Of a stretch of DNA of 39,629 bases, positions 1-39,629 are shown one piece after another. The translations under genes were made by a program, and so were the position numbers. Source of the stretch: Oscillospiraceae bacterium (GTDB taxonomy: Bacteria; Bacillota; Clostridia; Oscillospirales; Oscillospiraceae); assembly GCA_017440525.1 (NCBI GenBank), contig JAFSHB010000035.1, positions 1 to 39,629 of the forward strand. The letters are read 5' to 3'. The stretch's first letter is position 1. Each line of letters begins with the position of its first letter. The notes below the pieces were generated by a model. It did not search any database. It saw nothing but the letters and a program-made list of their open reading frames with translations, and was not told the DNA's origin.

Positions 1-20
1 AGGATCAAACTCTCAATAAA
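1..20 (-). rRNA. rrs: 16S rRNA, 5' end only (partial)
   Basis: The reverse complement of the first bases reads TTGAGAGTTTGATCCT, the near-universal 5' start of bacterial 16S rRNA (the 27F primer site). Only the first ~20 bases are present; the gene runs off the left edge. The exact mature 5' end is approximate. Confidence 0.9.
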
Positions 21-262
21 TGGTATCTTAAAGACCGAAGTCTCTATGATCAATTATCAAGTATTTGCTCTTAGCAATTACTCAAGAAATTCGTTGGCTA
101 TTCTCGCATTCAAACAATTCATTGTTTGACCAAAAGAACAACTTTTTTTAAAATTGTCCAAGGTGCTTGTTCATGTTTTCGTTGTTTAATTTACAAGGTA
201 CACTCGGTACTTTCGACCGTTTCGCTCACCGCTTCATCGGCGCGGGCGCCTCAGCAGCGAAC
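21..262 (-). other. rRNA operon leader
   Basis: This non-coding stretch lies between the rRNA promoters and the 16S start. It contains a perfect inverted repeat at 111-128 (CAAACAAT / ATTGTTTG, 2-base loop), which may be part of the 16S processing stem or of leader structure. A boxA-like stretch, GTTGTTCTTTTGG read on the minus strand, lies around 130-142. I see no convincing coding sequence. Confidence 0.5.
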
Positions 263-268
263 TTTGAT

Positions 269-297
269 ATGATATCACAGGCATTCCCATCTGTCAA
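269..297 (-). promoter_or_regulatory. rRNA promoter, proximal (P2)
   Basis: On the minus strand a perfect TTGACA (292-297) is followed after exactly 17 bases by TATCAT (269-274). It points towards the 16S gene. Its spacer starts GATGGGA, very like the distal promoter. Confidence 0.8.
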
Positions 298-362
298 GAA
301 CTTTTTTCAAATTCTTTCAGGTTTTTTCTGCGATATCCGCCCCTCACCGGAAGCGCTTGCAT

Positions 363-391
363 ATATTAACATCGCGCATCCCATTTGTCAA
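363..391 (-). promoter_or_regulatory. rRNA promoter, distal (P1), with A-tract UP-like element
   Basis: On the minus strand TTGACA (386-391) is followed after 17 bases by TAATAT (363-368). Immediately upstream (about 393-420) are phased A-tracts resembling an UP element. The gerAB stop codon is only about 20 bases upstream, with no terminator between, so germination transcripts could read into the rRNA operon. Confidence 0.85.
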
Positions 392-410
392 CAGCTTTTT
401 TCTGTTTTTT

Positions 411-1367
411 CTATTTTTTTCGCACAGAGGCTCCAACGATCGGTAAAAAAAGGAAAAAGATCAAATTTCCCCAGACCAAAAGCGTTCCGGTCAGCGCAGA
501 TGCCAGATACATGGTCCCCGCCGCAGCCAGACAGCAAATGCTCCCGGACCACTTCCACGCTCCGATCTGATCTGCCAGCGCCTGACAGGCAGATGCCTCA
601 GCAGACAGAAGGCAGAAGATGCCCATGGTCATGGCAGCCGACAGCAGCGGCTCGATCCGTTCGACCGTACCGAAGATGCTGACCGACTGCGCCAGATCGT
701 AGACCGGGACAGGAAGCTCCGCCGCCAGCTCCGGAGAAAGGACACCTGCACAGAGGGCCGCCAGCACAGCAGCGCCTACAGGCAGGAGCAGGAATAAAAA
801 CAGTCCCCGCCCCTTTTGCTTTCGTGCCGGGATACACCACACGCAGGCCGGCAAAAGGAACAGTCCCAGGGCATCGACCGCCTGCATCGGCTCTGCCGCA
901 GGCATCAGATACGCCCATTCCACATCCGGCACAGAGAACACCGTCACCGCGCCGTAGAGCATCAGGAGGAACAGGCACACGACTCCCGCACAGCCGGCAC
1001 AGGCCATAGGACCGCGTCGGCATCCCCATGCCGCCAGCGCAAGGAGCACCCAGCCAAGACCGGGGAAGCCATCGACCATCGGGAAGGCAGCATCGGCAAG
1101 ACTGGCACACCACCCCATGAGAAAGACGATCCAAAACAGGGTGAACACGGCGATCACTTTCCCCGCAAAGCCAAAGACCTGACTGAAGCGGTCGGCAAGT
1201 CCGTCTCCCGCCAGCCGTTTCTCTATATATAAATAGTATGCACAGGCTGCCAGTCCTCCCAGCAGTACCCACAGCCAGCCGAGACCGCACAGCTTGACCG
1301 CCGCCACCGCCGAAGTCCCTGCCGCCAGCCATGCCCAGCGCTGCCGCTGTCCGATGCGCTTATCCAT
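411..1367 (-). CDS. gerAB: GerAB-type spore germination permease
   Basis: A 318-residue, very hydrophobic protein with about eight to nine predicted membrane helices, placed last in a GerA-type operon. GerAB proteins (APC/amino-acid permease superfamily, endospore germination family) sit in the spore inner membrane and bind the germinant. The length is somewhat below the usual ~360 residues. The ATG overlaps the stop of the preceding GerC-like gene by 8 bases (ATGGATAA), indicating translational coupling. The call rests on topology and operon position more than on a diagnostic motif. It ends in Lys-Lys directly before the rRNA promoter A-tracts. Confidence 0.7.
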   Translation of the reverse strand: MDKRIGQRQRWAWLAAGTSAVAAVKLCGLGWLWVLLGGLAACAYYLYIEKRLAGDGLADRFSQVFGFAGKVIAVFTLFWIVFLMGWCASLADAAFPMVDGFPGLGWVLLALAAWGCRRGPMACAGCAGVVCLFLLMLYGAVTVFSVPDVEWAYLMPAAEPMQAVDALGLFLLPACVWCIPARKQKGRGLFLFLLLPVGAAVLAALCAGVLSPELAAELPVPVYDLAQSVSIFGTVERIEPLLSAAMTMGIFCLLSAEASACQALADQIGAWKWSGSICCLAAAGTMYLASALTGTLLVWGNLIFFLFLPIVGASVRKK

Positions 1368-1851
1368 AGATCCTCAAGCCTCCCATCGTCTCCACCAGCT
1401 GCGGCAGGCGCAACTCGCCGGGCCGCAGCCGCAGCGCACGAAGCTGCCGCAGGGTGACGGCACCGCCGTGAGCAGACAGATATTCCGCCGCCAGCTTCGC
1501 ATTGGGCACGCTGTCAGGCGCAGAGCAAACAGATGCGGCCGGGCGGAGCAGATGGCTCTCCACCACTCTGGGCAGCAGCGAAAGAGCCTCCCCGCAGAGG
1601 ATCACATGATCCACTGTCCCGAGGAACACATGACCTTTTCCGCTTTTTTGCAGATCCTCCCAGGCGCTGTCCCAATCCGTGCCCACACCCAAACAGTCTC
1701 CGCCATCGAGCCGGACCTCCCCGGCCTCCACAGAGATCACCAGCGCCTGCACCGGCACCAGCTCCGCCACATCACTGCTTTGGAAAGGCAGGAGCCCCGT
1801 CAGCCGCAGGACCGCTGCCAGAGCCGCCAGCAAGAAAAGCTTTCTGATCAT
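1360..1851 (-). CDS. Short GerC-like spore germination protein (N-terminal domain only)
   Basis: A 163-residue protein between gerAA and gerAB. The chosen ATG (1851) forms an ATGA overlap with the gerAA stop; a longer reading frame starting farther upstream would lie inside gerAA and is unlikely. After a hydrophobic N-terminus (residues 2-20) the sequence resembles the first part of Ger(x)C proteins (DVAELVPVQALVIS, then a Gly-Gly turn and a GTVDHVILCGE segment). Ordinary Ger(x)C proteins are lipoproteins of about 370-400 residues. Here the lipobox cysteine is absent (LTGLL where LxGC is expected) and the C-terminal domains are missing. It may be a distinct short variant rather than a degraded gene, since frame and overlaps on both sides are intact. 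Confidence 0.6.
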   Translation of the reverse strand: MIRKLFLLAALAAVLRLTGLLPFQSSDVAELVPVQALVISVEAGEVRLDGGDCLGVGTDWDSAWEDLQKSGKGHVFLGTVDHVILCGEALSLLPRVVESHLLRPAASVCSAPDSVPNAKLAAEYLSAHGGAVTLRQLRALRLRPGELRLPQLVETMGGLRIYG

Positions 1852-3281
1852 TTTTGCCTCCGTAGATCCTCCACGCCCAAAGCGGGATCGCGGAATTTTT
1901 CTTTGATGAGCCGTCTGCGCAGGACCGCACCGCCGGTCTGCGCCCGGTCGAAGGGCCGAAGATAGGACAGGCCGAAGCTCTCCAAGCCCGCAAGATGGAG
2001 CAGGAGCGCAAGGAGCCCCACCGTCATCCCGAACAGTCCTGCCACCGATGCTGCCGCCGTCAGCCCAAGACGCCACACACGGACTGCCCCCGCCAGCTCC
2101 CTGCCGGGGATGGAGTAGCCGCAGATCCCCGCCACCGCCACCACGATCAGGGCCGCCGGGGAGATGATCTTGGCCTCCACCGCCGCGCTGCCTACCACAA
2201 GGCCGCCGATGATGGAGACCGTCTGCCCAAGAGACTGGGGCAGATGGATGCCCGCCTCCTGCAAGATCTCAAAGGCCAATAAGATCCCGATCACTTCAAA
2301 GATCGTAGGGAACGGCACTTGTTTTTTGCTCTCGATGATCGACAGCAGCAGCTTCGTGGGGATCATCTCCTGATGGAAGGCCGCCATCGCCACATAGAGT
2401 GCCGGCAGCAGCAGACTGATGAGCAGCGCCCCATAGCGCAAAACACGGACAAGGGATGCGGAGATATGATCCATCCCCTGATCTTCGGGAGAGGAAAGAA
2501 AGCCTGTCAGCTCCGCCGGGGCCAGATAGCCCTGCGGCAGGCCGTCCACGATCAGCCCCACCCGCCCATCCAGCAGACCTCTGCTGAACTTATCGGTCCG
2601 CTGGGTATATTGCAAAAGCGGGAACGCCGTGCTGCGGGAGCCTGTCACATATTCCTCCACCGCCGCAGGAGAGAGGAAACCATCCACATCGATCTCGGAC
2701 AGTCGTTTCTTCATCCGCTGTACCAGATCTGGGTCGGTGATGCCGTCGAGCCACAAAAGGCTCACATTGGTCTGGCTTCGTTTCCCCACCTGCATCTCAT
2801 AGATCCGCAAAAAGGGTGAGCGCAGATGACGGCGCACGAGGCTCGTGTTGGTACGGTTCGTCTCGGTAAAGGCATCCTTGGGGCCTTTGATGGTATTCTC
2901 CACCTCCGGCGCAGCAGGGGAACGCTTCTCGCCCGTCTTGGCCTCGAACGCCACAGCCTTGCCGATGGAATCAAAGACCACCACGCAAAAGCCGTTGACC
3001 AAAAGCAGGCACAGGTTTTCCATATCCGCCGCCTCTTTTGCCACGGCAGAATAGACCGTGCCATCCAGACACTGCGCGTACACTTCTTCCTCCGTGCCAT
3101 GCAGAGCCTGCGACATGGGCTGCAGCACATACTCCGCGATCTCAGAGCCGGCGGTCAGACCATCGATGAAAAACGCGGTAACGGATACATCCCCGATCTT
3201 TATAGGCCGCACCACCAGATCCGCCGCATCGGCAAAGACCTGTTTCACATTGGCGCAGGATATCTCGTTCGGATACTCCAT
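1848..3281 (-). CDS. gerAA: GerAA-type spore germination protein
   Basis: A 477-residue GerA-family protein, the receptor subunit that makes spore inner-membrane channels with GerAB and GerAC. The soluble N-terminal half carries typical features (NTSLVRRHLRSPFLRI, then GRVGLIVDGLP at the domain boundary). The C-terminal half has several membrane helices, including QSLGQTVSIIGGLVVG, a highly conserved GerAA segment. The start at 3281 is chosen because AGAGGTGATCTT lies directly before that ATG; an in-frame ATG 13 codons upstream has no ribosome site. First gene of the germination operon, with a possible sigma-G promoter just upstream. Confidence 0.9.
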   Translation of the reverse strand: MEYPNEISCANVKQVFADAADLVVRPIKIGDVSVTAFFIDGLTAGSEIAEYVLQPMSQALHGTEEEVYAQCLDGTVYSAVAKEAADMENLCLLLVNGFCVVVFDSIGKAVAFEAKTGEKRSPAAPEVENTIKGPKDAFTETNRTNTSLVRRHLRSPFLRIYEMQVGKRSQTNVSLLWLDGITDPDLVQRMKKRLSEIDVDGFLSPAAVEEYVTGSRSTAFPLLQYTQRTDKFSRGLLDGRVGLIVDGLPQGYLAPAELTGFLSSPEDQGMDHISASLVRVLRYGALLISLLLPALYVAMAAFHQEMIPTKLLLSIIESKKQVPFPTIFEVIGILLAFEILQEAGIHLPQSLGQTVSIIGGLVVGSAAVEAKIISPAALIVVAVAGICGYSIPGRELAGAVRVWRLGLTAAASVAGLFGMTVGLLALLLHLAGLESFGLSYLRPFDRAQTGGAVLRRRLIKEKFRDPALGVEDLRRQK

Positions 3282-3299
3282 AAGATCACCTCTTTGGGA

Positions 3300-3328
3300 T
3301 AGTTTGGGCAAAAAAGGCAAAAAAATAC
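3300..3328 (-). promoter_or_regulatory. Possible sigma-G (forespore) promoter of the ger operon
   Basis: On the minus strand GTATT (3324-3328) is followed after 17 bases by CAAACTA (3300-3306), close to the sigma-G pattern (gHATR, 17-18 bases, CATnnTA). Germination operons are normally transcribed in the forespore, which fits. One mismatch in each box; no sigma-A promoter is evident here. Confidence 0.45.
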
Positions 3329-3333
3329 TTCGC

Positions 3334-3366
3334 GTTCACCACTTGTTCACGATCTTATTGTATGGT
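3334..3366 (+). promoter_or_regulatory. NUDIX gene promoter with GTTCAC direct repeats
   Basis: GTTCAC occurs at 3334 and 3345, exactly 11 bases apart, followed by a -10-like TATGGT (3361-3366). No good TTGACA is present; the repeats cover the -35 region, as expected for activation by an OmpR/PhoP-type regulator. The first repeat starts 27 bases before the -10, the same distance as at the J-GrpE-DnaK operon and upstream of the response regulator. Confidence 0.5.
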
Positions 3367-3390
3367 AAAGACGAAGTGAGGTGTTTATCT

Positions 3391-3900
3391 ATGGCAGAAT
3401 ATTGGGATATCTATGACAAGGACCGGAAGAAAACAGGCCGACTCATGCAGCGGGGCGAGCCCATGGCAGATGAGGACTATCATCTCGTGGTCATGGCCTG
3501 GATCCGAAACAGCCGCGGGCAGTGGTTTTTGACAAAACGGTCGGAACACAAGTCCATGCCCCTTCTGTGGGAGGTCCCCGGCGGCAGTGTGCTGGCCGGT
3601 GAGGACAGCATCCATGGCGTCCTGCGCGAGATCCGCGAGGAGACCGGGATCGCGGTGGAGGACGGCACCTTGTTCCGTTCCTTCCGCAGAGACAAGATCT
3701 CATGGGAAAACCCGGGCTTTCTGGATATCTGGGTCTTTCAAAAGGACTTCGACCTCTCAGATGTGCGCTTACAGCCGGAGGAGACCTGCGACTGCCGCTG
3801 GGCAACAGCAGAGGAGATCCTTCAGCTTATGGAGGACGGCACATTCATGCCCATGAAGGAGCATCCGTATCATCTGGAGCTCTTTGATGCATATAAGTAA
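3391..3900 (+). CDS. NUDIX hydrolase
   Basis: A 169-residue NUDIX-fold protein. The box G-x5-E-x7-RE-x2-EE-x-G is complete, from Gly65 to Gly86 (Glu80, Glu83 and Glu84 bind the metal). The N-terminus (EYWDIYDKDRKKTGRLMQRG) matches the Idi/YfcD-like branch, whose members hydrolyse nucleoside diphosphate derivatives; the substrate cannot be told from sequence. The start at 3391 is preceded by AGTGAGGTG; longer frames upstream overlap the divergent gerAA region. It is a single-gene transcript ended by the hairpin at 3901-3935. The promoter has GTTCAC repeats, hinting at stress control. Confidence 0.85.
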   Translation: MAEYWDIYDKDRKKTGRLMQRGEPMADEDYHLVVMAWIRNSRGQWFLTKRSEHKSMPLLWEVPGGSVLAGEDSIHGVLREIREETGIAVEDGTLFRSFRRDKISWENPGFLDIWVFQKDFDLSDVRLQPEETCDCRWATAEEILQLMEDGTFMPMKEHPYHLELFDAYK

Positions 3901-3935
3901 AAAAACGGCACTTCACATCGTGAAGTGCCGTTTTT
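3901..3935. terminator. Bidirectional intrinsic terminator
   Basis: CGGCACTTCAC (3906-3916), a 3-base ATC loop and GTGAAGTGCCG (3920-3930) form a perfect 11-bp stem flanked by A5 and T5. It serves both the NUDIX gene (+) and the convergent prfC (-). Confidence 0.92.
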
Positions 3936-3938
3936 GCG

Positions 3939-5525
3939 TTATCGCTCCAAGGTCTCGGACAGGACGAGACCGGGGTTTCGTTTGATCGTATAATCGATGG
4001 ACCACAGGCTGGAGAACACCAGCAGGCTGTTGCCCCGGTAGTCCTCCAGAAGCTCTGCATCGGAGGAAAGATTCAGATCCTTCAGGTCGGCCACAGGGCT
4101 CTCCACGATGAAACGCAGCTGCTCGTAGGGCAGGCCCTCCATGCGGAGATCCACGCCGTATTCATTCTTCATGCGATGCTCGAACACATCGAACTGCAAA
4201 GTGCCGACGACGCCCACGATGACCTCTTCCATGCCGGTGTTGGGCACTTTGAAGATCTGGATCGCGCCTTCCTGGGCGATCTGCTCCGTGCCCTTGATGA
4301 ACTGCTTGCGTTTCATGGTATCTCTCGGGCTGACGCGGGAGAAATGCTCCGGCGCGAAGGTGGGGATACCGGCGAAGCGGAACTTCTTACCGGGCATACA
4401 GACCGTATCACCGATGGCGAAGATGCCGGGATCGAACACACCGATGATATCGCCCGCATAGGCCTCATCGATGATCTCACGCTCGGAGGCCATCATCTGC
4501 TGAGGCTGAGACAGGCGCATCTTCTTATTGCCCTGCACATGGAAGATCTCCGACTCGCGCTCGTACTTGCCGGAGCAGATACGCATAAATGCGAGGCGGT
4601 CGCGGTGGGCCTTGTTCATGTTGGCCTGGATCTTAAAGACGAAGGCGGAGAAATCCTCTTCGTAGATATCGATCTTGCCGCAGTCGGCTTCTCTTGCCAG
4701 AGGGGGCGGCGTCAGACGCAGGAACTCCTCCAAAAAGGGCTCGACACCGAAGTTGGTCAGCGCAGAGCCGAAGAACACAGGAGAGAGCGTGCCGCCGCGG
4801 ACCTCGTCCATATCGAACTCACGGCCTGCACCCAGAAGCTCCACTTCTTCCATCAGCTGTTCATGGCGGCGCGCGCCGATGATCTCACCGACCTTGGGAT
4901 CTTCCAGCTCTACTTCCAGCGTATCGGCACGGTTCTTGCCGGAGATGCCGGAAAAGAAGATGATCCGCTTGCCCTCACGGTCATACACGCCCTGGAACTC
5001 CTTGCCGGAGCCGATGGGCCAGTTCATAGCATAGGTCTCGATGCCCAGCTCCCGCTCCAGTTCTTCCAGAAGATCGAAGGGATCCTTGGTCTCACGGTCC
5101 ATCTTGTTGATAAAGGTAAAGATGGGGATATGGCGCATGGCACAGACCTTGAAGAGCTTTCTGGTCTGGGGCTCGACGCCCTTTGCTCCGTCGATGACCA
5201 TGACAGCGCAGTCCGCTGCCATCAGGGTACGGTAGGTATCCTCGGAGAAGTCCTGATGACCGGGGGTATCGAGGATGTTGATGCAGAAGCCGTTATACTG
5301 GAACTGCATGACGGAGGAGGTGACAGAGATGCCTCTCTGCTTTTCGATCTCCATCCAGTCGGACACAGCGGCGCGGCTGTTCTTTTTGCCCTTGACAGCA
5401 CCGGCCTGTGCGATGGCGCCGCCGTAGAGCAGGAATTTTTCAGTCAGGGTCGTCTTACCGGCGTCGGGGTGGGAAATGATCGCGAATGTCCGACGGCGGC
5501 TGATCTCTTCACGCAAATTAGCCAA
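3939..5525 (-). CDS. prfC: Peptide chain release factor 3 (RF3)
   Basis: A 528-residue translational GTPase of the usual RF3 length. RF3 uses GTP to recycle RF1/RF2 from the ribosome after termination. The G1 loop ([12 protein letters not shown]), the switch II region ([16 protein letters not shown]) and G4 (NKMD) are all present, and the C-terminal RF3 domain is complete. The start codon is TTG at 5525, 8 bases after a strong GGAGG; no in-frame ATG fits. It is monocistronic with a good sigma-A promoter (5565-5593), and its stop lies beside a shared terminator. Confidence 0.97.
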
Positions 5526-5564
5526 AATGGTATCCTCCCATGGTAAATTCTCTCAAACTGGTTT

Positions 5565-5593
5565 ATTATAACACATTTTTAGATGTTATACAA
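5565..5593 (-). promoter_or_regulatory. prfC promoter
   Basis: On the minus strand TTGTAT (5588-5593), 17-base spacer, perfect TATAAT (5565-5570). It sits between the ung stop and the prfC start. Confidence 0.75.
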
Positions 5594-5599
5594 TCTTTT

Positions 5600-6241
5600 T
5601 TACCACTGTATCGTATCTTCTTCATGGGCTTGCAAAAATGCATTGATCTGACTGAAGGGTTTGGAACCGAAGAAGCCGCGGTAGGAAGAAAGGGGGCTTG
5701 GGTGTGGGCTCTGCAGCACAAGGCGCGGATATACCGAAGCAGACGCCACCGCCGCTTTTTTCTGTGCCTGCGCGCCCCAGAGGACGAAGGCCACCGGCTG
5801 AGGGAGCTTTGCGATGGCCGCCACCACATCATCGGTGAAGGCCTGCCAGCCGAAGTCCTTGTGACTGTTGGCTTTTCCCTTTTCCACCGTGAGGACGGAG
5901 TTCAGGAGCAGCACGCCCTGTTTTGCCCAGCTCGTCAGATCGCCGTTTTGAGACAGCGGCACGCCCACATCGGCTTCCCGCTCCTTATAGATATTCACCA
6001 GAGACGGCGGCAGCTTCACGCCCTCCCGCACCGAAAAGGCCAGCCCATGCGCCTGCCCCGGTTCGTGATAAGGGTCCTGCCCAAGGATCACCACCCGGAC
6101 GGCAGACGGCGGCGTGAGCGCAAACGCAGAGAACAGTTCCTTCCTCGGCGGATAGACCTCCGCTTCCGCATAGGCACGCTCCACCTTTTCAAAAAGAGCC
6201 TGATAGCTCGAAAGATCCAGATATGCTTCCCATCCGTTCAT
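5600..6241 (-). CDS. ung: Uracil-DNA glycosylase, family 1
   Basis: A 213-residue family-1 uracil-DNA glycosylase, which removes uracil from DNA and starts base-excision repair. The water-activating loop GQDPYH (Asp56) and the DNA-intercalation loop [13 protein letters not shown] (His180) are intact, and [17 protein letters not shown] is the family's uracil-binding region. The length is typical (~220). The ATG at 6241 follows GAGGTGATACC. Transcribed from its own promoter (6259-6288), divergent from the J-GrpE-DnaK operon. Confidence 0.96.
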
Positions 6242-6258
6242 GGTATCACCTCATTTTT

Positions 6259-6288
6259 ATTTTATCATACCCACAGCCATATCGACAA
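6259..6288 (-). promoter_or_regulatory. ung promoter
   Basis: On the minus strand TTGTCG (6283-6288), an 18-base spacer and TAAAAT (6259-6264). An inverted repeat ACAGCCAT / ATGGCTGT (6273-6280 and 6295-6302) spans the -35 region. It could be an operator, or, read on the + strand with the following ATTTTTT, a terminator shielding the downstream chaperone operon. Confidence 0.55.
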
Positions 6289-6325
6289 CCGCGAATGGCT
6301 GTATTTTTTCCGTGTATGCCAAATT

Positions 6326-6369
6326 GTTCTCAATTGCTTCACACATTTTGCATTTTTCTGGTGTAAAAT
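6326..6369 (+). promoter_or_regulatory. J-GrpE-DnaK operon promoter with GTTCAC-like direct repeats
   Basis: GTTCTCA (6326-6332) and CTTCACA (6337-6343) are direct repeats 11 bases apart, followed by a -10 box TAAAAT at 6364-6369. The second repeat starts 27 bases before the -10, as at the NUDIX gene and near the response regulator. There is no canonical -35 and no CIRCE (HrcA) inverted repeat, so control differs from the classical dnaK operon of Firmicutes. Confidence 0.5.
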
Positions 6370-6400
6370 AAGGACCATATCAGAGGAAAGAGGTCCATTC

Positions 6401-6907
6401 ATGGCAAGAGATCCGTTTGAGGTGCTGGGCATCCCGCGGGATGCTTCGGACGATGAGATCAAAAGTGCATACAGGAAACTGGCAAAGCGATATCATCCGG
6501 ATCTGAATCCCGGCGATCCTTCTGCGGCGCAGCGGATGCATGAGGTCAACGAGGCTTACGAACGCATCCGGAACGGATATGTTCCCCACGAGCAGACGGC
6601 CTATCGCGACCCCTATCATCAGGACACCTGCACGCCCAACGATGGAGCGGAGGCCGATATCTTTGATGACCTCTTCGGAGATGTATTCGATGCCTTTGAA
6701 AACAGGCAGAGCAGCAGGCCCGAGCGCCCCATCCGGCTCTGGCCCATCCTCAAGCTGGTGGTGGTCATCTATCTGCTGACCTCTCTGGTGAGCTGTATGT
6801 TCCTCCCCATCCGGAATGCGCGCGACCATTACTATAGAAATTACAGACAAGACCCCTATACCAGCGACGGAGATCCGCGCACCACATATCCTTACGACTG
6901 GAGCTGA
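6401..6907 (+). CDS. Membrane-anchored J-domain co-chaperone
   Basis: A 168-residue protein with a full N-terminal J domain (residues 4-60; HPD at 32-34), which stimulates Hsp70 ATP hydrolysis. There is no Gly/Phe region, zinc-finger or substrate-binding domain of true DnaJ. Residues 61-112 are an acidic linker, 113-134 form one membrane helix, and a short charged tail follows. It therefore likely recruits DnaK to the membrane. The ATG at 6401 lies downstream of GAGGAAAGAGG. First gene of a three-gene operon; GrpE starts 4 bases after its stop. It is a J-protein rather than dnaJ proper. Confidence 0.88.
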
Positions 6908-6911
6908 AGCA

Positions 6912-7358
6912 ATGGGCCTGTTTTTTAGAAAAGAGCCTGCCGGAGATGACCGGATGGACGCTCTGATGCAGGAATTCACCAATTATCGCCGCAGGACCGC
7001 ACAGGAGCTGGAGGCCGCCCACGAAAAAGCGGCACGGGAGACGATCCTCCCATTTCTCTCCCTGTATGACGATCTGGCGAGAGCCTTGGATGCCCCCTGT
7101 TCCGATGAGAGCTACCGAAAAGGCATCGAGCTGATCTTTAAAAACCTGTTAGCAGCGCTGGCATCCCTGAATGTCTGCCCCATGGATTCCAAAGGCAAGA
7201 TCTTCAACCCCGCCTACCATGATGCCGTCCGGCAGATCGACGACCCCGCCCTTCGAAAGGAAGAGATCGCGGAGGTCCTGCAAGTAGGTTTTCTGATGGA
7301 TGACGAGGTCATCCGCCACGCCAAGGTGGTCGTGGCAAATTGCGACGAAAAGGAGTGA
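6912..7358 (+). CDS. grpE: GrpE-like nucleotide exchange factor (short)
   Basis: A 148-residue GrpE homologue, the nucleotide exchange factor of DnaK. Helical part [13 protein letters not shown] ... [15 protein letters not shown] and the C-terminal beta domain ([10 protein letters not shown] ... VLQVGF) are recognisable. It is shorter than the usual ~190 residues because the acidic N-terminal extension and part of the long coiled coil are missing. It starts 4 bases after the J-protein stop and ends 4 bases before the DnaK start, so the three are clearly co-transcribed. Confidence 0.85.
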
Positions 7359-7362
7359 CCCC

Positions 7363-8952
7363 ATGGGCCATATCATCGGTATCGATCTTGGCACCACTAA
7401 CAGTTGTGTGTGTGTCATGGAGGGCGGCGAGCCTGCGGTCATCCCCAATGCCGAAGGCAGCAGAACGACTCCATCTGTGGTGGCCTTTTCCCGCACAGGC
7501 GAGCGCATGGTCGGCGATCTCGCCAAGCGGCAGACTGTGACCAATCACGAGCGCACGATCTGCTCCATCAAGCGGGATATGGGTTCAGACCGCAAAGTGA
7601 ATATCGACGGCAAGCGCTACACACCGCAGGAGATATCCGCCATGGTGCTGCAAAAGCTGAAGGCCGATGCGGAGAGCTATCTGGGCGGCCCTGTGACAGA
7701 AGCCGTGATCACGGTGCCGGCCTACTTCACCGATGCCCAGCGGCAGGCCACCAAGGACGCCGGCAAGATCGCGGGGCTGGATGTGAAGCGGATCATCAAC
7801 GAGCCCACAGCGGCGGCGCTGGCCTACGGCATGGACAAGGAGGAGAGCCAGAAGATCATGGTCTACGACCTTGGCGGCGGCACCTTCGATGTCTCCATCC
7901 TGGAGATCTCCGACCATGTGATCGAAGTGCTGGCCACCGCCGGCAACAACCACTTAGGCGGCGACGATTTCGACGACTGCGTGGCAGAATATTTGGTCAA
8001 AGAGTTCAGGCGGGAGCATCGGCTGGATCTCAGCCGGGATCCTGTTGCCATGCAGCGCATCCGCGAAGCGGCGGAAAAGGCAAAGATCGAGCTGTCCGCC
8101 ATGAGCCAGACAGATATCTCGCTCCCCTATATCACCGCAGGCCGCGATGGTCCGCTCCACTTGGAAGTCACCCTCACAAGAGCCAGATTCAATGAGCTGA
8201 CCGCCCATCTGGTGCAGGCCACGAGAGGCCCGGTGGAGCAGGCGATCAATGATTCCGGCGTGCCGATCGCAGAGATCTCAAAGGTCCTGATGGTGGGTGG
8301 GTCTACCCGGATCCCCGCCGTACAGGAGCTGGTCCATTCCATGACGGGCCGTCTCCCCTTCAAGGGCATCAACCCCGATGAATGCGTCGCCATGGGCGCG
8401 TGTCTGCAGGGCGGTGTGCTCTCCGGTGCCATGAAGGGCCTGCTCTTATTGGATGTGACGCCCCTGAGCCTCGGCATCGAGACCGTGGGCGGTATCTGTA
8501 CCCGCGTGATCGAGCGCAACACCACGCTTCCCATCAAAAAAAGCCAGATCTTCACCACCGCCGCCAACTTCCAGACCTCGGTGGATGTCCATGTGCTGCA
8601 GGGCGAGCGCCCTCTGGCACGGCAGAACAAGGAGCTGGGACGCTTCCAACTGACCGGCATCCGCAGAGCCATGCGGGGCGTGCCGCAGATCGAAGTGACC
8701 TTCGCCATCGATGCCAACGGCATCGTCAATGTTTCGGCAAAGGATCTGGCCACCGGCATCGCTCAGGCGATCACCATCACCGCTTCCTCCAACATGAGCC
8801 AGGCCGAGATCGACCGTGCTGTTCGGGAGGCACAGCAGTATGCCGCCGAGGATGCAAGGATGAGGTCCGAGGCCGAAGCCCGCGACCGCTTCCACGCAAA
8901 ACAAAACACCCATGACGATGATGCCATGGATGCAGAATTTGAACAGCTATAA
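7363..8952 (+). CDS. dnaK: DnaK-family Hsp70 chaperone with shortened lid
   Basis: A 529-residue Hsp70. The nucleotide-binding domain is complete ([47 protein letters not shown]), with the interdomain linker [15 protein letters not shown] and the beta-sandwich substrate domain. Standard DnaK has about 610 residues: here the helical lid is cut by roughly 80 residues, yet an acidic tail ([11 protein letters not shown]) like that of DnaK remains. The ATG follows AAAGGAGTGACCCC. The gene order J-GrpE-DnaK, without HrcA, and the membrane J-protein suggest a specialised second DnaK system; a housekeeping dnaK probably exists elsewhere (inference). Confidence 0.93.
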
Positions 8953-8984
8953 AAAGAACGGATCCTCACGGATCCGTTCTTTTT
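8951..8984. terminator. Bidirectional intrinsic terminator
   Basis: GAACGGATCC, a TCAC loop and GGATCCGTTC flanked by A5 and T5. It ends the dnaK operon (+) and the convergent solute-binding protein gene (-), and overlaps the dnaK stop. Confidence 0.92.
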
Positions 8985-9000
8985 ATGTTTGCGTCAGTTC

Positions 9001-10293
9001 TTATGCGTACAGGGCATCCATCGCCTGCATGGCTTCCAGACCGGTCGCATACTCGCCGTTGAACAGCTTCAGCATAACATCGGTCAGAGCAGCCTTCATA
9101 TCGGTGTTGGCGATCGCGCAGTTGGCGTTGAGGCACACCTCGGCAGCGGACAGATACTCAACAGAGCCGTCGAAATCAGCAGGTGGCACATTGTTGATAT
9201 CGCAGGGAGGCAGCTTGACAGCATCGGTATATCTCTGATCGCCTTCGCCGGTCTTGATGTACATCAGATAATCCCAGGCAGCATCGGGGGCGGGGCAGTC
9301 CTTATTCACATGGATGTAGCCGGAGTAAGCGGAATCGACACCGGGATCGATGGTCTCATCCGCGATGGGGAAGGACATACAGCCCCAGCTGATGTCAACG
9401 CCCATGGCAGTCTCGACTTCGTTGCCGACCCAGGAGCCGCACCAGACCATAGCAGCCTGACCCAGACCGATCTTATTCTGGGAAGTGGGGAACACATCGG
9501 GCGCACCTTCTGCAAAGTAACCGGCTTCGAGCCAGTCGATCAGCTTCTGTGCAGCAGCCACAGCACCTTCGTTCTCGCTCCAGCCGCCGTTCATGGACAG
9601 CTCGGAAACGACATCCTGACCGCAGAAACGCTGCATGGTCTGGCTGAAGAAGTTATGGGTATAGGTATCATCCAGAGCCCAGGGAGCGATACCGGCAGCC
9701 AGCAGAGCATCGCAGGCAGCCTCGAACGCTTCCATGGTCACAGGCACTTCGGTGATACCGGCAGCCTCAAAGGCAGCCTTGTCATACCAGACGGTATTCA
9801 TGGAGGGCGCAGTAACGACACCGACCAGACCGCCGCACTGTGCGACCAGATCGTTCATCATGATGGGATAGGTCTTGGACAGATAGTCGGATCCCTCGAT
9901 GTAGGAGGTCAGATCCAGCATGTAGTCGGTGATGGTCTTGGATTCATAGTAGGAAGCAGAATCAAAAATATCGATCTGCTCGCCGCTCTCCAGCGCGGTA
10001 GGCATGATCTGGCGGCGCTCGTTGCCCTTGAACTTGATATCGATGACACAGCCGGTCTGCGCCTTGAATTCCTCAGTCAGCTCCAGCAGTATGTTGGCCT
10101 GAGGAGTGCCGTCATACAGGCTGCTCCAGTAGACCAGCTCGACGCCCTCATAGGGCAGGGGCTCAGAAGTCTCGGGGGTGACTTCTTCAACGACTTCGGT
10201 GGTCTCGGGGGCCACTTCTTCGGTGGCACCGCAGCCTGCCAGCACGCTGACCAGCATGAGGACGCACAGAAGGATGCTCATGATCTTTTTCAT
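9001..10293 (-). CDS. ABC sugar transporter, extracellular solute-binding lipoprotein (copy 1)
   Basis: A 430-residue family-1 extracellular solute-binding protein. The signal peptide ends in the lipobox LAGC (Cys21), so it is a lipoprotein on the outer face of the membrane; an acidic, Glu-rich linker follows. It is clearly paralogous to the protein at 12286-13599: long stretches such as GNERRQIMPTALESGE and NGGWSENEGAVAAAQ are shared. It has its own promoter, being separated from the permeases by a terminator. The substrate is unknown; the neighbouring uronate and amino-sugar genes suggest an oligosaccharide. Confidence 0.92.
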   Translation of the reverse strand: MKKIMSILLCVLMLVSVLAGCGATEEVAPETTEVVEEVTPETSEPLPYEGVELVYWSSLYDGTPQANILLELTEEFKAQTGCVIDIKFKGNERRQIMPTALESGEQIDIFDSASYYESKTITDYMLDLTSYIEGSDYLSKTYPIMMNDLVAQCGGLVGVVTAPSMNTVWYDKAAFEAAGITEVPVTMEAFEAACDALLAAGIAPWALDDTYTHNFFSQTMQRFCGQDVVSELSMNGGWSENEGAVAAAQKLIDWLEAGYFAEGAPDVFPTSQNKIGLGQAAMVWCGSWVGNEVETAMGVDISWGCMSFPIADETIDPGVDSAYSGYIHVNKDCPAPDAAWDYLMYIKTGEGDQRYTDAVKLPPCDINNVPPADFDGSVEYLSAAEVCLNANCAIANTDMKAALTDVMLKLFNGEYATGLEAMQAMDALYA

Positions 10294-10343
10294 AATGTTA
10301 CCTCTTTCTTTTTATATATGGGAAACAAACGCCCATCGTTTAC

Positions 10344-10372
10344 ATTGTACTCTCCCCCATATCCTTTTGCAA
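10344..10372 (-). promoter_or_regulatory. Promoter of solute-binding protein copy 1
   Basis: On the minus strand TTGCAA (10367-10372), 17-base spacer, TACAAT (10344-10349). The promoter of copy 2 also has TTGCAA at 17 bases, with spacers that start AAG, so both were probably copied with the genes. Confidence 0.75.
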
Positions 10373-10394
10373 CTGTTTTTTAGTCTACGAAAAT

Positions 10395-10425
10395 AAAAAG
10401 GAACGGTCATGGACCGTTCCTTTTT
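10395..10425 (-). terminator. Terminator after the permease genes
   Basis: GGAACGGTC, ATG loop and GACCGTTCC (10400-10420) flanked by A5 and T5. It ends the copy-2/permease operon and isolates the copy-1 gene. Confidence 0.9.
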
Positions 10426-10441
10426 CAGAGCTTGATAAAAT

Positions 10442-11293
10442 TTAACCCTTGATGCCGCCGCCCATGCCGCCATACATGATCTTGCGGGAAGCAAGGCAAT
10501 AGATCAGGATGGAGGGCAGCACGACGATGACGACAGCCGCGAAGATGGCCGGGTAGTTGGAGGTGTACATCAGAGCGCTGACGACCGAGGTCAGACCGAC
10601 GCCCAGAGAGGTCGCGCCGTCGGAAGCGGTCAGCAGCAGAGCAACGAAGTACTCGTTCAACACGCTCAGGAAGTTGAACAGGGTGATGGTGGTCATAGCA
10701 GGACGCACCATGGGGAGCGCGATCTTGAGGAAGGTCTGCATATCGGTGCAGCCATCGATAGCCGCCGCTTCCTCGTAGGTCTTGGAGATGGACTCAAAGA
10801 AGTTCAGCAGGAACACGGTGGTGTAAGGCACACGCAGGCAGACATACACAAGGCAAAGCGCCACACGGCCGCGGATATCCAGCTTGACCAGGATGCCGTA
10901 GATAGGCAGGATGATCAGGATGCTGGGGATGCTCATGACCAGGATCAGGATCCTCTTGATCAGATGGTTGCCTCTGAACTTGCAGCGGGACAGCACATAG
11001 GCCGCAGGCGCCGAGATCAGCAGACCGCCGGTACAAGCCACGACAGCATAGATCAAAGAGTTGAAGAAGTAGACATACAGCTTCTGGGTGGTCCAGGCCG
11101 TCACATAGTTCTCCCAATGGAGACCTGTGGAATACTTAAAGACCTGACCGGTGAACACATCTCTGGGAACAGACAAGCTGGCGCCCACGATGTAGACCAG
11201 GATCGCGACCATGAAAGCAGTCCAAAGGAGCAGAGGGACATAAGCAAGCGGGCTGGGACCATTGAGGGTATCAGCCTTATGGATCTTTTTCAT
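10442..11293 (-). CDS. ABC sugar transporter permease, MalG type
   Basis: A 283-residue inner-membrane permease of the carbohydrate uptake (CUT1) type with six predicted helices. The cytoplasmic EAA loop is EEAAAIDGCTDMQTFLKIALP, the contact for the ATPase. The start at 11293 is set by GGAGGTGCAGAGA directly upstream; longer reading frames run into the neighbouring permease. It lies 13 bases after the MalF-type gene. No ATPase gene is nearby, so a shared MsmX/UgpC-type ATPase encoded elsewhere is expected. Confidence 0.92.
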   Translation of the reverse strand: MKKIHKADTLNGPSPLAYVPLLLWTAFMVAILVYIVGASLSVPRDVFTGQVFKYSTGLHWENYVTAWTTQKLYVYFFNSLIYAVVACTGGLLISAPAAYVLSRCKFRGNHLIKRILILVMSIPSILIILPIYGILVKLDIRGRVALCLVYVCLRVPYTTVFLLNFFESISKTYEEAAAIDGCTDMQTFLKIALPMVRPAMTTITLFNFLSVLNEYFVALLLTASDGATSLGVGLTSVVSALMYTSNYPAIFAAVVIVVLPSILIYCLASRKIMYGGMGGGIKG

Positions 11294-11306
11294 TCTCTGC
11301 ACCTCC

Positions 11307-12203
11307 TTACAGTTCCAGATCGTCTGTCTTGAACAGACGGTTGATGAGAGATGTGATGACCATGATGATCGCGGCCACCAAGACACCGACAGCGGCACCG
11401 GTGCCGATATCGATCTCAGGAGACTGCAGAGAGCCAAACAGGATCTCATACATATAGCCGATGGGAACGATGGTGGAGCTTTCTGTGCCGATGGGAGAGA
11501 ATACCTTGCTCCAGACAAAGAACTGCATGGCAACGATCGTCCAGAAGGTAAATACCGTCTTGGTCGTGCCCTTCAGAAGCGGCAGGGTGATGCGGGTCAG
11601 CTTCTGCCAGGCATTGGCACCATCCAAAGTGGCAGCTTCCATCACATCCTCGGGGATGCGCTCGACACCGCCGATAAAGACCATCATGTAGTAACCGACC
11701 ACACCGAAAATAGCGGCGGCGATCATAGCGCCGAACTTCAGGTCGGGACCCAGCCACTTGAGGGGCTCGATACCGAACACCTTCAGCACGCCGTTGAGCA
11801 TACCGAAGTCATAGTTGTAGACATAGTACAGCCATGCATTACCGATGGCGACAGCGCTGATGACATTGGGCAGATAGATGATGGCGCGGAAGAAATGCTT
11901 GCCGCGGATGGACTTGTGAGAGAGGATGACCGCAAACAGCAGAGAAAAGCCGATCGCGAAAACACCGCCAAAGATCCAGATCCTCAGCATATTCCAAAGA
12001 CCGCGGCGGAAGTCGGGACTGGCCGCGATACGCTTGAAGTTGGCAAGACCTGCGAATGTCCATGTGGAGACGGGTGCTGTGACAGAGCCGGTCTTAAAGA
12101 AGCTCATGCACAGCGTTCTGGCCACAGGGTAGAAATAGGTAATGGCCAAAACGATCAGACACGGAACGATAAAGCAGGCGATAAAGGTTTTACTCTTCTT
12201 CAT
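11307..12203 (-). CDS. ABC sugar transporter permease, MalF type
   Basis: A 298-residue permease with six membrane helices and an EAA loop (MEAATLDGANAWQKLTRITLP), the CUT1 partner of the MalG-type protein downstream. Its ribosome site (GGAAAGGA) lies in the 3' arm of a small hairpin just downstream of another hairpin. This arrangement would lower permease synthesis relative to the binding protein from one transcript. Substrate unknown; see the binding proteins. Confidence 0.92.
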   Translation of the reverse strand: MKKSKTFIACFIVPCLIVLAITYFYPVARTLCMSFFKTGSVTAPVSTWTFAGLANFKRIAASPDFRRGLWNMLRIWIFGGVFAIGFSLLFAVILSHKSIRGKHFFRAIIYLPNVISAVAIGNAWLYYVYNYDFGMLNGVLKVFGIEPLKWLGPDLKFGAMIAAAIFGVVGYYMMVFIGGVERIPEDVMEAATLDGANAWQKLTRITLPLLKGTTKTVFTFWTIVAMQFFVWSKVFSPIGTESSTIVPIGYMYEILFGSLQSPEIDIGTGAAVGVLVAAIIMVITSLINRLFKTDDLEL

Positions 12204-12211
12204 TAGAATGT

Positions 12212-12250
12212 CCTTTCCGAAGGAAAGGGCGTCCGAAGGCTCGGACGCCC
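12212..12250 (-). promoter_or_regulatory. Tandem intercistronic hairpins between binding protein and permease
   Basis: Hairpin 1 is a 10-bp stem GGGCGTCCGA / TCGGACGCCC (12227-12250). Hairpin 2 is a 7-bp stem CCTTTCC / GGAAAGG (12212-12228) that contains the permease ribosome site; the two overlap by 2 bases. No long U-run follows hairpin 1, so it is probably a stabiliser or partial attenuator rather than a full terminator. Confidence 0.6.
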
Positions 12251-12285
12251 CTGGTCACAGTGAGACTTCTAGCTTTTCTAAGATA

Positions 12286-13599
12286 TTAGTTGTACAGAGC
12301 GTCCATAGCCTGCATGGCTTCCAGACCGGTGGCGTAGTTGCCTTCGAAGATCTTGGTCATAACATCGGTCAGAGCAGCCTTCATATCAGCATTGGCAACA
12401 GCGCAGTTGACATCCAGGCAGACCTCGACGGAGTCCAGATATTCCACAGTGCCGTCGAAATCGGGCAGAGCTTCGTTGGTCTTGTCGGCAGGGGGGCACA
12501 GCAAAGCATCGGTGACTCTCTTGTCGCCTTCGCCGGTGACGATCTTCATCATCCAATCCCATGCAGCGTCGGGATTCTCGCACTTTTCATTGACATGGAT
12601 GTAGCTGGAGTATGCGGAGTCCACATTGGCGTCGATGCTCTCGTCCAGGATGGGGAACTTGGTGAAGCCCCAGTCGATGTCAACGCCCATGGCGGTCTCG
12701 ATTTCGTTGCCGACCCAGACACCGCAGTTGACCATGGCGGACAGACCCAGAGCGATCTTGTTCTGAGAGGTGGGGAAGACATCGGGTGCGCCGTCAACGA
12801 AATAGCCCTTGTTCTTCCAGTCGATCATTCTCTGTGCAGCAGCGACAGCACCTTCGTTCTCGCTCCAGCCGCCGTTCATGGACAGCTCACGGACGACTTC
12901 CTGACCGCAGTGACGCTGCAGGACAGTGCCGAAGAAGCCGGCGACATAAGCGCCGTCCAGAGACAGAGGTGCAACACCGGTCTCCAGGATCGCATCGAAC
13001 ATGACTTCGAACTCGTCGAAGGTCTTGGGCATTTCGGTGATGCCGGCAGCTGCCACAGCAGCCTTATCATACCACAGACCGTTCATGCCGGGGGCGCTGA
13101 CAACACCGGGCAGGCCGCCTTCGGGGCTGTTGTCGGTCAAGTCCTTCACCATCAGACCGTAGGTCTTCTCGGCGTAGCCGGTGGCTTCGTAGTAGGGAGT
13201 CAGATCCAGGATCCAAGCGGGATCGAAGGTGCGCAGTTCATAGAAACCTGCGGAATCGAACACGTCGATACGCTCGCCGCTCTCCAGAGCGGTGGGCATG
13301 ATCTGGCGGCGCTCATTGCCCTTGAACTGGATGTTGATGACACAGCCGGTCTCTTCATAGAACTCAGCAGCCAGCTCTTCCAGAACGACAGCAGCGGGAG
13401 TGCCGGCGACCTTGCTGGACCAGTAGACCAGCTCAACGCCCTCATAGATCTTGGGTTCAGAAGTCTCTTCAACGACTTCCTCAACAACTTCTTCGGTGAC
13501 TTCGGTGGTCTCTTCGACCACTTCTTCGGTGGCGCCGCAGCCTGCCAGAACACTGACCAGCATGAGGACGCACAGAAGGATGCTCATAAGCTTCTTCAT
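12286..13599 (-). CDS. ABC sugar transporter, extracellular solute-binding lipoprotein (copy 2)
   Basis: A 437-residue lipoprotein with signal peptide and lipobox LAGC (Cys21), followed by a Glu/Val-rich linker. Paralogue of the protein at 9001-10293, with identical signal peptides bar one residue, and with shared blocks such as TSQNKI and GNERRQIMPTALESGE. The start at 13599 is chosen for AGAGGTAAAAATC upstream and the perfect signal peptide; an in-frame ATG 13 codons earlier would break it. First gene of the importer operon. Two similar binding proteins on one permease pair suggest a broadened or split substrate range. Confidence 0.93.
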   Translation of the reverse strand: MKKLMSILLCVLMLVSVLAGCGATEEVVEETTEVTEEVVEEVVEETSEPKIYEGVELVYWSSKVAGTPAAVVLEELAAEFYEETGCVINIQFKGNERRQIMPTALESGERIDVFDSAGFYELRTFDPAWILDLTPYYEATGYAEKTYGLMVKDLTDNSPEGGLPGVVSAPGMNGLWYDKAAVAAAGITEMPKTFDEFEVMFDAILETGVAPLSLDGAYVAGFFGTVLQRHCGQEVVRELSMNGGWSENEGAVAAAQRMIDWKNKGYFVDGAPDVFPTSQNKIALGLSAMVNCGVWVGNEIETAMGVDIDWGFTKFPILDESIDANVDSAYSSYIHVNEKCENPDAAWDWMMKIVTGEGDKRVTDALLCPPADKTNEALPDFDGTVEYLDSVEVCLDVNCAVANADMKAALTDVMTKIFEGNYATGLEAMQAMDALYN

Positions 13600-13652
13600 G
13601 ATTTTTACCTCTTTCATTTGATTTCGTTTTGGGCACACGCCCGACTGTGACC

Positions 13653-13712
13653 ATTATAAATTCTTCCTTTTTCTTTTGCAATGGTCTTTTTACCGAAAAC
13701 CATGGTAAAAAG
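13653..13712 (-). promoter_or_regulatory. Importer operon promoter with upstream repeat
   Basis: On the minus strand TTGCAA (13676-13681), 17-base spacer, TATAAT (13653-13658). Directly upstream, CTTTTTACC (13686-13694) and GGTAAAAAG (13704-13712) form an inverted repeat. In addition ACCAT occurs twice in direct orientation 21 bases apart, the nearer copy abutting the -35. Either could be the operator of a sugar-responsive regulator (LacI or AraC type); the choice is open. Confidence 0.65.
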
Positions 13713-13778
13713 TAAGCCGTTTGAAAATTACCGCATTTGTCACAAAATACATATAAGGTTTTTGTTCAGTTTTCCGTC

Positions 13779-15002
13779 TCAAAACGCAAAGTAGTCCTTT
13801 GCATTTTGATAGCAGATGCCCCGGACGCTCTGCCCCAAAAGGGCATAGTCCTCCGGATACTCGCCCCGCTCCACCCAGCTGCCCAGCAGATCGCACAGGA
13901 TCCTGCGGAAGTATTCGTGTCTGGGATAGGAGACGAAGCTCCTGGAATCTGTCAGCATGCCCACGAAGCTCGACAGCATACCGAGATTCGCCAGCGCCTT
14001 CATCTGCTCCTGCATGCCGTCCCGCTGATCGTTGAACCACCAGCCGGAGCCGAATTGGATCTTGCCCCGTGCTGGGCCCTTCTGGAAGCAGCCCAGCATG
14101 GTGCCGAGAACATGATTGTCCTTGGGATTGAGGCAGTAGAGGATCGTCTTGGGGAGCAGGTCCTCCCGCTCCAGTCCGTCGAGGATCTTCGCCAGACCAG
14201 CAGCCAGAGGAAAGTCGTGGATGGAGTCGAAGCCCGTATCGGGACCCAGCTTTTCAAACATACGGCGGTTGTTGTTCCGCAGTGCGCCGAAGTGCAGCTG
14301 CTTGACCCTGCCGCGGGAGGCATACTCCCGACCGAGGAATATCAGCTTCTCCACCGTCTCGTCATCGATCGCATCCACCGCATGGTCGGACAGGCGGCAG
14401 CCATGGTCATGGAAGAAGTCCATATCTTTGGTCAGTCCGGGCGTCACCTTGGAAAGATCCGGGCGGAAAGCCGGCACCACCCTCACCTCAAAGTCCTGCA
14501 GCTTCTCATGATGCTCCAGCGTATCGCCGGGCGCATCGGTGGTGCAGACCACCTCCACATTGGACTGCCGGATGAGCCCTCTTGCGGAAAACTCCGGTCT
14601 TTTCAGCATGGCATCGATGTGATCCCAAACTGCCTTGGCATTTTTCTCGCTCAAAAGCTCATCCACACCAAAATAGCGCTTCAGCTCCAGATGGGTCCAG
14701 TGATACAGAGGGTTCCCCACCGCCAGCGGCAGGGTCCTGCAAAAAGCCAGCCACTTTTCGTATCCATCCGCCTCACCGGTGATATAGGTCTCCCCGATGC
14801 CGTTGGTCCGCATGAGCCGCCACTTGTAGTGGTCGCCTCCCAGAAACAGCTCGAAGGCATCCGCGAACCGATGATTCTCCGCGATCTTCTGTACAGGCAG
14901 ATGGCAGTGATAGTCGATGATCGGAAGTCCCTCAGCGAACTCATGATAGAGCCTCTTCGCCACCGTGCTGTGCAGCATAAAATCATCATGGATAAAGCTC
15001 AT
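13779..15002 (-). CDS. uxaC: Uronate isomerase
   Basis: A 407-residue UxaC, which converts D-glucuronate to D-fructuronate and D-galacturonate to D-tagaturonate. Metal-site motif IIDYHCHLP near the N-terminus, then HFGALRNNNRRMFEKLGPD, KDNHVLGTMLGCFQ and FGSGWWFNDQRDGM are hallmark stretches. Canonical enzymes have ~470 residues. Here two surface insertions between RPDLS and the FLGREYASRG segment are missing, but all recognised active-site regions remain. Its ATG overlaps the uxaA stop (ATGA). Last gene of the GH51-uxaB-uxaA-uxaC operon. Confidence 0.95.
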   Translation of the reverse strand: MSFIHDDFMLHSTVAKRLYHEFAEGLPIIDYHCHLPVQKIAENHRFADAFELFLGGDHYKWRLMRTNGIGETYITGEADGYEKWLAFCRTLPLAVGNPLYHWTHLELKRYFGVDELLSEKNAKAVWDHIDAMLKRPEFSARGLIRQSNVEVVCTTDAPGDTLEHHEKLQDFEVRVVPAFRPDLSKVTPGLTKDMDFFHDHGCRLSDHAVDAIDDETVEKLIFLGREYASRGRVKQLHFGALRNNNRRMFEKLGPDTGFDSIHDFPLAAGLAKILDGLEREDLLPKTILYCLNPKDNHVLGTMLGCFQKGPARGKIQFGSGWWFNDQRDGMQEQMKALANLGMLSSFVGMLTDSRSFVSYPRHEYFRRILCDLLGSWVERGEYPEDYALLGQSVRGICYQNAKDYFAF

Positions 15003-16369
15003 AGTGTCACACCGTCCTTAAATATCGCGATCTCCTCACAGCCGTTCCTCTCATTTTTCGTCTGCTCGCCCTCCGCCACGGAAAGCACATAGTCCAAAAG
15101 TGCCTGCGTCAGATCGTGACCGTCCAGCACAGGGCTCGCGTCGAAGTCGATCCAGTTTTTCTTTTTCTCCGCCAAAGCCCTGTTGGTGGAGATCTTCACA
15201 GTCGGCACAGGGCCGCCCAGAGGCGTGCCGCGTCCGGTGGTAAAGAGGATGATATGAGCACCGGCAGCCGTCAGGTTGGTGATCGCCACCATATCGTTGC
15301 CCGGTCCGTTCAGAAGGGACAGCCCCGGTCTTTGCACGCGGTCGCCGTAGTCCAGCACATCCACTACAGGTGCCGAGCCGCCCTTTTGGATACAGCCCAG
15401 AGACTTCTCCTCCAGTGTGGTGATCCCGCCGGCCTTGTTGCCGGGGGAGGGATTTTCATAGATCACCTGCTCGTGCCGTGTGAAATAGTCTTTAAAATCG
15501 TTGATGAGCGATACCGTCTTTTCAAAGACTGCCTCGCTCTCGCAGCGGGCCATGAGCAGATGCTCCGCGCCGAACATCTCCGGCACCTCTGTCAAAAGAC
15601 AGCTGCCGCCCATGTCGATGAAGGCATCGGAAAACCTGCCCACCAGCGGATTGGCCGTGATACCGGAAAGACCGTCGCTGCCGCCGCACTTGAGGCCGAT
15701 GCACAGCTTCGACACGGGAACAGGCGTCCGTTCGGTCTTTTCCGCGCTGCGCCGAAGCTCTTCGATCAGCGCCGCGCCGGCCTCCAGCTCATCCTCCACA
15801 TCCTGCGTGTTGAGGAATTTGACCCGCTCATCGTCCCAGCTGCCCAGGACCTCCTTGAACACACCGATATTGTTGTTCTCACAGCCCAGTCCCAGCACCA
15901 GAACGCCGCCAGCATTGGGATGCTCCACGAGGCCCTTCAGGATCTTCATGGTGATCATTTGGTCATCCCCCAGTTGGGAGCAGCCATAGGGATGGGGGAA
16001 GCATTTGGCCCCTGTTTTTTTAGCCAGCGCCTCCGCGACCTTATTGATGCAGCCTACCGTATTGACGATCCAAATATCATTTCGGATGCCGACCGCACCG
16101 TTTTTGCGGACATAGCCCGGAAAGGTGCGCGGCGCAGGCGCAGTGCGGCGCACCGCTTCGGTGGGAGCATAGCGGTATTCCAGCTTGCCGGACAGACCGG
16201 TCCTGAGATTATGGGTGTGGACCAGCGCTCCTTCGGCGATATCGCACAGGGCATAGCCGATAGGCTGACCGTATTTGATGACAGCCTCGCCCTTTTTGAT
16301 GGGACGAATGGCATATTTCGCGCCTGTCTGCACGCAGACGCGAACGGTATCCTTGGGATCGATCCGCAT
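14999..16369 (-). CDS. uxaA: Altronate dehydratase
   Basis: A 456-residue UxaA-family dehydratase, which turns D-altronate into 2-keto-3-deoxygluconate. N-terminal SAF-like domain (VIKYGQPIGYALCDIAEGALVHTHN split over residues ~30-54), then the catalytic domain with PYGCSQLGDD, GLGCENNN, GLKCGGSDGLSGITANP and FTTGRGTPLG. Slightly shorter than the ~495-residue E. coli enzyme, mainly in the N-terminal domain. It starts 2 bases after the uxaB stop and overlaps uxaC by 4 bases. Confidence 0.95.
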   Translation of the reverse strand: MRIDPKDTVRVCVQTGAKYAIRPIKKGEAVIKYGQPIGYALCDIAEGALVHTHNLRTGLSGKLEYRYAPTEAVRRTAPAPRTFPGYVRKNGAVGIRNDIWIVNTVGCINKVAEALAKKTGAKCFPHPYGCSQLGDDQMITMKILKGLVEHPNAGGVLVLGLGCENNNIGVFKEVLGSWDDERVKFLNTQDVEDELEAGAALIEELRRSAEKTERTPVPVSKLCIGLKCGGSDGLSGITANPLVGRFSDAFIDMGGSCLLTEVPEMFGAEHLLMARCESEAVFEKTVSLINDFKDYFTRHEQVIYENPSPGNKAGGITTLEEKSLGCIQKGGSAPVVDVLDYGDRVQRPGLSLLNGPGNDMVAITNLTAAGAHIILFTTGRGTPLGGPVPTVKISTNRALAEKKKNWIDFDASPVLDGHDLTQALLDYVLSVAEGEQTKNERNGCEEIAIFKDGVTL

Positions 16370-16371
16370 AC

Positions 16372-17613
16372 TTACAGCTCACCCTCCATACACGACAGAT
16401 CCTGCCCCCACACTTCCGTATTTGCCAAGATCTCCTGTACAGACGCCTTTTTCATAAAGGCCGTGATGTGGGGATCGTCGTTGGTCATATCGGTCCTATA
16501 GAACTCCAGCAGCTTCCTGAAGGCGAACATCAGATGTCTGGGCCATGTGCCGAAACGCTCCCGGTAGGTCAGGATGGACGGCAGCACGCGGACCTTGAAT
16601 TTGCTGATGCTGTTCAGACAGATAGACGACCAGTAGTGCTTGATATAGGGATTGGAGAACCGCTTGAGCACATTTTCCGCATACGCTTCCAGCTCCTCAC
16701 GGGGCAGATCCAGCGTGGGGATGATCTCCTCGAACACACAGCTCCTGAGGAATGCGGAAACGGTCTCATCCTCCATGGCATCCCTGACAGTCTCCAGCCC
16801 CGACAGCATGGCATAGGCTACTGTGGCGGTGTGGGCGCCGTTGAGGATCCGCACCTTGCGGGTACGGTAGCGCTCCAGCTCATCGGTGACGATCACATTC
16901 AGCCCGCACCTGTCCAAAGGCAGCTCCCTGTACAGCTCGGGATAGCCCTCGATGACCCACAGATGGAAATATTCCGATGCATTGAGGAGCGGATCGTCGA
17001 TCCCCAGCGCCTCGCCCTTGGGGAAGCCGGTGTTGATACGATCGACCAGGGTGCAGCAGAAGATGTTTTCCTGCTCCAGCCAGTTCCTGTAGCCCTCGCC
17101 CAGCTCCCAGAGCTCGGCATACTGCATGAGACACCCTTTGAGCAGATCGCCGTTGCGGTCATTGAGCTCGCAGGGCAAAAATACGAAGCCGGGCAGACCG
17201 AGATCAAAGCGGCGCTTCAAAAGCTGCGTCAGCTTGCCGGGGAAGGTCTTGGCCGGGCGATCCGTGATGCGGTCGGCATCGGAAAAGCAGATGCCTGCCT
17301 CGGTGGTGTTGGAGACCACAAAGCGGAAGTCCGCGTTCTCCGCCAACGCCAGATAGCTGTCAAAGTCGTCATAGGGCTTGACACAGCGGGAGATCACATC
17401 GATCTTCCTGGCATCCACGCCCTCCACACCGCGGCAGATGTGGGTGTAGGCACACCCCTGCGCCGTCAGTGCATCGCACATGCCCTGCGCGATCGGCTGC
17501 ACCACCACGACCTTGCCGCCAAAGTCGGTCTTTTCATTGACCTGCTGCAGCATCCAGTCCACAAAGCCGCGAAGGAAGCCACCCTCACCAAACTGAATGA
17601 TCTTTTCTTTCAT
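16372..17613 (-). CDS. uxaB: Tagaturonate reductase (altronate oxidoreductase)
   Basis: A 413-residue mannitol-dehydrogenase-family protein. It reduces D-tagaturonate to D-altronate with NADH, between UxaC and UxaA. N-terminal nucleotide-binding segment IIQFGEGGFLRGFVDWML; the catalytic-domain motif KVRILNGAHTATVAY is typical of UxaB/UxuB. The galacturonate branch is preferred because an altronate dehydratase and no mannonate dehydratase lies beside it. Shorter than E. coli UxaB (483). The ribosome site GGAGGGATAAAAC overlaps the GH51 stop, so translation is coupled. Confidence 0.93.
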   Translation of the reverse strand: MKEKIIQFGEGGFLRGFVDWMLQQVNEKTDFGGKVVVVQPIAQGMCDALTAQGCAYTHICRGVEGVDARKIDVISRCVKPYDDFDSYLALAENADFRFVVSNTTEAGICFSDADRITDRPAKTFPGKLTQLLKRRFDLGLPGFVFLPCELNDRNGDLLKGCLMQYAELWELGEGYRNWLEQENIFCCTLVDRINTGFPKGEALGIDDPLLNASEYFHLWVIEGYPELYRELPLDRCGLNVIVTDELERYRTRKVRILNGAHTATVAYAMLSGLETVRDAMEDETVSAFLRSCVFEEIIPTLDLPREELEAYAENVLKRFSNPYIKHYWSSICLNSISKFKVRVLPSILTYRERFGTWPRHLMFAFRKLLEFYRTDMTNDDPHITAFMKKASVQEILANTEVWGQDLSCMEGEL

Positions 17614-17616
17614 GTT

Positions 17617-19065
17617 TTATCCCTCCAATGTGATCTCGATGGCAGCCACCGCTGCCGCGGGCAGCGTCACGGTATCGCCTTCGATCTGCAAGGTCTTGAC
17701 TGCGAACACATCCATATTCTGGGGCGTGATCTCCGCAGCGGGATCCTCCGCGATGTAGAACATCTTTGCCTCTTTGATCGTTTTTCCGCCAAGCTCCAGC
17801 TTCAGCTGCTGTGCCTTTCGCATCTCGGTGTTGGCGGCATGGATGTAAACGGTATCGTCTGTCATGGAGGCCACCGCATCCACCGCGCCGCTGACAGAGG
17901 CATCCAGTGCGAACCTGCCCTGATGGTGCCGGAACAGGCTCATAACAGCACCGACAGGCTGCAGATAGCAGATCCCATCCGTAAAGTAGCGGCCGGGGAT
18001 CATCATGGCATTGACCTGCCACACATTTCCGAAGAAGTCCGCCATGGTGGCGATCTCCACCACATCGCTGTGGCGCATGATGGTATTGAGACATCTTGCA
18101 TAGGAGACACCTGCGCCCCAGGAGGACAGCACCTCATTGCGGTTCCTGCCGGGGAGCATATAGTGGCCCTCGGTGATAGCCAGACGCTTATTGCCTGCAT
18201 CGGCTCGCATAGCCCGGATATGCGCATCCAGAGACTGATGGGCATGCATCAGATGAGGCCAGTTGGCTTCATAGTCATCGCGGTATTTTGTGCTGTACAG
18301 CGGAGAGTCGGGAAGCCCCGAATCAAAATGATGATGGAAGGCCAGCAGCTCGATCTCATCGATCTGGCTCATGGGCCTGCACCAGTTCTCTTTCTTGTCC
18401 ACATCCGTATCGCCCCAGCCGATCAGGCGGATCCCGGGATCGCGGGCCTTCATCTGCGCGGCAAAGCGGCAGGTCACATCATGGCACTGCTGCACGGTGA
18501 AGCCGCGCTGACCGAACACCGTGTAGGAGGTCTCATTGCCGATCTGCCAGTATTTGACGCCGTAGGGAGTCTCCTGTCCGTGGGCACGGCGCAGAGGATC
18601 GTCGGGGTCGTTGCAGTAGCTGACCCAGTCCGCCGCCTCCTCCGCAGTACCCTTTCTGCAGATATCGTTTTTGGGCTCCTGCCAGAAGAGCAGGCCTTCA
18701 GATTCCATATTCACCACGATCAGAGGCTCCGCATCCACCTTGCGGCAGAAGTCGATCACCTCATGGGTGCCGATCTGGTTGTGATAGATGCCGCCCCAGC
18801 AGTGGTTGATCATGGGTATCCGCTCTTTTCTCGGGCCAACAGCCTCACGCCAGTGATAGTAGGACGCGAAGCAGCCGCCGAAACGGACCATGGTAGGACC
18901 AAGCTCCCGCACTTTTTCGATCACACCGGGATACCATTCGTTCTCCCAGAGATCCCACGCCGTATCTACCGCTGCATCACAGACCCCAAGGGGCTCCATG
19001 AACTGCATATACAGATAGGGTGAGATCTCATGCCGTTTTTCTGTTCCGACTTTTATCGTGACCAT
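17617..19065 (-). CDS. GH51-type alpha-L-arabinofuranosidase
   Basis: A 482-residue glycoside hydrolase without signal peptide, hence cytoplasmic. The N-terminal TIM-barrel part has the family stretch MVRFGGCFASYYHW followed by GPRKERI. The acid/base glutamate is Glu178 in WQIGNET, and the likely nucleophile is Glu299 in ITEGHYM. A C-terminal beta domain follows. GH51 enzymes release arabinofuranose from imported arabino-oligosaccharides such as pectin side chains. First gene of the uxa operon, with its own promoter divergent from an AraC regulator. The exact substrate is not settled, as no arabinose pathway is present here. Confidence 0.85.
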   Translation of the reverse strand: MVTIKVGTEKRHEISPYLYMQFMEPLGVCDAAVDTAWDLWENEWYPGVIEKVRELGPTMVRFGGCFASYYHWREAVGPRKERIPMINHCWGGIYHNQIGTHEVIDFCRKVDAEPLIVVNMESEGLLFWQEPKNDICRKGTAEEAADWVSYCNDPDDPLRRAHGQETPYGVKYWQIGNETSYTVFGQRGFTVQQCHDVTCRFAAQMKARDPGIRLIGWGDTDVDKKENWCRPMSQIDEIELLAFHHHFDSGLPDSPLYSTKYRDDYEANWPHLMHAHQSLDAHIRAMRADAGNKRLAITEGHYMLPGRNRNEVLSSWGAGVSYARCLNTIMRHSDVVEIATMADFFGNVWQVNAMMIPGRYFTDGICYLQPVGAVMSLFRHHQGRFALDASVSGAVDAVASMTDDTVYIHAANTEMRKAQQLKLELGGKTIKEAKMFYIAEDPAAEITPQNMDVFAVKTLQIEGDTVTLPAAAVAAIEITLEG

Positions 19066-19092
19066 CCGAACACCTCTTTCCGCTTTTCTTTT

Positions 19093-19121
19093 ATTTTATC
19101 AAGCTGCTCCTGTGTCCGCAA
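19093..19121 (-). promoter_or_regulatory. GH51-uxaBAC operon promoter
   Basis: On the minus strand TTGCGG (19116-19121), 17-base spacer, TAAAAT (19093-19098). The imperfect -35 fits activator control by the divergent AraC protein. An inverted GACAT/ATGTC pair lies just upstream at about 19133-19155. Confidence 0.65.
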
Positions 19122-19174
19122 TTTTCGCCCATGACATCTTCCATCCCCAAATGTCCTTATTTTAAAGTTTTTGC

Positions 19175-19203
19175 TTGAAATATAATTTTTTCTGTGTTAT
19201 GCT
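19175..19203 (+). promoter_or_regulatory. Promoter of the AraC-type regulator
   Basis: TTGAAA (19175-19180), 17-base spacer, TATGCT (19198-19203). The ATG of the gene (19210) falls where transcription should start, so the transcript may be leaderless. Confidence 0.65.
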
Positions 19204-19209
19204 CCCATT

Positions 19210-20064
19210 ATGAAGAACAAGAAGAACACACCGCATTTTCTGGACTTTGGCGGTATCAAGATCAAAGTCTATCTGGCGAGCAATACGCCCATCATACAGC
19301 CATCGGACATCTCCACCGTGCCGCGGCGGATCCACACCCATTTCACCTATGAGATCTTCTTTATCACGGAGGGGAAGCTGGATGTTTCCATTGGGGAGGA
19401 TGCTTTCGTTTTTGAAAACTGCGTGCTGATCCTGCCGCCTCATGTGAAGCACTGCTCCTCTCCGGCATCCGGTGGCTGCTTCTGTCTGCTGTTCTCCTTT
19501 GATGAGGCATCCGCTGCCGCCGACCCGATCCGGGCTCTGCCGGAAAACGGCTTCCTCCAATTCCCGATCACCGAGGAGATCTCCTTCTATATCCGCACGC
19601 TGGCCGCCAAGAGCCGCCTTGACACAAAGGCCGCCCAACGCGATACGGAGCATCTGACCGCGCTGGTATTCAACGCCGTCTTTTCCGCGCTCCTGCCGGA
19701 AAACAAGGCGGTCTCCCCTTCTGCCGAATCGCAGGCCCATATCAGCGCCATCGAGGACTATATCAATGCCAACTACCGCAGAAAGCTCACGCTGTCCGAT
19801 GTGGCCGGTCATGTCCACCTGAGTACGAAGCAGGTCTGCCGCATCATCGAGAAGGAGTATGGCATCGGCTTTTCCGATCTTGTAGCAAAAAAGCGCATGG
19901 CCTCCGCAGAGGCCATGCTGGTCAGCACGGATCTGAAGGTCTCTCAGATCGCGTCCGAATTTTTTCCGGATACACCGACCTATTTTTACACCCTGTTCAA
20001 GAAAAAGCACGGCACATCTCCGCTGAACTACAGAAGAGCCCATGCGCTGTCTCAGCGCACATGA
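19210..20064 (+). CDS. AraC-family transcriptional regulator (uxa/arabinoside locus)
   Basis: A 284-residue AraC regulator with an N-terminal cupin sensor domain (histidines around THFTYEIFFITEGK) and a C-terminal double helix-turn-helix (residues ~185-284: LTLSDVAGHVHLSTKQVCRI, then YFYTLFKKKHGTSPLNYR). It is divergent from the GH51-uxaBAC operon, which it most likely controls in response to a sugar ligand. No Shine-Dalgarno precedes the ATG, and the predicted -10 ends only 6 bases upstream. Ends at a bidirectional terminator. Confidence 0.92.
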   Translation: MKNKKNTPHFLDFGGIKIKVYLASNTPIIQPSDISTVPRRIHTHFTYEIFFITEGKLDVSIGEDAFVFENCVLILPPHVKHCSSPASGGCFCLLFSFDEASAAADPIRALPENGFLQFPITEEISFYIRTLAAKSRLDTKAAQRDTEHLTALVFNAVFSALLPENKAVSPSAESQAHISAIEDYINANYRRKLTLSDVAGHVHLSTKQVCRIIEKEYGIGFSDLVAKKRMASAEAMLVSTDLKVSQIASEFFPDTPTYFYTLFKKKHGTSPLNYRRAHALSQRT

Positions 20065-20070
20065 AATGCC

Positions 20071-20115
20071 AAAAAGCCCTGCACAGGAACAGTCTCGTTC
20101 CCGTGCAGGGCTTTT
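20071..20115. terminator. Bidirectional intrinsic terminator
   Basis: Long stem AAAAGCCCTGCAC-A-GGAAC paired with GTTCC-C-GTGCAGGGCTTTT (one mismatch, loop AGTCTC), with A5 and T4 flanks. Serves the AraC gene (+) and nagA (-). Confidence 0.92.
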
Positions 20116-20125
20116 GTGTTTCGCT

Positions 20126-21295
20126 TTATTTGTTTTCCACGACCGTGTCACCTTCGAGGATGACAGTCTTGATGTTGACCGCATCATCCATGATGATCAG
20201 GTTGGCCTTCAGACCGGGTGCCAGAGAGCCGATCTCATATTCCATGCCCAGCAGCTTGGCGGGGTTGTAGGTCGCCATACGGATGGCATGACACAGACCG
20301 TAGCCGGTGTGGGTCATCATATTGCGGACAGCACCATCCAGCGTCAGATGGGAGCCTGCCAGATAACCGTTGGAGTCATAGTTCAGATCCTCGCCATACC
20401 AGATGCCGTCGGCCTCGTTATTGGGGTAGTTCTGGTCGCTCTGCATATGGTCGGTGATCAGGATCATCTTCTCCACGCCCTTGATCCGCACGACCATCTT
20501 GACCATATCGGGCACCACATGGATGCCGGTGCTGTCGCAGATCAGCTCGGCATACATATCGGGGTTATAGAGGGTATATTCATCCACACCTGCACCGTGG
20601 CTGCCCTGACAGCGGCCGGGGGCCTTGCCTGCGTTGGAGTGGTGGGTCTGGAGCTTCAGGCCGTACTTCTCCATGCGGCGGCACTCCTCGGAAAGGGCGC
20701 CGGAGTGTCCAAGAGAGATGACCGCCTTGGGGTCAGCTTTGTTGATGTAAGCACAGATCTCATCGATGCCCTCACGCTGGGGGTCGATAGCCCAGACCTT
20801 GGCGATGTCGCTCAGATCGTCGATCAAAGGCTTATAGACCTCCTCGGGGATCTTGCCTGCCCAGAAGCGCATCTCATAGGCAAAGGAGCCGGAGTTGCGC
20901 ATAAAGGGACCTTCCATGTACAGGCCCTGCATGATACGGCCTGCGCCCTTGCCCATATGGTCGCGGATGCTCTGCGCGCCCTCACGCATCTTCTCGGGGC
21001 TCATGTTCATGTAGAAGGTGGGCAGAACGGTGGTCTGACCGTGCTGCAGGAAGAACTCACAGCAGCCCGCGGGATCCTCATAGAACAGACCGTCTCCGCC
21101 GCCGCCATGGTTGTGGATGTCGATCAGGCCGGGTGCGGTGTACAGGCCCTTGGCGTCGATGATCTCAGCATCAGCCGGGATGTTGACTTCACTGCGCTTG
21201 CCGACTTCCACGATCCTGCCGTTTTCGTAGGTCACAGCACCATCCCAGATGATGCCATCGACCATGATCAGTTTTGTATTGATGATCGCTTTCAT
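20126..21295 (-). CDS. nagA: N-acetylglucosamine-6-phosphate deacetylase
   Basis: A 389-residue amidohydrolase of the NagA family, which removes acetyl from GlcNAc-6-phosphate in the cytoplasm. HNHGGGGDGL (His61, His63), the metal ligand Glu128 in GLYMEGP, His197 in LGHSGA, His218/219 in QTHHSNAG and the catalytic Asp282 in TDHMQ are visible. Length is typical. It is the last gene of a three-gene operon behind two NagB-like genes, with AGGAGATTAGAA before its ATG. The segment after Asp282 differs from textbook NagA, so an acetylated sugar phosphate other than GlcNAc-6-P is possible. Confidence 0.9.
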   Translation of the reverse strand: MKAIINTKLIMVDGIIWDGAVTYENGRIVEVGKRSEVNIPADAEIIDAKGLYTAPGLIDIHNHGGGGDGLFYEDPAGCCEFFLQHGQTTVLPTFYMNMSPEKMREGAQSIRDHMGKGAGRIMQGLYMEGPFMRNSGSFAYEMRFWAGKIPEEVYKPLIDDLSDIAKVWAIDPQREGIDEICAYINKADPKAVISLGHSGALSEECRRMEKYGLKLQTHHSNAGKAPGRCQGSHGAGVDEYTLYNPDMYAELICDSTGIHVVPDMVKMVVRIKGVEKMILITDHMQSDQNYPNNEADGIWYGEDLNYDSNGYLAGSHLTLDGAVRNMMTHTGYGLCHAIRMATYNPAKLLGMEYEIGSLAPGLKANLIIMDDAVNIKTVILEGDTVVENK

Positions 21296-21318
21296 TTCTA
21301 ATCTCCTATGTTCAAACA

Positions 21319-21341
21319 GCCGCCCTGTAAAACAGGGCGGC
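21319..21341 (-). promoter_or_regulatory. Intercistronic hairpin before nagA
   Basis: GCCGCCCTGT and ACAGGGCGGC with an AAA-type loop form a perfect 10-bp stem between the NagB-like gene and nagA. No U-run follows, so it is more likely a stabilising or processing element than a terminator. Confidence 0.6.
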
Positions 21342-21352
21342 CAAGATGTTTA

Positions 21353-22282
21353 TCAGAAGGGATACAGATCCATGGGGGCGATGGGACGAGCCATCTCCTC
21401 GGACACATACATGGTGCCCTTGGTCAGCTGGTAGATGGAAGCAGGCACCTCGTGGGTGACAGGTCCGTACAGCTGCAGACGGGAGATCATGCGCTCCCAG
21501 GAGGAGTAGCCGCCGATGGCGCCCAGATCGTGACGCTCCAGATGATCTCTGGCGTGCATGACATCCCAGGGACCGATGGAGACGGAGTAAGCGGGGGTGT
21601 GGTACATATCGCAGGAGCCCATGGAGTTCTGGATGATGGTCAGGCGGTGGTTGTCCACGAAGCCGGCCTTGATCTTCAGGAAGTCCTCCAGGTTATCGGC
21701 CTTGAAAGCCTTGGTCTTGGGATCGATGAATGCGGTATGGCCGACCCAGCCGGTAGCGGAGATGATGAGATCTGCGCCGCCGTCGCCGGTCTCGTCGATG
21801 AGGTCGGAGTAGCGGTCGATGTTCTCATTGGTGTAGTAGTGGATCTGCTCCAGTCTGGGACGCAGGTCCTCACGGAAGGCCAGATAGAACTCGCGCAGGA
21901 AGTGGCCGCCCAGCGAGCCGCCCCAGGTCACAGGCGCGACATTGCCGTCCTCGTCAGCATACTCGTCCATGCAGAAGGCGTGGATGTTGCGGGCGGAGAC
22001 ATTGAAGCGGTTGCACATCTCGGCAGCGGCGGTATAGACCGTTCTCCAGGAGTTGGGGAAGACGATAACGGTCTTTTTATCCTCCACATCGGAGCGCCAG
22101 ATCCAGTTGAACAGTTCGGCGGTGATGGCGGAACAGGGATGGGGCACCACGCGGATGGAGTAGCCATTCTCATTGGTGATCTCCATCTCCTCGCGGCGGA
22201 TGTTGCGGCAACGCTCGAGGACTTCCTTGTCCTGGGTGGGCAGCCACATAGTGGGAGCGAAATCAAACAAAGATCTATTCAT
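21353..22282 (-). CDS. NagB-like glucosamine-6-phosphate deaminase/isomerase
   Basis: A 309-residue protein of the NagB/RpiA/SugI-like fold. The catalytic-loop motif CMDEYADEDG (Asp106, Glu107) matches the MDEY motif of NagB, and ATGWVGHTAFIDP (His182) matches the DGHIAFNEP loop, with Val in place of the canonical Asp. It likely converts an amino-sugar phosphate to a ketose phosphate plus ammonia, next to NagA. Longer than NagB (~245-266). The start at 22282 follows GGAGGGCAACTAAA; it lies 1 base after the stop of its paralogue. Confidence 0.82.
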   Translation of the reverse strand: MNRSLFDFAPTMWLPTQDKEVLERCRNIRREEMEITNENGYSIRVVPHPCSAITAELFNWIWRSDVEDKKTVIVFPNSWRTVYTAAAEMCNRFNVSARNIHAFCMDEYADEDGNVAPVTWGGSLGGHFLREFYLAFREDLRPRLEQIHYYTNENIDRYSDLIDETGDGGADLIISATGWVGHTAFIDPKTKAFKADNLEDFLKIKAGFVDNHRLTIIQNSMGSCDMYHTPAYSVSIGPWDVMHARDHLERHDLGAIGGYSSWERMISRLQLYGPVTHEVPASIYQLTKGTMYVSEEMARPIAPMDLYPF

Positions 22283-22283
22283 T

Positions 22284-23267
22284 TTAGTTGCCCTCCTTTG
22301 CGTGGATCTCATTCAGGGTGTCAGCCAGCCAGGGGTTGTCGATCTTCTTGAAGCAGGGAGCTGCCACAGTCTCAGCCACATAGCAGATACCGGGCAGGGT
22401 GCGGATCAAAGAAGCGGTGTTCTTGGGACTGACAGGCAGGCAGAAGGCCATCTTCACAGGGAACTTCTGGAACGCCAGACCGCCGCCGCAGCCGACGAGG
22501 TATTCCACATCGACGCGGTCCTTGGCAGCAGCGATATCCTTGGGGCCGATGGTGGCAGCACAGGGAGGCACATTGCCGATGTCGCCGGAGCAGCCGAACA
22601 TGCCGCGCATGGACTCGTGGGTGATGAACTCGGGAGCGGGAGTGACGATACGGGAACCCATCGCCATCAGCTCCTCCATGGTCTCAGCGGGGAAGGACTC
22701 GAAGTCGATCGCGCCAAGGCCGCCGGCCCAGCTCATGGTGGTGTAGCACACATCTGCGCCGCCCTCGGCAGCGATCAGATCGGAGTAGGTGTCGGCATTC
22801 TCCTTGGTCCAGAAGTGGATGTTCTCCATGGGCATACGCAGATCTGCATCGAGGCGCTCGTAGAAGTAGCGCATGAAGTGACCGGCGCGGCTGTAGGGGC
22901 TCTGCCAGGGAGCGACCTCGCCCTTCTCATTGGCGAACTCGTAGGTAAAGAACACATGGACCTTCTTGCAGGAGACACGGAACTTATTGAGATTCTCCAC
23001 CACGGACATGAACACGGGGGTCTCAGGGGTGGGGACGATCATGACGAACTTTTCGTCCTTCATGGCGGCAGACTTCAGTCTGTAGAACATGTCGGTAGCG
23101 AAATAGTTGTTGACATCGACGACGACCTTCATCTCGAAATCGGGATTCTCGAAGTTTTTGCCCTGCTTGGTGGCCATGTCCAGATCGGGCAGCAGATCCA
23201 ATGCTTCCTGATCAAACTTGGGCAGCCAGGGGCCGGGAGCAAAGCTGAATTCGTTTGAATATGCCAT
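22284..23267 (-). CDS. NagB-like paralogue lacking key catalytic residues
   Basis: A 327-residue paralogue of the adjacent NagB-like protein (shared layout: FAPxxWLP near the N-terminus, NAxIHFWT/IHYYTNEN, YSDLI, IGP). In the catalytic positions it differs: FFTYEF (Tyr109) stands where MDEY has its aspartate, and SWAGGLGAIDF has Gly183 where the catalytic histidine should be. It may be a regulatory or heteromeric partner of the active copy, or an enzyme with changed chemistry. The start at 23267 follows GAGGAG. First gene of the nag operon, directly behind an AraC-type promoter. Confidence 0.75.
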   Translation of the reverse strand: MAYSNEFSFAPGPWLPKFDQEALDLLPDLDMATKQGKNFENPDFEMKVVVDVNNYFATDMFYRLKSAAMKDEKFVMIVPTPETPVFMSVVENLNKFRVSCKKVHVFFTYEFANEKGEVAPWQSPYSRAGHFMRYFYERLDADLRMPMENIHFWTKENADTYSDLIAAEGGADVCYTTMSWAGGLGAIDFESFPAETMEELMAMGSRIVTPAPEFITHESMRGMFGCSGDIGNVPPCAATIGPKDIAAAKDRVDVEYLVGCGGGLAFQKFPVKMAFCLPVSPKNTASLIRTLPGICYVAETVAAPCFKKIDNPWLADTLNEIHAKEGN

Positions 23268-23324
23268 ATGGCAACTCCTCCTGTTCTTTTTTTGCGGGCG
23301 CACAGCCTCGCATTTTATGCCTCT

Positions 23325-23388
23325 ATGTTATCCTTTTTTTCGCAGAATGTAAATATGATAATGTTTCACAAAACTTATGATTTTGTTT
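23325..23388 (-). promoter_or_regulatory. nag operon promoter with AraC-type direct repeats
   Basis: On the minus strand TTTACA (23348-23353), 17-base spacer, TAACAT (23325-23330). Two 13-base direct repeats agreeing at 11 positions lie at 23354-23366 and 23376-23388 (plus strand TATGATaatGTTT and TATGATtttGTTT), 22 bases apart, about two helix turns. The nearer one abuts the -35. This is the classic layout for activation by an AraC protein. Confidence 0.7.
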
Positions 23389-23424
23389 TATTCTCTTTGA
23401 CCGGGAAATTCAAAACAGCAATCG

Positions 23425-23453
23425 TTGTCTTTCTTCCCTTTTTGGTGTATCAT
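23425..23453 (+). promoter_or_regulatory. Promoter of the second AraC-type regulator
   Basis: TTGTCT (23425-23430), 17-base spacer, TATCAT (23448-23453), followed by the ribosome site GTGAGGTGATCGT. Confidence 0.65.
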
Positions 23454-23471
23454 AGGCCGTGAGGTGATCGT

Positions 23472-24359
23472 ATGCATAATGAAGGTTATTCTCTTTCCCG
23501 TGCCATCTCCATCCGTGAGCTGGTCACGGCGGACTATATCATAGGTGCTCATCCCAACACCAGCACCCACTCTCACGAGGATGCATGGGAGCTTTGCTGC
23601 TGTCTCGACGGCGAGATGATCGTCACGAAAAACCAAAAGCGGCTTCTGTTGAAAAAGGGCGATATCGCGCTGGTGCAGCCCCAGACGGATCACGATATTC
23701 TGGTGAAGCAGAAGACTGCCGCCGTATTCGTGGTCTCCTTCACCTGCTCCGGAGAGCATCTGCGTTCCATTCAGGACAGCATCCTGACCTTCACCGATGA
23801 GCAGCTAAGGTTGTTCCATAAGATCATCCCGGAGATCGAGCGCTGCTTCACACAGACCGACCGGCGCAGACCTCTGCACCTGTTCTCCTTCTCCCCCTCC
23901 GCTACCTCTCCCTTCGGCACAGAGCAGATGATCTGCAACTACCTTGAGCAGATCATCATCACCATGCTCCGCAATGTCACCATGCAGGACGGTCAGATCA
24001 TCCGCACCGAGCATTTCAAAGACGCCATGCAGGGATATCTCATCGAGCAGGTGCAGAACTATATCCTGAGCCATCTGGATAAAAAACTGGTAGTAGAGGA
24101 GATCGCCGCCCGGTTCCACTATTCCAGAGCCCGGCTCTCCACCCTGTTCAAGGCCACCACCGGCGTGAGCATCAACCGCTTCATCTCCCGGGAGCGGATC
24201 CGCAGAGCCAAATTCCTCCTGCGGGAAGGGCGCCTCTCCGTGGCAGAGATCGCAGACCTCCTGGGCTACCCCTCCCCCCAGTATTTCACCAATAAGTTCC
24301 ATAAGGAAGTGGGGATCCCCCCGTCCAAATACGCAGGAGCCACAGAAAAAGATTCGTAG
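23472..24359 (+). CDS. AraC-family transcriptional regulator (nag locus)
   Basis: A 295-residue AraC regulator: N-terminal cupin sensor (residues ~20-95, TSTHSHEDAWELCCCLDGEM) and C-terminal double helix-turn-helix (residues ~190-290: VVEEIAARFHYSRARLSTLF and VAEIADLLGYPSPQYFTNKF). The ATG follows GTGAGGTGATCGT. Divergent from the nagB-nagB-nagA operon and separated from it by two direct repeats that suit binding by this protein. The gene is followed by the intergenic repeat region, not by an obvious terminator of its own. Confidence 0.92.
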   Translation: MHNEGYSLSRAISIRELVTADYIIGAHPNTSTHSHEDAWELCCCLDGEMIVTKNQKRLLLKKGDIALVQPQTDHDILVKQKTAAVFVVSFTCSGEHLRSIQDSILTFTDEQLRLFHKIIPEIERCFTQTDRRRPLHLFSFSPSATSPFGTEQMICNYLEQIIITMLRNVTMQDGQIIRTEHFKDAMQGYLIEQVQNYILSHLDKKLVVEEIAARFHYSRARLSTLFKATTGVSINRFISRERIRRAKFLLREGRLSVAEIADLLGYPSPQYFTNKFHKEVGIPPSKYAGATEKDS

Positions 24360-24387
24360 AGATCCCCCTCCCGGGGTGTCCGCCTGC

Positions 24388-24407
24388 GGCAGGGGCAAGC
24401 CCCTGCC
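24388..24407. repeat. Short GC-rich palindrome
   Basis: GGCAGGGGC, a 2-base AA loop and GCCCCTGCC. A perfect 9-bp stem just after the AraC gene; the surrounding sequence looks like a second small dispersed module. It may help end transcription, although no T-run follows. Confidence 0.6.
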
Positions 24408-24435
24408 CTACGCTCTCACAGGTGATGAAGCAAAG

Positions 24436-24558
24436 CCTCCCCTTGTAACACAAGGGGAGGTGGCATTTGCATAGCAAATGACGGAGGGGATATCGATCGT
24501 TTCGATCCCCTCAGCCTCGCTTCGCTCGGCAGCTCCCCTTGCTCTCCAAGGGGAGCCT
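24436..24558. repeat. Multi-hairpin intergenic repeat element
   Basis: A chain of perfect stems: CCTCCCCTTGT / ACAAGGGGAGG (24436-24460), CATTTGC / GCAAATG (24464-24480), GGGGAT around ATCGATCG / ATCCCC, a GAGCGAAGCGAGG-type segment, and GCTCCCC / GGGGAGC near the end. It has the form of dispersed non-coding repeats that I recall from Oscillospiraceae genomes; copy number in this genome is not visible from one window. Confidence 0.7.
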
Positions 24559-24576
24559 TTCTGCGGTGGACGAAAA

Positions 24577-24606
24577 AAATGAGCGTACCAGATGGTACGC
24601 TCATTT
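24577..24606 (-). terminator. Terminator of the metY-metA operon
   Basis: AAATGAGCGTACC, AGAT loop and GGTACGCTCATTT, 13-bp stem. Read on the minus strand it is followed by a run of T's (24573-24579). Confidence 0.9.
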
Positions 24607-24617
24607 GCTGTTTTGAC

Positions 24618-25553
24618 TTATTCGCAACGCTCGCCGCGGCCGATGGCATCGACCTCATAGGGCGTGGACTGGTAGACCAGATAATTGAGCCAGTTGGAGT
24701 ACAGCAGATTGGCGTGGCTGCGCCAGCGGACGATGGGCTCTTTGGTATCGTCGTCACCGGGGAAATAATTTTTCGGCACATCGATGGGAAGCCCCAGATT
24801 CTTATCCCGGAGATATTCCAGCTTGAGGGTCTCGCGGTCATACTCGGAATGGCCCGTGATGAACACCTGACGGCCGCCCTCGGTACACATGGCGTAAAGG
24901 CCCGCTTCCTCGCTCTCCGCCAGGATCTTGAGCCTCGGCTCTGCCGCCACATCCTCGCGGCGGATGGTGGTATGGCGGGAATGAGGCACCCAGAACTCCT
25001 CGTCGAAGCCGCGGAGCAAAATGGGATTCTTATAGACCACCTTGTGGGGGAAGATGCCGAACATCTTTTTCTCCAGCGGCACCTTGTCGATGCCGAAATG
25101 GTAGTAGAGGCCGGCCTGTGCGCCCCAGCAGATATGGAAGGTGGAATGGACATGGGTCTTGGTCCACTCCATGATGGTGCAGAGCTCCTGCCAGTATTCC
25201 ACATCCTCGAAGGGCATCTGCTCCACCGGTGCGCCGGTGATGACCATACCGTCAAAGTACTGCTCGCAGATATCCGCAAAGGTCTTATAGAAGGCCAGCA
25301 TATGCTCCTCGGAGGTGTTTTTGGACTTGTGGGTGCTCATCTGCACCAGCTCCAGCTCCACCTGCAGAGGGGTATTGCCCAGAAGGCGGGAGAGCTGGGT
25401 CTCCGTGACGATCTTGGTGGGCATCAGATTCAAAAGGGCGATCCGCAGAGGACGGATCTCCTGTGTCTCAGCACGCTGCTCAGACATGACGAAAATATTT
25501 TCACTTTCCAGCGTCTGCCTTGCAGGCAGGGCGTTGGGGATCTTGATAGGCAT
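24618..25553 (-). CDS. metA: Homoserine O-acetyltransferase (MetA family)
   Basis: A 311-residue MetA-family acyltransferase that activates homoserine for methionine synthesis. The catalytic Cys142 ([16 protein letters not shown]), His235 and Glu237 ([11 protein letters not shown]) are intact and at canonical positions. Residue 111 is glutamate ([11 protein letters not shown]). In the family a Glu at 111 favours acetyl-CoA, while Gly, as in E. coli, favours succinyl-CoA. The product is thus probably O-acetylhomoserine, the substrate of the adjacent MetY. It begins 19 bases after metY, with AGAGGAAACACC before the ATG. Confidence 0.95.
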
Positions 25554-25572
25554 GGTGTTTCCTCTCTGTTCG

Positions 25573-26844
25573 TTAGATCTGTTCCAGAGCCTGCTTCAGG
25601 TCGGCGATGATATCGTCGGCATTCTCGATACCGACAGAGAAGCGGATGAACTCGGGGCCGATCCCGGAGGCTTCCAGTTGGGCATCGGTCAGCTGACGGT
25701 GGGTGGTGGAGGCAGGATGGAGCACACAGGTGCGGGCATCTGCCACATGGACCACGATCTGCGCCAGCTTCAGGGCGTTCATCAGACGCATGGCGGCTTC
25801 TCTTCCGCCCCTGACACCGAAGGACACCACACCGGATGCGCCGTCCGGCAGATACTTCTTTGCAAGGTCATGGTACTTGCCGCCCTCCAGCAGAGGGTAG
25901 TTGACCCAGAGGATCTTCTCCTGTTCGCTAAGGAATCTGGCGACAGCCAGCGCATTCTCGCTGTGGCGCCGGGTGCGAAGATGCAGGGTCTCAAGGCCAA
26001 GATTCAAAAGGTATGCCGCCATGGGCTGAGGGGTACAGCCAAAATCACGCATGAGCTGGACTCTGGCCTTGGTGATGTAGGCGGCCTTCCCGAACTGCTT
26101 GGTATAGACCACACCGTGGTAGCTCTCATCGGGCCCGGTCAGCTCCGGATACTTTCCGGCCTTTTCCCAGTCAAAGGTGCCGCCGTCGATGATACAGCCG
26201 CCGAGGACATTGGCATGACCGTCCATATACTTACTGGTGGAGTGGGTCACGATATCCGCGCCAAATTCAAAGGGTCTGCACAGGCAGGCGGTAGCGAAGG
26301 TGTTGTCCACGATCAAAGGCACAGCATGCTTGTGGGCGATACCCGCCATGCGCTCGATATCCAGCACCGTGAGGGCAGGATTGGCGATGGTCTCGCCAAA
26401 GACCAGACGGGTGTTCTCATCAAAGAGCGCATCCATCTCCTCATCGCTCATATCATCGCGGGCATAGCGCACCTCGATCCCCATGCGCTTGAGCGTCACG
26501 GAGAAGAGGTTGATCGTACCGCCGTAGATATTGTTCATAGAGATGAAGTTCTGCCCCTGGGAGCAGATATTGAAGATCGCCATAAAGCTGGCGGCCTGAC
26601 CGGAGGAGGTGAGCATCGCGCCCACACCGCCCTCGAGATCGGAGATCTTGGCCTCCACAGCCGCTACGGTAGGATTGGAGATCCTGGTGTACATATGACC
26701 GTCAGCCTCAAGGTCAAAGAGCTTGCCGAGGGCGGCGGCATCATCATATTTATAGGTCGTGCTCTGATAGATGGGAAGGGTCCGGGGCTGGCTGTTTTCG
26801 GGGCTGTAGCCGGACTGGACACATTTTGTCTCGATCTGATGCAT
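25573..26844 (-). CDS. metY: O-acetylhomoserine sulfhydrylase
   Basis: A 423-residue PLP enzyme of the Cys/Met metabolism family. It makes homocysteine from O-acetylhomoserine and sulfide. The PLP lysine is Lys205 in [41 protein letters not shown] and the C-terminal [13 protein letters not shown] are typical. The length (~430) suits OAH sulfhydrylase rather than cystathionine gamma-synthase (~380). The start at 26844 is preferred because GGAGGTCCTACC lies just upstream; an alternative GTG six codons earlier would put the ribosome site inside the gene. First gene of metY-metA. Confidence 0.95.
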
Positions 26845-26875
26845 GGTAGGACCTCCATTCACAAACTATGTGTAG

Positions 26876-26904
26876 ATTGTACTGTTTTGAAAAGCGGATG
26901 TCAA
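26876..26904 (-). promoter_or_regulatory. metY-metA promoter
   Basis: On the minus strand perfect TTGACA (26899-26904), 17-base spacer, TACAAT (26876-26881). The leader is too short for an S-box or T-box. The -35 lies within a palindrome shared with the divergent glpP promoter. Confidence 0.85.
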
Positions 26905-26909
26905 GCACC

Positions 26910-26938
26910 TTGACAAACCGCGAAACTTGGAGTAAAAT
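26910..26938 (+). promoter_or_regulatory. glpP promoter
   Basis: Perfect TTGACA (26910-26915), 17-base spacer, TAAAAT (26933-26938). With the metY -35 it forms TGTCAAG-CAC-CTTGACA (26899-26915): two -35 boxes back to back, 5 bases apart. Confidence 0.85.
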
Positions 26939-26962
26939 GAATTTGCAGAGATATTTAGAGTT

Positions 26963-27006
26963 GCAAGATCGCGAATTTCGATTCGAATCTTGCATTTTTT
27001 CTTTTT
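26963..27006 (+). terminator. Terminator-like hairpin in the glpP leader
   Basis: GCAAGAT and ATCTTGC close a stem with an inner CGAAT-TTCG-ATTCG stem-loop (26963-26993), followed by T6CT5. It lies between the glpP promoter and its ribosome site, so it would stop transcription before glpP unless antitermination occurs. Possible autoregulation by GlpP. Confidence 0.75.
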
Positions 27007-27018
27007 GGAGGGTCAACG

Positions 27019-27579
27019 ATGAAACTGCGTGCATTACTCGACCGGCTCGAGTGTTTCCCCATCATCGCGGCTGTGCGGGATGACCGCTTCCCCGCCGCCC
27101 TTTCCTCGCCTGTGGATATCCTGTTTTATCTGGAGGCGCGGCTGTCCTGTGTCCGCCAGCGGATCCGGCAGGCCCATGAGGCGGAGAAGCTGATCTTCGT
27201 CCACATCGATCTGGCCGACGGCATCGGCAAGGACCGGGAAGGTCTCCAATATCTTGCCGCCTGCGGTGCAGACGGGATCATCTCCACCAGAGGTCAGATC
27301 ATCCGCATGGCAAAGGATCTGGGCCTCGTGACGGTCCAGCGGTTCTTCGCGCTGGATTCTCAGGGCATGGAGAGCGCCCGGGAGATGCTCAAGAACACCG
27401 CCCCCGACATGATGGAGATCATGCCCGGTGTGATCCCCAAGGCCATACAGCGCTTCTCCCAGAGCCCGACTCCTGTGATCGCGGGCGGTCTGATCGACCA
27501 GAAGCAGGAGGTCACTGCCGCACTGAACAGCGGCGCCACCGCCGTCTCCACAGGATGTACGGGTCTGTGGTATATTTGA
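27019..27579 (+). CDS. glpP: GlpP-family glycerol-3-phosphate-responsive antiterminator
   Basis: A 186-residue TIM-barrel-like protein of the GlpP family. In Bacillus GlpP binds glycerol-3-phosphate and the leader RNA of glpD/glpFK to prevent termination. Conserved stretches seen: FVHIDLADGIGKDREGLQYL, ADGIISTRGQIIRMA, QRFFALDS and PVIAGGLI. The start at 27019 follows GGAGGGTCAACG. No glycerol genes lie beside it, but its own leader has a terminator hairpin, suggesting autoregulation. Confidence 0.93.
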   Translation: MKLRALLDRLECFPIIAAVRDDRFPAALSSPVDILFYLEARLSCVRQRIRQAHEAEKLIFVHIDLADGIGKDREGLQYLAACGADGIISTRGQIIRMAKDLGLVTVQRFFALDSQGMESAREMLKNTAPDMMEIMPGVIPKAIQRFSQSPTPVIAGGLIDQKQEVTAALNSGATAVSTGCTGLWYI

Positions 27580-27641
27580 CCAATATCCGACCTCTTTTTC
27601 TGTAAAAGATCCCATATTTTCCGTTCTCAAGGTCTTTTCTC

Positions 27642-27670
27642 TTGCATAAGATGGGATCATCTGCTATACT
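27642..27670 (+). promoter_or_regulatory. mgtC promoter
   Basis: TTGCAT (27642-27647), 17-base spacer, TATACT (27665-27670). The spacer holds AGATG-GGAT-CATCT, an inverted repeat that might be an operator. Confidence 0.65.
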
Positions 27671-27709
27671 GTGCGAAATGTTTTCTGAGTGAAGGAAAGG
27701 AGCTCTCCC

Positions 27710-28387
27710 ATGTTGGAATTTCGTGAACTGACGCTTCTGGAAGTGGTCATCCGCATCGTGATCGCCATCGTCTTCTCCGGCATCATCGGTCTCGAGCGCG
27801 GATTGAAGAACCGCGCGGCAGGCTTCCGCACCTATATGCTGGTGTGCCTTGGCTCCTGCGTGATCATGCTGACCAATCAATATATCTTTGAAGCCACCGG
27901 CACAGGCGACCCCGTGCGTATGGGCGCACAGGTCGTCAGCGGCATCGGCTTCCTCGGTGCCGGCACCATCATCGTCACCAAGCGCAACCAGATCAAGGGC
28001 CTGACCACCGCGGCCGGTCTTTGGGCCTCCGCCTGTATCGGTCTCGCCGTGGGCATCGGCTTCTATGAGGTCGCACTGGTCGGTGCGGTCGCTATCTATC
28101 TCTCCCTGACTCTGATGCACACATGGGAAGACCATATCCGCCGCAAGACCAAGGTGCTGACCATCTACGCCGAACTGAAGCCCGGCCTGAGCCTCGGAGA
28201 GTTCCTGCGGCAGACCAGAGAGCTGAACCTTGTGATCAGCAACACCCAGTTGGAGCATGAGCATGTCTCCTCCGATACCGGAACCTGCTTCCTTGCCACC
28301 GTCAAGAGCGATGAGAAGATCAAGCGCGCAGGGCTTCTGGAGAAGCTCCATTCCGTTTCCTGTCTTGCTTATATGGAAGAGCTATAA
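27710..28387 (+). CDS. MgtC/SapB family membrane protein
   Basis: A 225-residue protein with an N-terminal MgtC domain of four to five membrane helices (FSGIIGLERGLKNRAAGFRT; VVSGIGFLGAGTI; GLTTAAGLWASACIGLAVG) and a soluble C-terminal ACT-like domain (residues ~150-225). MgtC proteins influence magnesium homeostasis and membrane energetics; direct transport is not established. The start at 27710 is set by GAAAGGAGCTCTCCC. Monocistronic between a good promoter and a strong bidirectional terminator. Confidence 0.92.
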   Translation: MLEFRELTLLEVVIRIVIAIVFSGIIGLERGLKNRAAGFRTYMLVCLGSCVIMLTNQYIFEATGTGDPVRMGAQVVSGIGFLGAGTIIVTKRNQIKGLTTAAGLWASACIGLAVGIGFYEVALVGAVAIYLSLTLMHTWEDHIRRKTKVLTIYAELKPGLSLGEFLRQTRELNLVISNTQLEHEHVSSDTGTCFLATVKSDEKIKRAGLLEKLHSVSCLAYMEEL

Positions 28388-28390
28388 AGA

Positions 28391-28425
28391 ATAAAGAGCG
28401 TGCTGCTTGGCAGCACGCTCTTTAT
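28391..28425. terminator. Bidirectional intrinsic terminator
   Basis: A 16-bp stem ATAAAGAGCGTGCTGC / GCAGCACGCTCTTTAT with a TTG loop. Serves mgtC (+) and mntP (-). Confidence 0.93.
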
Positions 28426-28438
28426 TTTTCAAAAATCT

Positions 28439-29014
28439 TCAAAAAAAGGATGCGATCAGGATCTCGAGCCCGATCAGGATCAGGATGACACCGCCGAAGA
28501 TGCCGGCTCTCCCTGCCAGCTTCGTGCCGGCTGTCTTTCCGACCGCCACACCGACCAGACAGATCGCAAAGGTGACGAAGGCGATGATCGCCGCCGCCAG
28601 CACTGCATAAGGAAGCGTATAGTCCGCAATGGTGAAGCCCACGGAGAGCGCATCGATGGAAGTGGCCAAGCCCTGTATCAGCAGCCCCCTGAGCCCCACG
28701 GCAGGTGCCTGCTCCTCCCCGCCCTTCACAGCCTCCGCGATCATGGAGATACCGATATAGGCCAAGAGTCCCAGCGCGATCCAGGGGATGAACGGCTCGA
28801 ACGCCGAAAAACACCGCACCATGGTATGGACACAGATCCAGCCGATCAGCGGCATGAGCCCCTGAAACAGGCCGAATATCAGGGCGATGCCGCACATACG
28901 GCGTCTCTTCATCCCCGGCTCATGGAGCCCATTGGCCAGAGACACCGAGAATGCATCCATGGCAAGTCCTGCTCCCAGCAGGATATTCTTCAGAAAAAAC
29001 GCAACATTTCTCAC
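28439..29014 (-). CDS. mntP: MntP-family manganese efflux pump
   Basis: A 191-residue membrane protein with six helices in two homologous halves. The repeated acidic motifs are GLAMDAFSVSLANG and GLATSIDALSVGF, whose aspartates line the manganese path in the family. The start is a GTG at 29014, placed 10 bases after GGAAGGA; a longer reading frame would run through the promoter. The leader is short, so the yybP-ykoY manganese riboswitch seen before many mntP genes is absent. Confidence 0.9.
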   Translation of the reverse strand: MRNVAFFLKNILLGAGLAMDAFSVSLANGLHEPGMKRRRMCGIALIFGLFQGLMPLIGWICVHTMVRCFSAFEPFIPWIALGLLAYIGISMIAEAVKGGEEQAPAVGLRGLLIQGLATSIDALSVGFTIADYTLPYAVLAAAIIAFVTFAICLVGVAVGKTAGTKLAGRAGIFGGVILILIGLEILIASFF

Positions 29015-29048
29015 TATTTTATGTTCCTTCCGTGCAGATACGCCCCGT

Positions 29049-29077
29049 ATCATACCACAGTTGAAGCACGCAGTCAA
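29049..29077 (-). promoter_or_regulatory. mntP promoter
   Basis: On the minus strand TTGACT (29072-29077), 17-base spacer, TATGAT (29049-29054). The stop TGA of the upstream lipid kinase lies inside the -35 box. Confidence 0.85.
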
Positions 29078-29964
29078 CGATCTCGTATCACACGGATCGC
29101 TTTATGCAGGCATTGGATCTGCACCGACTCGTGACCATGCTCATATTCGCCATCCAGCGTCCAGTCCATGGTCTTTTCGGCTGTGACCGCAACAGACGGC
29201 GTATTAACGAAGGTCAGCATGGCGCTGTCATAGGTCTTTTTCTGCAATGCCACGACGCACTCCGCCAGCTCCCTCAGATCCTTCGGCGCACGGATCAGCA
29301 GGAGCTCAAATTTGCCGTCACAGAGGTCTACCCGCTCCTTATCCAATGTCAGCACGCCGCCCACACAGGTGGAGTTGCTGACCGCGCCAAAAAGGAAGTC
29401 GCCCTCAAATACCTGCCCATCGGGCAGCTCGAACCGCGCCTGCCATGGATGGAGCTGTGACAGCTCCTGGATCCCGCCGAACACATAGGCCGCGTGCCCC
29501 AGCACATTCTTCATGCTCTGAGGTGTCAGATAGCTTGCCCCTGTGAACGCGCCGAAGGATGCCACATAGGAGAAAAAGCGTCCGCCGAAGCTGCCCACAT
29601 CGATGGGCTCCGGCGAACCTTTCACCACATCCCGCGCCGCCTGCAGGATATTGGGCGACAGCTCCAGACTGGTCGCAAGGTCGTTGGTAGAGCCTGCCGG
29701 GATATAGCCGATCGGGAGATCGAGACCACTTTGCAGCACGCCGGACAGGGTCTCATTGAATGTACCGTCACCACCGCAGCAGACCACCAGGTCCTTATCT
29801 CCTGCAAGCTGACAGACGGCTCTGGTGCCATCGCCCTGCTGCGCCGTCAGATAGACGCTCACCTCGAAGCCGGCGCGGCCGAAGATATCGATCATATCCG
29901 CCAGATACCGCCGGGCCTTTCGCTGTCCTGCCTGCGGATTGACGAGAAACAACATTTTTTTCAT
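29074..29964 (-). CDS. Diacylglycerol kinase-family lipid kinase
   Basis: A 296-residue DagK/YegS/BmrU-like lipid kinase. Catalytic domain with NPQAG near the N-terminus (phosphate-binding) and GGDGTFNETLSGV (nucleotide-binding); the PAGSTNDLATSL segment is characteristic. The beta-sandwich C-terminal domain is complete. It phosphorylates diacylglycerol or a similar lipid at the inner membrane face. The start at 29964 (GGTGATAGT before it) is chosen over an in-frame ATG 7 codons earlier. Same strand as, and 52 bases after, htrA, with a hairpin between. Confidence 0.9.
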   Translation of the reverse strand: MKKMLFLVNPQAGQRKARRYLADMIDIFGRAGFEVSVYLTAQQGDGTRAVCQLAGDKDLVVCCGGDGTFNETLSGVLQSGLDLPIGYIPAGSTNDLATSLELSPNILQAARDVVKGSPEPIDVGSFGGRFFSYVASFGAFTGASYLTPQSMKNVLGHAAYVFGGIQELSQLHPWQARFELPDGQVFEGDFLFGAVSNSTCVGGVLTLDKERVDLCDGKFELLLIRAPKDLRELAECVVALQKKTYDSAMLTFVNTPSVAVTAEKTMDWTLDGEYEHGHESVQIQCLHKAIRVIRDR

Positions 29965-29982
29965 ACTATCACCAGCGCTCAT

Positions 29983-30010
29983 CAAGGGCTCGCGGTACTG
30001 CGAGCCCTTG
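29983..30010. terminator. Hairpin between htrA and the lipid kinase
   Basis: CAAGGGCTCGC, GGTACT loop and GCGAGCCCTTG form a perfect 11-bp stem. The T-run (GTCTTTTT) is on the + side only, so in the direction of the genes it is a weak or non-functional terminator. Confidence 0.55.
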
Positions 30011-30016
30011 GTCTTT

Positions 30017-31297
30017 TTAGTAGATATCGGGTGTGATCTGATCCATCAGGGTGATGTCCACATAGTAGTACCGACCGCCGCGGTGTATGGTCAGCCGTAC
30101 TGTGTCGCCTGCCTCATAGCCATCCTTGGCTGCTACAAGATCATCCAAAGACGCGATCTTCACATCGTCAAAGGCCACGATCACATCGTCCGTCTGCAAG
30201 CCCTTCTGTACAGCATCCGCACTGTCGATGAAGCCTGTGACGATCACACCGGAGGGCAGATGGTAGAACAGCTGTGCCCGCAGGTCGATGGTCTGTCCGC
30301 GGATACCGATGGCAGGGCGTCCGGACACATAGCCCTGCAGGATCAGCTCATCCAGGACCGGCTTGGCATGGGTCATGGGGATGGCAAAGCCAAGCCCTTC
30401 CGCAGAATAATAACTATTCATCTTCATGGTATTGATGCCAACGACCTGCCCATAGCAATTGATCAGCGGACCGCCGGAGTTGCCGGAATTGAGAGCGGCA
30501 TTGGTCTGGATCAGGGTCATGCGCCGACCGGACAGGTCCAGATCTCGATTGATGGCAGACACGATGCCGTCGGTCATGGTGCCGCGAAGCTGGGTGCCCA
30601 GAGGATCGCCGATGGCGACGACCACATCGCCCACGCGGAGCATATCGCTGTCGCCAAATTCTGCCGCCGACAGACCGTATGCATCCACCTTCAGCACCGC
30701 AAGGTCGGTGATCTCATCGCCGCCGACAAGGACCGCGCTGTATTGATCGTCCTCTCCAAGCATCACGAAGATCTGCTGTGCCTTCTCGATCACATGGTAG
30801 TTGGTGATCACATAGCCGTCCTGTGACATGACGATGCCGGTACCGGTGCTGACACCGCCTGCTGTCACACAGGAGATCGAAGCCACACTGGGAGACACCT
30901 TTTCATAGATCTGCTGTAAGCTCAGGGCCTTCTCATCCTCTGCCGGGCGGTTCTCCACGCTTCGGGGCGTATCACTGATTCCCAGCGCAGAGCCCTGCTC
31001 CGTCTGTACCGGCGGGGTCGGCGGTGCCGTCTCCTCAGGAACATTCGTCTCCTCCACCGGCATCTCGGGATCTCCTATGGAGAGCGTCACGGAATCCTCA
31101 TCCCGCTCCACCTGCAGCTCCATAAAGTTCACGGCCCACGACACCAGTCCTGTGATCATAGCCAGCACGATCAGCACCACCAGCAGTCCTGTGCGCCGCC
31201 TTTTCAGTTTTCTTCTCCGTTCATGATAACGGGCATAGGGGTCATAGCTGTAGCCGCCACGGTCTTCAGTTTCCCCATTCCAATGGTCATAGGCCAT
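30017..31297 (-). CDS. htrA: HtrA/DegP-family membrane-anchored serine protease
   Basis: A 426-residue S1C protease. Short charged cytoplasmic N-terminus, one membrane helix (~37-57), a Pro/Glu-rich linker, the trypsin-like domain (His168 in NYHVI, Asp198 in TDLAVLK, Ser274 in GNSGGP) and one C-terminal PDZ domain (~325-420). It degrades or refolds damaged proteins outside the membrane. The ATG at 31297 follows GAGGTGCGCGAA. It directly follows the response regulator and histidine kinase genes, as expected for an envelope-stress operon. Confidence 0.94.
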   Translation of the reverse strand: MAYDHWNGETEDRGGYSYDPYARYHERRRKLKRRRTGLLVVLIVLAMITGLVSWAVNFMELQVERDEDSVTLSIGDPEMPVEETNVPEETAPPTPPVQTEQGSALGISDTPRSVENRPAEDEKALSLQQIYEKVSPSVASISCVTAGGVSTGTGIVMSQDGYVITNYHVIEKAQQIFVMLGEDDQYSAVLVGGDEITDLAVLKVDAYGLSAAEFGDSDMLRVGDVVVAIGDPLGTQLRGTMTDGIVSAINRDLDLSGRRMTLIQTNAALNSGNSGGPLINCYGQVVGINTMKMNSYYSAEGLGFAIPMTHAKPVLDELILQGYVSGRPAIGIRGQTIDLRAQLFYHLPSGVIVTGFIDSADAVQKGLQTDDVIVAFDDVKIASLDDLVAAKDGYEAGDTVRLTIHRGGRYYYVDITLMDQITPDIY

Positions 31298-31312
31298 TTC
31301 GCGCACCTCGCT

Positions 31313-31627
31313 TTACCGCACCTGCGGCAGAGTAAAAGTAAATGTGGTCACACCGTTCTCACTTGTGACATAGATATCCTCGCCGTGGGAGTTGAGGATG
31401 GTCTTTACGATATACAGACCCAGGCCCACGCCTTCGCGGTCCGCAGAGCGGCTCTTGTCCGCCTTATGGAAGCGGTCAAAGATCAGCGGCAGCTCTGCAG
31501 GATCGATCGTCCCGCCGGTATTGCCGATGATGACGCGTGCCTTTCCGCCGTCAGTCTGCAGGAACAGCGAGACCTTCCCGCCTTCTTCGCAGAATTTGAT
31601 CGCGTTGTCCGTCAGATTGTAGATCAC
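31313..31627 (-). CDS. Histidine kinase, ATPase-domain fragment (frameshifted 3' part)
   Basis: A 104-residue reading frame carrying the rest of a histidine kinase: N box IYNLTDNAIKF, G1 box (TGGTID), F box (LIFDRFHKADKS), G2 box (GVGLGLYIVK). It continues the kinase encoded just upstream after a shift of frame near 31630-31660. It could start separately at a GTG overlapping the upstream stop (GTGA), but the conserved residues that normally precede the N box (ADPDSITQV) lie before this start in the same frame, which favours a broken single gene. Confidence 0.75.
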   Translation of the reverse strand: MIYNLTDNAIKFCEEGGKVSLFLQTDGGKARVIIGNTGGTIDPAELPLIFDRFHKADKSRSADREGVGLGLYIVKTILNSHGEDIYVTSENGVTTFTFTLPQVR

Positions 31628-32745
31628 CTGCGTGATGCTGTCGGGATCGGCTTTCGTCCACCTCTGCGCTCCGGCAGCTGCACATCCATCTCGATCCGCT
31701 TGCGGTTGACCCGCTGCTCAAAGGAGATCAGCACCTGTCCCACCGTCTCACACAGGTCGAACCGCCGTTTTTTATCCTCGGCGATCCCCTGAGATTGCAG
31801 GCGAGAGATCTCCAGCATGCTTCGCACGAGGCGGGAGAGCCTGCGTACCTCGTCGGAGATCATCTGCAAATAGTGGCGCTGCTCCTGCGGCGGGATCGTG
31901 CCGTCCAGGATACCGTCTGTAAAGCCCGCGATGGTGGTCATGGGCGTTTTCAATTCGTGGGAGACATTGGCTACGAACTCCTTGCGCTGCCGTTCGGAGG
32001 CCGCAAGGGAATCGGCCATGTTGTTGAAGGCCGCCGCCAGCTCATTGACCTCCTCCGTATTGCTGCCGCTCACTTCCGCGCGGACATCCAGCTCCCCTCG
32101 TCCAAAGCGGGCCGCCGTCCTTGCGATCTGCAGGATAGAACCGGCCTGCCTGCGGCTCATGGCATAGCTCATGATCAGCGCCGCGACCAGAACGAACACG
32201 GAAACATAGAAAAAAATGGTAGTCGCCTGCACGGAGACCTGTCTCGTCTGCGCCCGCTCCGCCGCCACGATCAGCACACCGATCTGGCTGCCGTCCGCAG
32301 ACGACACGACCGGCATCCCTTCGATGAACTGGGGCGTATCATAGAGACCGCCCAGATCGCTCTCAAGGAACACCTCGCCGGTCTCCAGCACCGCATCGAT
32401 CACATCCGCTCCGACGACCGTATCGGCATGGATACACTCCATGCTCTGGCAGGAGCAGATGCGGACAGTCCCATCCATGTCGCACAGCAGCATATCACTG
32501 CCCGATGCCATGGCCGCCGTGGTCAGGCAGATATGGAAATTGCCCCAGCGGTATTCCAGCTCCCCCGTGGCATCGTAGGCCGAGGCCAGATCTGCGAGGA
32601 TCTGAGCGCTATCCTGCATGGCCTGCCGTTTTTCCTCCTCCAGCCCTCTGTCCAGCATCAGGCGGAAGGTGATGCCAAGGAGCAGCAAGCACAGGAAGAT
32701 CAGCGCCGCCGACATGGCAAAGAGCCTGCCAAAGGTGGTCTTCAT
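31624..32745 (-). CDS. Sensor histidine kinase, frameshifted 5' part
   Basis: A 373-residue frame: membrane helix ~9-30, extracytoplasmic sensor ~31-173, helix ~174-196, HAMP ~197-250, and the dimerisation domain with phospho-acceptor His263 in FVANVSHELKTPMTTIAGF. After LPER the frame changes (RRGGRKPIPTASRR, then stop), while the correct continuation is in the next frame. One missing (or two extra) bases explain it. Either a sequencing error, a true mutation or a recoding event. The start overlaps the response regulator stop (ATGA). Partner of that regulator, probably sensing envelope stress. Confidence 0.88.
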   Translation of the reverse strand: MKTTFGRLFAMSAALIFLCLLLLGITFRLMLDRGLEEEKRQAMQDSAQILADLASAYDATGELEYRWGNFHICLTTAAMASGSDMLLCDMDGTVRICSCQSMECIHADTVVGADVIDAVLETGEVFLESDLGGLYDTPQFIEGMPVVSSADGSQIGVLIVAAERAQTRQVSVQATTIFFYVSVFVLVAALIMSYAMSRRQAGSILQIARTAARFGRGELDVRAEVSGSNTEEVNELAAAFNNMADSLAASERQRKEFVANVSHELKTPMTTIAGFTDGILDGTIPPQEQRHYLQMISDEVRRLSRLVRSMLEISRLQSQGIAEDKKRRFDLCETVGQVLISFEQRVNRKRIEMDVQLPERRGGRKPIPTASRR

Positions 32746-33431
32746 CCCTGCTGCACCTCAAACTTATAGCCAACGCCCCAGACGGTCTTGAGGCTCCATT
32801 GCTCGCTGACGCCCTCCAGCTTCTCACGCAGACGCTTGATATGCACATCCACCGTGCGGCTGTCGCCAAAATAGTCGAAGCCCCAGACCTCATCCAGGAG
32901 CTGATTTCTCGTGTACACACGGTTGGGAGACGAGGCCAGATGGAACAAAAGCTCCATCTCCTTGGGAGGCGTATCCACCTTTTTGCCGTCCACGATCAGC
33001 TCAAAGGCCTCCAGATCGATGATCAGTTTATCAAAGGTCAGCTTTCTGCCCGCAGAAAGACCTGCATCTCCGCCGCGGCGAAGGACTGCCTCGATCCGGG
33101 CCAGAACTTCCTTCATCTCAAAGGGCTTGGTGATATAGTCATCCGCGCCCATACGAAGGCCGGATACCTTGTCGTTGAGCTCCCCTCTGGCGGTGAGCAT
33201 GATCACGGGGGTCATGGACTCTTCGCGGATCGCCTGCAGCACGCTCCAGCCGTCCAGCACAGGCAGCATCACATCCAGCAGCACCAGATCGGGATCCAGC
33301 TTGCGGAACAGCTCCAGCGCCTCGCCGCCATCAGCCGCGATGGAGGCCGTATAGCCCTCTCGTTCCAGATAAAGCCGCAGGAGATCGGCGATCTTCTGCT
33401 CATCCTCAACGATCAAAACAGATCTTGCCAT
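32742..33431 (-). CDS. OmpR/PhoB-family response regulator
   Basis: A 229-residue regulator: receiver domain with acidic residues near EDE (9-11), phospho-acceptor Asp53 (LLDVMLP) and Lys102 (TKPF), and a winged-helix DNA-binding domain (residues ~130-229; RTVDVHIKRLREKLE). The start at 33431 follows GGGAGGAATGAAT; upstream ATGs in frame have no such site. First gene of a regulator-kinase-htrA operon. Its promoter carries 11-base direct repeats, suggesting that it controls itself. Confidence 0.95.
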   Translation of the reverse strand: MARSVLIVEDEQKIADLLRLYLEREGYTASIAADGGEALELFRKLDPDLVLLDVMLPVLDGWSVLQAIREESMTPVIMLTARGELNDKVSGLRMGADDYITKPFEMKEVLARIEAVLRRGGDAGLSAGRKLTFDKLIIDLEAFELIVDGKKVDTPPKEMELLFHLASSPNRVYTRNQLLDEVWGFDYFGDSRTVDVHIKRLREKLEGVSEQWSLKTVWGVGYKFEVQQG

Positions 33432-33462
33432 ATTCATTCCTCCCTTTTCATTCATTGCTATC

Positions 33463-33504
33463 ATTATACTCCATAAGCGCCGGTTTGAGTGAATAATTTG
33501 TAAA
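33463..33504 (-). promoter_or_regulatory. Response regulator promoter with PhoP-like direct repeats
   Basis: On the minus strand a perfect -10 TATAAT (33463-33468) without a good -35. Instead TTTACA and TTCACT lie 11 bases apart (33499-33504 and 33488-33493), matching the TTnACA-type boxes bound by OmpR/PhoP regulators. Autoregulation is likely. Confidence 0.5.
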
Positions 33505-33529
33505 AACTTCCGCCCAGGCACAAGCCTGT

Positions 33530-33606
33530 GTTCATAAAATATTATCCGATCGTTCACATTCTCTTTTCCATTCGTTCACAACTTTCGACCGTTTATGCGG
33601 TATGAT
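33530..33606 (+). promoter_or_regulatory. GTTCACA repeat array with + strand promoter
   Basis: GTTCATA (33530), GTTCACA (33552) and GTTCACA (33574) repeat with an exact 22-base period. The last copy starts 27 bases before a -10-like TATGAT (33601-33606), as at the NUDIX and J-GrpE-DnaK promoters. It points away from the response regulator, into a short non-coding region ending in two hairpins. Confidence 0.55.
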
Positions 33607-33612
33607 AAGGGC

Positions 33613-33697
33613 GTAACAAGCACTACCCCCTATTTTCTCTCCCTCTCTTTTCTTTCAAGCAAGGTCCGCAGCCAAAAGCTGCGGATCTTGCTTTTCT
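33613..33697 (+). ncRNA. Candidate small regulatory RNA
   Basis: About 85 bases between the repeat-containing promoter and a hairpin (AGCAAGGTCCGCAGC / GCTGCGGATCTTGCT, 33658-33692) followed by TTTCTG. No coding frame of note. The 5' half is an unstructured C/U-rich stretch (33621-33656) that could pair with GGAGG-type ribosome sites, as C-rich seed regions of Gram-positive small RNAs do. The start is estimated from the -10. Confidence 0.45.
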
Positions 33698-33713
33698 GCT
33701 GTCTAAAGGCACT

Positions 33714-33754
33714 AAAAAGGCAGACACATGCGCTTTTCATGTGTCTGCCTTTTT
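33714..33754. terminator. Bidirectional intrinsic terminator
   Basis: A 12-bp stem GGCAGACACATG / CATGTGTCTGCC (33719-33749) with A5 and T5 flanks. It ends the zinc-ribbon gene cassette (-) and any read-through from the candidate small RNA (+). Confidence 0.92.
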
Positions 33755-33805
33755 CTTATGGCTTTACCGAGGGCGGCTCTTCTTTTTGGGAAAAAGACTT
33801 CACTA

Positions 33806-35122
33806 TCACTGCTTTATATACAAAAGTTCCCCCAGTTTTGATTCTGTTCCATCTGTATTGGTCGCGTATACGGAACGCAACAGCGTTCCGTCGCTCTGTC
33901 GGGTCAACTCCATGACAAAGTCAGAAGTCTCATCCGATGCATATCTCAACATCGTATCATCCATGCTGATGATCATATATTCGTATGTATATTCTCCAGA
34001 TCTATAATATATCGTATTCGCTCCCACATCGATCAGAAACGAAGCATCATCATACCATGTATGATCTTCGCCGCCAATGGATCCATATATGTTGTACATG
34101 CCATCCCACAGGCTGTCGAGCTGAACACTGCCGCTTTCAAGGCTCGTATCTCCTGTGCCGAGATCTGCAGTCGTCCATTGGTCATGATCCGGAACAGCAT
34201 CATCGATCTTGAACCAAACTTTATTTGTACTCTCTGTTTCGCTTAGCATTGAAATTTCCCGTATGCCCTGATCTATTACAAGCCGCACATAGCAAAGCCG
34301 CCCATTTTCCGCCCAAAAAGTAAATTCATCACTTTTATCTGTTTTGCAGATCGTCCACTTCTCGCTGACCGTATCATCTTCATACAGCTCATAAACGATG
34401 CCGTTATCGGGATCAATGATGACAAGATCTCCTGTAAATATCATCTCACCATTTTCATCGTACTGCAAGGTCCCATCGTCATTTGCATAGTACTTTCCCC
34501 ACACACCGGCAAAGCCTTCGTCGATCCTTTCAACGATCGGTCCACGCTCTACAGCATCTGTCTCCTGTTCGCTCGACGCTTCGATGCCTTCCTTTTTATT
34601 TTCAGATCCCATTTCCACATGAGAAGTGTCTTCTCCCGATGTCTTTTCTGACGGTGCGCTGTTCTTACCTGTCCATCTGAGCAAAAGCGCACCGACAACG
34701 ACTCCGCAAAGAAACAGCGCCACCATCAGAAGCCAGCTTTTCTTTTTCTTCGGAGATCTTGCAGACCCTTTTTCTTCCTGCGCATCGATCTTGCTTTCGG
34801 CTGTATCACTTTTTGTGCTCTGCGGCAGAGATTCGACCGTCACCTCTTCCGATGCGTCGTCTTGCTGCCTTTCGCCGGACGCATCAAGACTTTCACTACC
34901 AGGATCCACATCCTGCTCAGCCGTTTCCATACTATCGATCGAAGAGATCTCATCTGATGGGCGCGGTTCGTCTGTTCTCTGCACCACACTTTCTGTTTCC
35001 GGCGCAGTCTCACGCAATTCTTCCTCTATCTGTGTTTTCTCGGCCTCCCATATCGATTCGCCGCAAAAACAGCACTGCGAATGTCCTTCGGGTACGATCG
35101 CATTACAAAATGGACAATTCAT
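33806..35122 (-). CDS. Zinc-ribbon membrane protein, function unknown
   Basis: A 438-residue protein. A zinc ribbon is at the N-terminus (Cys3, Cys6, Cys17 or 18, Cys20). A Glu/Ser-rich disordered linker covers ~25-125, a single membrane helix 129-150, a second acidic linker to ~195, and then an outside domain of ~240 residues rich in Trp/Tyr and acidic residues. The latter seems to have repeated beta-strand units (GDLVIIDPDNGIVYELYEDD; ASFLIDVGANTIYYRSGEYT). I do not recognise the outer domain. Last gene of the Hsp70/AAA cassette; ribosome site GAGAGGAATAGCG. Confidence 0.75.
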   Translation of the reverse strand: MNCPFCNAIVPEGHSQCCFCGESIWEAEKTQIEEELRETAPETESVVQRTDEPRPSDEISSIDSMETAEQDVDPGSESLDASGERQQDDASEEVTVESLPQSTKSDTAESKIDAQEEKGSARSPKKKKSWLLMVALFLCGVVVGALLLRWTGKNSAPSEKTSGEDTSHVEMGSENKKEGIEASSEQETDAVERGPIVERIDEGFAGVWGKYYANDDGTLQYDENGEMIFTGDLVIIDPDNGIVYELYEDDTVSEKWTICKTDKSDEFTFWAENGRLCYVRLVIDQGIREISMLSETESTNKVWFKIDDAVPDHDQWTTADLGTGDTSLESGSVQLDSLWDGMYNIYGSIGGEDHTWYDDASFLIDVGANTIYYRSGEYTYEYMIISMDDTMLRYASDETSDFVMELTRQSDGTLLRSVYATNTDGTESKLGELLYIKQ

Positions 35123-35144
35123 CGCTATTCCTCTCTATTTTACA

Positions 35145-36146
35145 TTATACACGATTCTCTTCCTGTTGCTCATGGGCGCGTATCGCATACATCATACCGA
35201 TCATGTACGCACTTTCTGCTGCATCCTGAATGGCATGATCGATCTCCGCTGCTGGCTGTACGCTTTCGGCGATCTCCAACACAGACCGAACATAACCATA
35301 GATCATATCCCAAAGTGCCGTGCAGGCTGTTTCATCATGTTGTATCCCCAACAGCCTCTCTGCCGTCGTTCCCGCTTGCTCCAGATCCATATGGTCGATC
35401 AGGTAATCAAATGGATCTGTATTTGCAAACCCACTCTTATCTTGATAGTAAAATAATGTTGCACACACCGATGCATAGAAAGCTGTCAAAATGCTTTCAC
35501 TTCGCACCTTTTCGCTGCCCAGTGATCCATACTGTTTTTTACAGAAAAGTATCGTTCTGTGCGTAAATGTTTCTTTTCTGCAGATGACCCGTTCTGTGAC
35601 CACCCTGCCATCTGCTCCGCACAAACCATTTTCCTGCAAAACAGTATAGGCGAGCGCTGTCATTTTATCGATCGCATGATCGAGCGTATATGTTATCCCC
35701 CCATCGACTGCGCCATCCTCGATCAGCTTCTCCTTCAACTTCCGAACATTTGCATGGTCGTAGAGGCTCAATATAGTATTGGCAAGTAACATGGCCGCAT
35801 CTGTATGCCCAATGCTTCGTAATACGATCGCTTTCCCAAACAGAGCATCACCATAGGTCGGGTCTATCGCGATCGCTCGGTCAAAGGCATCCAGGGCATT
35901 ATTGTATTCTGCTCTCATTCCGTATGCATTGCCCAAGCTCACCCATGCATCCGCAAAACGCGGCTCTGCAAACAAAGCCCGTTTATACTGCCGGATAGCC
36001 AGTTCCGTGTCACCTTCAGCAACCGCAGCATCTCCATCCGATTTCATTGCAAAGGTACATCGTGTGCAGATATCGGAACATTGTTCCCTTCGATCTTTGT
36101 ACTCACATCTGAGATGCTTGCTCTCATTTCTGCCCCATGAATGCAT
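35145..36146 (-). CDS. TPR-repeat protein with N-terminal cysteine cluster
   Basis: A 333-residue protein without membrane helix. Cys14, Cys23, Cys27 and Cys30 near the N-terminus may bind a metal. Residues ~35-125 hold about three TPR units (DAAVAEGDTELAIRQYKRAL; DAWVSLGNAYGMRAEYNNAL; DALFGKAIVLRSIGHTDAAM), normally protein-protein docking surfaces. The C-terminal ~200 residues are helical and not recognised. TPRs often bind Hsp70 tails, which fits the cassette. The start at 36146 has GGAGGGCATAAT; 26 bases separate it from the upstream gene. Confidence 0.75.
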   Translation of the reverse strand: MHSWGRNESKHLRCEYKDRREQCSDICTRCTFAMKSDGDAAVAEGDTELAIRQYKRALFAEPRFADAWVSLGNAYGMRAEYNNALDAFDRAIAIDPTYGDALFGKAIVLRSIGHTDAAMLLANTILSLYDHANVRKLKEKLIEDGAVDGGITYTLDHAIDKMTALAYTVLQENGLCGADGRVVTERVICRKETFTHRTILFCKKQYGSLGSEKVRSESILTAFYASVCATLFYYQDKSGFANTDPFDYLIDHMDLEQAGTTAERLLGIQHDETACTALWDMIYGYVRSVLEIAESVQPAAEIDHAIQDAAESAYMIGMMYAIRAHEQQEENRV

Positions 36147-36172
36147 ATTATGCCCTCCGCATCATTCTGTTC

Positions 36173-38053
36173 CTACTTTATTGACTCAAACTTCAGGACC
36201 ATATCCCCTATTTTTGCAGACAATCCTTCACAAAGCACATCTGTCTTTCTGGCTTCGCCACGTATCCTTTTTGCCGGAGAATAGTTGATGGTTTTGAAAT
36301 CGGCATACAAAGAGCTAAGCGATGCATTTGAATCGATATATGTGTTATATTCATCGATGCTCATATACACCCAAACAATGGTTTCTGCACTCGTTCTGCA
36401 CTTACACGCCACATCTGTGTATGCATATGTACCTTCTATGCCAACAGAATACACCGGCTCTATAGAGGTGATATCCGCATATACTTCCTCTCCGCTTTCG
36501 GCACTTTGCGTAAACACGACAGCATATGTCTGCTTTGGCGTATATTTTGTGGTACTTGAACTTCCGGGACCGCCTGTGCAGCTCGAAAGCAGACCGCCTA
36601 TGAGAAAGATCAAAACTATTAACCCGATCCAAACAGAGCATCCCAGCGGCAGCTCCGCTGCTCTTTTTTGCGGGGCAGTTACCGATGCCATCTGCTTGTT
36701 GAACAGTTGCTGATTTAATATCGACACATCTTCATGTTGTTTCCCTTGCAAAGAAGACAGCCCCGAGAACTCAAGTTCCAGCACCTTCGCAAGCTTTAAT
36801 GCACGCTCCGTCTGCTGCTTCTTATTGTGGAGTTCCAGCACCACCTCTCGCGCCAGATAAAAAAGTTCCTCTCGCATCTGCTCTTTTGTACCAACTCGCA
36901 TACCACTGGCTCTGATTCTTGCATTTAATTGCCGGATCTTGTCGATCAAAACATTTAGATCATCCTCTGTTGTGATGCGTTTGACTTCCTCTGCAAATTT
37001 TCTCAGCGCTCTCATCTGCATATCAAGCGCTTCTCTCACATCTGCATCTTTTAAAATCTCATCCAGCGCCTTTTCGTCTTCCAAAAGCTTCTCAGCAAGT
37101 TCAGCAAGCTCACTAAACAGCTCCTTCATCGCCCAAACCAGCTTTTGTGCAACCTTCGTTAAACCAAGTTCGTTATGTAGATACACACCTAACTCGCGAA
37201 GTTCTCGTCCGACCTTTTGGCTGTCATTGTGAGGCATACCACTGACCATAGATCGTATTTGCAGTGGCTGGACCAGCGCATCCCATGCTCTGACTTCTTC
37301 GATCAGTTTATCCACACTTCCTTCAACTGCAGCCACTTCACTTGTCGCCCGCAATTCTTCTATATGACAAAGGATCTCTTCTGTTGCTGTTTCGATCTTT
37401 GAAGACATTCTTAAGGCATATTGGTCGATCACATCAGAAATAATAATGTGGTCGGATCCACCGTTGGTAAAATGTTTTTCTGCGAGTATCGTTACAAAAA
37501 ACACATACTCATTTTCATCCATACCTTCCAACCGTGCGTTAATGATCCGACGGATCCTCTCTCTTTTCCCTGTTTGTTCAGCAGCAACATCATGCAGCGA
37601 GACCATCGCCAACCGCGCCTCATCTCTGTTCTGATTGATGGTCCGGGTCAACTGCTCCGGATCGATCGCGCAGAACATCTCATCGATCTCAACAAGTGCA
37701 TATCCAAGTTCAAAAGCATCCACTCCAGAAGCTATCGAAAAGTTGTACAAACCGGAATTTAGTTTGGATAACGGCGCCAAACTCTCTACAAAAATTGTTT
37801 TTCCTTCATCTATATGTTCTACTATTTGCTGTATTGTCTGTTCATCAGAATCCGTGAACCAGTCCCACTCCGCAGACAACCTCTTAGCAGGATTCAACAA
37901 CGCATTTTGAGCCTCGGTGCATATGTCAACATCGTACAAAAAGCTCATTTCCTCTACAGCCGCCATGATCGCTCTTCTTGAATCAGAGCAAGAAACTCGA
38001 AGCAACCAAAAAGGATTTGATTTGATCCACATCGCCGATTTGTCCATGTCCAT
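36173..38053 (-). CDS. Large J-like/coiled-coil membrane protein, function unknown
   Basis: A 626-residue protein. The N-terminus (residues ~12-68: NPFWLLRVS, then LLNPAKRLSAEWDWF) resembles a J domain, but HPD is absent (the helix turn reads SFLYDVD). Residues ~70-460 are mostly helical with long heptad-like stretches around 300-430. A membrane helix covers 473-492, and a Gly/Ser linker and a beta-rich outer domain of ~130 residues follow. It may be an Hsp70-binding scaffold in the membrane. The ATG at 38053 follows AAAGAGGTGTA; it lies 21 bases after the AAA+ gene. Confidence 0.75.
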   Translation of the reverse strand: MDMDKSAMWIKSNPFWLLRVSCSDSRRAIMAAVEEMSFLYDVDICTEAQNALLNPAKRLSAEWDWFTDSDEQTIQQIVEHIDEGKTIFVESLAPLSKLNSGLYNFSIASGVDAFELGYALVEIDEMFCAIDPEQLTRTINQNRDEARLAMVSLHDVAAEQTGKRERIRRIINARLEGMDENEYVFFVTILAEKHFTNGGSDHIIISDVIDQYALRMSSKIETATEEILCHIEELRATSEVAAVEGSVDKLIEEVRAWDALVQPLQIRSMVSGMPHNDSQKVGRELRELGVYLHNELGLTKVAQKLVWAMKELFSELAELAEKLLEDEKALDEILKDADVREALDMQMRALRKFAEEVKRITTEDDLNVLIDKIRQLNARIRASGMRVGTKEQMREELFYLAREVVLELHNKKQQTERALKLAKVLELEFSGLSSLQGKQHEDVSILNQQLFNKQMASVTAPQKRAAELPLGCSVWIGLIVLIFLIGGLLSSCTGGPGSSSTTKYTPKQTYAVVFTQSAESGEEVYADITSIEPVYSVGIEGTYAYTDVACKCRTSAETIVWVYMSIDEYNTYIDSNASLSSLYADFKTINYSPAKRIRGEARKTDVLCEGLSAKIGDMVLKFESIK

Positions 38054-38074
38054 TACACCTCTTTTTATGCTCAG

Positions 38075-39457
38075 TTATACAAAACCAATTCTTCTTTTTT
38101 CTTCTTTGGGTACAAGCTGTTCTATTGCTACATCAAAACAGTGTTGATCGATAACATCCAAATTTTGTTTGATCGCAGCTTTTCCCGCTTCTCGCAAAAT
38201 AAATGCCACATCTGACAGGGGGCGATCAGCAAGCTTTTCTGCGATGGGTCGAATGCACACATCCTCAGCGATCGGCAACTCTTGCAGCTTGTGCACCAGC
38301 AATCCCTGAATCTCGTCTGCATTCGCCAACTTCACCTCAATGATATTGTCGAACCTTCCTTTGCGGATCACCGCAGGGTCGATCGTATCCAGCAAGTTTG
38401 TCATTGCAAAGATCAGCACGCCCGCTTCAACAGCCTCGGGGATCTTCCGCAAAAATTCTGCGACCTCTTCCACATGATGCGTTCCCGAACCAAAATTATT
38501 TCGATTCGAAAGGAATGCCTCCATTTCATCGATCACGAGAATAGACGGTGCATTTGAAATGGCTTGCTCAAAAACCTCAGCCACTTTCTTGCTCGTGTCA
38601 TGGATGTATGGGCTTGCGACCGTATCGGAATCAATATCAAATCGAGGCCACTGCAAATACTCGGCCAATCGTTCCACAGCATAGGTCTTTCCGCTACCGG
38701 GAGGGCCATGCAAGACCGTTGCTCCCGGAAAGCCAATACCCATCCGGGCATACTGCTCTTGATTTATAACGATATCGATGATGCTTTCATTAAAAAACGC
38801 TTCCAGTTCCGGCCGTCCCGGCAAAACAAATCTCTCTTTATCCATTAGCGCAGTCTTTGCACTCTCTCTTCGCAAAGCCAGCTCCTCTTTATTGGTCTCT
38901 TTCGGTTTTTCCACATCAAAGCCCGCCGTCTGCGCGCATTGGAGCAAAACATCTCCCGGCAGCCACGACAGGATCTCGCTCATGCGGTCAAAGTTTGTGA
39001 TGGAAATACCAATACCTCCGGCGAGCCATCTGCCGTAAGCTGCCCCATTGTCCGCATTCTCGATATCCGGCGCAGTCGGCAAAAGCAAAGAGAATTCTTC
39101 AACATAGATCGCATTGCGCAGGTCCAGCGCAGGAGATTCTTTCAGACTTTTTTGCACCGCAACAGAAAATGCCTCTATCTGTGCCTGTTTTTTAGGAAAC
39201 GGTCCTTTGTCCACGGAGGCGATCAGATAGCCATTGGCAGAAGGCAGAATGAAGCCTTCCGCACCTTCGATTTTCTGAAACAAGCCGACAGGAAGCGCAT
39301 GGTCCTTACACCACCGGGCATAAAGCTGCGGCAGTACAGCAAGAACATATGTACCATGATTTGTCAAAAAGATCTGCCATGCATCACCTTCAGCGATCAT
39401 CTTTGTGACCTTTCTATCCTGTGTTATCAAATACCCTCGCGGAAGCAATGCGTTCAT
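38075..39457 (-). CDS. AAA+ ATPase with unknown N-terminal domain
   Basis: A 460-residue protein. Residues ~1-200 form an unrecognised domain. The AAA+ module (~210-450) has Walker A GPPGSGKT (251-258), Walker B ILVIDE (306-311), sensor-1 Asn354, arginine-finger-type residues in DPAVIRKGRFDN, and the helical lid (LSDVAFILREAGKAA). The closest types are the classic AAA (Cdc48/FtsH-like) unfoldases and remodellers; no protease domain is attached. It starts 4 bases after the stop of the upstream Hsp70-like gene, so the two are co-transcribed. The substrate is unknown. Confidence 0.88.
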   Translation of the reverse strand: MNALLPRGYLITQDRKVTKMIAEGDAWQIFLTNHGTYVLAVLPQLYARWCKDHALPVGLFQKIEGAEGFILPSANGYLIASVDKGPFPKKQAQIEAFSVAVQKSLKESPALDLRNAIYVEEFSLLLPTAPDIENADNGAAYGRWLAGGIGISITNFDRMSEILSWLPGDVLLQCAQTAGFDVEKPKETNKEELALRRESAKTALMDKERFVLPGRPELEAFFNESIIDIVINQEQYARMGIGFPGATVLHGPPGSGKTYAVERLAEYLQWPRFDIDSDTVASPYIHDTSKKVAEVFEQAISNAPSILVIDEMEAFLSNRNNFGSGTHHVEEVAEFLRKIPEAVEAGVLIFAMTNLLDTIDPAVIRKGRFDNIIEVKLANADEIQGLLVHKLQELPIAEDVCIRPIAEKLADRPLSDVAFILREAGKAAIKQNLDVIDQHCFDVAIEQLVPKEEKRRIGFV

Positions 39458-39461
39458 CTCA

Positions 39462-39629
39462 TCATCCCTTTACTATATTTGCAATGTCATACATTCCGTT
39501 GCCGGAATGACTCTGTACCCGAATAGAGAGCAGTTCGAACAGAATATCTCTGAGCTGATCGATGTCATCTGCCGCAAGTGCCCGCTCTCCCTGCGCTTTC
39601 AGTTCGGCAAACCGTTTTTTATCAAGGTA
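39462..39629 (-). CDS. C-terminal end of a probable Hsp70-family protein (partial)
   Basis: Reading frame entering from the right edge and ending in two successive stop codons (TGA TGA). The 55 visible residues are charged and helical (RFAELKAQGERALAADD, then LRDILFELLSIRV) and end in MYDIANIVKG. From memory, Hsp70-like proteins of such cassettes finish in a helical segment of this kind closing with an ANIVRG-like tail, but the ATPase domain lies outside the window, so the call is tentative. It is upstream of and nearly joined to the AAA+ gene. Confidence 0.5.
   Translation of the reverse strand, partial: YLDKKRFAELKAQGERALAADDIDQLRDILFELLSIRVQSHSGNGMYDIANIVKG

Follow-up and report, generated by a model that had tools for sequence, protein, structure and literature searches.

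Several described bacterial systems share parts of the gene cassette reported here. The DnaK–DnaJ–GrpE and ClpB bichaperone has in common with it an Hsp70 ATPase domain, a GrpE-like factor and a partner of AAA type, and possibly one of J type. The predicted conflict systems of GAP1-N2 GTPases likewise use a private set of HSP70, GrpE and DnaJ-FNIII; as far as the part of that report used here goes, they centre on GTPases and FNIII proteins, and it names no AAA protein or tagged membrane protein of the present kind (Kaur et al., 2020; PMC7159879). CoCoNuTs are restriction-type systems that borrow Hsp70-like domains; according to the portion of the description available, the Hsp70-like part is either fused to McrB/McrC homologues or encoded next to them, has degenerate ATPase motifs and is thought to bind RNA (PMC11090510). 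Zorya is an anti-phage membrane system whose ZorAB proteins form a MotAB-like complex and whose defence needs a peptidoglycan-binding domain; the corresponding sections name no chaperone set or comparable N-terminal tag (PMC11890865). In Proteobacteria, the accessible parts of two reports describe the transmissible locus of stress tolerance, which resembles the cassette in being a mobile island with genes for stress and protein quality (PMC8407380, PMC8290217). Finally, IetA of the IetAS system provides the best PADLOC match of our AAA protein, but the likeness ends with the AAA part and IetS has no match among the proteins scanned.

The cassette departs from each of these systems. Unlike in the bichaperone, its AAA protein is a single Cdc48/PAN-type module with an N-terminal part of its own, its J-like proteins are without HPD (62/62), its Hsp70s are without the DnaK-type linker pattern (53/53), and all of these are encoded in one mobile cassette that includes membrane proteins. 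In contrast to CoCoNuTs, the Hsp70 is free-standing, keeps its ATPase motifs and has private co-chaperones. The gene set of the transmissible locus of stress tolerance (ClpK, sHsp20 and others) also differs from that of the cassette.

A five-gene stretch at a contig end

The window, i.e. the whole stretch of 39 629 nucleotides that was analysed, is a contig of an Oscillospiraceae genome and ends in five closely spaced minus-strand genes, which lie as the initial annotation had described them (Table 1). The stop codon of the cut Hsp70 gene ends at 39462, so that 4 bases separate it from the AAA start; the gaps that follow are of 21 bases (AAA/J-like), 26 bases (J-like/TPR) and 22 bases (TPR/zinc-ribbon). 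The four complete genes have a GC content of 0.45–0.48 and a GC3 of 0.46–0.50, against a GC3 of 0.70–0.80 in 14 of 15 other ORFs hand-picked from the same window (the fifteenth is at 0.51); the cassette is thus more A/T-rich than its surroundings and looks acquired, as had been suggested. Two of the encoded proteins had been said to cross the membrane, which is probably right: a crude hydropathy scan, made without a topology predictor, places one helix each in the J-like and zinc-ribbon proteins. The contig stops at 39629, and the completeness of the metagenome-assembled genome (MAG) is given as 80.79%. The remaining part of the Hsp70 was not found in this MAG at comparable identity, nor was a GrpE-like gene, the latter in a search run without a positive control.

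Table 1. Cassette genes at the right-hand end of the window
Feature	Position	Strand	Basis
Hsp70-family gene, 3' end (55 codons + stop)	39462..39629	-	Cut by contig end; translation and 64% identity to L005 Hsp70
AAA ATPase, 460 aa	38075..39457	-	PF00004, PDB matches, motifs, relatives at 69 loci
J-like membrane protein, 626 aa	36173..38053	-	blastp to other J-likes, hhalign, model, hydropathy
TPR protein, 333 aa, N-terminal cysteine cluster; local accessory	35145..36146	-	TPR models
Zinc-ribbon protein, 438 aa, membrane helix and outer domain; local accessory	33806..35122	-	C..C pairs, hydropathy

The conserved core

Relatives of the AAA protein with 37–55% identity were found at 69 loci, mostly in Proteobacteria and some in Clostridia, of which 64 hold an AAA ORF of >400 aa. 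The usual gene order is small ORF, Hsp70, AAA, in many cases a membrane protein, and J-like. An Hsp70 (ORF >700 aa with GIDLGT) lies directly upstream of the AAA gene in 53 of the 64 loci, and a J-like gene follows in 54. Among the 11 other loci, five are cut by a contig end and in five the Hsp70 is hidden by an over-long AAA start; the last, L060 from Acidaminococcus, has no GIDLGT Hsp70 in the available locus sequence. The idea that all five genes of the window form one system had been tied to the right-hand gene being an Hsp70 and to the genes not occurring separately elsewhere. Both points were checked: the gene is an Hsp70 and adjoins AAA as just described. The idea stands for Hsp70, AAA and J-like, which belong together at most of the 69 loci, and falls for the TPR and zinc-ribbon genes, which are outside the core. 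The conserved core is a GrpE-like protein, Hsp70, AAA and J-like. No named system with this gene set was found in PADLOC, NCBIfam, Pfam or the literature, in line with the initial annotation: the three databases give no specific system name for the core proteins scanned, no core gene scanned has a specific model match in PADLOC 2.0.0 (from the relatives, two GrpE-like proteins, two Hsp70s and three J-likes matched none), and searches of the open-licence PMC literature returned no description of the set.

The 55-residue tail encoded in the window matches residues 773–827, the very end, of a complete clostridial Hsp70 of 827 aa from locus L005 (64% identity, E = 7.8e-16), and so confirms what the cut gene had been taken for. 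The L005 protein carries the ATPase domain (PF00012, 9.9e-58, residues 5–363), a part that is seen in relatives only. Its motifs are kept among the relatives (GIDLGT in 53/53, D[LIV]GGGT in 51/53). The DnaK-type interdomain linker contains the LLLD motif; by a simple pattern, this linker was found in none of the 53 relative Hsp70s.

A small ORF precedes Hsp70 in all 53 loci tested and overlaps its start by 4 bases in 47. We predict it to be GrpE-like from a profile alignment and a structural model (pLDDT 93.8), both of relatives, the gene itself falling outside the window contig. In a fold search of the PDB with this model, ranks 1–11 are all GrpE (TMq 0.38–0.56), with E values of 2.1e-4 to 0.17, only one of which is <= 0.001. 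Aligned with the GrpE profile by hhalign, the small ORF scores 34.9, compared with 23.3 for the best of 100 shuffles, at a probability of 69%. Pfam gave no match for the two members tested, and searching PDB sequences with the first GrpE-like profile did not retrieve any GrpE.

In the AAA protein, some 215 N-terminal residues that match nothing in Pfam precede one Cdc48/PAN-type AAA module (PF00004, 3.8e-26), the best PDB matches being VCP-like/Cdc48/Afg2. Its sequence holds the Walker A motif GPPGSGKT, the Walker B motif LVIDE and an R.GRFD stretch. Its earlier assignment as an AAA+ remodeller is therefore sound as regards AAA identity. ClpB/Hsp100 disaggregases have two AAA modules of Clp type; with one module in 460 aa and best matches to Cdc48/VCP and PAN, the protein is not one of them. 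PADLOC matches it to the IetA (best, 6e-24), TRIP13 and mad8 models; the IetA match is limited to the AAA part, and none of the models covers the N-terminal part. The label IetAS was also rejected: the protein scores only 79.8 bits with the NCBIfam anti-phage ATPase IteA against a curated cut-off of 510, again by its AAA part alone, and IetS has no match among four window and ten relative proteins.

The J-like protein of the window aligns with other J-likes from about residue 8 to 335–395 (blastp). Its model has a pLDDT mostly >90 over residues 11–340 and of 77–86 over residues 341–430, and includes short helices at 14–17, 26–36, 42–53 and 55–63. Aligned with the J fold by hhalign, residues 8–80 give a probability of 31% and a score above 100/100 shuffles, and residues 1–340 a probability of 4.6%. 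With the whole chain as query, no J domain is among the 50 PDB fold matches listed of 631; fold searches of viral and PDB structures return weak matches, mostly to helical repeats, and a PDB sequence search with the J-like profile returned nothing meaningful. HPD is absent from the first 300 residues of all 62 J-likes, a count that leaves out L073, a 63rd row taken by size that is not J-like. In PADLOC, the window protein matches mad2 at 8.3e-4. Hydropathy places one membrane helix near residue 473, followed by a variable outer part. The 'J-like membrane scaffold' of the initial annotation thus stands as to the membrane helix; its J-type fold has weak evidence, and the protein is best described as a possible J-type N-terminus without HPD on a helical core.

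The two remaining genes had been correctly characterized, as a TPR protein with a cysteine cluster, visible near its start, and as a zinc-ribbon membrane protein, with C..C pairs at its N-terminus and a helix near residue 136 by hydropathy. The TPR protein has seven TPR models above their Pfam cut-offs; in blastp against the 69 loci it gives one generic TPR match (L018), and it is not in 59 relatives at 1e-15. The zinc-ribbon protein has no Pfam match above cut-off, none in the 69 loci (blastp) and none in the 59 relatives at 1e-5. This near-absence excludes both genes as core parts. The zinc-ribbon protein possibly takes the place that tagged anchors hold in the proteobacterial form.

Tagged membrane proteins, transfer and genomic settings

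In the proteobacterial form, the membrane protein begins with a short GKGFAGLSSLVSDVD-like tag, after which a loose linker leads to a membrane helix; the outer domain that follows is variable and in many cases peptidoglycan-binding. The tag is present in 71 of 840 ORFs, one to three per locus, at 58 of the 69 loci, always in the first 90 aa, and 70 of the 71 tagged ORFs have a membrane helix within 110 residues. The pattern for the tag was drawn up with the sequences already in view; it does not occur in five shuffles. In records outside its definition set, the tag was found in 5/5 annotated records (in Vibrio and Polaromonas by eye only) and in 5/5 IMG/VR contigs (four by the strict pattern). 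Across 25 host genomes, the tag gives 29 matches with E <= 1.3e-4, every one of them inside the cassette locus by position. The outer domains of the 71 tagged proteins include PG_binding_1 in 25 and TonB_C, SLT and SH3_3 in one each. The clostridial form of the window has no tag, so the argument from the tag does not apply to it directly.

The core is transferred horizontally as one unit. Two species with a RecA identity of only 74% have AAA proteins that are 99% identical. AAA and Hsp70 distances correlate at r = 0.93, and AAA and RecA distances at r = 0.22 (19 genomes), rising to 0.57 when two Clostridia are added (21 genomes). The J-like end is swapped in 18 of 53 close pairs and kept in 29 of 53, and in 29 of the 53 the tagged protein is less conserved at its end than at its start, with a difference of at least 0.2. 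Five IMG/VR contigs carry Hsp70, AAA, a tagged gene and J-like; four also hold GrpE-like and the fifth begins at Hsp70. Carriage of the cassette by mobile elements is therefore likely. A phage origin was considered and not adopted: 76 phage records match the AAA query, none over 80% of its length.

Zorya and BREX-2 genes adjoin one copy of the cassette, and RADAR rdrB and a metallophosphoesterase–nSTAND gene accompany others in single cases; Tn7-like elements also occur as settings. PADLOC matched 16 models among 128 of the 258 flank ORFs (including HmaB, SngA/B/C, MzaA, BrxD, BrxHI and type IIG) and 30 among 118 of the 217 control ORFs, the 25 of these 30 that were listed being REase_I and kinase-type ones. 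Counted as distinct defence proteins, this gives 10/128 in flanks and 2/118 in controls (p = 0.024), where the counts are our own estimate and the control, RecA regions, is an easy one; alternative counts of 12 versus 2 and 10 versus 4 give p = 0.008 and p = 0.11, respectively. Any enrichment in defence genes around the cassette is thus modest. Pfam recognised integrase domains in 4/128 flank ORFs and otherwise mixed families, including metabolic ones (25 of 87 families listed). The cassette proteins scanned include no recognisable nuclease, NADase or other toxic effector.

Possible function of the cassette

We propose that the cassette encodes a chaperone machine that is mobile and coupled to membrane proteins facing the envelope, with anti-phage use as its probable role, a reading to which we give about an even chance. 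A dedicated Hsp70 machine, made of an Hsp70 with an altered linker, a GrpE-like exchange factor, a J-like scaffold without HPD and a Cdc48/PAN-type AAA remodeller, would act from the cytoplasmic side of the membrane, on single-pass proteins that face the envelope. We infer that, in the proteobacterial form, the common N-terminal tag probably docks the membrane proteins to the machine; in the clostridial form of the window, the J-like protein has a membrane helix of its own, with the zinc-ribbon membrane protein beside it. The variable outer domains could serve to sense the cell wall or outer envelope, or to engage it. Upon attack, most likely phage entry, the chaperones would remodel the tagged or J-linked protein or pull it out, and either entry would be blocked or the membrane would fail. 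Going further, and tentatively, the cassette may represent an undescribed class of immune machine, in which a private Hsp70–GrpE–J–AAA set is served by a tag that recruits interchangeable envelope-spanning sensors and phage entry is answered by chaperone remodelling; the clostridial form would be a branch with the anchor fused to the J-like protein. Both proposals are slightly weakened because L060 has no recognisable Hsp70 and because the J-like end is kept in those 29 of 53 pairs. If they are true, the Hsp70 cycle would be the moving part of an exchangeable envelope machine rather than serve general folding, the tag would be a directly testable address code, and the joint loss of the DnaK-type linker and HPD would mark a natural Hsp70 rewired to other J-type and AAA partners. 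A near-constant core with swapped ends would also offer a route to asking what the ends recognise.

Core proteins of chaperone type would also suit a cassette that serves stress tolerance or envelope care, and peptidoglycan-binding outer domains fit the latter. The Aeromonas and Shewanella copies have metal-resistance genes nearby, and mobile stress loci are known in beta- and gamma-Proteobacteria, according to the part of the report drawn on here (PMC8290217). We nevertheless consider this explanation rather unlikely: the swapped outer ends on a near-constant core, in part of the close pairs, resemble conflict more than housekeeping, and several copies lie among defence genes. Moreover, hallmark genes of the transmissible locus of stress tolerance include ClpK and sHsp20, and Pfam recognised no such hallmark gene in a scan that covered proteins of the cassette itself.

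Each locus has one to three tagged proteins, their outer domains vary, the tag is confined to the locus, and TonB_C and SLT domains occur once each; this could also mean that the chaperones insert the tagged proteins and assemble them into a structure of the envelope for secretion, adhesion or contact-dependent competition, the tag being an assembly signal. This seems to us improbable, since the scanned cassette proteins include no recognisable secretin, pilin, translocase or secreted toxin and the compact E. coli HeN100 copy, at L077:11454–18237, comprises just five genes before an IS3 element. That unrelated genes are merely adjacent agrees with the TPR and zinc-ribbon genes not being conserved neighbours, but for the core it is contradicted by the conserved gene order and is extremely improbable: this order is kept across phyla at an AAA identity near 40%, the GrpE-like ORF and its 4-base overlap with the Hsp70 start recur as described above, and gene distances over 44 loci correlate at r = 0.81–0.93, a value reached in 0 of 999 permutations.

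The chaperone cassette and its relatives

The window is one entire contig of a MAG whose completeness is given as 80.79%. Its translation places four complete genes and the last part of another, all on the minus strand, at the right end, at the positions proposed in the initial annotation. The cut gene had been read as a probable Hsp70-like protein, and its tail is indeed 64% identical to the end of a complete Hsp70 (827 aa; PF00012 at 9.9e-58) in the clostridial locus L005. The AAA module of the next gene product is nearest Cdc48/VCP and PAN, and the approximately 215 residues ahead of it have no Pfam match. The A/T-richer composition also holds: GC3 is 0.46–0.50 in the four complete cassette genes versus 0.70–0.80 in 14 of the 15 ORFs chosen for comparison from the rest of the window. 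Elsewhere, the window carries a canonical-looking DnaJ-domain gene, grpE and a short dnaK (550-aa ORF) in tandem, and the MAG has an additional grpE (C64) and dnaJ (C142) away from this row.

Coordinates of features in the window and in related loci
Location	Strand	Feature
Window 39462-39629	-	Hsp70, tail
Window 38075-39457	-	AAA ATPase, next gene after Hsp70 tail
Window 36173-38053	-	J-like membrane protein, after AAA
Window 35145-36146	-	TPR protein
Window 33806-35122	-	Zinc-ribbon membrane protein
Window 6410-8952	+	DnaJ-domain gene, grpE and short dnaK
Window 6816-7358	+	grpE
L005:10999-14022		1008-aa ORF
L008:13318-13959		Accessory protein of about 214 aa
L027:12133-12786		Accessory protein of about 214 aa
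L015:9459-17443		Three tagged membrane proteins
L036:9445-17211		Three tagged membrane proteins
L060:1-7995		Acidaminococcus locus
L078:10841-15237		E. coli NH-21 copy

Relatives of the window AAA were found at 69 loci, with an AAA ORF longer than 400 aa in 64. Two other Clostridia match at 53% identity; near-full-length matches at 37–44% come from Lachnospiraceae, Christensenellaceae, Acidaminococcus, Akkermansia, Nitrospira, Gemmatimonadetes and, mostly, Proteobacteria. The AAA is rare among the host's near kin, with no match at 1e-50 in 59 relatives or at 1e-45 in 390 other sampled genomes of its class. Directly upstream of AAA, 53 of the 64 loci have an ORF of more than 700 aa, and GIDLGT is kept in all 53 of these Hsp70s, none of which shows the DnaK-type linker pattern. 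Among the 11 loci without a detected upstream Hsp70, five are cut by the contig end (L014, L020, L022, L031, L042), and in five (L026, L029, L045, L051, L053) Hsp70 is present and was missed because an over-long AAA start masked it; the Acidaminococcus locus L060 has AAA and J-like genes and no GIDLGT Hsp70 within that locus DNA. A small ORF precedes Hsp70 in 53/53 loci, with a 4-base overlap in 47. The J-like gene was detected 3′ of AAA in 54 of 64 loci; six of the ten misses reach the end of the DNA examined (L017, L021, L040, L041, L059, L067), in two (L016, L048) the J-like gene overlaps the AAA end, in L060 it was recognized by eye, and L073 has no J-like gene. The proposal of a five-gene set therefore stands for Hsp70, AAA and the J-like protein, which recur together, and not for the TPR and zinc-ribbon proteins, which have no specific counterpart at the 69 loci or in the 59 relatives. 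Two loci have a second ORF matching the window J-like protein (943 aa in L015, 568 aa in L024). Downstream of the J-like gene, 14 loci share an accessory protein of about 214 aa, one member of which has no Pfam match; families of about 350 aa (tagged), 217 aa and 208 aa, recurrent as well, are often close by.

Two members of the small ORF family have no Pfam match and a PDB sequence search returned no GrpE. Yet its alignment scores 34.9 against that of GrpE at a stretch around FDP (100 column shuffles gave 23.3 at most), and all eleven top PDB matches to its AlphaFold model (pLDDT 93.8; a six-strand head and two long helices) are GrpE (TMq 0.38–0.56; one at E ≤ 0.001). On the model and the alignment score, the small ORF has a predicted GrpE fold and is GrpE-like. 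The J-like assignment is less secure: the alignment with J-type proteins scores 23.1 (at most 17.5 in 100 shuffles) with a probability of 31%, falling to 4.6% with residues 1–340 as the query; the HPD tripeptide occurs in 0/62 J-like proteins, and no J domain is among the best 50 matches listed in a whole-chain fold search. The AAA motifs are retained in 62 to 64 of 64. The AAA C-terminus ends in a near-invariant G-F, IGF-like tail (alignment A10; G458 and F459 in ≥90% of 22), to which a partner may dock.

An N-terminal tag on the membrane proteins

Between the AAA and J-like genes, the proteobacterial form has a gene whose product carries a motif resembling GKGFAGLSSLVSDVD near its N-terminus, most often 6 to 20 residues in. 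The pattern GF[ASGT][GA][LFI]xx[LMQFK][VIA][ST] matches 71/840 ORFs, spread over 58/69 loci and always within the first 90 residues, with zero matches in five shuffles of all 840 ORFs. A membrane helix lies at most 110 residues from the tag in 70 of the 71 (median 73), and the intervening stretch has low conservation (38 sequences). Since the pattern was derived from these same sequences, two later tests weigh more. The tag is also present in records outside the pattern's making, namely the E. coli, Aeromonas, Shewanella, Polaromonas and Vibrio copies; the last two deviate from the strict pattern and were recognized by eye, and the Polaromonas tagged gene is divergently oriented and upstream. 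Tagged proteins occur in 5/5 IMG/VR contigs, the strict pattern in four. The tag is restricted to the locus: when 25 whole host genomes were scanned with a tag profile, 21 of them yielded a total of 29 matches at E ≤ 1.3e-4, every one of which falls within the cassette locus as judged by position (contigs are numbered differently in that set); a weak match in genome G079 (E 0.67) also lies within its own cassette, and two Clostridia and Acidaminococcus gave no match. Eight other matches (E 0.17–0.98) away from the cassette look like chance.

At a threshold of 1e-6, the outer domains of the 71 tagged ORFs include PG_binding_1 (25), EGF_MSP1_1 (two), and TonB_C, SLT, SH3_3, cytochrome c and TPR models in one protein each. 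L015 and L036 each encode three tagged membrane proteins. The non-proteobacterial forms are without the tag: the membrane helix is within the J-like protein itself in the window, L005, L006, L060 and L064, and a separate untagged membrane protein follows AAA in L038 and L073.

Co-transfer, swapped ends and genomic settings

The cassette genes are transferred together. Over 19 genomes, AAA distances correlate with those of Hsp70 at r = 0.93 versus 0.22 for RecA; adding the two Clostridia (21 of the 25 genomes) raises these to 0.96 and 0.57. The AAAs of Sinimarinibacterium (Gammaproteobacteria) and Acidovorax (Betaproteobacteria) are 99% identical versus 74% for RecA, and those of Aeromonas simiae and Lysobacter 98% versus 75%. 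The ends of the J-like and tagged proteins are swapped in part of the close pairs. Between L062 and L049 (AAA 92%), identity drops from 89% over the first 450 J-like residues to 22% over the remainder, and from 69% over the first 100 residues of the tagged protein to 35%. Of 53 pairs whose AAA identity exceeds 85% (46 loci), 18 have a diverged J-like end (remainder at most 25%, first part at least 60%) and 29 keep it (remainder at least 60%); in 29, the identity of the tagged protein falls by 0.2 or more from its first 100 residues to its remainder.

The Aeromonas and Shewanella plasmid copies adjoin Tn7-like transposon genes, the Polaromonas plasmid copy is flanked by Zorya and BREX-2 genes, and the E. 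coli island copy is near RADAR rdrB and a DptF remnant. In E. coli NH-21, IS1 occupies the expected place of Hsp70, which is missing; AAA, J-like and tagged-protein genes remain, the tagged protein having the same accession as that of HeN100. With the A. simiae AAA as blastn query, 2/5,426 E. coli genomes matched, over 35% of the query. Flank ORFs above 900 aa or below 200 aa were set aside before counting, as were accessory families belonging to the cassette itself; a scan of 128/258 flank ORFs (49 loci) gave PADLOC matches at 1e-25, one protein each, to HmaB, SngA/B/C (Shango), BrxD, BrxHI, SoFic, type IIG, MzaA, PDC-S37, DpdJ, RtcR and TniQ. The control, 118/217 ORFs from 20 RecA regions, matched 30 models; the 25 listed are REase_I and the kinase-type PD-T4-6, mad6 and C3a189. 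The difference in defence genes, with distinct proteins counted by our own estimate, is suggestive only (p 0.008–0.11).

A possible role at the envelope

Predicted conflict systems with private HSP70, GrpE and DnaJ centre on GTPases (PMC7159879), CoCoNuTs contain Hsp70-like domains (PMC11090510) and Zorya requires its peptidoglycan-binding domain for defence (PMC11890865); none of the three, as far as described there, has the cassette's gene set. Searches of the open-licence literature gave no description of it, and a name may exist in subscription papers or other preprints.

Mobile stress tolerance and the assembly of an envelope structure are rival roles for the cassette; because the genomic settings and the swapped ends point there, we infer a conflict with phages. 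In the probable mode of action, the tag would dock envelope-facing proteins onto the cytoplasmic machine, which would remodel them using ATP, while their outer domains would sense or engage the envelope. The same logic would apply to the window's form, with the anchor fused to the J-like protein. In L005, the 1008-aa ORF directly 3′ of the J-like gene has Metallophos and nSTAND_NTPase4 domains.
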